The notes beneath the pieces are model-generated. The model saw only the letters and a list, made by a program, of their open reading frames with translations, was not told the DNA's origin and made no database searches. Source: Sphingomonadales bacterium (lineage in GTDB: Bacteria; Pseudomonadota; Alphaproteobacteria; Sphingomonadales; Sphingomonadaceae). From it: a stretch of DNA of 63,665 bases. Location of the stretch: contig JAIEOM010000001.1 in the NCBI GenBank assembly GCA_019750455.1, positions 1-63,665 on the forward strand, read 5' to 3'. Below, one piece after another: positions 1 through 63,665 of this stretch. Within the stretch, counting starts at the first letter, position 1. Each line of letters opens with the position of its first letter. The position numbers and the translations under genes are program-made.

Positions 1-889
1 AATCGATGATCCCGCGCCACACCGCGCGCTGTTCGGGCGGCAGATGGCGGAAGGCATAGAGCGCGTGCAGCAGCCCTTCATAGGGATTGCCGATCCCTTC
101 GGGCTGGCCGGGGGTCCACCAGTAATTGACCAGCATGCTGACCGGTGAGAGGCTTTCCACCCCGTGCCACCAGCCATAGGGGATGTAGATTGCATCGCCC
201 GGCGCCAGTGTTGCCGCCTCGGCATGGCGCGCGGCTTCGGCAAAGCGCGGGTAGCGGGCAAGATCGGGCGCGTGGGGATCGACCATGCTCACCGGTATCC
301 CCGCCGGGGTGAGCTCGAAGGGGCCTGGATAGAGGTTCGCGATCTGGGCCGGCGGATAGAGCGTAAAGCGTCGCTCTCCGGCGACACAGCAGGCGATGTT
401 CTCCTTGGCGTCGTAATGCGTGCCGACCTTGATGCGGTTGCCGATCCAGATTTTCGGCGGCACCTCCGACAGCAAGGCAAGCCGGTTGTCGCGGACAAAG
501 CCGGGGAGCAGGCTGGCGAGGTCCTCGGACTGCACGGCCAGAGCGGGCGGATCGGGTATCGCGGCGGCACCCAGCAAATCGTCGAGAAACGTCTCGAACC
601 GCCCGTTGCCGCGCACGAAATTGAGCCGGGTGAGGTCCGGCGTGTAGAAGAACCGCCCGCCTTCCGTTGGAGCGGCGGCAATCGCCTGCACGGGCCGGGC
701 CGAAGGTTCACGCGCAAGGTAGCGGACGATTGCCGCGTCTCCCTCCCGCGCCGCCGCGACCGCAGGCCAATCGGCAACCTGCCCCCGCAATATCACGGGC
801 CGCGCAGCCGACCGGACCGCCGCGAAGCCCGGGGCATCCACCGGCCCTGCGATTTCCTCCATCGCGCGCGGGGCGGGGAGTAAGGTCAT
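1..889 (-). CDS. cupin-like (JmjC-type) domain protein, 3' end truncated by window edge
   Basis: Minus-strand translation from ATG at 889: MTLLPAPRAMEEIAGPVDAPGFAAVRSAARPVILRGQVADWPA... with ...GNRIKVGTHYDAKENIACCVAGERRFTLYPP... (HxD motif) typical of cupin_8/JmjC proteins; ATG overlaps upstream stop (ATGA). Confidence 0.75.
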   Translation of the reverse strand, partial: MTLLPAPRAMEEIAGPVDAPGFAAVRSAARPVILRGQVADWPAVAAAREGDAAIVRYLAREPSARPVQAIAAAPTEGGRFFYTPDLTRLNFVRGNGRFETFLDDLLGAAAIPDPPALAVQSEDLASLLPGFVRDNRLALLSEVPPKIWIGNRIKVGTHYDAKENIACCVAGERRFTLYPPAQIANLYPGPFELTPAGIPVSMVDPHAPDLARYPRFAEAARHAEAATLAPGDAIYIPYGWWHGVESLSPVSMLVNYWWTPGQPEGIGNPYEGLLHALYAFRHLPPEQRAVWRGIID

Positions 890-2424
890 GCGGTGAGCGC
901 GTCTTCGGCGGCGATGGCCCCGCCGTTCTGGCGCAGGAATTCATCCTGCGTCGGCAATTGCGCCACGGTCTGCGCAATCGCCCCGCGAATATGGGCGAGC
1001 CGGGTGCGGGTTTCGTCCGCATCGAGCATCCATGCCGCCGGATGATAGCCCTGCGGGGTCACGCCCTGCGAGAGCATCACCGAAAGCCAGCTATCCTCGG
1101 TGAACAGCTCGTTGTTCTCGCGGATAATCCGGCCCGAGGAACGGAACATCGCCAGCTTTTCGGCAAGACTGTCCGGCGCAGGCAGATTCTTGCAATAGCG
1201 CCAGAATTCCGAATCCTCGCGCTCGGTGGCGCTGTAGTGGAGCACCAGAAAATCGCGGATGTCGCGGTATTCGCCTGCTGTATCGCGGTTGAAACGGTCG
1301 ATCTCGACGGGCGAGAAGCCGGTGTCGGGAAACAGCGCCATCAGCCGCGCGATGCCCGATTGCACGAGGTGGATCGAGGTCGACTCGAGCGGTTCCAGGA
1401 ACCCCCCCGCAAGCCCCAGCGCCACGACGTTCTTCTCCCACGTCCGCGCCCTGTGCCCCGCCCGGAAGGCGAGCTGGTTGGGGTCGGCAAGCGGCTTGCC
1501 GTCAAGGTTCGCCAGCAGCAGATCGGTCGCCGCCTGACGGTCGATATGGCTTGAGGAGAACACATGCCCGTTGCCGATGCGGTGCTGGAGCGGAATGCGC
1601 CACTGCCAGCCCGCGGTCCGCGCGGTCGATCGGGTCAGCGGCTCGTTGGCGCCGCCCAGCGTACAGGGGATCGCCACCGCACTGTCGCAAGGCAGCCACT
1701 TGCTCCAGTCCATGAACGGAACGCCCAGCGTCTGACCGAGCAGCAGCGAGCGGAAGCCGGAGCAGTCGATGAACAGCTCGCCCGCCACCTCACGCCCGTC
1801 TTCAAGGCGGACTGCGGTGACGAAGCCGGTTTCGCCATCCTGCATCACCTGCGTGATCCGCCCCTCGACCCGCACCGCCCCGGCGCGTTCGGCGTAGGCG
1901 CGCAGGAAGCGGGCATACCGGCCCGCGTCGAACTGGAAGGCGTAGGACAGCTTCGAGAGCGGCGAGCGCGGGTTGTCGGGACGCGGCCAGCTGAACCGGC
2001 CCGCCTTGCCCATCATCGCCGCGATCGAATAGTCATCGATCCGCGCCTCCTCCCCAAGGCTTTGGCCGCGCAGGAAGAAATGCTGGAACTCGATGCCCAG
2101 CATGGCGATACCGAAGCTGCCGAAGGGGTGGACGTAGCTGTGCCCGGGCCGCAGCCAGTCGACGAATTCGATGCCGAGTTTGTAGGTCGCGCGGGTCTCG
2201 CGCATGAACTGCATCTCGTCGAGGCCGAGCAGGCGGTTGAAGCCGATGATCTGCGGGATCGTCGCCTCGCCGACGCCGACGGTGCCGATCGCTTCGCTTT
2301 CGACCAGCGTCACCGACAGCCGGGGCATGTCGCCCAGCACGCGGACGATCGCGGCGGATGCCATCCACCCGGCAGTGCCGCCGCCGACGATCACGATTTT
2401 CGTGACAGGGGGGGGCGCGCTCAT
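886..2424 (-). CDS. FAD-dependent tryptophan halogenase family protein
   Basis: GGGTAGW FAD motif, WQWRIP halogenase motif, conserved Lys (TYKLGIEFVDW) and EPLESTSIH region. Confidence 0.9.
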   Translation of the reverse strand: MSAPPPVTKIVIVGGGTAGWMASAAIVRVLGDMPRLSVTLVESEAIGTVGVGEATIPQIIGFNRLLGLDEMQFMRETRATYKLGIEFVDWLRPGHSYVHPFGSFGIAMLGIEFQHFFLRGQSLGEEARIDDYSIAAMMGKAGRFSWPRPDNPRSPLSKLSYAFQFDAGRYARFLRAYAERAGAVRVEGRITQVMQDGETGFVTAVRLEDGREVAGELFIDCSGFRSLLLGQTLGVPFMDWSKWLPCDSAVAIPCTLGGANEPLTRSTARTAGWQWRIPLQHRIGNGHVFSSSHIDRQAATDLLLANLDGKPLADPNQLAFRAGHRARTWEKNVVALGLAGGFLEPLESTSIHLVQSGIARLMALFPDTGFSPVEIDRFNRDTAGEYRDIRDFLVLHYSATEREDSEFWRYCKNLPAPDSLAEKLAMFRSSGRIIRENNELFTEDSWLSVMLSQGVTPQGYHPAAWMLDADETRTRLAHIRGAIAQTVAQLPTQDEFLRQNGGAIAAEDALTA

Positions 2425-3977
2425 GCGACAGCGGCCTGCGGATCATGGTGCCAGCTGCCCGACTGGCGCAGGAAATCCTCATGCCCCGGCAGGCGCGCCG
2501 CAACATCGGCATAGGCGGCGCGCATCTGTGCCATGGCAGCAGCGACCTTGTCGGGATCGAGCGTGTCGGCGATGGGTTCGTGCGTTTCGGGCCAGATGTT
2601 CTGCCCCAGCATCACCGCAATCCAGCTCGGCTGGGCAAACAGCTCGGCATTCTCGCGGAACACCCGCCCCCGGTGCCGCCACAGGTCAATCTTGCGCGCG
2701 AGGCTTTCGGGGATGTCCATGTGGCGGACGTAGCGCCAGAACTCGGAATCCTCGCGTTGTGTCGCCTTGTAGTGGAGTATCACGAAATCGCGCACGTCCT
2801 CGTAGAGCGCGTGCATCCCGCGGTTGTATTCGTCCCGCTCGGCAGGCCGGATCGGCAGGTCGGGAAACAGCGCGAACAGACGCTGGATGCCGTTCTGGAT
2901 CAGGTGGATAGAGGTCGATTCGAGCGGCTCGATGAACCCGCTCGACAGGCCCAGCGCGATGACATTGTGGTTCCACGCCTTGCGCCGCATGCCGGTGAGA
3001 AACTTCAGGCCGCGCGGTTCGGCGAGGGGTTCGCTTTCGAGGTTGGCGAGCAGGATTGTGCGCGCCTCGTCCTCGTCCATGAAGGCGCTGGAAAACACAT
3101 GGCCGTTGCCGGTGCGGTGCTGGAGCGGGATGCGCCATTGCCACCCCGCAGTGTGCGCCGTGGCGCGGGTGAACGGATCGGGCGGGCCGGGCAAGCGGCT
3201 GGGCACGGCGAGTGCGCGGTCCATGGGGAGCCATCGGCTCCAGTCTTCGTATCCGGTCTCGAGCGCTTCCTCGATCAAGAGCCCGCGAAAGCCCGAGCAA
3301 TCGATGAACAGATCACCCGCCATGGTCGTGCCGTTCTCCAGCGTGACGCTGTCGACATCGCCCGATTCGCCGTCGCGGGTGACGCGGGTGATCTGCCCCT
3401 CGATGCGCGTCACGCCCTGCCTCTCGGCGATGCGGCGCAGATAGGCGGCGTATAGCCCCGCATCGAAATGGTAGGCATAGGCGATCTCGCGCACCACCGA
3501 TTGCGCGCCGGCGGCGGGCCGCGCGAATCGGCGCATCTGTGCGGCGGCGGTGCTCATCGAATAGGCGCCGATCTCGCCCGCTGCCGCCGCACCGCTGCGC
3601 GCGCGCTCGCGCAGCCACAGCTGGTGGAAGGCGATGCCGTGGAGATCCTGCCCGTAGGTGCCGAAAGGGTGGAAATAGCGATCGCCCACCCGGCCCCAGT
3701 TCACGAATTCGATCCCCAGTTTGCAGGTGCCGCGCGTCTCGCGCAGGAATTCGGCTTCGGGGATGTCGAGCATCGCGTTGAAGCTGCGGATCGGCGGGAT
3801 TGTCGCCTCGCCCACACCAACGGTGCCGATGGCATCGGATTCGATCAGCGTGATGGTGCGGTGCCCATCGTCGAAAAAGCGTGAAAGCGCGGCGGCCGCC
3901 ATCCATCCGGCGGTGCCGCCGCCGACGATCACGACCCGCTTCAAGCGGCGCGCGTTACCGATACCATCGACTGCCAT
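2421..3977 (-). CDS. FAD-dependent tryptophan halogenase family protein (paralog of the downstream gene)
   Basis: GGGTAGW, WQWRIP, TCKLGIEFVNW, EPLESTSIH; start taken at MAVDGIGN (3977); ATGA overlap with next gene. Confidence 0.9.
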   Translation of the reverse strand: MAVDGIGNARRLKRVVIVGGGTAGWMAAAALSRFFDDGHRTITLIESDAIGTVGVGEATIPPIRSFNAMLDIPEAEFLRETRGTCKLGIEFVNWGRVGDRYFHPFGTYGQDLHGIAFHQLWLRERARSGAAAAGEIGAYSMSTAAAQMRRFARPAAGAQSVVREIAYAYHFDAGLYAAYLRRIAERQGVTRIEGQITRVTRDGESGDVDSVTLENGTTMAGDLFIDCSGFRGLLIEEALETGYEDWSRWLPMDRALAVPSRLPGPPDPFTRATAHTAGWQWRIPLQHRTGNGHVFSSAFMDEDEARTILLANLESEPLAEPRGLKFLTGMRRKAWNHNVIALGLSSGFIEPLESTSIHLIQNGIQRLFALFPDLPIRPAERDEYNRGMHALYEDVRDFVILHYKATQREDSEFWRYVRHMDIPESLARKIDLWRHRGRVFRENAELFAQPSWIAVMLGQNIWPETHEPIADTLDPDKVAAAMAQMRAAYADVAARLPGHEDFLRQSGSWHHDPQAAVA

Positions 3978-4013
3978 TATCCTCCCCTCGATGCTGGCAT
4001 TATGCAGGATTGT

Positions 4014-4026
4014 TGGCAAATTGCCA
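4014..4026. promoter_or_regulatory. inverted repeat TGGCAA-A-TTGCCA in the divergent halogenase/TonB-receptor intergenic region
   Basis: Direct reading; nested within an outer imperfect arm pair GCAGGAT...ATCCCTGC (4004-4038). Confidence 0.4.
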
Positions 4027-4120
4027 CAGTATCCCTGCAAAAATGCGAAGACCTATTGTCAAGGCGCGCCGCGACCGATAAGCCAATGCCCCACAAGAGA
4101 GCAAGCTATCTACGAATAAA

Positions 4121-4134
4121 TGATAGCGCTAACA
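4121..4134. promoter_or_regulatory. putative LacI-family (xylose-type) operator TGATAGCGCTAACA
   Basis: Matches the repeated palindrome TGNTANCGNTANCA found at the other locus promoters. Confidence 0.7.
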
Positions 4135-4148
4135 TGGGGAGGGATCTT

Positions 4149-7100
4149 ATGCGCACTTCGATGCAGCCGCAGGATATCGGCGTTGGACGTCGACATCCGT
4201 GGTACAAGAGCGTGCTGCGCGCCGGGGCTTCGGCACTGGTCGTCGGCAGCGCCATCACCGCCAGCGCGGGCCTTGCCCAGGACCAGGCGGGCGAACCCGA
4301 TGTCGAAGGCACCGCGACCGTCGAGGAACCGGCCAACGAGATCATCGTCAGCGGTCTGCGCCAATCGCTCGCCAACGCGCAGAACGTGAAGCGCAACGCC
4401 GACACTGTCGTCGATGCGATCACCGCGCAGGATATCGGCGCGCTGCCTGACCGTTCGGTGACCGAAGCGCTCCAGCGCGTCCCCGGCATTTCGATCAACC
4501 GCTTCGCCGGTTCGAACGATCCCGACCACTTCTCCGTCGAAGGCTCGGGCGTCGTGGTGCGCGGCCTCAACTTCGTGCGTTCGGAATTCAACGGCCGCTC
4601 GGCCTTTGCTGCCGGTGTGGGCGGTCAGGCGCTCAACTTCGCCGACGTGCCGGCCGAACTGCTCGGCTCGGTGATCATCAGCAAGAACGCTACCGCCGAA
4701 ACCATCGAGGGCGGCCTTGCGGGCACTGTCAATCTCGTCACCCGCAAGCCTTTCGACAACAACGGCTTCAAGATCGCCTTCACCGCAGAGGCGAATTACG
4801 GCGATTTCCGCAAGGAATGGACCCCGACGCTGTCGGGCCTGATCAGCAACACCTGGGACACCGACAAGGGCCGCTTCGGCCTGCTGGTGAGCGGCTCGTT
4901 CTCGCAGATCAAGAGCCGTGCCGATGGCCTTCAGGTCGCCAACTACCAGACCCGTGACGGAGCGCTGGTCAATGCCGCCAACACCGATGGCGTGCGCGTG
5001 TGCCGCAATCCGCTGCCGGGCTCTAGCGATACCTTCACCCTGCCGCCGGGCGGCGCGCTGTGCGGCAATTTCGGCTCCGCGGGTGCTGACGGTTTTGCCG
5101 ATTACGCCACCAGCCGCGTCGCGCCGGTCGGCGGCCAGTTCCGCACGCAGGAATTCGACCGCGAGCGGCAGGGCTTCGCAGCCTCGGCACAGTTTGAATC
5201 GATCGACGGCAAGACGCTGATCACGGCGGAATTCATCCGTTCGGCATCCAAGAACAAGTGGGGCGAATACACCTTCGAAACCGCCCCCGACCTCGCCGAA
5301 TATTCGACCTATCCGATCGGCTGCCAGCAGAACGATGCGGGGCCCAACCGCATCAATCCGGACGGCAGCCTCGGCGATCCGACCGCGCGGGCACAGTGCC
5401 CGGTCGGCGGGTTCACCGACTATATCTACAACGAGCAGGGGCTGTTCCAGTCGGGCTACATCGTCAACGCCAGCAACGGCTGGCGCGGCAACCCGGATGC
5501 GTCGCCCTTCGTGCCGATCGGCGGCCTCCAGCAGTCGCTCGCCCGTCGTCAGGTCGATGACCGGATCACCAACGAGGACTACTCGATCAATCTGCGCACC
5601 GAGCTGACCGACCGCTTCACGGTCGAACTCGACGCGCAATATGCGACCTCGCACAAGGAAAACCTCGACTTCAGCGTGTTCGGATCGTCCTTCGCCGATC
5701 AGGAGCTCGACATTTCGGGCAACCTCCCGGTGATCGTTCCGCGCAAGCCCCAGTTCCTCGGCTACACCTGGTCGACACCGGGTGCGGCTCTTGCCGGGGC
5801 AACCGAGGAGCAATACTTCACCGATCCGCGCTTCCAGTTCTGGCGCGCGGCGATGGATCACATCGAGGATTCGCGCGGCACGCAGTACGCCTTCCAGGCG
5901 GACATGGCCTACGAGTTCGATGACGATGCCTTCTTGCGCAAGGTCAAGTGGGGCGCGCGCTATCAGGACCGCGAGCAGCTGGTGCGTTACACCACCTACA
6001 ACTGGGGCATGCTGAGCGAGACCTGGTCGGGCGACCGTCCGGTCAACTTCGCCGACACCCCTGCCGATGCGTCGCAGCGCTACGATTTCCCGAACTTCTT
6101 CCGTGGCCGCGTTCCCGGACCTCCGGGTGCGTTCTACTACGCGGGCGATCTGACCGGTGACTATGCCGGGGCGGTCAACTTCTTCCAGTCGGTGCAGGGT
6201 CAGGCACGCGCGCTGGGCGGTTCGCCGACCTGGGTGCCGCTGGCCGCGCGCAACGCCGGAACGGCGCAGGCCGCCGATGCCGAAGGCTTCATCGCCAATG
6301 ATCGCCAGCCGATCACCCAGCGTGATACCGCGGGCTATCTCCAGCTCGAATTCGGCAGTGACGAGCTGTTCGGCGGCATCCGCTTCTCGGGCAATGTCGG
6401 TCTGCGCTATGTCGACACTGCCATTGTCTCGAGCGGGTCGATCGGGGTGCCGAGCCAGCAGGCGCTCAACATCCAGGAACCCTTCGCGGTGCGCTGCGCC
6501 GCCACGGTGCCGCCGGGTGCGCCTCCGGGCACGCTGCCGCAAACGCCGGGCGGGGTCTGCAATCTCGGGGCTGCGGGATATGCCCAGCTCCAGCAGTTCG
6601 CAGGGGATGGCGCCGCGTTCCGGGATGTGGCCGATGTCAGCTACGATTTCTGGCTGCCGAGCCTCAACCTCAAGTTCGGCGTGACCGATGATGTGATCCT
6701 GCGCTTTGCCGGGTCCAAGGTGCTGACCCGCCCTGAAAACTCCTATGTCCGCAACTTCCTCAACATCGGGTTGGGCGGAAGCGGGGAGCTGACGGCGGAA
6801 GCGGGCAACCCCTTCATCCGGCCGGCAACGGCGTGGCAGTTTGACGTGACGGCCGAATGGTATTTCGACACGGTCGGATCGCTCACGCTCAACGGCTTCT
6901 ACAAATCGATCGACGATTTCTTCTATCAGGAGATTTCGAACCGCCAGGTCACCAGCAACGGCGTCACCCGTGACGTGCTGGTCCGCGGGCCGGCGAACTT
7001 CGACGGGAAGGGCAAGATCAAGGGCTTCGAGGTCGCCTACCAGCAGACCTATGATTTCCTGCCCAAGCCGTTCGACGGGCTCGGGGTGGCGGCCAACTAC

Positions 7101-7532
7101 ACCCACATCCGTTCGAGCGGTCTGCCGAACACCTTCCTCAACACCGGCGAGCCGGTGAACGAGGCGACCATTCCGCCGGGCAATCTGCCGCTGGAACAGC
7201 TCTCCAGGCACAACGTCAACGCGACGGTGTTCTACGAAAAGGGGCCGATCTCCCTGCGGGCCGCCTACAACTGGCGTTCGCGCTTCCTGCTCACGCCGGC
7301 GGATGTGATCTTCCCGTTCTACTCGATCTTCAACGAGGCGACCGGGCAGCTCGATGCTTCGATCTTCTTCAATGTCACGAAGAGCATCCGGGTCGGCGTG
7401 CAGGGTGTGAACCTGCTCGACGAGGTGACGCAGACCACGCAGGCCTTCACCGGCAACCGCGAGGATCTGGCCCCGCGTTCCTTCTTCATGAACGACCGCC
7501 GCTTCTCGGTCATCCTGCGGGGCAACTTCTAA
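4149..7532 (+). CDS. TonB-dependent receptor
   Basis: Signal-like N-terminus; plug domain ...IIVSGLRQSLANAQNVKRNADTVVDAITAQDIGALPDRSVTEALQRVPGI...; C-terminal barrel ending in ...RFSVILRGNF; start at 4149 supported by upstream GGGGAGGG. Confidence 0.93.
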   Translation: MRTSMQPQDIGVGRRHPWYKSVLRAGASALVVGSAITASAGLAQDQAGEPDVEGTATVEEPANEIIVSGLRQSLANAQNVKRNADTVVDAITAQDIGALPDRSVTEALQRVPGISINRFAGSNDPDHFSVEGSGVVVRGLNFVRSEFNGRSAFAAGVGGQALNFADVPAELLGSVIISKNATAETIEGGLAGTVNLVTRKPFDNNGFKIAFTAEANYGDFRKEWTPTLSGLISNTWDTDKGRFGLLVSGSFSQIKSRADGLQVANYQTRDGALVNAANTDGVRVCRNPLPGSSDTFTLPPGGALCGNFGSAGADGFADYATSRVAPVGGQFRTQEFDRERQGFAASAQFESIDGKTLITAEFIRSASKNKWGEYTFETAPDLAEYSTYPIGCQQNDAGPNRINPDGSLGDPTARAQCPVGGFTDYIYNEQGLFQSGYIVNASNGWRGNPDASPFVPIGGLQQSLARRQVDDRITNEDYSINLRTELTDRFTVELDAQYATSHKENLDFSVFGSSFADQELDISGNLPVIVPRKPQFLGYTWSTPGAALAGATEEQYFTDPRFQFWRAAMDHIEDSRGTQYAFQADMAYEFDDDAFLRKVKWGARYQDREQLVRYTTYNWGMLSETWSGDRPVNFADTPADASQRYDFPNFFRGRVPGPPGAFYYAGDLTGDYAGAVNFFQSVQGQARALGGSPTWVPLAARNAGTAQAADAEGFIANDRQPITQRDTAGYLQLEFGSDELFGGIRFSGNVGLRYVDTAIVSSGSIGVPSQQALNIQEPFAVRCAATVPPGAPPGTLPQTPGGVCNLGAAGYAQLQQFAGDGAAFRDVADVSYDFWLPSLNLKFGVTDDVILRFAGSKVLTRPENSYVRNFLNIGLGGSGELTAEAGNPFIRPATAWQFDVTAEWYFDTVGSLTLNGFYKSIDDFFYQEISNRQVTSNGVTRDVLVRGPANFDGKGKIKGFEVAYQQTYDFLPKPFDGLGVAANYTHIRSSGLPNTFLNTGEPVNEATIPPGNLPLEQLSRHNVNATVFYEKGPISLRAAYNWRSRFLLTPADVIFPFYSIFNEATGQLDASIFFNVTKSIRVGVQGVNLLDEVTQTTQAFTGNREDLAPRSFFMNDRRFSVILRGNF

Positions 7533-7566
7533 CGCTCCCCTGCTGCAAAAGCAGCCCTGCGGGAAC

Positions 7567-7600
7567 AAGGCCCTCCGGTTCGTGCCGGGGGGCCTTTTCC
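7567..7600 (+). terminator. rho-independent terminator of the TonB receptor gene
   Basis: ggccctccgg-ttcgtg-ccggggggcc followed by ttttcc. Confidence 0.7.
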
Positions 7601-7629
7601 TTTGCCGGAACGGGAGCGCGGAGCGCGCA

Positions 7630-7662
7630 CAAAAAAGGGCCCGGACATTGCTGCCCGGGCCG
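7630..7662 (-). terminator. rho-independent terminator of the GH10 gene
   Basis: Minus strand GGCCCGGGCAGCAATGTCCGGGCCC followed by TTTTTT. Confidence 0.7.
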
Positions 7663-7686
7663 CGAGGAATACCGCCGGCGAGAGGA

Positions 7687-8898
7687 TCAGCCGACGGCGC
7701 TTATCACCTTGGCGAGTGCATCGCGCAGCGGCTTGGCGCGGTACGTGCTGTCATAGGGCGTGCCGCGCACTTCCAGCCCGTCGGCGCGCTTGGCGGGGTT
7801 GAAGCCCTGCAACCAGTTGAAGCGATCGACCATGCCCCAGGCGAGGATATCGTCGAGGTGCCGGTCGTAATCGAACATCACCTCGAAATAGCGCCGCGCA
7901 AAATCGGCGACCTTCTCGTCGCGCTGAGCGATGTTGGCGGGGAGCGCCTTGTCCTTCACGTCGAACTCGGTGATCAGCAGGCGGTAGCCCATGCCTGTCA
8001 CCTCATCGAGGAACCGCCGCCACTCGCGCTCCGCATAGGGCCCGTTGCCGGTCGCCGGATCGATCGCGAAGATCTCGATATGCGACTGGATGCCGAGCGC
8101 ATCGACCGGGGTGCCGCGTTTTCTGAAGCCTTCGAGCAGGCGCAGCACGTCGGCGTTATGCTTCGCATGCTGCGGTTCCCAGCTCATGTAGTCGTTATAG
8201 ACGAGCTGCGCGTCCGGCAGTTCGGCGCGGGCGGTGTGGAAGGCGAGATCGAGCACCGCCTCGGGGCTGCCCATCGCGCGGCTCATGCTGGTTTCGATGG
8301 GGGCGTTGCGATCATGGTCGATCGCCTCGTTCACCACGTCGTAGCTCTGGATGATGCCCTTGTAGCGGCCGGTGACGGTGCGGATGTGCTCTGTCAGCAG
8401 CCGTTCGGCCTCGCGCACCGGATTGGCGCCGTAATCATAGGTGTTGAGCCAGTTCGGGAACCACTGCGGGCGGTGCCACAGCAGGGTATGGCCGCGCACG
8501 GCGAGCGAATTGGCCTGCGCCCAGCGAACGATCTCGTCCATGCGGTCAAAATTGTAGACGCTGGGCGAGGGGCGCAGTGCCTGCCACTTCATCTCGTTTT
8601 CGGGCACGACAAGGCCGCATTCGCCCTTGATGATGGCGGTGTAATCGGGGTTCTGGATCGAACCCGCATTGGCGTTGCCCGGGGTCGAGGCGATGGCACT
8701 GCCGAACCTGCGCTTCCCGCTTGCCGCCAGGGTGTTGAGCCCCGGCACGGGCGCGCCGACCGGTCCGGCGGGCGGGGGCGGCGGTGCGCTGACCGGCGCG
8801 GGGGCGGGAGTGGATGAACCGCCGCCGCAGGCTGCCAGTTGCAGCGCGGCGAGCGTGCTCCCCATCATTTCGAGCGCATGGCGGCGGGTGATGGTCAC
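7687..8898 (-). CDS. GH10 endo-1,4-beta-xylanase
   Basis: GH10 motifs SYDVVNEAIDH and LLITEFDV; Cys-containing export signal (QLAACGGG, lipoprotein-like); GTG start overlaps the GH3 stop. Confidence 0.9.
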   Translation of the reverse strand: MTITRRHALEMMGSTLAALQLAACGGGSSTPAPAPVSAPPPPPAGPVGAPVPGLNTLAASGKRRFGSAIASTPGNANAGSIQNPDYTAIIKGECGLVVPENEMKWQALRPSPSVYNFDRMDEIVRWAQANSLAVRGHTLLWHRPQWFPNWLNTYDYGANPVREAERLLTEHIRTVTGRYKGIIQSYDVVNEAIDHDRNAPIETSMSRAMGSPEAVLDLAFHTARAELPDAQLVYNDYMSWEPQHAKHNADVLRLLEGFRKRGTPVDALGIQSHIEIFAIDPATGNGPYAEREWRRFLDEVTGMGYRLLITEFDVKDKALPANIAQRDEKVADFARRYFEVMFDYDRHLDDILAWGMVDRFNWLQGFNPAKRADGLEVRGTPYDSTYRAKPLRDALAKVISAVG

Positions 8899-11315
8899 GG
8901 CGTCACCTCCAGCTTCACGGACTGGAGTTCGGCGGAATTCGATCCGGTCATGATCTGGAAGGTGCCGGGTTCGGTCACGCGCTTCATGTCGATGTTCCAC
9001 ATGGCAAAGGCGCGCGGTTCGATGGCGATGCTCACATCGCGGCTCTCGCCGGGCTGGAGGGTCACGCGCCTGAAGCCGACCAGTTCCTTGACCGGGCGGG
9101 TGACCGAGCTGACTTCGTCGCGCAGGTAGACCTGCACCACTTCGTCGCCCGCGCGCTTGCCGGTATTGGTGACGCGCACCGTCACCGTCACGCCTTCGCC
9201 CGCCTTGATGCTTGTAGCCGACAACTGCGGCGCGGCCAGGTTGAAGGTGGTGTAGCTGAGGCCCCAGCCAAACGGGAACAGCGGCGTCACCTCGTCGAAC
9301 AGGTAGCCGCGCCGCGCGCTGGGCTTGTAGTTGTAGAAGTTCGGCAGCTGGCCGACATTGCGCGCGGTCGAAACCGGCATCTTGCCGCCGGGGTTGACCT
9401 TGCCCGTCAGCGCGTCCGCAATCGCGGTGCCCTGCTGTTCGCCCGCATACCACGTTTCAAGGATCGCATCGGCCTCGGCGGCGATTGTCGGATAGCTGGG
9501 CGGGCGGCCGTTGATCAGCACCACGACCACGGGCTTGCCCAGCGCCTTCATTGCGCGGAACAGATCGTTCTGTTCGCCGACGAGGTCGAGGCTGGTGCGG
9601 TCGCCCAGATGGTTCGCGGCCCAGCCTTCGCGGCTGGTCTTTTCGGTGTCGCCGATGAAAAGGACGATGGTGTCCGCGTTCTTCGCCACTTCGACCGCCT
9701 CGGCGATGCGCTGGCGGTTTTTCACCGGATCGGCGAGCACGACGGTATCGTCCCACCAGTCACTGTCCCCGTCGATGATCTCGACGCCCAATGCGTGGAC
9801 CACGTTTGCGCGTGACCCGACCGCAGCGCGGATGCCCTGCAAGGGCGTGACGCTGGCGCGCGGTTCGCCGTAATAGCCGCCGAGGCGGGCGACATCCGCA
9901 TTGGGGCCGATCGCCGCAATGGTCGGCTTCTTCGCCGAGGCGCTGTCCGGCAGGGCAAGGGGCAGCGCGCCGTTGTTTTTGAGCAGCACCAGCGAGCGTT
10001 CTGCCGCCAGCCGCGCCAGTGCCACGCCTTCGGGGCCGTTGCTGGTCTTCGCCTTGGCAAGATCGGGCCAGGGATTGTCGAACAACCCGGCGTTGAACTT
10101 CATCGTCAGCAGGCGGCGCACCGCATTGTCGACCGCCGATTGCGGCACGCGGCCCTCGCGCACGGAACGGGCGAGGTCCTTGAAGCCGGCACCCTCGGGC
10201 AGATCGACATCGACGCCCGCCAGCAGCGCGCGCTCACCCGCGGCGGCATTGTCCTTTGCGATGTGGTGGAGGCGGGCCATGTCCTCGATCGCGTAATAGT
10301 CGGATACCACCGCGCCCTGATAACCCCACTCGCCGCGCAGCACGTCCTGAAGCAGCCACTTGTTCGCGTGGCTGGGCACGCCATCGATCTCGTTATAGCT
10401 TGCCATCACCGCGTCGATGGCAGTGCGCGTCACCACCTGTTCGAAGGGCGGGAAGAACATCTCGCGCAGAGTGCGCTCGCTGATCTGGGCGGGGCCGACG
10501 TTGTTGCCGCTTTCGGGCTGGCCGTGGCCGGTCATGTGCTTGAGCGTCGCCATCACCTTGCCCGGCGCGAGCTTGCGGGTCGTGCCGGTGCCCATCAGCC
10601 CCTCGACCGAGGCAACGCCCATTTCGCCGACCAGATAGGGGTCCTCCCCGAAGGTCTCCTCGATCCGGCCCCAGCGCGGATCGCGCGCGACATCCACCAC
10701 GGGAGAGAGGACCGAGTGGACGCCGCGCGCGCTGGTTTCCTCGGCGATCAACGCATTGATGTTGCGGATCAGGTCCGGGTCCCAGGTGCTGGCAAGGCCG
10801 ATCGATTGCGGGAAGGCGGTCGCGTCCTTGGCGGCAAGGCCGTGAAGCGATTCCTCGTGGAACAGGATCGGGATACCGAGGCGGGTGTTCTCCATCGCCC
10901 ATTTCTGGGCGGCGATGACATAGGCGATCGACTCTTCAATGGAGCGCCGCCCCACCTGCCGGGGCGAGGAAGGCCCGTTGCGGTCCGAGGGCCGGGCGAT
11001 CTGGCCGATCCCGTGGGGGTAGACCTGCGCTGCCTTGGCCGGGTCGAACACGTCGCCTTGGCCCTGAATCTTGCCCTTGCTGTCCCAAACGGTGATGATC
11101 TGCGCGACCTTTTCGTCCAGCGTCATGCGGGCAAGGAGGTCTTCGACCCGCTGCTCGGTGGGCAGGGCCGCGTTCCAGTAAGGCGCGTCCTTCATCGCGC
11201 GCTGGACCTTGACGGCTGCCGGCCGGTTCTGGGCCTCTGCCGCAGGGGCTGCCGCGATCCCGAAAGCCGCCAGACACACCCCCGCCGCCAGCGCGGCCCG
11301 CTTGATCCCGTTCAT
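8895..11315 (-). CDS. GH3 beta-glycosidase (beta-glucosidase/beta-xylosidase type), secreted
   Basis: Signal peptide, GH3 N domain with VVSDYYAIEDM nucleophile region, C-terminal Fn3-like domain. Confidence 0.92.
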   Translation of the reverse strand: MNGIKRAALAAGVCLAAFGIAAAPAAEAQNRPAAVKVQRAMKDAPYWNAALPTEQRVEDLLARMTLDEKVAQIITVWDSKGKIQGQGDVFDPAKAAQVYPHGIGQIARPSDRNGPSSPRQVGRRSIEESIAYVIAAQKWAMENTRLGIPILFHEESLHGLAAKDATAFPQSIGLASTWDPDLIRNINALIAEETSARGVHSVLSPVVDVARDPRWGRIEETFGEDPYLVGEMGVASVEGLMGTGTTRKLAPGKVMATLKHMTGHGQPESGNNVGPAQISERTLREMFFPPFEQVVTRTAIDAVMASYNEIDGVPSHANKWLLQDVLRGEWGYQGAVVSDYYAIEDMARLHHIAKDNAAAGERALLAGVDVDLPEGAGFKDLARSVREGRVPQSAVDNAVRRLLTMKFNAGLFDNPWPDLAKAKTSNGPEGVALARLAAERSLVLLKNNGALPLALPDSASAKKPTIAAIGPNADVARLGGYYGEPRASVTPLQGIRAAVGSRANVVHALGVEIIDGDSDWWDDTVVLADPVKNRQRIAEAVEVAKNADTIVLFIGDTEKTSREGWAANHLGDRTSLDLVGEQNDLFRAMKALGKPVVVVLINGRPPSYPTIAAEADAILETWYAGEQQGTAIADALTGKVNPGGKMPVSTARNVGQLPNFYNYKPSARRGYLFDEVTPLFPFGWGLSYTTFNLAAPQLSATSIKAGEGVTVTVRVTNTGKRAGDEVVQVYLRDEVSSVTRPVKELVGFRRVTLQPGESRDVSIAIEPRAFAMWNIDMKRVTEPGTFQIMTGSNSAELQSVKLEVTP

Positions 11316-11362
11316 CAGATTCCCTCTCCCTGGGCAGGGCGGCTTGACTGGCCCCCTGTTTG

Positions 11363-11376
11363 TGGTAGCGCTACCA
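11363..11376. promoter_or_regulatory. putative LacI-family operator, perfect palindrome TGGTAGCGCTACCA
   Basis: Exact 14-bp inverted repeat between divergent GH3 and lacI-family genes. Confidence 0.8.
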
Positions 11377-11447
11377 TGATGAGAGGGAGGCAGCTTGTCA
11401 ACCGGCTTGCGATCACGCTTGCGGCGAAGTGCGGGGGTCAGCGCGGA

Positions 11448-11462
11448 TGATAGCGCATATCA
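11448..11462. promoter_or_regulatory. degenerate operator-like repeat TGATAGCGCATATCA
   Basis: Left half matches the consensus; 15 bp, just upstream of the LacI regulator start. Confidence 0.4.
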
Positions 11463-11505
11463 TCGCGCTTGCCGCCGCTCGCGCGCTCGCAGTATGGCGG
11501 GCGCC

Positions 11506-12630
11506 ATGACCAAGCAGGCCGAAACCCTCGCCCACAACCCCACCCAAGGCCGCAAGCGCGCCGCCCGGCGTTCCAATGCCGCGCCCACGATCACCGATGT
11601 CGCCCGCGAGGCACAGTGTTCGCCGATGACGGTGAGCCGCGTGATCAACGGCGAGGAGAACGTGCGCGAGGACACCAAGCAGAAGGTGCTCGGCGCCATC
11701 GCCAAGCTCAACTACGTCCCCAACCGCGCGGCACGATCGCTGGCGGCGGGATCGCAGCTGCGCATCGCCCTGCTGTTCGATAACCCTTCGGCCTCCTACC
11801 TCTCCGAATTCCTGATGGGCGCGCTGGAAGAGGCGAGCCGGCAGGACATCTATCTCGTGGTGCAGGCCTGCGAGAATGTCGCCGAGGCGCAGAAGGTGAT
11901 CCGCAAGCTGCTCGACGGCGGGATCGAGGGTTACATCCTCCCCCCGCCCCTGTGCGACGACCAGAACGTGCTCGACCTGATCCGCACTGCGGGCGGGATC
12001 GCGGTCGCGGTCGGCCCGGGCCGGGCGAGCGGCAGCCACGGGGCGGTGCTGATCGACGAATTCCAGGCCGCATACGACATGACGAAGCACATCATCGGGC
12101 TCGGCCACGAACGCATCGGCTTCATCATCGGCAACCCCGAACAGGTGGCGAGCGGTCAGCGCCTTGAAGGTTATCGCAAGGCGATGGGCGACGCGGGACT
12201 CTCGATCGACGAGGGGCTGATCGCGCAGGGCCAGTTCACCTACCGGTCCGGCATGGTTGCGGCGGAAAAGCTGCTTGGCGCGGCGCACCGGCCGACTGCG
12301 ATCTTCGCCTCCAACGACGATATGGCCGCCGCTACCGTCGCCATGGCGCACCGCCGCCATCTCGACGTTCCCAATGACGTCACCGTCTGCGGCTTCGACG
12401 ATACCGAGCTCGCCAGTTCGATCTGGCCGGAACTCACCACCATCCGTCAGCCGATCCGCGAGATGACCGCCGAGGCGGTGGCGATGATCGCCCGCGTCCA
12501 CAAGCACAAGCCGCGCGGCGGGCGGGCCAAACCCGAACAGCTGACGCTCGCCTACCAGCTGATCCGCCGCAATTCCGACGCGGGGCCCAGCCTCGCGGCA
12601 TCCTTCAGCAAGCCCCCAGGGAGCCCATGA
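11506..12630 (+). CDS. LacI family transcriptional regulator (putative xylan/xylose regulator)
   Basis: HTH TITDVAREAQCSPMTVSRVINGEENVREDT and periplasmic-binding-like domain. Confidence 0.93.
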   Translation: MTKQAETLAHNPTQGRKRAARRSNAAPTITDVAREAQCSPMTVSRVINGEENVREDTKQKVLGAIAKLNYVPNRAARSLAAGSQLRIALLFDNPSASYLSEFLMGALEEASRQDIYLVVQACENVAEAQKVIRKLLDGGIEGYILPPPLCDDQNVLDLIRTAGGIAVAVGPGRASGSHGAVLIDEFQAAYDMTKHIIGLGHERIGFIIGNPEQVASGQRLEGYRKAMGDAGLSIDEGLIAQGQFTYRSGMVAAEKLLGAAHRPTAIFASNDDMAAATVAMAHRRHLDVPNDVTVCGFDDTELASSIWPELTTIRQPIREMTAEAVAMIARVHKHKPRGGRAKPEQLTLAYQLIRRNSDAGPSLAASFSKPPGSP

Positions 12631-14411
12631 CCGACCAAGCCTCACCCCGCCGCCTGCGCTCGCGCGACTGGTTCGACAACCGCGAACGCATGGACATGAC
12701 GGCGCTCTATCTCGAACGCTTCATGAATTACGGGGTGACGCCCGAGGAGCTGCAAAGCGGCAAGCCGATCATCGGCATCGCCCAGTCCGGCAGCGACCTT
12801 TCCCCCTGCAACCGCATCCATGTCGATCTGGCGAAACGCACCCGCGACGGCATCCGCGATGCGGGCGGGATACCCATCGAATTTCCCGTCCACCCGATCT
12901 TCGAGAACTGCCGCCGGCCGACTGCGGCGCTGGATCGCAACCTGCTCTATCTCGGGCTGGTGGAGCTGCTGAACGGCTATCCGCTGGATGGCGTGGTGCT
13001 GACCACCGGCTGCGACAAGACCACGCCCTCGCAGATCATGGCGGCCTCGACCGTGGACATTCCCGCCATTGTTCTCTCCGGCGGCCCGATGCTCGATGGG
13101 TGGCACGAAGGCGAGCTGGTCGGGAGCGGCACCGTCATCTGGCGCAGCCGCCGCAAGCTGGCCGCGGGCGAGATCGACGAGGAGGAGTTCCTCAACCGCG
13201 CCACCAGCAGCGCGCCATCCGCGGGCCATTGCAATTCGATGGGCACCGCCAGCACCATGAACGCTGTGGCCGAGGCGCTGGGCCTCTCGCTCACCGGCTG
13301 CGCGGCGATCCCCGCGCCCTACCGGGAGCGCGGGCAGATGGCCTATCGCACGGGCCGCCGCATCGTCGAGATGGTGCTGGAGGACCTGAAGCCGTCCGAC
13401 ATCCTGACGCGCGAAGCCTTCGAGAACGCCATCGCTACCGTCAGCGTGATCGGCGGATCATCGAACGCCCAGCCGCACATCATGGCGATGGCGGCTCACG
13501 CGGGCGTGCCGCTGGAAACGGACGTGTGGCAGCAGCACGGCTACGATCTGCCGCTGCTCGTCAACATGCAGCCCGCGGGCAAGTATCTGGGCGAGCGTTT
13601 CCACCGCGCGGGCGGGGTGCCTGCCGCGATGTGGGAACTGCTGGAGGCAGGCCGCCTGCACGGCGATGTCCGCACCTGCACCGGCAGGACGATGGCCGAA
13701 AACCTCGCCGGAGCCGAAAGCCCCGACCGCGAGATGATCCGGCCCTTCAATGATCCCCTTATCGACAAGGCCGGTTTCATGGTGCTGTCCGGCAACCTGT
13801 TCGACTTCGCGATCCTCAAGACCAGCGTGATCGGCCCGGCCTTCCGCGAACGCTACCTCTCGCGCCCCGGCTCGGAAGGCGTGTTCGAGGCGCGCGCCAT
13901 CGTGTTCGACGGGTCGGACGATTACCACCACCGCATCAACGACCCCGCGCTCGATATCGACGAGGATTGCATCCTCGTGATCCGCGGCTCGGGCGTGATC
14001 GGCTGGCCGGGCAGCGCCGAGGTCGTCAACATGCAGCCGCCAGACGCTATGATCCGCGCGGGCAAGCCGTGGCTGCCGACGCTGGGCGACGGGCGGCAAT
14101 CGGGGACAAGCGACAGCCCATCGATCCTCAACGTCAGCCCCGAAAGCGCGGTCGGCGGAGGCCTCTCATGGCTGCGCACGGGCGACATCATCCGCGTCGA
14201 TCTCAACCAACGCCGCTGCGATGCGCTGGTGGACGCAGCCGAAATCGCCCGCCGCCGCGCCGAGGAGACGATCCCGCCGGTGCCCGAAAGCCAGACCCCG
14301 TGGGAGGAGCTTTACCGCGAGAAGACCGGACAGCTGGCGGAAGGCGGTGTGATGGACTTCGCGCTCAAATATCGCGGCACCGCGCGCAAGCTGCCGCGGC
14401 ACAACCATTGA
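12627..14411 (+). CDS. xylD: dihydroxy-acid dehydratase family protein, probable pentonate (xylonate/arabonate) dehydratase
   Basis: IlvD/Edd family motifs ([27 protein letters not shown]); genomic context with xylX/B/C; ATGA overlap with lacI-type gene. Confidence 0.8.
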
Positions 14412-14427
14412 TTGGGGAGGGGCACTG

Positions 14428-15408
14428 ATGCGAGGCCTGCTTCCACTTGCCGCGCTGCTGGCGGTCGCACCGCTGGCGGCAGAGGAACCCGCACCCGGCA
14501 GCAACCCGATCATCCGCGACCGCTTCACCGCCGACCCCGCGCCCCTGGTGATCGGCGAGCGACTGTGGCTCTACACCGGCCATGACGAGGCGGGGGAGGG
14601 CGAGATGTTCAACATGAAGGAATGGCTCGCCTACTCCACCACCGACATGCGCACGTGGCAGTATCACGGCCCGATCATGAACGTCGCCGATTTCCGCTGG
14701 GCGTCAAAGGACGCATGGGCCGCGCAGGTGATCGCGAAGCACGGGCGATACTGGCTCTACGCGGCAGTAGAGCATGACGACACCAAGCCCGGCAAGGCGA
14801 TCGCCGTCGCCGTTTCGGACAAGCCCGAGGGGCCGTTCACCGATGCGAAGGGCGCAGCGCTCATCAGCAATGACATGACCCCCAAGGGCACGCACAGCTG
14901 GGAGGATATCGACCCCACCGTCTTCACCGATGATGACGGCACCACCTGGATCGCATGGGGCAACCGCCAGTGCTACATCGCGAAGCTGGCTGCGGACATG
15001 GTGAGCATCGACGGGCCGATCCGCGAGATCACGCCGCCCCATTTCGAGGAAGGGCCGTGGCTCCACAAGCGGGGCGGGCTTTACTATCTCACCTACGCAT
15101 CATTGGACCGGAGCGACCACACGGACGAGCGCGTGTCCTATGCCACCGCGACCTCGCTGGATGGCGAATGGACCTATCGCGGCGAGCTGACGGGTTCGGG
15201 GGCGGGCAGCTTCACCATCCACGCCGGCATCGCGCAGTTCAAAGGGCAGTGGTATCTGTTCCTCCACAACGCCGCGCTGACCATCGGCGCGCAACAGGGC
15301 GCGCTCGGACGGCGGGCGGTGACGGTGGAGCACCTCACCTATGACGATGCGGGCCTGATGCGTCCGGTGGTGCAGACGAAGGCGGGGGTGACCGCGCCGC
15401 TGCCTTGA
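14428..15408 (+). CDS. GH43 family glycosidase (arabinofuranosidase/xylosidase type), secreted
   Basis: Signal peptide; ...NPIIRDRFTADPAPLVIGERLWLYTGHDE... with DPTVFTDDDG and five-blade pattern. Confidence 0.88.
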   Translation: MRGLLPLAALLAVAPLAAEEPAPGSNPIIRDRFTADPAPLVIGERLWLYTGHDEAGEGEMFNMKEWLAYSTTDMRTWQYHGPIMNVADFRWASKDAWAAQVIAKHGRYWLYAAVEHDDTKPGKAIAVAVSDKPEGPFTDAKGAALISNDMTPKGTHSWEDIDPTVFTDDDGTTWIAWGNRQCYIAKLAADMVSIDGPIREITPPHFEEGPWLHKRGGLYYLTYASLDRSDHTDERVSYATATSLDGEWTYRGELTGSGAGSFTIHAGIAQFKGQWYLFLHNAALTIGAQQGALGRRAVTVEHLTYDDAGLMRPVVQTKAGVTAPLP

Positions 15409-15411
15409 GCC

Positions 15412-17328
15412 TCAGTCCCCGATCGCCAGTTCGAAGCCCGGCACCGGCATCCCCTCGCCATCGACGAGGTTCACCACCGGCGCATCGGCCCAGGCATAGC
15501 GCACGCGGGTGGGCATCATCCCGTCAGGGATGGGAAGAGCGAGGCGGTTGCCCTCGGCCTCGGCCAGAACGAAGCGACAGCTGCCCGCAGCCGCCCCGCA
15601 CAGTTCCAGCCCGAGCGGGTAGGGCCCGCTCTGCACGGTCAGCGTGCCCGCAATGCCGGTGAAGCTGACCGTGATCTGGCCGCCCTCGCGCACCGCCTTG
15701 TCCGGCATCGGCATGGCGCGGCCATCGAAGGCGGCGGCGAGGCGTTTGCCGAGGTCATTCTTGTTCGCAGGGTGAATGTCGGTCGGCTCGCCGATGTCGA
15801 TGGCCGTGACGAGCGCGGCGTTCGCGTCCGCAATCACGCCCTTGCGCTGATCGTCGCGCAATTGCGCCCAGCCGCTCTCCGCAGGCGTGCTGCGGCGCTC
15901 GCCGAAGTCGGCAAGCTGCACCACCAGCATCCGCGCCTGCGGGCCGAACTGGCGGCGCCATCCGGCAAACAGCGCGGCGAGCTTGGCGTCATAGGCCGGC
16001 TGGCCGACATCGGCCTCGCCCTGATACCATGCGACTCCCGCCAGCTTCATCCGGCCCAGCGGCGCGATCATCGCGTTGTGCATCACGCCAAGGCCCGCAT
16101 TGGCATCCCACGGCGCGCGGGGCGGGATCTCGGTGACGCTGGTCGTGGCGTATTCCCAGTTCGCGCCCAGCGGCACCCGCTCGCCATTGGCGGCGGTGAA
16201 GGTGAGGCGTTCCGGCCCGGCGAAGAAGCCGCCGGTGTCCCACATGTTGTTCGCCGCGATCAGGATCTCGTTGCGGCCCGCCTTGAGGTGCTGTGCGGGC
16301 ACGCGGTAGGTGCGCTCCACCCCCCAGCCGAAGGTGTAGCCGACGGGATGGCCGTTGACGAAGGTCAGGTCCATGTCGTCAATCGCGCCGATGGCGAGGC
16401 TGCCTTCGCCCCTCGCCTGTTCGGGGGTGAGGGTAATGATTGTCCTCAGCCAGACATTGGCGCGCGGTTCCTTGTCGAGTCCGGTGCCGGTCCATTCGTT
16501 CCACATCGTGAACTTGGGGATCGGCTTCCAGTCGAGGATCGCGGGGTTCTTCCATGGCTCGCGCCCCTTGTCGGCCTTGCGCCAGAAGTCGAACCACTGC
16601 GGCACGAAGGCCTGCGTGGCGGCATAGGGATCGCGGGCGTAGAGTGTCAGCAGATCGAGCGGCGCGGTGCCTTCGCGCAGCGCGGCCCCCTGCGGATCGA
16701 ACCACGCCCGCGCGGCGCTGCCGCCCCAGTTGGCGTGGATGAGACCCACCGGTGTCGCCGGGTCTTTCCTACGCAGGCTTTTTGCCATGTAAAAGCACGC
16801 GGCGGAAAAGGGCGCGACGGTCTCCGGCGTGGCAGCCTGCCACCTGGCGGGCGCGGCAAAGGCGGTCTGCGGCACCGGCGCGGTTGCCTTGGGCACCATC
16901 AGCAGCCGGATGCCGTCATCGGCTGATTGGCGCAGCTGGTTGTAGACATCGAGCGCGCGGTCGACCGACAATTCCATGTTGGATTGCCCGCCGCACAGAA
17001 ACACGTTGCCGATCAGAATATTGCGATAGGTTCTTGACCCGGACGGATCGCTGATCGTCAGGTCTTGCGGCGCGGCGCTGTTGGATTGGGCGGGCAGGGT
17101 AATCGAAAAGGCGCCAGAGGCGTCCGAAACCGCGCTAGCCCGCGTCGTGCCCAGCCTTGCCTCGACCTTGACCCCGGCCTGGGTGCGTCCCGACAGGGTC
17201 AGCGGCGCGCCCTGCTGGAGGACCATATTGTCCTCATAACCAGCGTCCAGCACCGGGTTGGCAAGCGCCGTAGCGGGGCAGAGCATGGCAAGAACGCCCG
17301 GCAGTGCGCTGGAAAGCCGCAGTTTCAT
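15412..17328 (-). CDS. sialate O-acetylesterase (SASA) family esterase, probable hemicellulose acetylesterase
   Basis: GGQSNMELSVDRA catalytic Ser block and DIHPANK His block; signal peptide. Confidence 0.85.
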   Translation of the reverse strand: MKLRLSSALPGVLAMLCPATALANPVLDAGYEDNMVLQQGAPLTLSGRTQAGVKVEARLGTTRASAVSDASGAFSITLPAQSNSAAPQDLTISDPSGSRTYRNILIGNVFLCGGQSNMELSVDRALDVYNQLRQSADDGIRLLMVPKATAPVPQTAFAAPARWQAATPETVAPFSAACFYMAKSLRRKDPATPVGLIHANWGGSAARAWFDPQGAALREGTAPLDLLTLYARDPYAATQAFVPQWFDFWRKADKGREPWKNPAILDWKPIPKFTMWNEWTGTGLDKEPRANVWLRTIITLTPEQARGEGSLAIGAIDDMDLTFVNGHPVGYTFGWGVERTYRVPAQHLKAGRNEILIAANNMWDTGGFFAGPERLTFTAANGERVPLGANWEYATTSVTEIPPRAPWDANAGLGVMHNAMIAPLGRMKLAGVAWYQGEADVGQPAYDAKLAALFAGWRRQFGPQARMLVVQLADFGERRSTPAESGWAQLRDDQRKGVIADANAALVTAIDIGEPTDIHPANKNDLGKRLAAAFDGRAMPMPDKAVREGGQITVSFTGIAGTLTVQSGPYPLGLELCGAAAGSCRFVLAEAEGNRLALPIPDGMMPTRVRYAWADAPVVNLVDGEGMPVPGFELAIGD

Positions 17329-18209
17329 ACAAGCCTCGCGCGGGGCTGGGCAAAGCCGGCAACGGGCGCGGTGAAGGCGAACAGGCTCCCGGCCTGCGGT
17401 GTGTCGATCATGTCCTTGCCGGTCATGTTCTTGGTCGCCGAAGTGACATAGGCAGTCCTGAGGTCGGGGCCGCCAAAGGCCATTTTGGTGATGTCGCGCG
17501 CCGGAAGGGCGACCGTCGCGACCAGCTCGCCCGCAGGCGAGAAGCGCGCAACGCAGGAGCCGAAGTAGAGCCCGGTCCAGACATGATCCTCGGCATCGAC
17601 AACCGGGCCATCGGGGTAGGCCTTGGGGAGCAGCGCGCCGGTATTGGCAAACAGCCGTGCCTCGCCTGCGCCGCCTTCGCCAAGGTCGGCGACGAGGATC
17701 TTTTGTGCCACGGTATCAGTGAAATAGATGCGGGTGCCCGCCCGGTTGACGGCAGGGCCGTTGGTGATGGAAATTCCGCTTGGCCCGGCCGGGCGGATGG
17801 AGCCGCGATCAAAGACGTAGAACCGGCCCGACGCCTGTTCCTCTGCATCGTCCATCGATCCGAACCACACGCGTCCCCACGGATCGGTGCAGGCATCGTT
17901 GAGGCGGTTGCCCGCAGGCTCGCCAGGCACGTCGCAAAGCTTTGTGAAGGTGTCGGTTTCCGGCGCGAAGGTGTAGAGCCCGTCCTTGCATCCGCACAGC
18001 AGCAAACCCCCTTCCGCGGGGACCGCCCAACCGATCGGCGCGGGCGCCTCGGCGAAGCGGTTGCTGCCGCTGGCCGGATCGAAGTGCCACAGCCGGCGGC
18101 GTTTGATGTCGACAAACCAGACAACCGCACGGTCCGCATCCCACAGCACGCCTTCGCCCAGCAGGCAGTCGGCCGCAAGCACCGCGCTGACGGGAAGGTC
18201 TACCTCCAT
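17325..18209 (-). CDS. xylC: SMP-30/gluconolactonase family, probable xylonolactonase
   Basis: SMP-30 motifs (LGEGVLWDADRAVVWFVDI, NRLNDACTDPWGRVWFGSM); adjacent to xylB. Confidence 0.8.
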   Translation of the reverse strand: MEVDLPVSAVLAADCLLGEGVLWDADRAVVWFVDIKRRRLWHFDPASGSNRFAEAPAPIGWAVPAEGGLLLCGCKDGLYTFAPETDTFTKLCDVPGEPAGNRLNDACTDPWGRVWFGSMDDAEEQASGRFYVFDRGSIRPAGPSGISITNGPAVNRAGTRIYFTDTVAQKILVADLGEGGAGEARLFANTGALLPKAYPDGPVVDAEDHVWTGLYFGSCVARFSPAGELVATVALPARDITKMAFGGPDLRTAYVTSATKNMTGKDMIDTPQAGSLFAFTAPVAGFAQPRARLV

Positions 18210-18985
18210 CCGGCGTCCACCCAATAATTGTGCCCGGTGCAGAAGCGCGCATCATCCGAGGCCAGGAACAGCGCCATCGCCGCGATGTCGGTGGCCTGAA
18301 TCCGGCCATCAAGGCATTGCGCAGCCACGATTTCCGCCTCGCCCTCGGGCGAATACCAGCGCATCTGGCGCGGGGTCTGGACGTTGCCGGGGACGATGGT
18401 GTTGACCCGGATGTTGTCGCGCCCCAGCTCGCGGGCGAGACTGCGGGTCAGCCCCTCGATCGCGGCCTTGGCGGTCTGGTAGACGACAAGATCCCTCAGG
18501 CCGAGGTGCCAGCTGATCGAACCCATGTTGACGATCACCCCGCCGCCCGCGGCCTGCATCGCCGGGATAACTGTCTTGGCGGCGAAGAACTGGTGCTTCA
18601 GGTTGACCGCCATCCGCTCGTCCCAATAGGCGGGCGTGATGTCGTCAAGCGTGTGACGGTCGTCGCTGGCGGCGTTGTTGATCAGCACGTCGCAACCCCC
18701 GATGAGGTCGATCAGGCTGCCGATCTTCTCGCCGTAGTCATCGCAATCGGTGATATCGCAGCGCAGGAAGTGCGCCGGGTTGCCGGTATCCTCAAGCCGC
18801 TGGAGCAGCTGCTGGCTCGGTTCTTCCAGAATGTCGACGAAGCCGACAGCCGATCCCTGCCGGGCGAAGGCTTCCACCATCGCCTCGCCGATGCCGGATC
18901 CGCCTCCGCTGACGATCACCCGCTTGCCTGTCAGGCTCGGATAGATCGCGCTGTGCACGCCGGCGCTGCTCGATTGCGCGTCCAA
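18200..18985 (-). CDS. xylB: SDR family D-xylose 1-dehydrogenase (NAD)
   Basis: GGGSGIGEAM, NNAASDDRHTLDDITPAYWDER, GSISWHLGLRDLVVYQTAKA, CTGHNYWVDAGWR resemble Caulobacter XylB as recalled; start uncertain (TTG 18985 or GTG 18958). Confidence 0.85.
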   Translation of the reverse strand: MDAQSSSAGVHSAIYPSLTGKRVIVSGGGSGIGEAMVEAFARQGSAVGFVDILEEPSQQLLQRLEDTGNPAHFLRCDITDCDDYGEKIGSLIDLIGGCDVLINNAASDDRHTLDDITPAYWDERMAVNLKHQFFAAKTVIPAMQAAGGGVIVNMGSISWHLGLRDLVVYQTAKAAIEGLTRSLARELGRDNIRVNTIVPGNVQTPRQMRWYSPEGEAEIVAAQCLDGRIQATDIAAMALFLASDDARFCTGHNYWVDAGWR

Positions 18986-19062
18986 GATACCTATTCCCCA
19001 TCCCAGTTCGGCGCCTCGGTCATCCCCACCGGGTGCGCCGGAGTCAAATTCATAAGCGCAGG

Positions 19063-20187
19063 TCAGATCCGGTCGATCAGCCCGCGAGTTGCAAGGTTTT
19101 TGGCGAAGGCGGCAAAGCCCGTGGTCCATGCCGGTGCATCGCGCGAAGTTGTCACCGTGTTGCGCAGTGTGCCCAGCTTCTGCGAGCGGATCGTCACCAC
19201 ATCACCCACCTTGTGCGTGAAGCCCGCGCCCGGCGTATCGCGATCCTGCGTCGGCGCGAACAGCGTGCCGCAGAACAGCACGAAGCCATCGGGGTAGTGA
19301 TGTTCCGAGAGGCACTGCGCGACCAGATCGAGCGGATCGCGGCTGATCTGGCTCATGTCGTTGCGCCCTTCGAGCAGGTAGCCTTCGGGCCCTTCGATGG
19401 TCAGCTCCACATCGGCGCCGCGCACATCGTCTATGGTGAAACCTTCGTCGAACAGGCGGATGAAGGGGCCGATCGCGCAGGAGGCGGTGTTATCTTTCGC
19501 CTTCGACAGCAGCAGCGCCGAACGCCCCTCGAAATCGCGCAGGTTCACATCATTGCCGAGCGTCGCGCCGACCACTTCGCCATGGGCGTCGCACACGAGC
19601 ACGATCTCGGGCTCGGGGTTGTTCCAGTGCGAATCCGAACGCACACCGATCTGCGCACCGGTGCCGACCGCCGAGAGCACCGGAGACTTGGAGAAGATCT
19701 CCGCATCCGGCCCGATCGCGACTTCGAGATATTGCGACCACATGCCTTCCTCGATCAGCGCGGCTTTGAGCTGCATCGCACCTGCGCTTCCGGGGATGAC
19801 CGAGCGGATACCGCTGCCGACCTTGTCTTCAAGCTGCGCACGGATCGCGGCGGCAGCGGATGCATCGCCGCGGGCGCGTTCCTCAATCACACGCTCGATG
19901 GCGGAGAGGGCGAAGGTCACCCCGCTCGCCTTGATGCATTGAAGGTCGATGGGGGCGAGCAGGGCCCAGCCATCGGGCAGCCCATCCTCGACCGGGCCGA
20001 GTGCGATCCCGCCCGAAAACTGCTTGCGCGCTACAGCGCCGGCGACCGTGCTGACCGTGCCCGTGAGATCGTAAAGCGTCCCGCCCTCGATGGCGATCAC
20101 GCACGGCCCCTCGGGCGATTGTGCCCGGCCGATGAAGTGCCCGCGCGGATAATCCGCGGGCAGGCTATCTAGAATCCCGTCGGCCAT
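19063..20187 (-). CDS. xylX: FAH family protein, probable 2-keto-3-deoxy-xylonate dehydratase
   Basis: C-terminus GFVLFCGTLFAPTQDRDTPGAGFTHKVGDVVTIRSQKLGTLRNTVTTS resembles XylX; adjacent to xylB/xylC. Confidence 0.83.
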   Translation of the reverse strand: MADGILDSLPADYPRGHFIGRAQSPEGPCVIAIEGGTLYDLTGTVSTVAGAVARKQFSGGIALGPVEDGLPDGWALLAPIDLQCIKASGVTFALSAIERVIEERARGDASAAAAIRAQLEDKVGSGIRSVIPGSAGAMQLKAALIEEGMWSQYLEVAIGPDAEIFSKSPVLSAVGTGAQIGVRSDSHWNNPEPEIVLVCDAHGEVVGATLGNDVNLRDFEGRSALLLSKAKDNTASCAIGPFIRLFDEGFTIDDVRGADVELTIEGPEGYLLEGRNDMSQISRDPLDLVAQCLSEHHYPDGFVLFCGTLFAPTQDRDTPGAGFTHKVGDVVTIRSQKLGTLRNTVTTSRDAPAWTTGFAAFAKNLATRGLIDRI

Positions 20188-20209
20188 TTCTGGCTCTTGC
20201 CTCCCTCAG

Positions 20210-20223
20210 TGATAGCGCTACCA
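20210..20223. promoter_or_regulatory. putative LacI-family operator TGATAGCGCTACCA
   Basis: Palindrome between divergent xylX operon and GH43 gene. Confidence 0.75.
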
Positions 20224-20279
20224 TAGGGCCACAATCGCGGGCCGACAAGCCCCCAAGCGAGCGATAGGGGTGGGAGAGA

Positions 20280-21932
20280 ATGATGAAACGCAAGGCGGTG
20301 ATGCTGGCGGCGGCGGCCGTGCTGGCGGGCTACGGCACAGCAGCGGCGGCGCGCGATGTGGTCGCGCAGTTCGACTGGCTCGCCTACGAATCGGCCGAGG
20401 GCGAGCCCTCGCCGCCCGCCGGACAATATCGCAATCCGGTGATCCCCGGCTTCCACCCCGATCCCTCGATCGTGCGGGTGGGCAGGGACTTCTATGCCGT
20501 CACGTCGACCTTCAGCTGGTATCCGGGACTGCCGATCCTGCATTCGACCGATCTTGTGAACTGGCGCATCATCGGCAATGCGATCGACCGCACGGACATG
20601 CTCGACTTCAGCGGCCTCGGCACCAACCGCGGGCTGTTTGCCCCCGCGATCACCCATCACGACGGGCGCTTCTGGATCGTCAACACCTGCATCGAATGCG
20701 GCGGCAATTTCGTCATCACCGCTGAAAACCCCGCAGGACCGTGGAGCGATCCGGTGTGGCTCGAATTCGGCGGGATCGATCCCTCGCTGCATTTCGAGGA
20801 AGATGGCACGGCGTGGATCGTCTATAATGATGCGCCCCCCGGGCCGCCCGAATATGAAGGCCACCGCGCACTGTGGCTCCAGCAGTTCGATCCGGTCGCC
20901 ATGAAGATGCTGCCGAAGCGCACCCTGCTTCGCGACAAGGGCGTGGACCCGGCGAAGAAACCGATCTGGGCGGAAGGGCCGCATATCTACAAAGTGGGCG
21001 AGTGGTATTACCTTCTCACCGCCGAAGGGGGCACGGCGGACCAGCATTCGCAGACGATCTATCGTTCGCGCGCCTTGCAAGGGCCCTATGCGCCGGGGCC
21101 GTTCAATCCGATCCTCACCCAGCGCGATCTTCCCGCTGACCGCCCAGACCGGGTGGAGGCGACAGGGCATGCCGATATCGTCCAGCTTGACGATGGCAGC
21201 TGGTGGGGCGTGTTCCTGGCCACGCGGCCTTTTGCCGGGCAATCGACACTGATGGGGCGCGAGACCTTTCTGCTGCCGGTGACATGGAAGGATGGCTGGC
21301 CGCGCTTCCTCGACAAGGGCGCGCCAGTGCCGCTGGTGTCCGCAGCGCCGAAGCTCCCCGCCTCGCCGCGTGCGCAGTGGGACAGATGGCGCGAGGAATT
21401 CCTCTCGCCGCTTTCGGATGAATGGATCGGCCTGCGCTCTCCCGGGGCCACGCCGCAGTGGGAGGTCCGCGACGGGGCACTGCATGTCACCGCCGGTCCG
21501 GCAGCGGCAGGCAGCTTCGGCAAGCCCGCTTTCACCGGCCGCCGGCTGCGGCATCACAAGGCGAGCTTCACCACCCGGATCGACTTCACGCCCGAGCGCG
21601 GCGGTGACTTCGCGGGCCTGCTTGCCTTCATGGACGAGACCCATTTTCTCGCCGCGGGGAAGGAGCGGGGGCGGATCGTGGTGCGCCTGCGCACTTCGGC
21701 GAGCGAAGGGGCAGGGGGGCGCGAGGTAGCTTCGGCACCGCTCGGCAATGATGCGCCTGTCGAACTGAAGATCACCTTCGATGGCGGCACCGCGCTGGTC
21801 TTTTACCGTGCCGCGGGGGCGGAGGCATGGCAGGCGGTGGGCGGCCCGATCAATGTCGAACCGCTCGCCTCGGTCCATGCCGGGCTGTTCACCGGGCTGG
21901 TGGTCGGCCCCTATGCCCATTCGCCCGGATAA
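20280..21932 (+). CDS. GH43 beta-xylosidase with C-terminal beta-sandwich domain
   Basis: NPVIPGFHPDPSIVRVGRDFYAVTSTFSWYPGLPILHSTDLVNWRIIGNAIDR is a classic GH43 beta-xylosidase N-terminus. Confidence 0.93.
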   Translation: MMKRKAVMLAAAAVLAGYGTAAAARDVVAQFDWLAYESAEGEPSPPAGQYRNPVIPGFHPDPSIVRVGRDFYAVTSTFSWYPGLPILHSTDLVNWRIIGNAIDRTDMLDFSGLGTNRGLFAPAITHHDGRFWIVNTCIECGGNFVITAENPAGPWSDPVWLEFGGIDPSLHFEEDGTAWIVYNDAPPGPPEYEGHRALWLQQFDPVAMKMLPKRTLLRDKGVDPAKKPIWAEGPHIYKVGEWYYLLTAEGGTADQHSQTIYRSRALQGPYAPGPFNPILTQRDLPADRPDRVEATGHADIVQLDDGSWWGVFLATRPFAGQSTLMGRETFLLPVTWKDGWPRFLDKGAPVPLVSAAPKLPASPRAQWDRWREEFLSPLSDEWIGLRSPGATPQWEVRDGALHVTAGPAAAGSFGKPAFTGRRLRHHKASFTTRIDFTPERGGDFAGLLAFMDETHFLAAGKERGRIVVRLRTSASEGAGGREVASAPLGNDAPVELKITFDGGTALVFYRAAGAEAWQAVGGPINVEPLASVHAGLFTGLVVGPYAHSPG

Positions 21933-21950
21933 GGCGCGGCGGGGCGCCGG

Positions 21951-23060
21951 TCAGTTGGTCTTGAAGACGTAGACCGGCCCCACCTCGATGCTCTGCGCAG
22001 CGGCGGCGAAGTGCAGGGTGACGGTTGCATCGCCCGCGCCGAAGCCGCGCGTGGCGGTGAAGGGCAGGCTGATCAGCTGCCACCTGTCACCAAGCTTGAA
22101 GACCTTGTCGCCAAAGCCCTCGTAGGGCGGGAAGCCGCCCTGCATCCGCGCATAGACCAGTCCCTTGCCGTCTTCCGTCTGCGCGCTGATCGTTCGGGCG
22201 ACGATGGCGACCGTGAAGGTATCGCCTTCCTTCACCGCGGGGATCAGCGGGATCGCGGTGCTGAGATCCCAGCGGTTTGCGCCTGCCGCCGGTGTGGTGA
22301 AGCGGGTCGCCTTCTGGAGCCAGATCTCCGGCATATCCAGCCCCAGCCAGCTGCCGCCCGTTCCGCCATGCTCCCATGCGCGGTGGGTGGGATCGTTGAC
22401 CAGCTGACCGATGTTGCGCAGGCTATCGGGCATTTCGATGCCGGACGCCTCTTTCAGCGTCGGCGGAGCGGCCTTGGCGATGATGGTGGGCGAACCCTTG
22501 ACCACGATCGCCTGGCCGATCTCGATCACCTGCTTTTCGCCCGCCAGTTGCAGCGTGACAATGGCGTCGGCCTTGCGGATGCGCTTGTCGGCGACTGCCG
22601 TCACCTCGTACCACTGCCACTCGCTGCCCACCAGAACAGTGCTGTCGCCGAACCCGCCGTAGGGCGCGGTGTTTTCCTGAAAGCGCACGCCGATGGTGCC
22701 CTTGCCATCCGCCCGGTCGGTGCTGACGACGCGGGCGTAGAAGCCGACGGTCATCTGGTCACCTGACCGGATTTCGGCGAGCAGCGGGATATTGGCCGAA
22801 CTGGTGTAGGGAAACGCGCCCTTGGCCTTGATGGTGAACACGCGCGCCGCTCCGCCGCCGGGGATTTCGGGCGATTGGCGCGCGCCGGCTTCCAGTTCGG
22901 GACCGTAGCTGGCCCAGTCGATCCGCGTCGGATCATTGACCAGATCGCCGGGGACCAGTTCGTCAAAGGCCTTGAGTTCGGGCGGCAGATCGGCGGCGGC
23001 AGGGGCGGCGAGGGCGAGCAGGGCGGCCCCGGCTGCGAAGGTGATGACGTTGCGCTTCAT
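21951..23060 (-). CDS. secreted protein of two tandem homologous domains (possible carbohydrate-binding), function unknown
   Basis: Signal peptide; internal repeat LVNDPT...IPLL..GD.MTV...AR..S...DGKG...R.......Y.GFGD... Confidence 0.75.
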   Translation of the reverse strand: MKRNVITFAAGAALLALAAPAAADLPPELKAFDELVPGDLVNDPTRIDWASYGPELEAGARQSPEIPGGGAARVFTIKAKGAFPYTSSANIPLLAEIRSGDQMTVGFYARVVSTDRADGKGTIGVRFQENTAPYGGFGDSTVLVGSEWQWYEVTAVADKRIRKADAIVTLQLAGEKQVIEIGQAIVVKGSPTIIAKAAPPTLKEASGIEMPDSLRNIGQLVNDPTHRAWEHGGTGGSWLGLDMPEIWLQKATRFTTPAAGANRWDLSTAIPLIPAVKEGDTFTVAIVARTISAQTEDGKGLVYARMQGGFPPYEGFGDKVFKLGDRWQLISLPFTATRGFGAGDATVTLHFAAAAQSIEVGPVYVFKTN

Positions 23061-23084
23061 GGTCTGAGGTGTCCTCGTGCCTTG

Positions 23085-24116
23085 TCAGTCTTCCTTGAGC
23101 CCCAGCGCGCCGCGCATCCCCTTCAGCCACTTGCCTTTCCTGTGGTCGTAGAAGGGGAAGGTGTTGGTATAGGCCCACACGCACACGCCGATCCCCGTCG
23201 GGGCGAAGGCATCGGTGATCATGCGGTGATACTTCACCCGGTCTTCAAGGCTGATGTGCCCGTCATAGGCGCCGGTCTCGCCCATGAAGGGGGTCTTGCC
23301 GGTGCGGGCGATGTAGGTCTGGATGCTCGCCACATCGCGGGCCAGCTGGGCGGCGTCCTGCGTGGTGGGGAAAGGGCGGCCGACAGGCGGCATGTCGGGC
23401 TTGGTCCACTCCGCGCCCTGATGGGTGTAGTTGAAGGGATCATAGTAATGGAAGGTCGGATGCACGTTGGCATCATCCGGCAGGGGCAGGGTCTCCAGCG
23501 ACTTGATCCCGCTCCAGTTCTCGCCCCCGATGATCACCGCACGGGTGGGATGAAGCTTGCGCACCTCGGCGAGCGACGGCGCCAGGGTCTGGAGCAGGTT
23601 GGTGTGGTTGAAATTCTTGTGCGGTTCGTTCTCCAGCTCGAACCACAGGCTGTCCTCGGGATAGCCCTTGAACGTTGCCGCGATCTGCTTCCACACACCG
23701 CCATGCCATGCGGCAACACCCAGCGGATTGTCGTGGATCGGATCGAAATGGTGGCTGTTGAGGATCACGTTCAGATCTTCCGCCAGCGCCCAGTCGACGA
23801 TCTGCTTGACCCGGGCCATCCACTTGGGATCGACGGCGTAGGGCGGCTTGTCCGAAGACTTGTTGTGCCAGCGCACCGGCAGGCGGATGGTCTGGAACCC
23901 GGCGGCCTTGATGCGCTTCAGGTCATCCTGTCGCACCGGCACGCCGCCCCAGCTGCCTTCGAACTCGGCTTCCAGCGTGTTGCCGATATTGACGCAGGTG
24001 CCGACCGGCAGCGGCTTGGTGACAGCGGGCGCAGCAGCGGCGACCGGGGTAGCGGCCAGCGGTGCGAGCGTCAGCGCTGCCAGCGGCAGCAGCGCTGCGA
24101 ATGCCTTGAGGTTCAT
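23085..24116 (-). CDS. GH5 family glycoside hydrolase, secreted
   Basis: GTCVNIGNTLEAEFEGSWGG, LWFELENEPHKNFN, PFMGETGAYDG. Confidence 0.88.
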   Translation of the reverse strand: MNLKAFAALLPLAALTLAPLAATPVAAAAPAVTKPLPVGTCVNIGNTLEAEFEGSWGGVPVRQDDLKRIKAAGFQTIRLPVRWHNKSSDKPPYAVDPKWMARVKQIVDWALAEDLNVILNSHHFDPIHDNPLGVAAWHGGVWKQIAATFKGYPEDSLWFELENEPHKNFNHTNLLQTLAPSLAEVRKLHPTRAVIIGGENWSGIKSLETLPLPDDANVHPTFHYYDPFNYTHQGAEWTKPDMPPVGRPFPTTQDAAQLARDVASIQTYIARTGKTPFMGETGAYDGHISLEDRVKYHRMITDAFAPTGIGVCVWAYTNTFPFYDHRKGKWLKGMRGALGLKED

Positions 24117-24153
24117 GCTTCTCTCCCCTTTTGCGGGCGTTGGCCGCCCAGAT

Positions 24154-26652
24154 TCAGTCGCAGGCCAGCACCTGCTCGGCATCGCTGCCGAGCCGCACCT
24201 CGCCAATCGCGAAATCGGCCTTGCCCCGCGTTTCCAGCACGAAGGGCCGGTCGACCTTTGCCACATCGGCCCCCTTGCTGCGGAAACACTTCAAGGGGAT
24301 GCCGTAGCGCACATAGCCCGGCGTGACGGGCAGGCTGACGGCGGCATAGCCGTCACCCCCCGGACCGCGCATGCCGATCCGCGCTGCATCGGGCGTGTCC
24401 CACACCCGCATCGTCACCAGCACCATGACGTCGCCATTGGTTTCCCGGGAGAGGTCGATCGTGTCGAACGAGCCGAGCTGAACGCTGGCCGTGCCCCCCT
24501 TGACCGCGAAGCGTCGTGCGCCCTCCTGCACCTTGAAGTTTTCCGCCGTCACCCGCGCGCGGCCGCCCAGCGCATCGGCGGGGAGGGTGGTGACCCGGGT
24601 CTCGATCTCGCCTTGCGTGCCTGCCACCCACAAGGACCAGCGCGCCGCCGGGGTGCCGGCATTGAACCACAACCGGCTGTCACCGCCCAGCGCCGTCGCA
24701 TCGAGTTCGGGCAGCGGCGTCCACCCGCCAGCAGGCGCGGCGTAGTTCAACCCGTGGCCGAAGGGATAGAGCGTGCCGTCTGCCATCTGCGCCGCGCGCG
24801 GCCATGCGGCGGGAAGCTTGCCGGTGAAGTCGTGGCGCGGCTTGCCTGCGCTGTCCCCGACCAGCACGTCGGCCACCCCGCCGCCCTCGCTCCCCGGCAA
24901 CCATGCGACCACGAAGGCATCGGCAGCGTTGAGCGCCTCGTTCACGTACAGTGGCCGCCCGGTGACCATCACGGCCACCACGGGAATCCCTTGCGCCTTC
25001 AGCTTCTTCATCGTGGCGAAGGGCCCGGTCAGTTCGGGATCGAGCAACAGCGCCGCGCGGTCGCCCTGAAACTCCGCGTAGGGCGTCTCGCCGAACACCA
25101 CCACGGCGGCATCGGGCTTGTCGGTGAAGCTGCCATCGGGCGAGAGCACGGCGCTGCCGCCGCCGGCTTCTACCGCCTGTTTCAGCCCGCCCCAGATCGA
25201 TGTCGCACCGGGGAAGTGGGCGTTGGTGAGACCCGTGCCCTGCCAGCTCAGCGTCCACCCGCCCGATTGGCGCGCGATATCGTCAGCGCCGTCGCCGGCG
25301 ACCAGCAGGCGCTTGCCCGGAGCAAGCGGGAGCACGCCTTCGTTCTTCAGCAGCACCAGCGATTTGCGCACCGCCTCGCGCGCCACGGCGCGGTGTTCGG
25401 GCGCGCCGAGCAGGTCGTACTGCCCCGAAAATGCCCGGTCCGAAGGCTTGCCCGCCGTGAACAGGCCGAGCCGCGCCTTGACCCTCAGAATCCGCGCCAC
25501 GCCTTCGTCGATCCGGCTCATCGGGATCGCACCCGATTTCGCGCGGGCGAGCAGATCATTGTAGATCGGCTTCCACGTATCGGGCGCCATGTACATGTCG
25601 ACCCCCGCCATCAGCGCCTGCGGGCAGGCCTCGTTGGTACAGCCCGCCACCTGCCCGTGGGCATTCCAGTCCGACACCACGAAGCCGCCGAAATCCATCC
25701 GGTCCTTGAGCACCCCGGTCACCAGCGAGTGATTGCCGGTCATCTTTACACCCTGCCAGCTCGAAAAGCTGACCATCACGGTGGCAACGCCCTCGGCAAT
25801 GGCAGGGCCATAGGGTTTGCCGTGAATGTCGCGCAGCTCCGCCTCGCTGATCGAGCTGTCGCCCTGGTCGACGCCGTTGTCGGTGCCGCCATCGGCAAGG
25901 AAATGCTTGGTCGACGCGAGCACGTATGGCCCCGCCAGCAGGTTCTCGCCCGTCGGTGGCCCCTGAAGCCCCCGCACCATGGCGCCCACGTAAGAGGCGA
26001 CCAGATCGGGGTCCGAGGAATAGCCTTCGTACGCGCGGCCCCAGCGGAAATCCTGAGGGACCGCCACCGTGGGGGCAAAGGTCCATTCCTGCCCGGTGAC
26101 GCGGATTTCCTTGGCGGTGATCGCGCCGATTTTCTCGATCAGCGCGGGATCGCGCATCGCGCCAAGCCCGATATTGTGCGGGAAGATCGTCGCCCCGATG
26201 ATGTTGGAATGGCCGTGGACCGCGTCGGTCCCCCAGATCATCGGAATGCCGACCCCGCCGTCAGACCTGTCGACCGAGGCGAGGTAGAAATCGTCCGCTG
26301 CCTTCAGCCAGTCCGGTGCTGGCGACAGGTCATTGCCGTTCGGGCCCGAATTGCCGCCGACCAGCAACGAGCCGAGCTTGTACTTGCGGAAGTCGTCGGG
26401 CGTGACGCAGCACAGGTCGGCCTGCACCAGCTGCCCGACCTTCTCCTCGATCGTCATGCGCGCGATGAGGTCGGCGATCATTGTCTCGTGATCGGCGTTG
26501 ACTGGCACAGGGTAGGTGTAGGCGGGCCATTGCTCCGGATGGGCGGTGCCCGGTGCTTCGGCGGTTTGGGCCATGGCCGCTGTGGCAAGGCTCGTCGCAG
26601 CGAGCAGGCCTGCCGCGAGGCAGTTGCGTGTGGGGCCCCAGTGGCCAGTCAT
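24154..26652 (-). CDS. GH3 exo-beta-glucosidase family protein, secreted
   Basis: MTIEEKVGQLVQADL, PMIWGTDAVHGHSNIIGATIFPHNIGLGA, GFVVSDWNAHGQV; C-terminal extra domain. Confidence 0.92.
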   Translation of the reverse strand: MTGHWGPTRNCLAAGLLAATSLATAAMAQTAEAPGTAHPEQWPAYTYPVPVNADHETMIADLIARMTIEEKVGQLVQADLCCVTPDDFRKYKLGSLLVGGNSGPNGNDLSPAPDWLKAADDFYLASVDRSDGGVGIPMIWGTDAVHGHSNIIGATIFPHNIGLGAMRDPALIEKIGAITAKEIRVTGQEWTFAPTVAVPQDFRWGRAYEGYSSDPDLVASYVGAMVRGLQGPPTGENLLAGPYVLASTKHFLADGGTDNGVDQGDSSISEAELRDIHGKPYGPAIAEGVATVMVSFSSWQGVKMTGNHSLVTGVLKDRMDFGGFVVSDWNAHGQVAGCTNEACPQALMAGVDMYMAPDTWKPIYNDLLARAKSGAIPMSRIDEGVARILRVKARLGLFTAGKPSDRAFSGQYDLLGAPEHRAVAREAVRKSLVLLKNEGVLPLAPGKRLLVAGDGADDIARQSGGWTLSWQGTGLTNAHFPGATSIWGGLKQAVEAGGGSAVLSPDGSFTDKPDAAVVVFGETPYAEFQGDRAALLLDPELTGPFATMKKLKAQGIPVVAVMVTGRPLYVNEALNAADAFVVAWLPGSEGGGVADVLVGDSAGKPRHDFTGKLPAAWPRAAQMADGTLYPFGHGLNYAAPAGGWTPLPELDATALGGDSRLWFNAGTPAARWSLWVAGTQGEIETRVTTLPADALGGRARVTAENFKVQEGARRFAVKGGTASVQLGSFDTIDLSRETNGDVMVLVTMRVWDTPDAARIGMRGPGGDGYAAVSLPVTPGYVRYGIPLKCFRSKGADVAKVDRPFVLETRGKADFAIGEVRLGSDAEQVLACD

Positions 26653-26695
26653 GTCCCTCTCCCGCGGCGGTTGAACCCGCCGAGCCTTGCGTTTC

Positions 26696-26709
26696 TGCTA
26701 ACGCTAACA
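26696..26709. promoter_or_regulatory. putative LacI-family operator TGCTAACGCTAACA
   Basis: Matches TGNTANCGNTANCA upstream of GH3-GH5 operon. Confidence 0.65.
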
Positions 26710-26851
26710 TCAATGTTGGAAAATCTGCGGGCCGAAGTCAATCTTGGGGTGCGGCCAGCCTGGTATCAGACAGGCGAGGGTAGAGGAAAGTCTGCGGTAT
26801 TTGTTGCGTTTTTTCGACAGCGAATACGCATGCACAGACAGTTTCCAGAAA

Positions 26852-26865
26852 TGATAGCGATACCA
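26852..26865. promoter_or_regulatory. putative LacI-family operator TGATAGCGATACCA (distal)
   Basis: Matches TGNTANCGNTANCA, 156 bp upstream of the proximal site. Confidence 0.6.
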
Positions 26866-26908
26866 TGAAGGCACGAACCGATTCGCCGAGCAGGGGGCGG
26901 CGCAGCCC

Positions 26909-27700
26909 CTATCCCCGCGCCACCGTTTCCAGCAGTTCGCCCGTCACCGGATAGCCGGCATCGGCCAAGATCGTCAGCCACGGCTTGCCGTCCTGTTCCA
27001 CGATCTGCGGCATGATCGTGCGCACCGGGATCGCTTCGGCCTGGGCCTTCGCCTCGGCAAAGCTGGCGAACAGGGCAAGGCGTTCGAGATTGCGGCGGGT
27101 GGGGAAGATCAGCTTGATGTCACCCCGCTCTGCCGCATCCAGTGCCCCTTGCGCGCTTGTCCAGAAAAGATGGGTGTTTTCCGAAGCGTCGATCGACACA
27201 TCGACCGCGCCCGTCCCCAGATCGGCGAGGTAGAAGCGCGTGTCATAGACCCGCGGGATGTTCTCGTTCTTGGGAAACCACCGCGCGAAGGGGGTGATCT
27301 GGGCAAGATCGAGCCGCCAGCCGAAGGCATCGAGCACCGGCGCGAGTGCGCCGTTTTCGGCCAGCATCGCCCGCGCGGCGGCGGCGGTTTCGGCGGAGAT
27401 GTTGCCGGACAAGCCCAGCGCGAGGCCGGTCTCCTCCAGCGTCTCGCGCACGGCGGCGATCTGGTGTGCGGCTTCATCGGCGGCGAGGCCGTGCTGTTCG
27501 GCAATCGTGCCGGCCAGCGCGAAGTCTGCGGGGTCCACCCGCCCGCCGGGAAACACCGCCATGCCCCCGGCGAAGGTCATATTGCGCGAGCGCACCGTCA
27601 TCAGCACCTCCGGAGCGCCGCCTTCGGGTGCGTTGCGGAAGATGATGATGGTGGCTGCCGGGATGCCCTGAGGTCCGGAATCGGTGATGTCGCTTGTCAT
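26909..27700 (-). CDS. NUDIX hydrolase family protein
   Basis: MTVRSRNMTFAGGMAVFPGGRVDPAD...AAVRETLEETGLALG. Confidence 0.88.
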   Translation of the reverse strand: MTSDITDSGPQGIPAATIIIFRNAPEGGAPEVLMTVRSRNMTFAGGMAVFPGGRVDPADFALAGTIAEQHGLAADEAAHQIAAVRETLEETGLALGLSGNISAETAAAARAMLAENGALAPVLDAFGWRLDLAQITPFARWFPKNENIPRVYDTRFYLADLGTGAVDVSIDASENTHLFWTSAQGALDAAERGDIKLIFPTRRNLERLALFASFAEAKAQAEAIPVRTIMPQIVEQDGKPWLTILADAGYPVTGELLETVARG

Positions 27701-27853
27701 TGCGGCAAAGGATGGCCGCATGGCAGGCGCTTGCCAAGTGCCAAGGCGCACCCCTGCCGCTTTGGCGAGGCACTGTCGGGTTGCTTTACATCTTGCAGTT
27801 AAGCGTTATCAACCAAGGAGCCGGAAATGGCGGAAATCCGTGATTTTTCGAGT

Positions 27854-27870
27854 TTGGCACGCAGCGTGCA
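27854..27870 (+). promoter_or_regulatory. sigma54 (-24/-12) promoter TTGGCACG-CAGC-GTGCA
   Basis: Near-consensus YTGGCACG-N4-TTGCW with exact GG-N10-GC spacing. Confidence 0.7.
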
Positions 27871-27880
27871 TATGTAACAG

Positions 27881-27986
27881 CGGTTCGAATGGTCTTCGAA
27901 GAGAGGTGCGACCCATCCTGGTCTCCGGGTTGCGCCTCCCCGAAAATGAAAAAGCGCTCCGCACTGGTCCTGCGGGGCGCTTTTTT
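27881..27986 (+). ncRNA. candidate sigma54-dependent trans-acting sRNA, ~106 nt, three hairpins, intrinsic terminator
   Basis: Sigma54 promoter with predicted TSS ~27881; 12-bp stem GAGGTGCGACCC/GGGTTGCGCCTC (27903-27914/27927-27938) with CU-rich loop ATCCTGGTCTCC; terminator hairpin plus T6; no convincing ORF. Confidence 0.6.
27949..27986 (+). terminator. intrinsic terminator of the candidate sRNA
   Basis: aaaaagcgctccgc-actggtcct-gcggggcgctttttt. Confidence 0.8.
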
Positions 27987-27990
27987 GTTG

Positions 27991-28103
27991 GGCGCCTCAG
28001 GCGCCGGGCGGCGGACGTCCGTCCGCCTTGGCTACCTCCGGGGGCCCTGCCCCTGCGGGGCCACCCCTCCGGGCGCGCGTTCGCGCTTGCGGCGCTTCGC
28101 GCC
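27991..28103. repeat. cluster of GC-rich inverted repeats
   Basis: GGCGCC-TCA-GGCGCC (27991-28005), GGCGGACG-TC-CGTCCGCC (28010-28027), GCCCC-TGC-GGGGC (28049-28061), then further GC-rich palindromes. Confidence 0.6.
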
Positions 28104-28190
28104 GGTTCATCGCACCTTAGCCATGGAGTGATGGTATCGGTCCCGTTAGCGAGGATTTCGCACGCCGGCGGGCGTGCGGAAAACAAAGGC

Positions 28191-28517
28191 TCAAACCTTC
28201 GCCGCGCCGCTCTCATCCAGCAGCTGCTGCAATTCGCCCGCTTCGAACATCTCCATCATGATGTCGCTGCCGCCGACGAATTCGCCCTTCACGTAAAGCT
28301 GCGGGATGGTCGGCCAGTCGGAGAAGTTCTTGATGCCCTGGCGGATTTCCATGTCCTGCAACACGTCCACGCTTTCATAGGCGACCCCGCAATGATCGAG
28401 GATCGCGATCGCGCGGCTGGAAAAGCCGCATTGCGGGAACAGCGGCGTGCCCTTCATGAACAGCACCACATCATTGCTGGTGACGAGATCGGAAATGCGC
28501 GCGTTGACGTCGGACAT
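28191..28517 (-). CDS. grxD: monothiol glutaredoxin, Grx4 family
   Basis: [47 protein letters not shown]. Confidence 0.93.
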
Positions 28518-28557
28518 TGGTGTGAGCGCCCTTGGCAGGTGTTGACTTGAACGAAGC

Positions 28558-28791
28558 TTACTTGGGGACCACGGTGGTGACTTGCAAGGCGTGCAGCACC
28601 CCGCCCATCCGCCCGCCAAGCGCGTTGTAGACCAGCTTGTGCTGCGCCACGCGGCTGAGACCCGCAAACTGCGGCGCGGTGACGGTGGCGGCCCAGTGGT
28701 CGTCATCGCCGGCGAGGTCGGTCAGTTCCACCACCGCGCCGGGCAGGGCGGCGAGGATCGCGTCCTCGATCTCGCGCGCGGACATCGGCAT
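28558..28791 (-). CDS. BolA family protein
   Basis: [31 protein letters not shown]...[20 protein letters not shown]. Confidence 0.9.
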
Positions 28792-28795
28792 GGTG

Positions 28796-29119
28796 TCAGA
28801 CCTCGCCGAGCAGCTGGCGGCGTGCCTCGACGGTCATTTCCTCCAGCTTGGCGCGGATGTCGGCTTCGGTGACATCGGTCTGTGCGGCGGTCAGATCGCC
28901 GAGCAGCTTGCGCACCACGTCCTCATCGCCGGATTCCTCGAAATCGGCCTGCACCACCGCCTTCTTGTAGGCGTCGGTTTCTTCGGGGGTGAGCTTCATC
29001 ACGCCGGCGGCCCATTCGCCCAGCAGGCGGTTGCGGCGCGCGGCGATGCGGAAGGCGGTTTCGCCGTCGAGCGCGAACTTGGCTTCCTCGGCGCGTTCGC
29101 GGTCCTTGAAATCGGTCAT
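28796..29119 (-). CDS. DUF1476 protein (F1-ATPase inhibitor zeta-subunit-like)
   Basis: FKDRERAEEAKFALDGETAFRIAARRNRLLGEWAA. Confidence 0.88.
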   Translation of the reverse strand: MTDFKDRERAEEAKFALDGETAFRIAARRNRLLGEWAAGVMKLTPEETDAYKKAVVQADFEESGDEDVVRKLLGDLTAAQTDVTEADIRAKLEEMTVEARRQLLGEV

Positions 29120-29205
29120 TTGTGTGTCCCTTCGGATACGATCCAGCCGGAGCGATAGAGGCGGGCGCGCGCGGCTTCAAGGCCGAAAGCCGCGCGCGCA
29201 AGACC

Positions 29206-30204
29206 TTAATCCATCGTCACCACAAGCTTGCCGACCGCCTCGCGCGCTTCGAGCTTGGCGATGGCATCGCCGGCACGGGCGAGAGGGAAGGTTTCGCTGA
29301 CCAGCGGGTCGATCTTGCCGGCCTTCATCAGGTCGAACAGCTCGGCCACCTGTGCGCGGAACGCTTCGGGCTCGCGTGCAGTGAAGGCGCCCCAGAACAC
29401 GCCGCAGATGTCGCAGGACTTCAGCAGGGTGAGATTGAGCGGCATCTTGGCGATCCCGGCCGGGAAGCCGACCACGAGGAAGCGGCCCTCCCACGCGATG
29501 GCGCGCAGGGCCGGTTCGGAATATTGCCCGCCGACGATATCGTAGACGATGTTCGCGCCTTCCGGCCCGCAGGCCTTCTTGAAGGCGTCAGCGAGCGCCT
29601 TGGACGCATCCTTGTCCATCGCCTCGCGCGGGTAGATCACCACCTCGTCCGCGCCGGCCTGCTTCGCGACTTCGCCCTTGGCCTCGGAGGAGACGGCAGC
29701 GACGACGCGCGCGCCGAAGGCCTTGGCGAGTTCGATCGCCGAAAGCCCCACGCCGCCCGCTGCGCCGAGGATCAGCACGGTATCGCCCGCCTTGATATGC
29801 CCGCGGTCCTTGAGGCCGTGGATGGTGGTGCCATAGGTCATGAGGAGCGAGGCCGCCTTCTCGAACGGCACGCCTTCGGGCACGTGGAACATCCGGCCTG
29901 CGGGAACGATGGTCTTCTCGGCAAGGCCCCCGTTGCCGAGGCCCGCCATCACGCGGTCACCGACCTTGAAGCCTTCGACCCCTTCGCCAACCGCTTCGAC
30001 CACGCCCGAAATCTCGCCGCCGGGCGAGAAGGGGCGGGCGGGTTTGAACTGGTACATGTCGCGGATGATCAGCCCGTCGGGATAGTTGATCGCGCAGGCC
30101 TTGACCGCGACAAGTACCTCGCCCGCACCGGGGGTGGGGGTGTCGATCTCGTCAAGCGTCAGGGTTTCCGGCCCACCGACGGCGTGGGTGCGAATGGCTT
30201 TCAT
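29206..30204 (-). CDS. NADPH:quinone oxidoreductase (MDR superfamily)
   Basis: VLILGAAGGVGLSAIELAKAFGARVVA and MDR N-terminal domain. Confidence 0.9.
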   Translation of the reverse strand: MKAIRTHAVGGPETLTLDEIDTPTPGAGEVLVAVKACAINYPDGLIIRDMYQFKPARPFSPGGEISGVVEAVGEGVEGFKVGDRVMAGLGNGGLAEKTIVPAGRMFHVPEGVPFEKAASLLMTYGTTIHGLKDRGHIKAGDTVLILGAAGGVGLSAIELAKAFGARVVAAVSSEAKGEVAKQAGADEVVIYPREAMDKDASKALADAFKKACGPEGANIVYDIVGGQYSEPALRAIAWEGRFLVVGFPAGIAKMPLNLTLLKSCDICGVFWGAFTAREPEAFRAQVAELFDLMKAGKIDPLVSETFPLARAGDAIAKLEAREAVGKLVVTMD

Positions 30205-30229
30205 TGTGTCCTCTCCCGGTATGGTAATT

Positions 30230-30832
30230 CTATGCAGCCTCGGTGCCGCGCATCAGCCACGGCTGGGCGGCAGTGCGCTGCGCCTCGAACCCGCCGATCG
30301 CCTCGCCCCGCGCCATGGTCAGCCCGACCTCGTCGAGGCCGTTCAGCAGGCAGTGCTTGCGGAACGGATCGATGTCGAAGGTGAAGCGGTCCTGATAGGG
30401 GGTGGTGACGGTCTGCTGGTCGAGATCGACGCTGATCTCCAGCCCCTCGCGCGCGACCTCGAGCAGGCGGTCGACCGCCTCCTGCGGCAGCACCACGGGC
30501 AGGATGCCGTTCTTGACGGCATTGCCCGAATGGATGTCGGAAAAGCTGGGCGCGATGACCACGCGGATGCCGAGGTCGAGCATCGCCCACGCGGCGTGTT
30601 CGCGGCTCGAACCGCAGCCGTAATTGTCGCCCGCGATCAGGATCGGCGCGCCCTTGTAGGCGGGATCATCGAAGACATTGCCCGGTTCCGCCCGAAGAGC
30701 CTCGAACGCGCCCGCACCAAGCCCTTCGCGGCTGATCGTCTTGAGCCACTTGGCCGGGATGATGATGTCGGTATCGACATTCTTGAGGCCGAGCGGAATG
30801 GCGCGGCCTTCGACGCGGGTGAGGGGCTGCAT
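30230..30832 (-). CDS. leuD: 3-isopropylmalate dehydratase small subunit
   Basis: [31 protein letters not shown]...[17 protein letters not shown]. Confidence 0.95.
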
Positions 30833-30854
30833 GGCGGTCCTTTGGTCAGGCGTT

Positions 30855-31031
30855 CTAGTCAGTCTCGGGCGGCTCGCCCGAGGGAATCGGGCCGGGTTGC
30901 GTCGGCTCGTTCGGCTTCTTCTTGCGCTTGCCGGCATAGAGCAGCGCGGCCGCGATGGCCGCCGATCCGATGGCACCTGCCGCGGCGAGCGCGGCGTTGC
31001 GGGCGGTGTTGTTCTTGGGCTTGTCGGTCAT
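30855..31031 (-). CDS. 58-aa small protein with one hydrophobic segment, between leuC and leuD
   Basis: Own translation: [58 protein letters not shown]; below the ORF-track cutoff. Confidence 0.65.
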
Positions 31032-31076
31032 GCGATTTCCATGCGCCTCGCGCAGCTCGGTTTCAAGCCGTTCTCG

Positions 31077-32546
31077 TCAAACGAGTTCGCGCACATCGGC
31101 GAGCCGCCCCGTGACGGCGGCAGCCGCGGCCATGGCGGGGGAGACGAGGTGCGTGCGCGCGCCCGGCCCCTGTCGGCCCACGAAGTTGCGGTTGCTGGTG
31201 GAGGCGCAGCGTTCGCCCGGCGGCACCTTGTCGGGGTTCATGCCGAGGCACGCCGAACAGCCCGGTTCGCGCCATTCGAAGCCCGCTTCGGTGAAGATCC
31301 GGTCGAGCCCTTCTTCCTCGGCCATCGCCTTCACCAGGCCCGAGCCGGGGACGACGATCGCCCAGCGCACATTGTCGGCCTTTCGGCGCCCTTTCAGGAT
31401 TGCGGCGGCGGCGCGCAGGTCTTCGATGCGGCTGTTGGTGCAGCTGCCGATGAAGACATTTTCGATGGGCACCTGCGTCATCGGCGTGCCGGGGACGAGG
31501 CCCATGTAGTCGAGGCTCTTCTGCGCGGCGACGCGCTTGCTCTCGTCGGCGAAATCCTCGGGGTGCGGCACGCGGCCACCGATGGGCACGACATCCTCAG
31601 GGCTGGTGCCCCAGGTGACGCTGGGTTCGACATCGGCGGCGTTGATGGTCACCGATTTGGCGAAGACCGCGCCTTCATCCGTGTGGAGCGTGCGCCAGTA
31701 GGCGACCGCCGCGTCCCACTCCGCGCCCTTGGGAGCCATCGGGCGGCCCTTGAGATAGGCGAAGGTCACATCGTCGGGCGCGATCAGCCCGGCGCGCGCG
31801 CCCGCCTCGATGCTCATGTTGCAGACGGTTAGACGTTCTTCAAGCGTCATCGCCTCGAACGCGCGCCCGCGATATTCGATGACGTAGCCCGATCCGCCCG
31901 CCGCACCGATGGTGCCGATGATGTGGAGGATCAGGTCCTTGGCGGAAACGCCCGGGCCAAGGTCCCCTTCCACCCGCACTTCCATCGGCTTCGATTGCTG
32001 GAGCAGCAGTGTCTGCGTGGCGAGCACATGCTCCACCTCGCTCGTCCCGATGCCAAAGGCCAACGCGCCCAGACCGCCGTGACAAGCCGTGTGCGAATCC
32101 CCGCAGACGATGGTGGTGCCGGGCAGTGAAAAACCCTGTTCGGGGCCGACGACATGGACGATCCCCTGCTCCTTGGCGGTGGCGGGTATGTAGCGGATGC
32201 CGAAGGCGGGGGCGTTCACTTCCAGCGCGGCAAGCTGGGCGGCGCTTTCGGGGTCGGCGATGGGTACGGGCTTGCCCGCGCTGTCGAGCCGCGCCGTGGT
32301 CGGCAGGTTGTGATCGGGCACCGCCAGCGTCAGTTCCGGACGGCGCACCGGGCGACCGGCGACCTTCAGCGCCTCGAACGCCTGCGGGCTGGTGACTTCG
32401 TGGACCAGATGGCGGTCGATATAGATCAGCGCCGTGCCATCGTCGCGCGTCTCGACGACGTGCGCATCCCAGATCTTTTCGTAAAGCGTGCGGGGGCGGC
32501 TGGCCATGTTCGGGTCCATCGTTTCGGGGGTGGGAGTACGGCCCAT
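31077..32546 (-). CDS. leuC: 3-isopropylmalate dehydratase large subunit
   Basis: [50 protein letters not shown]. Confidence 0.96.
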
Positions 32547-32636
32547 TAGTCACGATTGCCGAGCCGTGGCAAGATTGCGGCAATTTACCGCCAGTCGGTA
32601 ATGGAATTTGTCATAATCTTGCGCTAGTTTACATTC

Positions 32637-33053
32637 ATGTCAGCAACCGAATCTCCCGCGCGCCCGTTTTTCCACCCGATCACCGTGGCGGTGGAGGACA
32701 TCGATTTCATGGGCCACGTGAACAACGCGCGCTACCTGAACTGGGTGCAGGATGCGGTGCTGGCGCACTGGCGCGGGATCGCGCCGGCAGAGGATGTGGC
32801 GAGCAAGGCGTGGGTCGCGCTGAAGCACGAGATTACCTATCGCAAGCCCGCCTTCCTTGAAGATGCGGTGATCGCCCAGACCGTTCTGGAACGCTTCAAC
32901 GGCGCGCGCGCCTTCTATTCCACGCTGATCAAGCGCGGCGAGGAAGTGCTGGCCGAGGTGCAATCGAGCTGGTGCTGCATCGATGCCGAAACCCTGCGCC
33001 CGGCGCGCATTGGCGAGCATCTGCGCGAATTCTTCTTCCCCAAAGGCGAATAA
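32637..33053 (+). CDS. acyl-CoA thioesterase (4HBT hot-dog family)
   Basis: VEDIDFMGHVNNARYLNWVQDAVLAHW. Confidence 0.88.
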   Translation: MSATESPARPFFHPITVAVEDIDFMGHVNNARYLNWVQDAVLAHWRGIAPAEDVASKAWVALKHEITYRKPAFLEDAVIAQTVLERFNGARAFYSTLIKRGEEVLAEVQSSWCCIDAETLRPARIGEHLREFFFPKGE

Positions 33054-33258
33054 CACCGCCCACCACTGACCGCGTCCGGCCTGCCGCCCCCCCGGCAGCA
33101 TCATGCGCGCCGATGGCCTGAGTGGCGCAATTTCCGGCAAAAAAACGGTAATGGCGCGTAAAGTATCTTTCCCCCTCGCATATTCGAAAAATGCAGGATA
33201 GCTTGCCCGCCTCTCGCTCTGGAGAGGGGCGGGGAATACCTAAGGGGGTAGCCAAAAA

Positions 33259-34371
33259 ATGTCGAAAAAAGAGACTGTTGCCTTGATCGCGGCGCTGCCG
33301 TTCGTTGCTCTGGCCGCACCGGCCAGCGCGCAAGGCCAGGGGCAGAAAATCGCGGATTCCTACATCTGTGTCTTCGATGCCAGCGTGACCGCGTCGCGCG
33401 TGCCGGAACACGCCAATGCCGCCGCTCAGGAGGCCACCGGCCAGATCGGCCACACCTACACCAAGGCGCTCAAGGGCTTTTCGATCCGTGCCTCGGCGCA
33501 GGGCCTTGCCAAGATGCGCGCGAAGAACCCCAACATCGCCTATTGCGAGCAGGATCAGGTCGTCACCACCTTCCAGAAGAAGCCGGGCGGCGGTGGCACC
33601 ACCCAGCCTGCGCAGACCGTGCCGTGGGGCATCACCCGCGTGCGCGGCGGCGCGGCGGGCACCTTTGCGACCGCGTGGGTGATCGACAGCGGCGTGCAGC
33701 TCAATCACCCCGATCTGGTGGTCGATGCGGCGCGTTCGCGCAGCTTCGTTACCGACTCCTCGCCCTCTGACGCCAACGGCCACGGCACCCACGTGGCGGG
33801 CACCATCGCGGCCATCAACAACACCATCGGCGTGATCGGCGTTGCACCGGGCGCGACCGTGGTTTCGGTGCGCGTGCTCGACCGGCGCGGTTCGGGCAGC
33901 AATTCGGGGGTGATCGCGGGCGTCGACTATGTCGCGGCCAATGGTCAGCCCGGCGATGTCGCCAACATGAGCCTCGGCGGCGGGGTGAGCACCGCGCTCG
34001 ACACCGCGGTGATCAACGCGGCGGCGACCGGTGTGCGGTTCGTGCTGGCGGCGGGCAATAGCTCGACCAGCGCCACCACCTCCTCGCCCGCCCGCGCCAA
34101 CGGTCCGAATGTCTACACCGTTTCGTCCTTCGCGAACGGCGACACCTGGTCGAGCTTCTCGAACTTCGGCAACCCGCCGGTCGATTTCGCGGAGCCGGGC
34201 TCGGCGATCAATTCGACGTGGATCGGCAGCAGCTACAACACCATCTCGGGCACCTCGATGGCGGCCCCGCACCTCGCGGGCATCCTGCTTCAGGGTGCGG
34301 TCGGCAACGGCGGCACCGTGCGCAACGATCCGGACGGCAACGCCGACACCATCGGCATCGTCGGCAACTAA
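33259..34371 (+). CDS. secreted S8 family subtilisin-like serine protease with I9-type propeptide
   Basis: Catalytic triad blocks [24 protein letters not shown]; signal peptide. Confidence 0.93.
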
Positions 34372-34391
34372 GCGCGAGAGCGTCAACAGGA

Positions 34392-34424
34392 AGGGCGCCC
34401 GGTCAGCAGCCGGGCGCCCTTTCC
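34392..34424. terminator. bidirectional rho-independent terminator between protease and GMC genes
   Basis: gggcgcccgg-tcagcag-ccgggcgccc with ttt. Confidence 0.7.
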
Positions 34425-34435
34425 TTTGCCCGCGA

Positions 34436-36613
34436 TCAGCCGAACACCCGCTTGCCGCGTGTCACCCGGTCGGCCATCGCCATGGTGGTCAGCTGCGCGT
34501 TCACCCGGATGCAGCTCGGCATCACGCTCGCATCGCAGACCAGCACGTTGGCGGTGCCGTGGACCCGCTGGTCGAGATCGACCACGCCCTTGGCCGGATC
34601 GGCGTTGATCGCATTGCCCCCGTGCGGATGGCTGGAAGACAGCACCACATCATCGGGCTCCCTGATCCGTTCCCTGAACAGCGCGTCGATCGCCTCGGGG
34701 CTGGTGCCCGCCGCAATCGTGTCACCCCTCAGCAATGCCGGATAGACCTCCTGCGCGCCGCCTGCGAGGTGGATCTTGGTCAGCAGCGCCAGCGCGCGGC
34801 GCAGCACCTCCAGATCCTCCTCCTCCAGCTTGAAGGTGAACTTGCCCTTTGCGATCGTGCCGCGACGGTCGGCCGGGAACAGCACCCCGGCAGAGGCGAG
34901 GCGGTTGTAATTGAGCATCCGCCCGAAGTGATCGTCAAACCAGCCCGGCACCAGCGTCGCCATGCTCATCGGCGGCTGGAAATGGCTCTCGATCAGGAAA
35001 TCACCGCGGTCGATGTAGGTCGCCATCTGGTCCTCGTCCCACGCCAGCACGGGATCGGGCATCAGCGCAGGGACGGGGCAAGCGATATTGAGCGAGACGC
35101 CCTTGCCGGTGCCCCTGATGCCGCTTTGCGCGAGGATGTTGGTCGAGGCGATGGTGCCCGCAGCGACCACCACGCCTTTCGTTACTCCGATGCGCTTGCC
35201 GCGCCCGTCGGGGAACAGCACCTGCACCGCATTCGCCACCCTGCGCCCGTCATCCGCGCGCGGCCCCCAGCCGATCTCCAGCACCTGCGCACCGGCAAGG
35301 ATCTTCGCCTTGCGCCCGCCTGCACCGGGTTGCAGCACCGCGTCATGCAGGAAGCTTTCGGGCAGGGCGCGCTTGCGGCCATAGGGGCAGCCGGTGTTGC
35401 AATAGCCGCAGGACAGGCAGCGGTTGTCTTCGTGCTTGGCCCCCCAGTTCTTGCGGAACCAGCCCGATGTGGCCCGCGCATCCATCGGGTCGGCGGAGAC
35501 CGCGCGATAGGCCTGCCACGCGCCCAGCATCCGCGTGCCGTTGTTGCGGCCCAGCCGCCGGTCGATCTCGTGGATACCGAGCCGTTCCTCGATATGGCCA
35601 TAGGCGGTATCGAGCGCCGCTTCCGCGACGGGCGCGCCAAGGCTCGCCCATGTCGCCAGCACATCGTTGGCATCGGGGTGGGTTTCCCCTTCGGCCTTCA
35701 CGCGCAGGCAGATGCCGTTGTTGATGACGGTCGATCCGCCCACCGTGCGGCCCTGGAACACGATGATGTCGCGGTCCGCCGTGGTCTGGATCGCGCCGTC
35801 CTTGTAAAGGCTGGAGGACATCCACAATTCGTGCGGGGTGATGGCGGTGCTGGGCAGATATGCCCCGGCCTCGATCACCAGCACTTCGTACCCTTGCGCG
35901 GCAAGGTTCGCCGCCGCCACCGCGCCGCCCGCGCCCGATCCGATCACCACCACCTCGACACTGGCAGGGATCGCATCCTCGGCAACGAAGACCGACGGCG
36001 GCAGATCGTTGGCGGTGTATTCCGCGATGGAAGGATCATCCGGCGTGCCCGCGCGCTGGCGGGCGAGGGGCAGGGTGAAGCCGATTGCCCGGAACACCGG
36101 ATTATCGGCGTTGGCCTGTTCCTGCGCGGCCTGATCATCGGCGGGCGAGCCCAGCCAGTGGCCATAATAGCCTGCGTAAACAATGCCGCGCAGGCGTGCC
36201 ATGTCCTGAAACAGGTTGCGGCGGCTGTTCCGCAGCTTGCGGTTGATCCGCGCGATCCGCCAGCTGCGGGGCGCGAAGTGCCAGAACGGCCCGCCCAGCA
36301 CCACCCATGCGGCCAGCGCGGAAATCCCGGTCTCGAAGGGCTTCTTGCCCTCGATATTGCCGAACATGGTCTGGAGATTGTCGACCACCGCCTGCGGCGT
36401 GATGACCATCTGCGCGGGCTCGACAAACATCGTCTCGGCAAAGCGGCGCCAGATCGCGGCGATGAACGGATTGAACGGCTTTTCCTGCAAGTGCCTGCGC
36501 CCCCCTGATGCGCCCTGGCTATCCTGACACAGGAACAAAGTCTTGTAACCCTGCGTCGATTTTCGCGCATGGCGCGGTGCGCGGCCTGCACCGCGGGGGC
36601 CGCGCAAACGCAA
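34436..36613 (-). CDS. GMC family oxidoreductase (FAD-dependent; start uncertain)
   Basis: VVVIGSGAGGAVAAANLAAQGYEVLVIEAGAY...CDASVMPSCIRVNAQLTTMAMADRV. Confidence 0.88.
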   Translation of the reverse strand: MRLRGPRGAGRAPRHARKSTQGYKTLFLCQDSQGASGGRRHLQEKPFNPFIAAIWRRFAETMFVEPAQMVITPQAVVDNLQTMFGNIEGKKPFETGISALAAWVVLGGPFWHFAPRSWRIARINRKLRNSRRNLFQDMARLRGIVYAGYYGHWLGSPADDQAAQEQANADNPVFRAIGFTLPLARQRAGTPDDPSIAEYTANDLPPSVFVAEDAIPASVEVVVIGSGAGGAVAAANLAAQGYEVLVIEAGAYLPSTAITPHELWMSSSLYKDGAIQTTADRDIIVFQGRTVGGSTVINNGICLRVKAEGETHPDANDVLATWASLGAPVAEAALDTAYGHIEERLGIHEIDRRLGRNNGTRMLGAWQAYRAVSADPMDARATSGWFRKNWGAKHEDNRCLSCGYCNTGCPYGRKRALPESFLHDAVLQPGAGGRKAKILAGAQVLEIGWGPRADDGRRVANAVQVLFPDGRGKRIGVTKGVVVAAGTIASTNILAQSGIRGTGKGVSLNIACPVPALMPDPVLAWDEDQMATYIDRGDFLIESHFQPPMSMATLVPGWFDDHFGRMLNYNRLASAGVLFPADRRGTIAKGKFTFKLEEEDLEVLRRALALLTKIHLAGGAQEVYPALLRGDTIAAGTSPEAIDALFRERIREPDDVVLSSSHPHGGNAINADPAKGVVDLDQRVHGTANVLVCDASVMPSCIRVNAQLTTMAMADRVTRGKRVFG

Positions 36614-36677
36614 TTGCCGTTTCGTCCGGCAGGTCTATACGCATCCCTATGGCCTTCGCCCCCGTATCCCTGTTCCG

Positions 36678-37475
36678 ATGAACGCGCCTTTCGCCCCTGC
36701 CGTGACCTTGCCCGACCGGAGCCTGCAACGCGTGGCCGGTCTGGGGCTGGGGCTGGCCATTGCCGGAAGCTGGCTGGCGATCCACGCCTGGGGCATGTTC
36801 GTGTTCGAACTGAGCTGGAGCAACTGGCCGCTCGCGCTGGCGGTGGCGATGGTGCAGTGCTGGCTTTCGGTCGGCGTCTTCATCGTCTGCCACGATGCGA
36901 TGCACGGCACGCTGGCGCCGGGCCTGCCCCGCGTGAACGCTGCGATCGGAACGGTGCTGCTGGCGCTCTATGCAGGCTTCGGCTGGAAGCATCTGCGCGA
37001 TGCCCACATGTCCCATCACAAGCTGGCCGGCCATGCGGGCGATCCCGATTTCGACGAGCATCATCCGGACAATTTCTGGCGCTGGTACGGCACCTTCTTC
37101 CGGCGCTATTTCGGCTGGCGTTCGATCCTGTTCGTGCACACCGTGGTCGGCATATACTGGCTGGTGCTGGATATCCCGATGGCGCAGATCGTGCTGCTCT
37201 ACGGCCAGCCGGCGCTGGCATCGTCGCTCCAGCTGTTCTACTTCGGCACCTTCCGCACGCACCGCCACATCGCGGGGAAGGCGGACGGCGGCTTTGCCGA
37301 TCATCACAACGCCCGCTCCGACGATTTCGGCACGCTGGCGAGCCTCGCCACATGCTTCCATTTCGGCTATCATCTCGAACATCACCGCCGCCCCGATGTG
37401 CCGTGGTGGGCGCTCCCGGCGGCGCGCCGGGCCGGGGTGGGCCACGTTGAACTGACCGAGAAGGTGCCCGCATGA
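36678..37475 (+). CDS. crtW: beta-carotene ketolase
   Basis: His motifs CHDAMHGT, HMSHHKLAGH, HFGYHLEHHRRPDVPWW. Confidence 0.92.
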   Translation: MNAPFAPAVTLPDRSLQRVAGLGLGLAIAGSWLAIHAWGMFVFELSWSNWPLALAVAMVQCWLSVGVFIVCHDAMHGTLAPGLPRVNAAIGTVLLALYAGFGWKHLRDAHMSHHKLAGHAGDPDFDEHHPDNFWRWYGTFFRRYFGWRSILFVHTVVGIYWLVLDIPMAQIVLLYGQPALASSLQLFYFGTFRTHRHIAGKADGGFADHHNARSDDFGTLASLATCFHFGYHLEHHRRPDVPWWALPAARRAGVGHVELTEKVPA

Positions 37476-38011
37476 GCTGGCTCGAGATATTTCTGACCGT
37501 CATGTCCTCGCTGATCGGGATGGAACTGTTCGCGTGGTATGCGCACAAGTACATCATGCACGGCTGGGGCTGGGGCTGGCACCGCGACCACCACGAACCG
37601 CATGACAACATGCTGGAGAAGAACGATCTGTTCGCGGTCGTCTTCGGCACGATCAACGCCGCGATGTATATCTACGGCTCGCTCTACTGGGACTGGCTGT
37701 GGTGGTTTGCGGTCGGGATCACGCTCTACGGGGTGATCTACACGTTGGTCCATGACGGGCTGGTGCACCAGCGCTACTGGAAGTGGGTGCCGCGCAAAGG
37801 CTACGCCAAGCGGCTGGTGCAGGCGCACAAGCTGCACCACGCGACAATCGGGAAAGAGGGCGGCGTGAGCTTCGGCTTCGTCTTCGCGCGCGATCCGGCG
37901 AAGCTGAAGGCGGAACTGAAAGCGCAGAAGGAAGCGGGCCTTGCCGTGGTGCGCGACAGCGCGGGCGCGGGCGGTGACGAGGCTTTCGAGGTGGTGGGCC
38001 GCAATCTCTAG
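37472..38011 (+). CDS. crtZ: beta-carotene hydroxylase
   Basis: YAHKYIMHGWGWGWHRDHHEPHD and VHDGLVHQRY; ATGA overlap with crtW. Confidence 0.93.
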   Translation: MSWLEIFLTVMSSLIGMELFAWYAHKYIMHGWGWGWHRDHHEPHDNMLEKNDLFAVVFGTINAAMYIYGSLYWDWLWWFAVGITLYGVIYTLVHDGLVHQRYWKWVPRKGYAKRLVQAHKLHHATIGKEGGVSFGFVFARDPAKLKAELKAQKEAGLAVVRDSAGAGGDEAFEVVGRNL

Positions 38012-38032
38012 CGGCGGTCAGGGTAGGGCTTG

Positions 38033-38085
38033 CCCCCCCTTAGACCCCCTCCAGACCCCTGTTTGACCCCGTCCAGCCCCCCCCC
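38033..38085 (-). other. G-quadruplex-capable G-rich strand (four G-runs with short loops)
   Basis: Minus strand G9-CTGGAC-GGGG-TCAAACA-GGGG-TCTGGA-GGGGG-TCTAA-G7. Confidence 0.55.
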
Positions 38086-38094
38086 TTGCAGCGC

Positions 38095-38110
38095 GGTTTC
38101 ACGTGAAACA
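38095..38110. promoter_or_regulatory. parS-like ParB binding site GGTTTCACGTGAAACA
   Basis: 15/16 identity to the conserved parS TGTTTCACGTGAAACA; 14-bp core GTTTCACGTGAAAC is a perfect palindrome. Confidence 0.8.
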
Positions 38111-38121
38111 TTGCGCCCGCG

Positions 38122-38304
38122 TCAATCACGCCGCAGCCAAGCGAAGAAACCGGCGGCGGACGCGATCCATGCGGTCACCATTGCGGCAATGAAGACCATG
38201 CCGGCAGCAGCTTCCATGCCGACCATCCCGAGCGGATAGGCCGCAAGCGACGCCACGAACATGGCCGCCAGACACGCAAGGATGATCTTGCGGGTCGCCG
38301 TCAT
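38122..38304 (-). CDS. 60-aa small membrane protein
   Basis: MTATRKIILACLAAMFVASLAAYPLGMVGMEAAAGMVFIAAMVTAWIASAAGFFAWLRRD; two hydrophobic helices; overlaps the sufE stop. Confidence 0.65.
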   Translation of the reverse strand: MTATRKIILACLAAMFVASLAAYPLGMVGMEAAAGMVFIAAMVTAWIASAAGFFAWLRRD

Positions 38305-38708
38305 CCGGATAGTCTTGCGGCGTGTTCCTTCACCAGCGCGATCATGTTGGGCACCCCTTGCGTCCGGTTGCTCGACAGCTGGTTCCTGAGATCGAAGGGG
38401 GCAAGCGCGCCCATCACGTCCATCGACGCGACTTCGGCAGCGGGCTTGTCCTGCACTGCGGCGATGACAAGGGCGACGATCCCCTTGGTGATCGCGGCAT
38501 TGCTGTCGGCCAGAAAGTGGAGTTTTTCCGCATCGGTCCCGGCGGGGTAGACCCATACTGCCGCCGAACAGCCGCGCACCAGCGTCGCATCGGTCTTCAG
38601 CGCATCGGGCATGGGTTCGAGGCCACGGCCCAGCTCGATCAGCAGGCCGTAACGCTCGTCCCCTTCGAGGAACTCGTATTCTTCGAGAATGTCGGAAAGT
38701 GTGCGCAT
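38301..38708 (-). CDS. sufE: SufE family sulfur-acceptor protein
   Basis: LSDILEEYEFLEGDERYGLLIELGRGLEPMP...TLVRGCSAAVWVY. Confidence 0.93.
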   Translation of the reverse strand: MRTLSDILEEYEFLEGDERYGLLIELGRGLEPMPDALKTDATLVRGCSAAVWVYPAGTDAEKLHFLADSNAAITKGIVALVIAAVQDKPAAEVASMDVMGALAPFDLRNQLSSNRTQGVPNMIALVKEHAARLSG

Positions 38709-38751
38709 GGCCCGCCCTTAGAAGGGCTGCGGCTCCAACGAAAGGGGGGGA

Positions 38752-38928
38752 TTATCCGCCAATCCCGCCGGGCCGGGTGAGGGCGTGCCAGATCACGTAG
38801 AACCACCCGAAAAATCCATGGACGATTGCCCAGATGATCGACTGGTGAAGGCTCCAGCTGATCGCCACGGCGATCGCGCTGCCAAGACCGATGCCCGCCT
38901 GCGTGGCGGTGTTGCGCGCCGTGCTCAC
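38752..38928 (-). CDS. 58-aa small membrane protein at the end of the psp operon
   Basis: Own translation from GTG: VSTARNTATQAGIGLGSAIAVAISWSLHQSIIWAIVHGFFGWFYVIWHALTRPGGIGG*; GTGA overlap with upstream stop; missing from ORF track. Confidence 0.65.
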   Translation of the reverse strand: MSTARNTATQAGIGLGSAIAVAISWSLHQSIIWAIVHGFFGWFYVIWHALTRPGGIGG

Positions 38929-39176
38929 AGTTCCACTCCGCTGGCGATGGCTTCGAGCTTGCGGATTCTCTCCTTGAGATCAGCCAGTTCGATGCGGGCC
39001 GTGCCGAGGTGCGAGCCTTCGTCCGTACCGGTGCCGCCCGGCACCCGGTCGAGTTCGCGGCGCTTCAGCTCAAGCCACCCCTGCCATGCACGCAATGCCG
39101 CGCCCGTCATCACGATGACCGCCACGAGCAGCCCCGCGGTCAGCACGATGGTGGGGTCGAGAAGAACAGTCGTCAT
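38925..39176 (-). CDS. PspB-like small membrane/coiled-coil protein
   Basis: N-terminal TM, then ELADLKERIRKLEAIAS. Confidence 0.7.
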   Translation of the reverse strand: MTTVLLDPTIVLTAGLLVAVIVMTGAALRAWQGWLELKRRELDRVPGGTGTDEGSHLGTARIELADLKERIRKLEAIASGVEL

Positions 39177-39487
39177 TGGTCCGTTCCTTCCGTTCTGTCC
39201 GCGGGCAGCCCCCGCAGCGCTTCGATTTCCGCGGCGATCCGCGCCCGCTCGCGCGCATCGCTGGTGTTGCCGTCAGTGGCGATGCGTTCGAGCACCTTCA
39301 CCCGTTCCCGCAGGTAGGCAAGCTCCTTGCGCGCCGCTTCGAGTTCGGCCCTGCTGCCAGCTTCCTCGCGAGGGACCAGCGTTTCGTTGCCATACTCGTC
39401 CTTGACGATCCCGGCGCGGGCCTTGGCGCGTTCGACCAGGCCCCAGACCACGATCGCAACCAGCGCGACGATCGCCCAGCTGCTCAT
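39173..39487 (-). CDS. PspB-like small membrane/coiled-coil protein
   Basis: N-terminal TM; ELAYLRERVKVLERIATDGN...AAEIEALRG. Confidence 0.75.
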   Translation of the reverse strand: MSSWAIVALVAIVVWGLVERAKARAGIVKDEYGNETLVPREEAGSRAELEAARKELAYLRERVKVLERIATDGNTSDARERARIAAEIEALRGLPADRTEGTDQ

Positions 39488-39846
39488 TACGCCTTGCCCT
39501 TGTCCGTCAGGCCTTCCAGCGCCCGGTCACGCAGTGCGTCGATCTCGGCGCCCAGATGGTAGCCGCCGTCGGTGACGATGCGTTCGACGTTCGCGAGCCG
39601 GTCCTTCATCGAACCGAGTTCGGCGCGCAGTTCGGCGTTCTCCTGGGTGAGCAGGGTGACGCGGTGTGCGGTTTCCTTGTCGGAACCCGGCTTCAGCGAC
39701 TGGCCCCACATGCCTTCGAGCGGATAGCCGTTCTTGATCTTCATCCGGGTGGTCTGGAACGATACCAGAATGCCCATCGCACCCAGCACGAAGCCGCCGC
39801 CGATGATCCACCCGAGATAGGGGAGAAAGTCCGCCGGTGACATCAA
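39487..39846 (-). CDS. PspB-like small membrane/coiled-coil protein
   Basis: N-terminal TM; NGYPLEGMWG; MKDRLANVERIVTDGGYHLGAEIDALRD. Confidence 0.75.
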   Translation of the reverse strand: MMSPADFLPYLGWIIGGGFVLGAMGILVSFQTTRMKIKNGYPLEGMWGQSLKPGSDKETAHRVTLLTQENAELRAELGSMKDRLANVERIVTDGGYHLGAEIDALRDRALEGLTDKGKA

Positions 39847-40157
39847 ACACGCTCCTTGTTCAGGGCGGGCACATCGCGCAGGGCCTCGATTTCGGCGCTG
39901 AGCGAATAGCCGCGGTCGGTGACGATCTTTTCGAGCACGATCATGCGGTCCTGCATGGCATCGAGCTTGTCGTGGAGCGCCTTGTTCTCGGCCTTGAGGC
40001 GGTGCGTTTCCGCATTGTCGGATCGCTCGATCTTGCCGCCCCAGTCATTCTCGAGCGGATAGCCGTGCCGGGCGCGGATCCAGTTGTTGATGAGCCATCC
40101 GCCGGTGCAGACCAGCACGATCGAGACGATCGAAAGGGTGCTGCCGAAGTCCATCAC
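39843..40157 (-). CDS. PspB-like small membrane/coiled-coil protein
   Basis: N-terminal TM; HGYPLENDWG; MQDRMIVLEKIVTDRGYSLSAEIEALRD. Confidence 0.75.
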   Translation of the reverse strand: MMDFGSTLSIVSIVLVCTGGWLINNWIRARHGYPLENDWGGKIERSDNAETHRLKAENKALHDKLDAMQDRMIVLEKIVTDRGYSLSAEIEALRDVPALNKERV

Positions 40158-40465
40158 ACGCGCTCCTTGCCAAGGCCGAGCGGGACGCCCGCGCCGGCTT
40201 CGTCCACCCGGCGCGTGTCGCGCAGGGCCTCGATCTGGGTGGCGATATCGTAACCGCGGTCGGTGACAATGCGTTCAAGCACCTGCACCCGGTCTTCGAG
40301 CCGCTGGATCTGGCCGACATATTGCGCGGCTTTCTCGGCGGTCTGCTCGGCGGTGGCGCCGACCTGCATTTCGGCCATCTTCTGTTGGTGCTTGGTCCAG
40401 ATGGCGACGATCGGGATCATCATCGCGACGATCGGGATCATCACCCCAAGGGTTCCTGCGTCCAT
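40154..40465 (-). CDS. PspB-like small membrane/coiled-coil protein
   Basis: N-terminal TM; RLEDRVQVLERIVTDRGYDIATQIEALRD. Confidence 0.75.
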   Translation of the reverse strand: MDAGTLGVMIPIVAMMIPIVAIWTKHQQKMAEMQVGATAEQTAEKAAQYVGQIQRLEDRVQVLERIVTDRGYDIATQIEALRDTRRVDEAGAGVPLGLGKERV

Positions 40466-40495
40466 GATACTTGTCCCTGTTGCTGGCGTTGGTGC

Positions 40496-40873
40496 TTAGC
40501 GCAGCCGCTCGATCTCGGCGGTCAGGCGCGGGTTGCTGCTGACATAGTGCGCTTCGACAGCGGCGAGGCGGCGGTCGACATCGCGGAAGCTCGCGCGGAT
40601 TTCGCGGGCGGTGCGCTTGGGGTTCTGGCGGATGCCCTGCCAGTACTTCTGCTCGTTCTCGTCGCGGTAGAGATAGGGCGGCTTCTTGTTGAGCAGGAAG
40701 CCAGCCAGAAGGTAGGCCATGATCGTCGCACCGCCGGTGGGCCACATCGACAGGAAGGCAACCAGCCGAACCCAGAAAACATTGACCCCGGTGTAATCGG
40801 CAATCCCGGCGCAAACTCCCATCAGCTTGCCATTGTGCTTGTCGCGGTAAAGCGTGGTGCGGGGGCTGTTCAC
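40496..40873 (-). CDS. pspC: PspC domain protein
   Basis: LYRDKHNGKLMGVCAGIADYTGVNVFWVRLVAFL. Confidence 0.92.
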   Translation of the reverse strand: MNSPRTTLYRDKHNGKLMGVCAGIADYTGVNVFWVRLVAFLSMWPTGGATIMAYLLAGFLLNKKPPYLYRDENEQKYWQGIRQNPKRTAREIRASFRDVDRRLAAVEAHYVSSNPRLTAEIERLR

Positions 40874-41175
40874 GAGCGGGTTCCTTTCTTCTCGGCGATC
40901 AGTGCTTCGAGTTCGCGAAGTTGCTGGTTGTCCTTTTCCTGATCGGCGATCAGGCGACGGGCCGGGGTGAAGGCCGGGTCGTCCGTGGCGACCAGCCGCT
41001 CGACCGTGTCCATCCGTTCATCGAGCCGCTTGGCGAGGTTGTAGAGTTCCTCCAGCAGCACCTCGTCATCGGCGGTGATGGTGGGCGCGGTCTTCCACTT
41101 GGTCATGTAGTGCAGCACCATCCAGGGCAGTGCGACAAAGATCGCGCCGATGGCCATGACGCCTTCGATATCCAT
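40870..41175 (-). CDS. pspB: PspB family envelope stress protein
   Basis: N-terminal TM then LYNLAKRLDERMDTVERLVATDDP; between pspA and pspC with ATGA overlap. Confidence 0.85.
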   Translation of the reverse strand: MDIEGVMAIGAIFVALPWMVLHYMTKWKTAPTITADDEVLLEELYNLAKRLDERMDTVERLVATDDPAFTPARRLIADQEKDNQQLRELEALIAEKKGTRS

Positions 41176-41178
41176 GAC

Positions 41179-41862
41179 TTAATTCCCCTCGCTGTCAGTT
41201 TTGCCGAGCGCCTTCTTCATCGCGGCAAGTTCATCATCAATCGCGTCCGAACCGGCGAGCGCCGCGATTTCATCGGCGAGCGACGGGGTCTTGCTTTCGG
41301 CGATCTGCAAGGCGTCGGCGCGGCCTTCGGCGTAGTCGACGCGGCGCTCGAGCTGGTCGAAACGGGCAAGCGCCTCGTCGGTGCGCTCGGTGCTCATCAG
41401 GGTGCGCAGCTTGACGCGGTTTTCGGCGCTTTCGAGGCGCGCGGCGATGGCGGTCTGGCGGCTGCGGGCTTCGCGCAGGCGGTGCTGCAGCTTGGCAATG
41501 TCTTCCTCGTAGGCGCGCAGCGCGTCGTCGAGCACCGCGATCTCGGTCTTGAGCTGGTCGGCCATGTCGCCGGCCTTCTTCTTCTCGACCAAGGCTGCGC
41601 GGGCGAGATCTTCGCGATCCTTGCTGAGCGCGAGCTGCGCCTTTTCGGCCCAGTCGGCCTGGAGCCGGTCAAGCTTCACGCAGTGGCGGTGCATTTCCTT
41701 CTGATCGGCGATGGTGCGCGCGGCAGAGGCGCGGACTTCGACCAGGGTTTCCTCCATTTCGAGGATGATCATGCGGATCATCTTCTGCGGATCATCAGCC
41801 TTGTCGAGCATGTCGTTGAAGTTGGCGGCAATGATGTCGCGGGTACGGCTGAAAATGCCCAT
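41179..41862 (-). CDS. pspA: phage shock protein A
   Basis: MGIFSRTRDIIAANFNDMLDKADDPQKMIRMIILEMEETLVEVRASAARTIADQKEM; SD GGAG before 41862. Confidence 0.95.
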   Translation of the reverse strand: MGIFSRTRDIIAANFNDMLDKADDPQKMIRMIILEMEETLVEVRASAARTIADQKEMHRHCVKLDRLQADWAEKAQLALSKDREDLARAALVEKKKAGDMADQLKTEIAVLDDALRAYEEDIAKLQHRLREARSRQTAIAARLESAENRVKLRTLMSTERTDEALARFDQLERRVDYAEGRADALQIAESKTPSLADEIAALAGSDAIDDELAAMKKALGKTDSEGN

Positions 41863-42151
41863 GAAGGCTACTCCATCGAGAAACGAATTGACCCGGTCGA
41901 GGGGAGCGACTCGCTCGTCCTGCGATCCGGCGGGGTTGCGCCGAGATTGCGACGGCCCGGGGCTGCGACGCAAGGCTTCGATCTCTTCATCGAGCCGCGA
42001 CAGCCGCCCGGCCGAAAGCAGGCGGGTGGGGTGGGCCGGAGCATCAATGGACAGCGCGTCGCGGTTGGGCAGCGCGTCGCGGTCGGCATCGGCAGGGGGG
42101 ACATCCTGCATGGGGCGCTCCGGCCCGAGGGGGTTGCGGGGGTCGGTCACC

Positions 42152-42337
42152 TCAGGCGATCTCGACCAGTGCGCCGGCCGGTGCGGCGGGCTGGGCGAAC
42201 GAGGCGGCGCTGGCCGCCCCCGGCTGAAGTTGCGAGGACAGCGCGATCATCATCACCATTGCGGCGATGCTGGCCATCGCGGCATGCCCGAGCTTGGAAC
42301 TCCAGAAGCTGGCCTGACTGGCGTTACGGTTGATCAT
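42152..42337 (-). CDS. 61-aa small membrane protein, first gene after the sigma54 promoter
   Basis: MINRNASQASFWSSKLGHAAMASIAAMVMMIALSSQLQPGAASAASFAQPAAPAGALVEIA. Confidence 0.65.
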   Translation of the reverse strand: MINRNASQASFWSSKLGHAAMASIAAMVMMIALSSQLQPGAASAASFAQPAAPAGALVEIA

Positions 42338-42379
42338 AGTGGGCCTCCCGAGTGGTGTCCGTGGTCTTGCCCGGTATTT

Positions 42380-42396
42380 TGCATGGGGCGTGCCAA
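42380..42396 (-). promoter_or_regulatory. sigma54 promoter of the psp operon
   Basis: Minus strand TTGGCACG-CCCC-ATGCA, GG-N10-GC spacing, divergent from pspF. Confidence 0.8.
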
Positions 42397-42495
42397 ACCG
42401 TGAAAATGGCGGAATTGCGCGCTTTTTGACCAGACGCACCGAAGTGGCGTTGGCCTCTATTGCCAAGCCTTGGGAATTTTCACTATAGTTTGGAC

Positions 42496-43554
42496 ATGAA
42501 GCTCGAGAGCCAGTTCATCGGCCAATCCGGGGCCTTTCTCGACGCGGTCGAACGCGCTTCGCGCGCTGCGGCCATGAACCGCCCGGTGCTGGTGATTGGA
42601 GAGCGCGGCACGGGTAAAGAACTGATCGCCGAACGCCTTCACCGGCTGTCGACCCGCTGGGACGAGCCGCTGGTGACGATGAACTGCGCGGCCTTGCCCG
42701 AAACCCTGATCGAGGCCGAGTTGTTCGGGCACGAGGCAGGGGCTTTCACCGGCGCCACCAAGGCCCGCGCAGGGCGGTTCGAGGAAGCCGACCGAGGCAC
42801 GCTGTTCCTCGACGAGCTGGGCACGCTCAGCATGGGCGCGCAGGAGCGGCTGCTGCGCGCGGTCGAATATGGCGAGGTCACCCGCATCGGTGCCTCGCGC
42901 CCAATCCGCGTCGATGTGCGCATCGTGGCCGCAACCAACGACGATCTGCCCGCGCTCGCGGCGGCAGGCGAATTCCGCGCCGATCTGCTCGACCGATTGA
43001 GCTTCGAGGTCATCACGCTCCCCCCGCTCAGGGTGCGCGAGGGCGATATCGGCGTTCTTGCCGAATATTTCGGCCGGCGCATGGCGGCGGAGCTGGATTG
43101 GGACCGCTGGCCGGGCTTTGCGCCCCATGTGATGGATGCGCTGGAAGATCACCCCTGGCCCGGCAATGTGCGCGAGCTGCGCAATGTCATCGAACGTGCG
43201 GTTTATCGCTGGGACGTGCCGGATATGCCGATCGCCCATGTCCAGTTCGATCCCTTCGACAGCCCGTGGCGGCCACGTTCGCCCGAGCATCGGCGCGGTA
43301 ACGTGGCGGCAGGCGCGGCCCCGGCCGGCGGCGGGCATGCTGCTCCGTCTCCTGCCGCGGTCAATCTCGATACCATCGAGGACCTGCGCGCGGCGGTTGA
43401 TGCGCATGAGCGCGCGATCCTAGCCCATGCGCTGGGCAAGCACCGCTGGAACCAGCGCCAGACCGCCCGTGCCCTCGGGCTGACCTATGACCAGTTGCGT
43501 CATTGCATCCGGAAGCACGGCCTGATGGAGGGGCAGGACGAGGGTAATTCCTAA
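42496..43554 (+). CDS. pspF: sigma54-dependent enhancer-binding protein PspF
   Basis: GERGTGKELIAERLH Walker A, GAFTGA motif, LFLDELGTLS, C-terminal Fis-type HTH, no receiver domain. Confidence 0.93.
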   Translation: MKLESQFIGQSGAFLDAVERASRAAAMNRPVLVIGERGTGKELIAERLHRLSTRWDEPLVTMNCAALPETLIEAELFGHEAGAFTGATKARAGRFEEADRGTLFLDELGTLSMGAQERLLRAVEYGEVTRIGASRPIRVDVRIVAATNDDLPALAAAGEFRADLLDRLSFEVITLPPLRVREGDIGVLAEYFGRRMAAELDWDRWPGFAPHVMDALEDHPWPGNVRELRNVIERAVYRWDVPDMPIAHVQFDPFDSPWRPRSPEHRRGNVAAGAAPAGGGHAAPSPAAVNLDTIEDLRAAVDAHERAILAHALGKHRWNQRQTARALGLTYDQLRHCIRKHGLMEGQDEGNS

Positions 43555-43709
43555 CCCATTTTAAAGTCTTTGCGGTTATTTCCGTCGTCCGGATCGGGGC
43601 GATACAAAACGATGGCAAGGCTATCAGAAAATTTCGTGAGCAATTCCGTGATGCTGCATAGCCGCCGGTTTCCGGGGCTGGCTCGCTGCACAAGGACGAT
43701 TCGCGACTG

Positions 43710-44279
43710 ATGCGTTCCGGCCTTCCCCCCTCCTACCGTCATCCGTTGCCAGCCGCACCTGCGGGCTCGCACAGCCTCGTTCCGCCCGCACGTGCAACGG
43801 GGCCCGAGGTTTCGAGCCCGGGTGCCGACGGCGCTTACGGAACCGGCTTGCGCCGCGGGGAACAGGCGATGATGGATTCGGGCCCCCAAGGCGGTAGCCG
43901 GCAGCCGGTATACATGTTGGGCAGGCGAGCCGCTCCGCGGCTGCGACTGAGCCTTCCGGCGCAGCTCGTTGCCGTTGAAAAGTCGCATACCTGCATCCTC
44001 CTCAATCTGTCGCGCACCGGCGCGCAGATCGCGATTCTCGATGCCATCCGCGTCGGGGAGGGGGCGATTCTGCGCTGCGCGGGCATCAACCATTTTGCGA
44101 TCGTGACCCGCGCCGAATTCGGTCTCAATGCGCTCGAATTCGATGAGCCGTTGACCGACAGCATCGTGCTGGACGTCCGTCGCTATCACGAGAACTTCGC
44201 GGAGCGCGAAAGGCGCGCCCTGATTGAAACTGCACGCAGCTGGGTGACGGGCGATAGCGACGAGGATCGTGTGGACTGA
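43710..44279 (+). CDS. PilZ domain protein (start uncertain, possibly 43869)
   Basis: RxxxR (RAAPR) and NxSxxG (NLSRTG) c-di-GMP binding motifs. Confidence 0.75.
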   Translation: MRSGLPPSYRHPLPAAPAGSHSLVPPARATGPEVSSPGADGAYGTGLRRGEQAMMDSGPQGGSRQPVYMLGRRAAPRLRLSLPAQLVAVEKSHTCILLNLSRTGAQIAILDAIRVGEGAILRCAGINHFAIVTRAEFGLNALEFDEPLTDSIVLDVRRYHENFAERERRALIETARSWVTGDSDEDRVD

Positions 44280-44802
44280 CGCCCAAGGTCCGCTTGTTGG
44301 GGGGCGCAAGCACTATCACGTAGTTGTCCGGAGGTCCGTGCGCACGCGCCGTTTAGCGGCGATCGGCCACACTGCCCGGCGCATGGTGCCCGACATTCTC
44401 CCCCATGACCCTGCGCTGCCCGCTGAGGGAGACAATGCGCCGGTCGCCGGTCGCCGCTCAGCACCGCGCCTCGGATTGGCGCTGCCGGCACGGTTCTTGT
44501 CGATCTACTCGCAGCAGTCCTGCATTGTCATGGACCTCTCGTGCACCGGCGCACGCATTGCCCTCGCGCGTCCGGTCGGGGAGGGGCAATCGGGCTATCT
44601 CGCTGTTGGCCGTATGGAGATATTCGGCATGATCGTGCGCGCCGAGCGCGGCGATGAGCTGGCGGTCAACGCGATGGTCTTCGATGAACCGATCCCGCAC
44701 AACACTGTGCTGGCGGTGAGAAGCCTCGCGGAGACCATCGACGAGCGCGAGCACAGGGACCTGCGCGAGCAGGTGCGGCGCTGGGTGGCCGGGGAGAACT
44801 GA
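44269..44802 (+). CDS. PilZ domain protein (start uncertain, possibly 44383)
   Basis: RSAPR and DLSCTG motifs; similar architecture to upstream gene. Confidence 0.75.
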   Translation: MWTDAQGPLVGGRKHYHVVVRRSVRTRRLAAIGHTARRMVPDILPHDPALPAEGDNAPVAGRRSAPRLGLALPARFLSIYSQQSCIVMDLSCTGARIALARPVGEGQSGYLAVGRMEIFGMIVRAERGDELAVNAMVFDEPIPHNTVLAVRSLAETIDEREHRDLREQVRRWVAGEN

Positions 44803-44966
44803 CCCTTCCTCCGTCAGGCGGCACGTCAAGCCCCTTGCCAAAGCAGGCAAAGCCGCCTATCTGCGGCGCCAATCCCGACATTGTCGATGCAAGGTTTGGA
44901 TGCTGGCGCCGCACGGGGCCGGCCCGAAACCGCATTCGTGCAATGTCCTGCCAGTGAAAGATCCGT

Positions 44967-45533
44967 GTGACCGATATCGCCCGCCTGACCCAGCTGATCG
45001 AACCCGAAGCGACCGCGCTCGGGTTTGAACTGGTGCGCGTGGCGATGGTCCCCTCGGAAGCCGGCGACGGCGGCATGGCACTCCAGATCATGGCCGAAGA
45101 CCCGGCGACAGGCCAACTGGTGCTTGACCAGTGCGCCGCTCTGTCGCGCCGCATCTCCGATGCGATCGACGCGGCCGAGGAAGCGGGCGAGGAACTGGTC
45201 GAAGGTGCCTATCACCTCGAAGTCAGCTCGCCCGGCATCGACCGTCCGCTCACCCGCGACAAGGATTTCGCCAACTGGGCCGGGCACGAAGTGCGGATCG
45301 TCATGGACAAGGCCTATCCCGGCCAGCGCGTTAACAAGGGCGTGCTCGGCGGGCTTGAGGATGGTATGGTCCTCGTCAAGGAAGTGAAGGCGGGCGATGT
45401 CCGCCTGCCGCTTGCAGACATTCATTCCGCGAAGCTCGTCCTCACCGACGCGCTGATCGCCGCCACCCGCCCACTGGACACCAGTGGGGCCGACGAACTC
45501 ATCGAAGAAGATACAGAGAAGGCAGACGACTGA
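44967..45533 (+). CDS. rimP: ribosome maturation factor RimP
   Basis: LEVSSPGIDRPLTRDKDF; upstream of nusA. Confidence 0.95.
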   Translation: MTDIARLTQLIEPEATALGFELVRVAMVPSEAGDGGMALQIMAEDPATGQLVLDQCAALSRRISDAIDAAEEAGEELVEGAYHLEVSSPGIDRPLTRDKDFANWAGHEVRIVMDKAYPGQRVNKGVLGGLEDGMVLVKEVKAGDVRLPLADIHSAKLVLTDALIAATRPLDTSGADELIEEDTEKADD

Positions 45534-47158
45534 TGAGTGCCATTTCCGCCAACAAGGCCGAACTCCTCGCGATCGCCAACGCGGTCGCCTCGGAAAAGAT
45601 GATCGACAAGGCGATCGTCATCGAGGCGATGGAAGAAGCGATCCAGAAATCGGCGCGCAACCGCTATGGTGCGGAAAACGACATCCGTGCCAAGCTCGAT
45701 CCGCTGACCGGCGATCTGACGCTGTGGCGCGTGGTCGAGGTGGTCGAAGAGGTCGAGGACTACTTCAAGCAGGTCGATCTGAAGCAGGCCGAAAAGCTCC
45801 AGCCGGGCGCCAAGGTCGGTGACTTCATCGTCGATCCGCTGCCCCCGGTCGATCTGGGCCGTATCGACGCGCAGTCCGCCAAGCAGGTGATCTTCCAGAA
45901 GGTCCGCGATGCCGAGCGCGAGCGCCAGTATGAGGAATTCAAGGACCGCCAGGGCGAAGTCATCACCGGCGTGATCAAGTCGGTCGAATTCGGCCACGTG
46001 ATCGTCAACCTCGGCCGCGCCGAGGGCGTGATCCGCCGTGACCAGCAGATTCCCCGCGAAGCCGCCCGCACCGGCGAGCGTGTCCGCGCGCTCATCACCA
46101 AGGTCGAGCGCAATAATCGCGGCCCGCAGATTTTCCTCAGCCGCGCGCATCCCGACTTCATGAAGAAGCTGTTCGCGCAGGAAGTGCCGGAAATCTACGA
46201 CAACATCATCGAGATCAAGGCTGCCGCCCGCGATCCGGGCAGCCGCGCCAAGATCGGCGTGATCAGCCGCGATTCCAGCATTGATCCGGTCGGCGCTTGC
46301 GTCGGCATGAAGGGCAGTCGCGTCCAGGCCGTCGTGCAGGAACTCCAGGGCGAGAAGATCGACATTATCCCCTGGTCGGAAGACACCGCGACCTTCGTGG
46401 TCAACGCGCTCCAGCCCGCCACGGTCAGCCGCGTCGTTCTCGATGAAGACGATGGCCGCATCGAAGTGGTGGTGCCGGACGACCAGCTGAGCCTCGCGAT
46501 CGGCCGCCGCGGCCAGAACGTGCGTCTGGCGAGCCAGCTCACCGGCCACCAGATCGACATCATGACCGAGGAAGAGGCTTCCGAGAAGCGTTCCAAGGAA
46601 TTCGCCGAGCGTTCGAAGATGTTCGAGGAAGAGCTCGACGTGGACGAAACCCTCTCGCAGCTGCTGGTGGCCGAAGGCTTCGCCGAGCTGGAGGAAGTCG
46701 CTTATGTCGACCTCGCCGAACTGGCGAGCATCGAAGGCTTCGACGAGGAACTGGCCGAGGAACTCCAGAGCCGTGCCCTCGAGGCGCTCGAGCGTCAGGA
46801 AGCTGCGCACCGCGAAGTGCGCCGCGGCCTCGGCGTGGAAGACGCGCTGGCCGAAATTCCGCACCTTACCGAAGCGATGCTTGTCACGCTCGGCAAGGCG
46901 GGGATCAAGACCCTCGACGATCTCGCCGATCTCGCCACCGACGAACTGATCGCCAAGAAGCGCGAAGCGCCGCGCCGCCGGAACAACACCGATGGCCCGC
47001 CGCAGCGTCGTCCGCAGCGCGAAACCGACAAGGGCGGCGTGCTGGGCGAATACGGCCTGTCCGAAGAGCAGGGCAACGAGATCATCATGGCCGCGCGCGC
47101 GCACTGGTTCGAGGATGAGCCCACCGAGGAGGCCGCCCATGCGGACTCCACCCAATGA
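45533..47158 (+). CDS. nusA: transcription termination/antitermination factor NusA
   Basis: S1/KH domains, [47 protein letters not shown]. Confidence 0.97.
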
Positions 47159-47918
47159 GCGCCTGACGTCCGACATCGACGGGCCTGAGCTTTCCGCTGC
47201 TGCGGGGAGCGAGCGGCGCTGCATCCTCTCCGGGGAAACCTCGGCGCGGGACGGACTGGTGCGTCTGGCAATTTCGCCTGACGGGCTGGTGCTGCCCGAT
47301 GCCGCAGCCAAGGCTCCCGGACGCGGTGCGTGGATCGGCGTGACCCGCACGCAGCTTGAAGAAGCGGTGAGCGATGGCCATCTGAAGAAGGCGCTGATGC
47401 GCGCCTTCAAGGGCGCGCCTCTCACCATTCCCGACGATCTTCCCGCAAGGGTTGAAGCGGCGCTGGCGCGTCATCTTGGCGACCGTCTGGGGCTGGAACT
47501 GCGTTCGGGCAACATTGTCATGGGTTCGGCCCGGATCGAGGAACAGGCGCGCAGCGGGCGGATCGCCGTGCTGCTTCATGCCAGCGATTCCAGCGAAGAC
47601 GGACGGCGCAAGCTCGACCAGGCCTGGCGCGTGGGCAATGATGCCGAAGGATCGGGCCAGCGCGGCACGGTCTTGCCACTGGACCGCACCGCGCTGTCTG
47701 TGGCATTGGGCCGCGACAATGTGGTCCACCTGGGGGTCGCCGGCCATCCGGGTGACATGCGGGCAGGAACCCGCGTGCTCCAGGCGGTATCCCGGCTGGT
47801 GCAATATGCCGGGCAGGATCGGGCGAACGCGACCAACGAAGACGGCCGGGACGCTCCCGGCGACGCTGACCGGCCTGCGGGCGGGGCGGCGACAATTGAT
47901 GAATACGTGAAGGACTGA
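47139..47918 (+). CDS. YlxR/DUF448 family protein with C-terminal L7Ae-like domain
   Basis: ERRCILSGETSARDGLVRLAISPDG...PGRGAWI; between nusA and infB. Confidence 0.88.
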   Translation: MRTPPNERLTSDIDGPELSAAAGSERRCILSGETSARDGLVRLAISPDGLVLPDAAAKAPGRGAWIGVTRTQLEEAVSDGHLKKALMRAFKGAPLTIPDDLPARVEAALARHLGDRLGLELRSGNIVMGSARIEEQARSGRIAVLLHASDSSEDGRRKLDQAWRVGNDAEGSGQRGTVLPLDRTALSVALGRDNVVHLGVAGHPGDMRAGTRVLQAVSRLVQYAGQDRANATNEDGRDAPGDADRPAGGAATIDEYVKD

Positions 47919-47927
47919 CGAGCGATA

Positions 47928-50486
47928 ATGAGCGACGACAACGACAACCAGCGCACTCGCAAACCCCTGGGCCTCAAGCGCTCGGTGGACGCGGGCGAGG
48001 TCAAGCAGACCTTCAGCCACGGCCGCACCAACAAGGTGGTGGTCGAGGTGAAGCGTCGCCGTGTGCTCGGCAAGCCGGGTGAGGCCGCTCCGCCGCCTGC
48101 GCCCGAACCGGTCGTGGCCGCTCCGCCGCCGCCCCCGCCGCCGCCTGCCGCTCCCGCGCCGCGCCCCGCGCGTCCGGCCCCCGCGGGCGAGACCCCGCAG
48201 GAGCGCGTGAAGCGCCTTCAGCTCGAAGCCGAGGAAGAGCGCCTGCGCCTCGCCGAGGAAGCGCGCAAGCGTGAAGAGGCCGAAGCCCGCGAACGCGAAG
48301 AGGAAGAGCGTCGCCGCGCCGAGGAAAATCGCCGCGCCGAGGAAGAGGCTGAGCGCCAGCGCGCTGAAGCCGCCAATGCCCCGGTGCAGCCCGAGGCAGC
48401 ACCTGCGGCCGAGGCGCCTGCTGCGGCGGCCGAGGCAGCTCCTGCCGCGCCTGTCGCCACTGCGGCCGCCGTGCCCGCTGCCCGCCGCTTCACGCCGGTC
48501 GAACGGCCCGAGCCCAAGCGCCCCTCGGCGCCCGAGGTCAAGCCCAAGAAGAAGGACGACAAGCGCGCCGCGCCGAGCGACGAGGGCAAGGATAACCGCC
48601 GTTCGGGCAAGCTGACGGTCACCCGTGCCTTGAACGAGGACGAAGGCCGCCGCGCCCGCAGCCTCGCCGCGCTGAAGCGCGCGCGCGAGAAGGAGCGCCG
48701 CGGTCAGGGCGGCCCCAGCAAGCCGCGCGAAAAGCAGGTGCGCGATGTGGTCGTCCCCGAGGCGATCACCGTTAGCGAACTCGCCAACCGCATGGCCGAG
48801 AAGGGCGCCGACCTCGTGAAGGCGCTGTTCAACATGGGCATGATGGTCACGGTCAACCAGACCATCGACCAGGACACCGCCGAGCTGCTGGTCGAGGAGT
48901 TCGGCCACAACATCACCCGTGTATCCGCGAGCGATGTCGATATCGACACCAGCGCCGACGAAGATCCCATCGAAACCCTGGTGCCGCGTCCGCCGGTGGT
49001 GACGATCATGGGCCATGTCGATCACGGCAAGACCAGCCTGCTCGATGCCCTGCGCGGCACCGACGTGGTGAAGGGTGAGGCTGGCGGCATCACCCAGCAC
49101 ATCGGCGCCTACCAGATCACCACCAAGGACAAGCAGAAGATCACCTTCCTCGACACGCCCGGTCACGCGGCGTTCACCGAAATGCGCATGCGCGGTGCCA
49201 ATGTCACCGACATCGTCATTCTGGTTGTCGCGGGCGATGACGGGCTGATGCCGCAGACCATCGAGGCGATCAACCACACCAAGGCGGCCGGCGTGCCGAT
49301 GATCGTGGCGATCACCAAGTCGGACAAGCCCGAGTTCAACCCGCAGAAGATCCGCGAGCGTCTGCTCGAACACGAGATCGTGGTGGAGGCGATGTCGGGC
49401 GATGTGCAGGACGTGGAGGTTTCGGCCAAGACCGGCGCGGGGCTCGACAAGCTGATCGAGGCGATCGGTCTCCAGGCCGAACTGCTCGAACTGAAGGCGC
49501 GGCCCGACCGCGATGCCGAGGCAACCGTGATCGAAGCCCAGCTCGACAAGGGCCGCGGCCCGGTTGCGACCGTGCTCGTCACCCGCGGGACGCTGAAGCG
49601 CGGCGATACCTTCGTGGTCGGCACGCAGAGCGGCAAGGTCCGCGCGATCGTCGACGACAAGGGTCAGCAGCTCAAGGAAGCCGGCCCGTCGATGCCGGTC
49701 GAAGTGCTCGGCCTCGGCGGCGTGCCGTCGGCCGGTGACAACCTCACCGTGGTCGAGAACGAACAGCGCGCCCGCGAGGTTGCCAAGTATCGTCAGGAAC
49801 TCGCCACCGAAAAGCGCACCGCGCTGGCTCCGACCAATTTCGACACGATGTTCAACAACCTCGCCTCCAACGTCATCGAATTTCCGGTGGTGGTGAAGGC
49901 GGACGTGCAGGGCTCGGTCGAAGCGATCGTCAATGCGCTCCACAACCTCTCGAACGACGAGATCAAGGTGCGCGTGCTGAACGCGGGCGTTGGTGCGATC
50001 ACCGAGAGCGACGTGCTGCTGGCGGGCGCATCGAAGGCGCCGATCATCGGCTTCAACGTGCGTCCCAACGCCAAGGCGCGCGAGCTGCTGAAGCGCGATA
50101 ACGTGCGGATGATGTATTACGATGTCATCTACCACCTCACCGATGCCATCGCCAAGGAGATGGCGGGCGAGCTCGGGCCGGAGCGGATCGAAACCGTGGT
50201 CGGCCGTGCCGAGGTCAAGCAGGTCTTCCCGGCGGGCAAGAAGGACAAGGCAGCGGGTCTGCTGGTTCTGGAAGGCGCAATCCGCAAGGGCCTGTTCGCA
50301 CGCCTCACCCGTCAGGATGTCATCGTGTCGGCTACCAAGATCGCCTCGCTGCGGCGGTTCAAGGACGACGTGGACGAAGTCCGCACCGGTCTCGAATGCG
50401 GCGTGGTGCTGGAAGACACGAACGACATCAAGCCGGGCGACAACCTCGAAGTCTTCTCGGTCGAGGAGCGTGAGCGGACTCTGTGA
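47928..50486 (+). CDS. infB: translation initiation factor IF-2
   Basis: [33 protein letters not shown]; long Ala/Pro/Glu/Arg-rich N-terminus. Confidence 0.97.
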
Positions 50487-50929
50487 GCTTGAACGACCCT
50501 CACTATCCAGACGATGCCGGGCAGTCGCCGCACACGGCGCTGCTCGGCTCGGAATTCGTGAGCTGGGACGAATCCGCCCAGACCGCCACCATGCGCTTCA
50601 CCGTCAAGCGCGAGGTCTGCACCTGGCGCGGGGGCGTGCAGGGCGGGCTGGTTGCAGGCTACCTCGATGACGTGATGGGCTACGCCTATGTCGCGGCCAC
50701 CGGCGGCGTGATGGCGCCGCTCAACCTCGACATCTCGATGAGCCTCATCCGCCTGATCCCCGAAGGCGCGACCATCATCGGCAAAGGCCGCGTGGTGAAG
50801 GCAGGGCAGCGGGTGATCTTCCTCGAAGGGGAGTTGCTGGCGGAGGACGGCACGATCTACGCCCGCTCCACCTCAACCGCGATTCCCACCCCGCGCCCGA
50901 CGCCGACCGAAACCGGAATGGAGCGATAA
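50483..50929 (+). CDS. PaaI family thioesterase
   Basis: GGVQGGLVAGYLDDVMGYAYVAATGG. Confidence 0.83.
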   Translation: MSLNDPHYPDDAGQSPHTALLGSEFVSWDESAQTATMRFTVKREVCTWRGGVQGGLVAGYLDDVMGYAYVAATGGVMAPLNLDISMSLIRLIPEGATIIGKGRVVKAGQRVIFLEGELLAEDGTIYARSTSTAIPTPRPTPTETGMER

Positions 50930-51486
50930 TGCCCGCGGGCGACCAGCGCTATCTGGCGTTGCTGGGCAGCATCAATGTGGGCGGCAACCGGATCACCATG
51001 GCCGATCTCACACTTGCGCTGGAAGAGGCCGGGTTTCGCGACGTTGTGACGGTTGCAGCCAGCGGCAATGTGATTCTGAGCGACACCCGCGATCCGGCCA
51101 GCATTGAAGTCGCGCTCGAAAGCGTGATCGCTGCGCGCTACGGGTTCAAATCCTGCGCCATGGTCCGCACCCGCGATCAGGTGCGCGCCGCGATTGACGA
51201 AAACCCGTTCCACGGCACCGGGCCGCAGCACGGGTCGGACAAGATGGTCCACTCGATCTTCCTGAGCCGGCAACCCGACCGCGCAGATTTCGATCAGCTT
51301 GTGGCGGACCACCGCGCCCGAGGCGGCGAGCGGCTGGCGATGGGTGACCGCGTGCTATTTCTTGATTATGTCCACGGGGTGGGCGTGTCGGACCTGTCGA
51401 ACAAGACGCTGGAGCGCAGGCTCCGCTGCAAAGGCACAGCGCGCAACATGAACTCGCTCAAGAACCTCCTGTCGAAGATGACCTGA
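50929..51486 (+). CDS. DUF1697 domain protein
   Basis: [42 protein letters not shown]. Confidence 0.88.
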
Positions 51487-51490
51487 CGCC

Positions 51491-51898
51491 ATGGCCGCCA
51501 AGCAACCCTTCACCGCCGAACAGCAATCCGTCCGCGTCCTCAAGGTGGGCGAGCGGGTGCGGCATATCCTGTCCGAACTGCTCGCGCGCGGTGAGGTGCA
51601 TGACGATGTTGTCAGCGCGGCGCACATCTCGGTCACCGAGGTGCGCATGACGCCCGATCTTCGCCACGCGACCGCCTATGTGAAGCCGCTGCTGGGTGCG
51701 GGGGACGAGGATGTGGTCAAGGCGCTGCGCCAGAACACCGCTTTTCTCCAGCGCGAGGTCGCTCAGCGGCTCGGGCTGAAGTTCGCGCCCAAGCTGAAGT
51801 TCCGCAAGGATGAAAGCTTTGCCGAGGCCGACCGGATCGAGGCGCTGCTGCGCGATCCCAAGGTCCTGCGCGACCTCGGGGATGAGGACGAAGACTAA
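51491..51898 (+). CDS. rbfA: ribosome-binding factor A
   Basis: [21 protein letters not shown]...[19 protein letters not shown]. Confidence 0.94.
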
Positions 51899-52479
51899 CG
51901 CGGCACCATCCGCGCTTTCAGCGTGATATCGACCTTGTTGCCGACCAGCAGCTGGTAGGACTTCATCCCGAAATCGCGCCGGTCGATGGTCGTTGTGCCG
52001 GTGAAGCTGACAGGCTTGCCACTTTGTGCCACCGGATCGCTGTCGAAGGTCACGGCAAGGCTGGCCGGACGGGTCACGCCGCGTGCGGTCAGTTCGCCCG
52101 AAACCACGCCCTCCGTGGCGCTCGACAGCTTGAGAGATCGGCCGGTGAAACGGATCGTGGGATATTTCTCGACCCAGAAGAACTTGTCGCCCCGCAGCCG
52201 CGCCAGCGTGACGCTGTCGGGCGCCTGGATCGCGGTCGCATCGAAGGTCACGTCGATCACCGCCTTGTCCGGTGCGCCGGGTACGATGGTGACCGCGCCC
52301 TCCATCCGCGGGAACTTGGCCGTCTTGCTCGACAGGCCGAAGAAGGGGACCTTGGCCGATACATTGCTGGCCGAGGCATCAAGCGTGTAGCGTTGCGGCA
52401 CGGCGGACGCGTTGGCCAGCGCGAACAGCGCCAGCAGCGGCAGCATCATGATGCGAAGCAGAGGCATGCGAACGGTCAT
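51895..52479 (-). CDS. YceI family periplasmic protein
   Basis: [35 protein letters not shown]...[20 protein letters not shown]. Confidence 0.88.
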
Positions 52480-52560
52480 CCTTTTCTCCATACGCATGAA
52501 CAGGGCAAAAGGTTCACCTCCGCGCTCGCTCGCAGCTCGGTAAAGCGATAGGCAGCGGCC

Positions 52561-53136
52561 ATGGCCAAGCTCTACTTCTACTATGCCAGCATGAACGCAG
52601 GCAAATCCTCGCACCTGCTCCAGGCCGATTTCAACTATCGCGAGCGGGGGATGCGCACGATGCTGTGGACCGCCGCGCTCGATAGCCGGTCGCAAGGCAT
52701 GGTGCGCAGCCGCATCGGGCTGGAGAGCGATGCCCACAAATTTGCGTCCGAAACCGACCTGTGGGCCACCATCAGCGCCGCGCACAAGGTGGAACCGCTC
52801 GATTGTGTGCTGGTGGATGAGGCACAATTTCTGACCGGCGATCAGGTCTGGCAGCTCGCCCGGCTGGCGGACGAGGCGGGGATTCCGGTGCTCTGCTATG
52901 GCCTGCGCACGGACTTTCAGGGGGAGCTGTTCCCCGGATCGGCAGTGCTGCTCGGGATCGCGGATGCGCTCGTCGAGCTGAAGGCCGTGTGCCACTGCGG
53001 GCGCAAGGCGACGATGAACCTGCGCGTCGATGAAAGCGGGGCGGCGGTCAAGCAGGGCGCGCAGACCGAGATCGGCGGCAACGACCGTTATGTCGCGCTG
53101 TGCCGGAAGCATTTTTCCCAGGCGCTGGGGGAATGA
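52561..53136 (+). CDS. tdk: thymidine kinase
   Basis: YYASMNAGKSSHLLQADFNYRERG, VLVDEAQFLTGDQVWQLA. Confidence 0.95.
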   Translation: MAKLYFYYASMNAGKSSHLLQADFNYRERGMRTMLWTAALDSRSQGMVRSRIGLESDAHKFASETDLWATISAAHKVEPLDCVLVDEAQFLTGDQVWQLARLADEAGIPVLCYGLRTDFQGELFPGSAVLLGIADALVELKAVCHCGRKATMNLRVDESGAAVKQGAQTEIGGNDRYVALCRKHFSQALGE

Positions 53137-54053
53137 GCGGGCCGCTTTCAGGCTGGCTGATCCTCGACAAGCCGCGCGGGATGGGCAGCACCCAAGGTGT
53201 GAGCGCGGTCAAGCGCGTGCTACGGCAGAACGGCTATGCGAAAACCAAAGTCGGCCACGGTGGGACTCTCGATCCGCTGGCCGAAGGCGTGCTGCCGATT
53301 GCCTTGGGCGAGGCGACCAAGCTTGCCGGACGGATGCTGGATAGCGACAAGATCTACGCGTTTACAGTGAAGTTTGGGGAGGAGACCGACACGCTCGATA
53401 CCGAAGGTCCGGTGATTGCCACCAGCGATGTGCGGCCGACAATGGCCGAGATCGAGGCTGTGCTGCCGCGTTTCACCGGGCCTATCGAACAGGTGCCCCC
53501 GGCTTATTCGGCGCTGAAGGTGGACGGCCAGCGCGCTTATGATCTGGCGCGGGCGGGGGAGGCGGTGGCGCTCAAGGCACGCAGCGTTACCATCCATTCG
53601 CTCCATGTCACGGCGGGGGCAGGCGAGGGGGGGCTGGATGCTGTGACCCTCGTCGCCCATGTTTCCAAGGGCACCTACATTCGCAGCCTAGCCCGCGACA
53701 TTGCGCAGGCCCTTGGCACCTGTGGTCACGTGACCTACCTGCGACGCATCAAGGCGGGGCCGTTCCGCGAAGAACAGGCGATTTCGCTGGACAAACTGGA
53801 GCAAACCGCTAAGGGCGCAGGCCTTGAATACCTACTCCTGCCGCTGGAGGCAGGGCTGGACGACATCCCGGCCCTCAGCCTCGACCAGACAAGCGCGCAG
53901 GCGGTCCGACAGGGCCGGGTGCTGTCTGGCATGCCCCAATCATCCGGGCTCTACCTTGCGAAACTGGGCTCTGTCCCGGTCGCGCTGATGGAAGTTTCGG
54001 ATGGGACGGCCACGGTCGTCAGGGGTTTCAATCTACCCGATGTCGCTGAGTAA
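53133..54053 (+). CDS. truB: tRNA pseudouridine(55) synthase
   Basis: GWLILDKPRGMGSTQGV, KVGHGGTLDPLAEGVLPIALGEATK. Confidence 0.96.
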   Translation: MSGPLSGWLILDKPRGMGSTQGVSAVKRVLRQNGYAKTKVGHGGTLDPLAEGVLPIALGEATKLAGRMLDSDKIYAFTVKFGEETDTLDTEGPVIATSDVRPTMAEIEAVLPRFTGPIEQVPPAYSALKVDGQRAYDLARAGEAVALKARSVTIHSLHVTAGAGEGGLDAVTLVAHVSKGTYIRSLARDIAQALGTCGHVTYLRRIKAGPFREEQAISLDKLEQTAKGAGLEYLLLPLEAGLDDIPALSLDQTSAQAVRQGRVLSGMPQSSGLYLAKLGSVPVALMEVSDGTATVVRGFNLPDVAE

Positions 54054-54065
54054 GAGAGAAAAAAT

Positions 54066-54335
54066 ATGTCGGTGACCGCCGAAAAGAAGCAGGAAATCAT
54101 CTCGTCCAACGCCCGTGATCCCAAGGACACCGGCAGCCCCGAAGTGCAGGTCGCGATCCTCACCGAGCGCATCCGCAACCTCACCGAGCACTTCAAGGAT
54201 CACCACAAGGACAACCACTCGCGTCGTGGCTTGCTGATGATGGTGAACAAGCGTCGCACGCTGCTCGCCTACCTCAAGAAGAAGGATGTCGAGCGCTACA
54301 ACGCCCTGATCCAGAAGCTGGGTCTGCGTAAGTAA
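54066..54335 (+). CDS. rpsO: 30S ribosomal protein S15
   Basis: [37 protein letters not shown]. Confidence 0.98.
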
Positions 54336-54348
54336 GAGTTTCGCGTTG

Positions 54349-54377
54349 AAAGGCGGCTCAAGGGCCGCCTTTCTCGC
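54349..54377 (+). terminator. rho-independent terminator after rpsO
   Basis: aaaggcggc-tcaag-ggccgccttt. Confidence 0.6.
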
Positions 54378-54512
54378 ATTTGGGGCCCGCAGACATCCGG
54401 TCTGACGCGCCTCGGGGCCGAACCAGTGCCCCGCACCGGACCGGGACGGTTCTTTCCCCGGCACATGAGGCCCCGCCCGGCAATATGGCCGCGCGGGTCA
54501 GAAGGAAAACCA

Positions 54513-56816
54513 ATGTTCGACACGAAAACCGTATCGCTGGAGTGGGGCGGAAAGACCCTCACTCTGGAAACCGGGCGCATTGCCCGTCAGGCCGATGGTG
54601 CCGTTCTGGCCACCTACGGCGAAACCGTGGTGCTGTGCGCCGTGACCGCCGCCAAGTCGGTGAAAGAGGGCCAAGACTTCTTCCCGCTCACCGTCCACTA
54701 CCAGGAAAAGTTCTCGGCTGCCGGCCGCATCCCCGGCGGCTTCTTCAAGCGTGAACGCGGCGCGACCGAGAAGGAAACGCTGACCAGCCGCCTGATCGAC
54801 CGTCCGATCCGTCCGCTCTTCCCCGAAGGTTTCTACAACGAGATCAACGTGATCGCGCAGGTCCTGTCGTTCGACGGCGAGACCGAGGCCGATATCGTGG
54901 CGATGATCGCCGCCTCGGCCGCGCTGACCATCTCGGGCGTGCCCTTCATGGGTCCGATCGGCGCCGCGCGCGTCGGCTATGTCGATGGCGAATACACGCT
55001 GAACCCGAAGCAGGACAAGGCGCTCGCCGAAGGCCGTCTCGACCTCGTGGTCGCCGCGACCGACAAGGCCGTGATGATGGTCGAATCCGAAGCCAAGGAG
55101 CTGACCGAGGAAGAAATGCTCGGCGCCGTCATGTTCGCGCATGACGAGATCCGCAAGGTGATCGGCGCGATCGTCGATCTGGCCGAGAAGGCCGCCAAGG
55201 ATCCGTGGGACATCGACGTCAGCGACAACACTGCCGACATCAAGGCCAAGCTCAAGGACCTCGTGGGCGCGGATATCGCCGCGGCCTACAAGCTCACCGA
55301 CAAGTCAGCGCGCTCGAACGCGCTGAACGAGGCGCGGGCCAAGGCCAAGGGGGCGTTTGCGGACGAAACCCCGCAGACCCAGATGGTCGCGATCAAGACC
55401 ATGAAGAAGGTCGAGGCCGACATCGTCCGCACCGCCATCCTCAAGGAAGGCGCGCGCATCGACGGCCGCAAGCTCGATCAGGTCCGCCCGATCGAAGCGA
55501 TCGTCGGCTTCCTGCCGCGCACCCACGGCTCGTCGCTGTTCACCCGCGGCGAGACTCAGGCGATCTGCACCACCACGCTCGGCACCAAGGATTCCGAGCA
55601 GATGATCGATGGTCTGGAAGGCCTCAGCTATTCCAGCTTCATGCTGCACTACAACTTCCCGCCCTATTCGGTCGGTGAAGTGGGCCGCTTCGGCGCGCCG
55701 GGTCGCCGCGAAGTCGGTCACGGCAAGCTCGCCTGGCGCGCGCTCAACCCCGTGCTGCCGAGCAAGGAAGACTTCCCCTACACCATCCGCGTGTTGTCGG
55801 ACATCACCGAGTCGAACGGCTCGTCCTCGATGGCAACCGTGTGCGGCGGCTGTCTGTCGATGATGGACGCGGGCGTGCCGGTGAAGGCTCCGGTCAGCGG
55901 CATCGCCATGGGCCTGATCCTCGAAGGTGACGAATTCGCCGTCCTCTCGGACATTCTGGGCGATGAAGACCACCTCGGCGACATGGACTTCAAGGTTGCC
56001 GGGACCGCCGAAGGCATCACCACGATGCAGATGGACATCAAGGTCGCCGGCATCACGCAGGAGATCATGGCCAAGGCGCTGGAGCAGGCCAAGGCCGGCC
56101 GTCAGCACATCCTGGGCGAAATGGCCAAGGCGCTGACCGGTGCCCGCACCGAAGTCAGCAAGCATGCGCCGCGCATCGAGACGATCCAGATCGACAAGTC
56201 GAAGATCCGTGACGTCATCGGCACCGGCGGCAAGGTGATCCGCGAGATCGTCGCCGAAACCGGCGCCAAGGTCGACATCGACGATGAAGGCGTGATCAAG
56301 ATCTCGTCCTCGAACCTCGACGAGATCGAAGCGGCGAAGAAGTGGATCCTCGGCATCGTCGAGGAAGCCGAAGTCGGCAAGATTTACACCGGCAAGGTCG
56401 TCAACATCGTCGATTTCGGCGCTTTCGTGAACTTCATGGGCGGCAAGGACGGCCTCGTCCACGTCTCGGAAATGAAGAACGAGCGGGTCGAAAAGCCTAC
56501 CGATGTCGTCTCCGAAGGCATGGAAGTTAAGGTCAAGGTCCTCGAGATCGACCAGCGCGGCAAGGTCCGCCTGTCGATGCGCGTTGTCGACCAGGAAACC
56601 GGCGAAGAGCTGGAAGATACCCGTCCGCCTCGCGAACCGCGTGAACCGCGCGGCGACCGTGGTGATCGCGGCGACCGCGGCGACCGTCGCGGCCCCCGTG
56701 GCGGCGGCGACCGGGGTGGCCGTGGCGGCGATCGTGGCGGACGCGGTGGTGACCGTGGCGGCCGTGACCGTGACAGCGGCGGACCGGCCGGTCTGCCCGA
56801 CTTCCTGAAGGACTAA
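54513..56816 (+). CDS. pnp: polyribonucleotide nucleotidyltransferase
   Basis: RNase PH domains, KH ([11 protein letters not shown]) and S1 domains; Arg/Gly/Asp-rich C-terminal tail. Confidence 0.97.
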
Positions 56817-56841
56817 TCCCCTTCTCCGAGGTATGAACATC

Positions 56842-56875
56842 GGCCGCCCGGAGCGATCCGGGCGGCCTTGTTTTT
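56842..56875 (+). terminator. rho-independent terminator after pnp
   Basis: ggccgcccgg-agcgat-ccgggcggcc-ttgttttt. Confidence 0.75.
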
Positions 56876-56889
56876 GGAAAAGACCAACG

Positions 56890-57570
56890 ATGCTTCAACG
56901 CGAACTGATCGACACCACCCAGATCGAGGACGGCGTTACCCTCGACCTCTACACCCATGCCGGTCACTTCATGATCGTGATGGGGCGCAACGAGTTGATG
57001 AGCACGCGCATGCGGTTCTCCGAAGAGCAACTCGCGGACCTCACCCTCGACCGGCTGGGCAAGGACAATGCGCGCATCCTGATCGGCGGTTACGGCATGG
57101 GGTTCACCTACCGCGCGGCGGCCGCCAAGCTGGGCGCCAAGGCGCAGATCGTGGTGGCCGAGATTTCCGAGGCGATCATCGATTGGGCCAAAGGGCCAAT
57201 GGCGGCGCTGACCGGTGAGGGCCTGTCGGATCCGCGCCTCGACCTCAAAATATGCGATGTCGCCGCGCTGATCGACGATGCCAATGACGGCACTTGCGCC
57301 AAGTTCGATGCGATCCTGCTCGATGTCGACAATGGCCCAGACGGCATCGTGCGGGATGCCAACAACCGGATCTACTCGCGCACCGGCCTTGCCAAGGCAC
57401 GCGATGCACTGAAGCCCGGCGGCATTTTGGCGGTGTGGTCGGCGGGACCGGACCCTGCGTTCCGCAAGCGGCTGTATGACACCGGACTCGATGTGACCGA
57501 ATGGAACGTCAGGTCACGCCCCAACAACAAGGGCGCGCATCACATCATCTGGTTTGCGCAAAAAGCCTGA
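56890..57570 (+). CDS. spermidine synthase-like methyltransferase-fold protein
   Basis: DNARILIGGYGMGFTYRAAAAKLGAKAQIVVAEISEAIIDW; DAILLDVDNGPDG. Confidence 0.75.
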   Translation: MLQRELIDTTQIEDGVTLDLYTHAGHFMIVMGRNELMSTRMRFSEEQLADLTLDRLGKDNARILIGGYGMGFTYRAAAAKLGAKAQIVVAEISEAIIDWAKGPMAALTGEGLSDPRLDLKICDVAALIDDANDGTCAKFDAILLDVDNGPDGIVRDANNRIYSRTGLAKARDALKPGGILAVWSAGPDPAFRKRLYDTGLDVTEWNVRSRPNNKGAHHIIWFAQKA

Positions 57571-57573
57571 GGT

Positions 57574-58530
57574 TCAGAAATCGTAGATCAGGGTGATGCG
57601 GCTCAGCGTGTCGGTCTGCACCGCGCCGGGTGGCGGGTTGCTGTCATATTCGACTGCATAGGAAACGCGCGCCTTCAGCTTCTTGGCGATGGCCGCATCG
57701 AGCCCCGTGATCAGGTCGATCGAGGTGTTGCGCGAATCGATGATCGCCACCGCCGATCCGCCCGTTTCGGCGACGGCGTTGGTGTCCTGAGTCAGCTTCA
57801 GCCGCTCGGTTATCTGCCAGTCGAAATCGAGGGCCAGCAGCCCGGCGATGCGGCTTTCCTCGCGCCCGTCCACGAATTGCGTGACGCGGTAGGCGGGGCC
57901 GGCCTTGAGCGAGAGTTGCACATCATCCTTCTTGAGCGCCTGATAACCCATGCCGCCGGAGATGGCGTAGCGCCCTGAAAAACCCTGAAAGCGGTCGCGC
58001 TCGTACTGGGCGAGGGCATAGACGTAGAAACGGTCCGAGACGTTGACGTTGGGCTCGTAGCGGCCGAGGAACTGTTCGCGCGTGGTGACCCCGGCAGCGC
58101 GCTGGTAATCGGCGCGGCCGGTCAGCCGGTGCCGCCACTTGATGCCCTGTCGCTCCAGCGTGAGCGCCGCGGTAACGCCGGTGTTCGACGTGTTGCCGGT
58201 GGCCCGGAATCCGCCGAGTTCACCCCGACCGCTCCAGTTTTCGAACAAATCGGCCTCGCGCAGGGCAGCCTGCTTGGCCTCGGCCTCGGCGGCCTTGCGC
58301 GCGGCGAGCGCGGTGGTGAAATCGGCAACCAGCGCGTCGATCTCGGCGATGTCGCCGGGGTTGGTGGTGCGGGCGATGTCAGCGATGGTCTTCACCTTGC
58401 CCTCGTCGCCGGTGGCAATGGCTGCATCGATCATCGCGCGCACGGGCGCGGGCAGTTCGGCAAGCGCAGGCTGAGCAGCCAGCACTGCACCCGCCACTGT
58501 CGCAATCCGCAAACCCCGCAAGGCGATCAT
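57574..58530 (-). CDS. DUF481 outer-membrane protein (YdiY-like)
   Basis: Signal peptide; NWSGRGELGGFRATGNTSNTGVTAALTLERQGIKWRHRLTGRADYQRA...; C-terminal aromatic. Confidence 0.85.
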   Translation of the reverse strand: MIALRGLRIATVAGAVLAAQPALAELPAPVRAMIDAAIATGDEGKVKTIADIARTTNPGDIAEIDALVADFTTALAARKAAEAEAKQAALREADLFENWSGRGELGGFRATGNTSNTGVTAALTLERQGIKWRHRLTGRADYQRAAGVTTREQFLGRYEPNVNVSDRFYVYALAQYERDRFQGFSGRYAISGGMGYQALKKDDVQLSLKAGPAYRVTQFVDGREESRIAGLLALDFDWQITERLKLTQDTNAVAETGGSAVAIIDSRNTSIDLITGLDAAIAKKLKARVSYAVEYDSNPPPGAVQTDTLSRITLIYDF

Positions 58531-58610
58531 GTTAGCGCTCCCTTTCACCACGCCCTGAATAAAGGCGGGGGCGGGCCAAGAGCAAGCCTCGCGCGGCGAG
58601 GCGCCCCGGA

Positions 58611-59321
58611 TTAGCGGACCCGCGGGCCGCCGAACGGAAGGGGCGGGGGCGGACGGCGCACGCCGCGCGGCAGCTGAGCCTGATAGGCGCGGCCGCAATG
58701 CTCGACGCAATAGGGGAAGCCGGGGTTCACCTGCTCGCCGCAGAAATGGAAATCGGGCTCGCCCGGGTGGCCCATCGGCCAGCGGCAGACCTTGTCCGAC
58801 AGATCGAGCAGGCTGGTCTTCCCGGCGATTTCCGGGCTGGGCTTGGCCGGTACGAGACGGCGCGGCGGTGCGGGCGGAATCGGTGCCTGCTGGTCGCCCG
58901 GGCCCTGACGGAGGAAGCCACCGGGCCCGACCGAGACGATCTTGGGCAGGTTCTCAGCCGGCATAGCGGGCGCAGATGCAGCGCCATCGGCAGCCGGTTC
59001 CGGGCGCGGAGCGGGCGCAGCAGCGCGCGGGGCGGGACGCTCCGCCGCTTCCACGGGGGCACTGCGTTCGGCAGGCCCCGCCGGCGCGCGTGGCACGGCG
59101 GCTGGCGCGGGTGCGGCGGGTTTCTTGGCAGCGGGCGCGGCGGCTTTCTTCTTGTCGTTCGCCTTGACCGGCGAGGGACGCGCCTTGAGGCCGAGACGGT
59201 GCGCCTTGCCGATTACCGCATTGCGGCTGACCCCGCCCAGTTCGGTGGCGATTTCGCTGGCAGTCGCGCCGCCTTCCCACATCTTCCTGAGCGTTGCGAT
59301 GCGCTCGTCCGTCCAGCTCAT
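58611..59321 (-). CDS. gcrA: GcrA family cell cycle regulator
   Basis: MSWTDERIATLRKMWEGGATASEIATELGGVSRNAVIGKAHRLGL and C-terminal CRWPMGHPGEPDFHFCG. Confidence 0.95.
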   Translation of the reverse strand: MSWTDERIATLRKMWEGGATASEIATELGGVSRNAVIGKAHRLGLKARPSPVKANDKKKAAAPAAKKPAAPAPAAVPRAPAGPAERSAPVEAAERPAPRAAAPAPRPEPAADGAASAPAMPAENLPKIVSVGPGGFLRQGPGDQQAPIPPAPPRRLVPAKPSPEIAGKTSLLDLSDKVCRWPMGHPGEPDFHFCGEQVNPGFPYCVEHCGRAYQAQLPRGVRRPPPPLPFGGPRVR

Positions 59322-59405
59322 ATGTTCTACCTGTTCCTGTGTCCGGCGCGTGTCCGGGTGAGGGGTGCTTGTCAGGGGGCCGGTGCAAGCCTAGGCACCA
59401 CGCCC

Positions 59406-60308
59406 ATGGCCGACAACGTTCCTGCAAACCCGCCCGGTAACCCTGCTCCCGTGACCGAATTGACGGCGGATGACAAGACCGGCGGGAGCTTCCGGTTCAC
59501 CCCGCGCGGTGTGCCCGTGATCACGGGCGTCAATCGCGTTGGGTTGCTGGCCCTCTATATGAAGGAGGTGCGCCGGTTTCTCAAGGTCCAGACGCAGACG
59601 ATCTGGGCTCCGGCCTTCACAACCCTGCTGTTTCTGGTGATTTTCAGCGTCGCGCTGGGCCGTGAGGGCCGCGAAGTGCTGGGCGTGCCCTTTGCCAGCT
59701 TCGTCGCGCCGGGCCTGATCGTGATGGCGATGATGCAGAACGCCTTCGCCAATTCCAGCTTTTCGCTGCTTGGCGGCAAGATGCAGGGGACGATCATCGA
59801 CTATCTGATGCCGCCGCTTTCGCCCGGGGAATTGATGGCCGGCATCCTCGGTGCGGCAATGACCCGCGCGGCGGGGGTGGGCTGCGCGGTGGCGCTGGCG
59901 ATGGCGCTGTGGCCGGGCGTCTCGCTCGGATTGGCGCATCCCTCGGCGGTCCTGTGGTTCGGGCTGATGGGATCGCTGATGCTGGCCACGGTCGGCCTGG
60001 CGACATCGATCTGGGCCGAAAAGTTCGATCACAACGCCGCCGTCACCAACTTCATCATCGCCCCGCTCTCGCTGTTGTCGGGGACGTTCTACGTGATCGA
60101 GAACCTCCACGGCGTGTTCCAGACGGTGAGCCGGTTGAACCCGTTCTTCTACGTGATCTCGGGCTTCCGCTATGGTTTTCTGGGCGCGAGCGACATCGGG
60201 GATGCGGGGCACGTCGCGGCGGCGGGCGCTGGACTACTGGCGCTGAACCTCGTGTTGGCCGCAGGGGTCTATGCACTGTTGCGCAGCGGGTGGAAGCTCA
60301 AGAGCTGA
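59406..60308 (+). CDS. ABC-2 type transporter permease
   Basis: Multiple TM helices; FAPGLIVMAMMQNAFANSSFSLLGGKMQGTIIDYLMPPLSPGEL-type signature. Confidence 0.88.
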   Translation: MADNVPANPPGNPAPVTELTADDKTGGSFRFTPRGVPVITGVNRVGLLALYMKEVRRFLKVQTQTIWAPAFTTLLFLVIFSVALGREGREVLGVPFASFVAPGLIVMAMMQNAFANSSFSLLGGKMQGTIIDYLMPPLSPGELMAGILGAAMTRAAGVGCAVALAMALWPGVSLGLAHPSAVLWFGLMGSLMLATVGLATSIWAEKFDHNAAVTNFIIAPLSLLSGTFYVIENLHGVFQTVSRLNPFFYVISGFRYGFLGASDIGDAGHVAAAGAGLLALNLVLAAGVYALLRSGWKLKS

Positions 60309-60346
60309 GCGCGCCGGCAGGGTCTTGCGGGCGGGCCCGCAACAAC

Positions 60347-60727
60347 TCAGTGAGTCAGTGAGCGCCGCATCCGGTAGCGCCCGTCCTTGAAGCTGTCGAA
60401 CAGCTGGCGCACCGTCGGGTGATCGACCGGACCGCCCTGCGCGTCGGCGACAAGGTTTCCCTGACTCACATAGGCGACGTAGGACGAATCCTCGTTCTCC
60501 GCGAGCAGGTGATAGAAGGGCTGGTCGCGCCGGGGCCGGATGTCTTCCGGAATCGATTCGTACCATTCTTCCGAGTTGGCGAAGACCGGATCGATATCGA
60601 AAACGACACCGCGAAAGGCGAACAGGCGGTGGCGAACCACATCGCCGATGCCGAAGCGGGCACGGGTCTGGCGGGGCGCGATGATGGTGCGTCCGGCTTG
60701 GGTCGAGAAGAACTCTGCGCGTTCCAT
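60347..60727 (-). CDS. hspQ: heat shock protein HspQ
   Basis: ARFGIGDVVRHRLFAFRGVVFDIDPVFANSEEWY...QPFYHLLAENEDSSYVAYVSQGNL. Confidence 0.9.
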   Translation of the reverse strand: MERAEFFSTQAGRTIIAPRQTRARFGIGDVVRHRLFAFRGVVFDIDPVFANSEEWYESIPEDIRPRRDQPFYHLLAENEDSSYVAYVSQGNLVADAQGGPVDHPTVRQLFDSFKDGRYRMRRSLTH

Positions 60728-60908
60728 GCCAGCCAATATGGACTTTCGCGCCCGCAAAACAAGCGCGAGGATTTCACGGGCGCAAGAAATGCCCGCATTT
60801 TGTGCGTGCGCCCCTCTTGGCAAGCCCTGCGGCTTGGGCTAACGGGCGCCCTTCCTGACGCCAGCCGCCACTCGACCGGGCGGCCAATCCATGCGCGACA
60901 GGCCTCGC

Positions 60909-60998
60909 GGAGAGGTGGCAGAGTGGTCGAATGCGCCGCACTCGAAATGCGGTTTACCGGCAACGGTAACGTGGGTTCGAATCCCACCCTCTCCGCCA
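60909..60998 (+). tRNA. tRNA-Ser (anticodon CGA), CCA encoded
   Basis: GGAGAGG...CTCGAAA anticodon loop, long variable arm, GGTTCGAATCC T-arm, CCTCTCCGCCA. Confidence 0.95.
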
Positions 60999-61137
60999 AT
61001 TGGCCTTTTCTCGCTGTTTCTCCCTGCTTCGAAATCATTAAAAAACAACGGCTTTATGCGTCCGACGTGTTTCGGGCTATTGCATTCCGATGCGATCCGT
61101 TGCAACTTCGTGTGGGTAAGGGTGTGGGGAAGGAAAA

Positions 61138-62298
61138 ATGGGCAATCTCACCGCCAACATGCTTCGGGGATCGCTTGAGCCGGGTCGCCATCATGACGGC
61201 GATGGGCTGTTCCTGAACGTCACCCCGACTGGTGCCCGTTCATGGATCTGCCGAGTCCAGAAAAATGGCCGCCGCAGGGATATAGGACTCGGCAGCGCGA
61301 AGAAAGTGAGTCTCGCCCAGGCACGGCAGCGGTCAGCCGAAGTCCGCTCGCAGGTGGAGGCAGGGATCGACCCCGTCCTTCAGAGGAAGAAGGCCGAAGG
61401 CATCCCGACCTTCCGCGAGGCTGCCGCTGCCGTCTATGCCGAGAACAAAAAGAGCTGGAAGAACAAGAAGCACCGGGGCCAGTGGCTGACCTCGCTTGAG
61501 GCCTATGCCTTCCCTAAGATCGGCGACATCGCGGTGAGCGACATCGAAAGCTCGCATGTCCGCGATGTGCTGATCGCAATATGGCTCGACAAGAATGAGA
61601 CGGCGCGACGGGTGCGTCAGCGAATCGCGATGGTGATCGATTGGGCGATCGCCAAGAATTATCGCGCGCATCCCTTGCCGATGACGGCGCTCAACAAATC
61701 CCTGCCGAAGCTCCGCAAGCGTAAAAGCCATCACCGGGCGCTGCCCTATGCGCAGGTGCCGGGCTTCATGGCGATACTGCGCGAGCGCGAGAGCATTGGA
61801 CGTCTCGCCTTCGAATTTCTGGTCCTGACAGCGGCGCGCTCAGGCGAGGTGCGCGGCGCGCTCTGGTCCGAGATCAACCTTGAGGAGCGCACCTGGACCA
61901 TCCCGCCGGCACGCATGAAAGCCGATCAGGAGCATATCGTCCCCCTGTCCGATGCTGCGCTAACGGTGCTCAAGAAGGCCAAGGTCCACAAGCAGAAGGA
62001 CAACGACCTCGTGTTCCCGGGCACGCGCCACGCCAAACCGATGTCGGACATGACCCTGACCAAGATTTGCCGCGATGCCGGGGTCGACGCTGTGCCCCAT
62101 GGCTTCCGCAGCAGTTTTCGTGACTGGGTATCGGAAGAGACCGATTTCGACGGCGACATCGCCGAAATGGCCTTGGCGCATACAATCGCCAATCCGGTCG
62201 AAGCCGCCTACCGCCGTGGTAACCTCTTGCAAAAGCGTCGTAAGATGATGGATGAATGGGCTTCATATTGCAGGGTAGACGTACGCAGAGCAAAATGA
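61138..62298 (+). mobile_element. P4-type tyrosine recombinase/integrase (left end of an element integrated at tRNA-Ser)
   Basis: N-terminal DUF4102-like domain; catalytic pattern LTAARSGEVRGALW...HGFRSSFRDW... Confidence 0.93.
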
Positions 62299-62343
62299 AG
62301 CTGAGTCGTAAGGAAGAGGTAGGGCCTCGCGAATTGACCGCCA

Positions 62344-63275
62344 TGCCGCAGCCGACGGATACTGCCGACCATCTTGAACCGATCGATACGGGCTTCGTAG
62401 CATTCTGCTATGCTGAACGCACTGAAACGCATTTGAACCTGCTGGGACAGGCTGTGATCGATCTCATCATGTCTGGCGTCGATCGCTCGAACATCCAGAA
62501 ACCATTTAGAACGCGTGAAATGGCTGGCGTATCGTTGCTCCCAATAGCTGTATGCGCACCACCACTGCTTCCTGCGGGCATGGTAGCGAGTATGGCGCCG
62601 CTGCCTCTGGCAATGGTGGCAAGCTGGCTCCTTTCGCCTTTTGTCAGATCGGTGTGGACATGGTATCAAACGCCCGGCGAGGCGAAATACAGCGAACTTG
62701 CCAGCTGCGCGTCTGACGCCGGCCAAAGACGTTATGTTCGGGCTCTCGAAGAATACCGCGATTGGCTGTCTCAAACACCCGACCAACTCTTCATACGATC
62801 GTCCAACGGAGGTCTTCGGCCCATCACTAAGGAAGAGCACAGAGCCATCCAAGCAGACCACGGGCGTCAGCTGCTCCTCAGTAGCGATCGCAGCGGGTGG
62901 CCGAAGGTCCGCGGCCGCCCCCTACCAGGCGGTAAGCTCATGGCCTGCTTGCGCGGACGCAGGGCGAAGTCCCTCCTGACCTCGATGCGCCTTATGCTGG
63001 AACAAGACGATGAAGTCTTCGGCGCAAGGGTAAAATGGCTTAGTCAGCAAGCGCAAGGGCTCAACAAAGGCAGGCTGGCTCTGACAAATGGCCTGGAACT
63101 TCTGCCCAAGCTGCGCAAAGCACGGCTTGAGGGAATGAGTCTGACAGCAGTTCTCAATGACGCTGCCGAACATGGTATCGGCCACAAGGAAAGCATGATC
63201 CAGAAACTCTGGTCCGGCAATTACGTCGAATTTGAAGAAGCGCTTGAGCGTTTGCCTTTAGAAACAATGCCCTAA
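62344..63275 (+). CDS. hypothetical protein within the integrated element
   Basis: Long ORF; C-terminal half protein-like; start uncertain (ORF open from 62256). Confidence 0.5.
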
Positions 63276-63364
63276 GTTAATCTGAAACTTTCTGAAAGTC
63301 CGCGGAATCGCTATCCGCCGGCGACTCCACAATCATCGAACACCGCTTAACAGGAGGTGATTCG

Positions 63365-63643
63365 ATGGAACATGATGAACCAGCCGTCTTGATGACCACG
63401 GACGATCTCGTCCGGCACCTGCGCATGAGCAGGGTCACAATCTGGCGCAGGAGAGCAGCTGGGTCCTTTCCAAAGCCCTGCAAGTTCCCGGGCGGGCAAT
63501 TGCGCTGGAAACGCAACGACATCGATAACTGGGTTGCCAAGCTCCCGACCCATGACCCCGTCGCTCCAGTCCCACCGCCGCCAAGCCCGCTAGAGTCTGT
63601 CCTGTTTAGACTGAATCGATGTGGGATTCCCAAGGGGTGCTGA
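63365..63643 (+). CDS. AlpA-family HTH transcriptional regulator/excisionase-like
   Basis: LMTTDDLVRHLRMSRVTIWRRRAAGSFPKPCKFPGGQLRWKRNDIDNWV; strong SD aggaggtgat. Confidence 0.85.
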   Translation: MEHDEPAVLMTTDDLVRHLRMSRVTIWRRRAAGSFPKPCKFPGGQLRWKRNDIDNWVAKLPTHDPVAPVPPPPSPLESVLFRLNRCGIPKGC

Positions 63644-63665
63644 TTGTGATTCAAGCTGCTGGCTG

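Follow-up and report, generated by a model that had tools for sequence, protein, structure and literature searches.

The window, that is, the whole stretch of 63,665 nucleotides analysed here, comes from a Sphingomonadales bacterium of the family Sphingomonadaceae and holds a psp operon on its minus strand, in which pspA, pspB and pspC are followed by five tightly packed small genes (40465–38925), referred to as alpha, beta, gamma, delta and S5, then by another small ORF, S6, and by sufE (Table 1). The NCBIfam equivalog cut-offs are passed by PspA, PspB, PspC and PspF of the window and by none of the array proteins. An earlier note on this DNA had described five consecutive small genes after pspABC, joined by overlaps or a short gap, and its coordinates proved correct, with overlaps of 1 or 4 nt and one gap of 30 nt; S6, which lies in the same interval (38928–38752), had been missed. 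The note had also set the locus apart from the classical single PspB. This stands in so far as the set is expanded, but not as a replacement, since a normal single pspB and pspC are both present.

Table 1. Features of the psp operon and its downstream array, listed from pspF to sufE.
Feature	Position	Strand	Evidence and remarks
pspF, divergent sigma54 activator	42460..43554	+	TIGR02974 E 1.5e-143, above cut-off
sigma54 -24/-12 promoter of psp operon	42380..42395	-	TGGCACGCCCCATGCA; 1 mismatch to consensus
Small ORF (61 aa) between sigma54 site and pspA	42152..42337	-	homologues in 14/60 family loci
pspA	41179..41862	-	TIGR02977 E 1e-82 from ORF residue 97; likely start MGIFSRTRDI
pspB	40870..41175	-	TIGR02976 E 1e-23, above cut-off
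pspC	40496..40873	-	TIGR02978 E 1.7e-36, above cut-off; C-terminal tail VEAHYVSSNPRLTAEIERLR
alpha, PspB-like with PspC-type tail	40154..40465	-	TIGR02976 E 7e-7, below cut-off; 30-nt gap after pspC
beta, juxtamembrane HGYPLE..WGG motif	39843..40157	-	4-nt overlap with alpha
gamma, juxtamembrane NGYPLE..WG motif	39487..39846	-	most constrained class; 4-nt overlap with beta
delta, almost always last tail-bearing member	39173..39487	-	1-nt overlap with gamma
S5, truncated-tail relative, array's last member	38925..39176	-	LKERIRKLEAIASGVEL; 4-nt overlap with delta; hhalign 91% delta, 96% eps
S6, 58-aa TM protein without coil	38752..38928	-	IGLGSAIAVAISWSLHQSI; 4-nt overlap with S5; lineage-limited
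sufE	38708-38301	-	next gene past S6

The sigma54 site at 42395–42380 provides the PspF/sigma54 promoter expected of a psp operon. Of 56 loci, 51 have an equivalent site (with at most two mismatches) ahead of pspA, and just 1 of 55 has such a site within the array. Judging from the sequence, the array is probably co-transcribed with pspABC from this promoter. The 61-aa ORF that follows the promoter (42337–42152, minus strand) encodes a hydrophobic stretch and ends in VEIA/VELA, mostly VELA in its homologues. In the literature on Zymomonas, the hypothetical gene ZMO1062 is grouped with the psp genes (PMC3495753); it is possibly the counterpart of this ORF before pspA. The frame of pspA is itself open for about 96 codons 5' of the usual start (42150–41863, minus strand), likewise in many relatives, and this upstream stretch may be either a real extension or a start artefact.

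At the other end of the operon, S6 occurs in 5 of 61 loci, the window included; it is limited to a few genera and strongly conserved there, with dN/dS of 0.08–0.42 in close relatives. Automatic assignment had placed it with beta and PspB; it was taken out manually but slightly contaminates the PspB class HMM, and this accounts for the trailing 'PspB' labels in the order listing of the 80 loci described below.

All array proteins are predicted to have a single TM segment near the N-terminus, as the earlier note had proposed. Positive charge follows this segment, which predicts an N-out/C-in topology, as for PspB. A juxtamembrane motif of the HGYPLE..WG type is common to beta (21 of 28 members) and gamma (35 of 37). 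The AlphaFold model of gamma consists of a TM helix (residues 4–39), a loose linker and a second helix (57–118; mean pLDDT 83), whereas that of alpha is one long helix (3–90; mean pLDDT 78), and these single-chain models of a TM helix plus a long helix lend support to the predicted architecture only. Among solved structures, no relative was found for alpha or for E. coli PspC; a weak match to a potassium channel structure is probably due to composition.

According to the earlier note, four of the five genes share a C-terminal signature and the fifth is shorter; the shared signature proved to be more than chance. Within the window, pairwise phmmer searches linked beta to gamma (E = 1e-14), alpha to beta (1.5e-8), alpha to gamma (1.6e-6) and beta to delta (1e-4), and class HMMs built without the window sequences recovered the other tail-bearing members of the window with E-values between 3e-4 and 3e-25. 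Profile–profile comparison with hhalign, on which the earlier note had staked the kinship of the array, gave probabilities of 96–99.9% among alpha, beta, gamma, delta and eps (a class that is found in other arrays), compared with 0.3–10% when these pairs were run against reversed profiles and at most 29% for reversed-profile controls over all comparisons. S5 lacks the full tail, and its profile link is mainly to delta and eps and weaker to the other classes; a delta HMM derived solely from other genomes reaches the S5 of the window (E = 5e-4), and 49 members of the S5 class were collected over the surveyed loci. On this evidence, alpha, beta, gamma and delta are homologous to one another, and S5 is linked to delta. 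Chance similarity of coiled coils is excluded by the reversed-profile controls and the HMMs built without the window, and also because, of 299 genomes from across the phylum, 265 gave no match to the delta HMM.

The earlier note had likened the signature to the C-termini of both PspB and PspC. Kinship was found with both, most clearly with PspB in alpha and delta, but most classes are nearer to PspC. No array protein of the window reaches the curated PspB cut-offs: alpha comes closest, with 29.4 bits against TIGR02976 (cut-off 51.7) and 19.1 bits against PF06667 (cut-off 25.6), and the others score below alpha or have no match. The alpha HMM nevertheless matches E. coli PspB over residues 2–64 (E = 4e-5), as does the delta HMM (E = 2e-4), while the beta, gamma and eps HMMs alone gave no significant match to E. 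coli PspB, the only match of the gamma HMM there being E. coli PspC (E = 0.18). For the coil, aligned with PspB by hhalign over 17–29 columns, probabilities were 89% for alpha, 84% for beta, 76% for gamma and 67% for delta.

For the tail, aligned with the C-terminal region of PspC from the same family, they were 95% for gamma, 94% for beta, 91% for eps, 90% for delta and 66% for alpha, in alignments that are short and coiled-coil-like (32–38 columns, 79 for beta; reversed controls 2–29%). The shared pattern is hE(R/K)hhTD-x-aromatic-x-L-x(3)-I-x-x-L, which falls at about positions 82–121 of the TIGR02978 profile. In the window, the array proteins all stay below the curated PspC cut-off; numerous members of the alpha and gamma classes match TIGR02976 or TIGR02978 at scores under the cut-off (for TIGR02978, 26 of 30 gamma and 27 of 34 alpha/alpha2 proteins). 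Going by these alignments, the signature common to most classes is nearer to the C-terminal tail of PspC than to PspB. Array proteins differ from PspC in having one TM segment and no PspC domain, PF04024 being matched by none of those in the window; the tail alone is common to both. With PspB they share a single N-terminal TM segment, a C-terminal helix that is predicted to be cytosolic and a place in the psp operon; unlike PspB, they carry a PspC-type tail after the coil and form several paralogous classes beside the canonical pspB.

Copy number, for which the earlier note suggested a taxonomic survey, was followed across 60 genomes of the same family, about one per genus and with the genome of the window included. 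Of these, 58 have pspA, and 57 of the 58 psp operons encode one to seven array proteins, most commonly three or four. The typical arrangement is pspF', pspA, pspB, pspC, array, S5 and sufE, with S5 or sufE absent from the stretch in some loci, and gene junctions are mostly short overlaps or gaps. The classes follow a near-fixed order of alpha, beta, gamma, [eps], delta, S5 and sufE: beta precedes gamma in 19 cases to 0, delta precedes S5 in 48 to 0, and alpha precedes delta in 28 to 1. An identical order was seen in a second, independent set of 80 loci drawn from named records, which was fetched by gamma and is biased towards gamma-bearing genomes; the gamma protein of the window is 95% identical to that of the closest named locus, in keeping with a Porphyrobacter/Erythrobacter-like sphingomonad as the source. 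Because the classes are common to the family and keep this order, a recent local duplication is excluded.

In a tree of 118 members, gamma, delta and eps each form a single group (SH-aLRT 99, 84 and 81, respectively), alpha and alpha2 are intermixed, and class labels change 8 times compared with 75 in shuffles; the deep forks are unsettled because alignment columns are few. The array genes are under purifying selection in close relatives, with dN/dS of about 0.07–0.5 for alpha, gamma, delta and S5, and gamma is about as constrained as pspA; beta comparisons at about 28–36% identity were ignored, since a paralogue is compared there where beta is absent. Together with the tight chaining of the genes, these ratios exclude spurious ORFs.

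The array and pspA are jointly absent from two genomes of the family, in which neither a pspF match above the cut-off nor a delta match was found. The G050 genome has pspFABC but no array at all, and the array is therefore dispensable. In another (G007, locus L088), pspA is split into two ORFs, either by a frameshift or by a sequencing error, and pspBC and the array are still there.

The delta model found no copies outside the array in the genome of the window, and in a sample of 190 genomes of the class the delta and gamma models gave matches only in the family of the window and one other, two weak matches aside. Elsewhere in the order, families carry delta-like orphans, one or two each, of which most are not near psp; in one such family the orphan lies directly 3' of rpoD (L132:4396-4668, L143:4405-4677). 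In two genomes of one related family, a delta-like gene is found inside the psp operon, after a second, short PspC-domain gene that stands between it and pspC (L133:3936-4190, L137:4040-4276). Beyond the class, one or two orphan copies occur in some genomes of the phylum, and one genome there has a tandem pair of array-like small proteins with no psp genes nearby (L236:3968-4517). Since orphan relatives occur away from psp genes, the tail need not always serve PspA. It is likely that the psp operon took in an orphan PspB-like small protein, which then diversified in the family's ancestor.

The C-terminal, cytosolic domain of Yersinia PspC binds PspA in the on state and so releases PspF (PMC5596341), and in E. 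coli the leucine-zipper region of PspC is required for the interaction with PspA (PMC3068692). We propose, with a probability of about 0.5, that the array encodes an ordered set of accessory Psp subunits, each combining a PspB-like scaffold with a PspC-type docking tail, that feed into PspA/PspF. The scaffold would comprise the N-terminal TM helix, a class-specific juxtamembrane segment and a cytosolic coiled-coil helix, ending in the docking tail, and the proteins would be produced together with PspA, PspB and PspC from the PspF/sigma54 promoter. Given the homology of the array tail to that of PspC, the tails would most likely bind PspA, or else the coils of PspB or PspC. If they bind PspA, several membrane subunits could therefore draw PspA off PspF and keep it at the membrane, while the divergent TM and juxtamembrane parts would set the stimulus or the assembly partners of each class and so divide the labour between them.

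More tentatively, the array might make the Psp response a multi-input one, in which classes with their own TM and juxtamembrane sensors compete for PspA and different insults are integrated on one PspA–PspF switch. The resemblance of the tails to the PspA-capturing part of PspC suggests several parallel inputs rather than the one of the textbook system, and combinatorial sensing by the array, as the earlier note envisaged it, would be plausible.

Somewhat more doubtful is a role of the array proteins as effectors or anchors rather than sensors, in which they would be induced with PspA and offer multivalent membrane docking to PspA oligomers with no switching of PspF. Their site downstream of pspABC, the probably shared promoter and the PspC-type tail suit anchors and sensors equally; however, the distinct juxtamembrane motifs conserved in beta and gamma, and conservation at the level of the class, suggest more than generic anchoring. 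It is improbable that the array is a separate module of small membrane proteins, such as coiled-coil proteins of division or the envelope, whose only tie to psp is shared regulation. Such a module would fit the orphan relatives that other families carry at a distance from psp, those beside rpoD included, and the occasional weak matches to FtsL/DivIC, but the array genes of this family lie inside the psp operon, delta has no match where pspA is absent, and the tail is homologous to the PspA-binding tail of PspC. Nor do we give much credit to redundant duplicates of PspB that have gained no new function and persist through drift or for their dosage: a copy number of 0–7 across genera is in keeping with this, as is the resemblance that alpha and delta bear to PspB, but the classes are old and orthologous with a near-fixed order, each gene is under purifying selection and the tail is of the PspC type, while the canonical pspB is retained apart from the array.

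Variation of this kind has been touched upon before. Ravi et al. (2024) named 'PspB duplicates' in psp operons (PMC11237479, example AOL22920.1), which, like the array, are extra PspB-like genes, but in one main-text phrase without classes, order, tail or taxonomic range. The same study reported PspC fused to a divergent PspB, where a PspB-type coil is likewise joined to PspC, although in a fusion rather than in an array of separate single-TM genes. The literature searched yielded no account of the classes or their order, of the PspC-type tail or of the range across the family, and no transcript, interaction or mutant data for these genes. In the passages on psp of Zymomonas stress transcriptomes, pspABC are reported as induced, in one of them ZMO1062 as well, and no mention of the array genes was found in those passages.

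In a large and well-sampled family, the psp operon is thus about twice its textbook length, and its extra members are named by no curated family. A series of subunits with one constant docking tail and a variable membrane part, with losses that lend themselves to comparison between genera, amounts to a natural experiment by which sensing could be told apart from docking, and the array bears on how PspB and PspC detect membrane damage.
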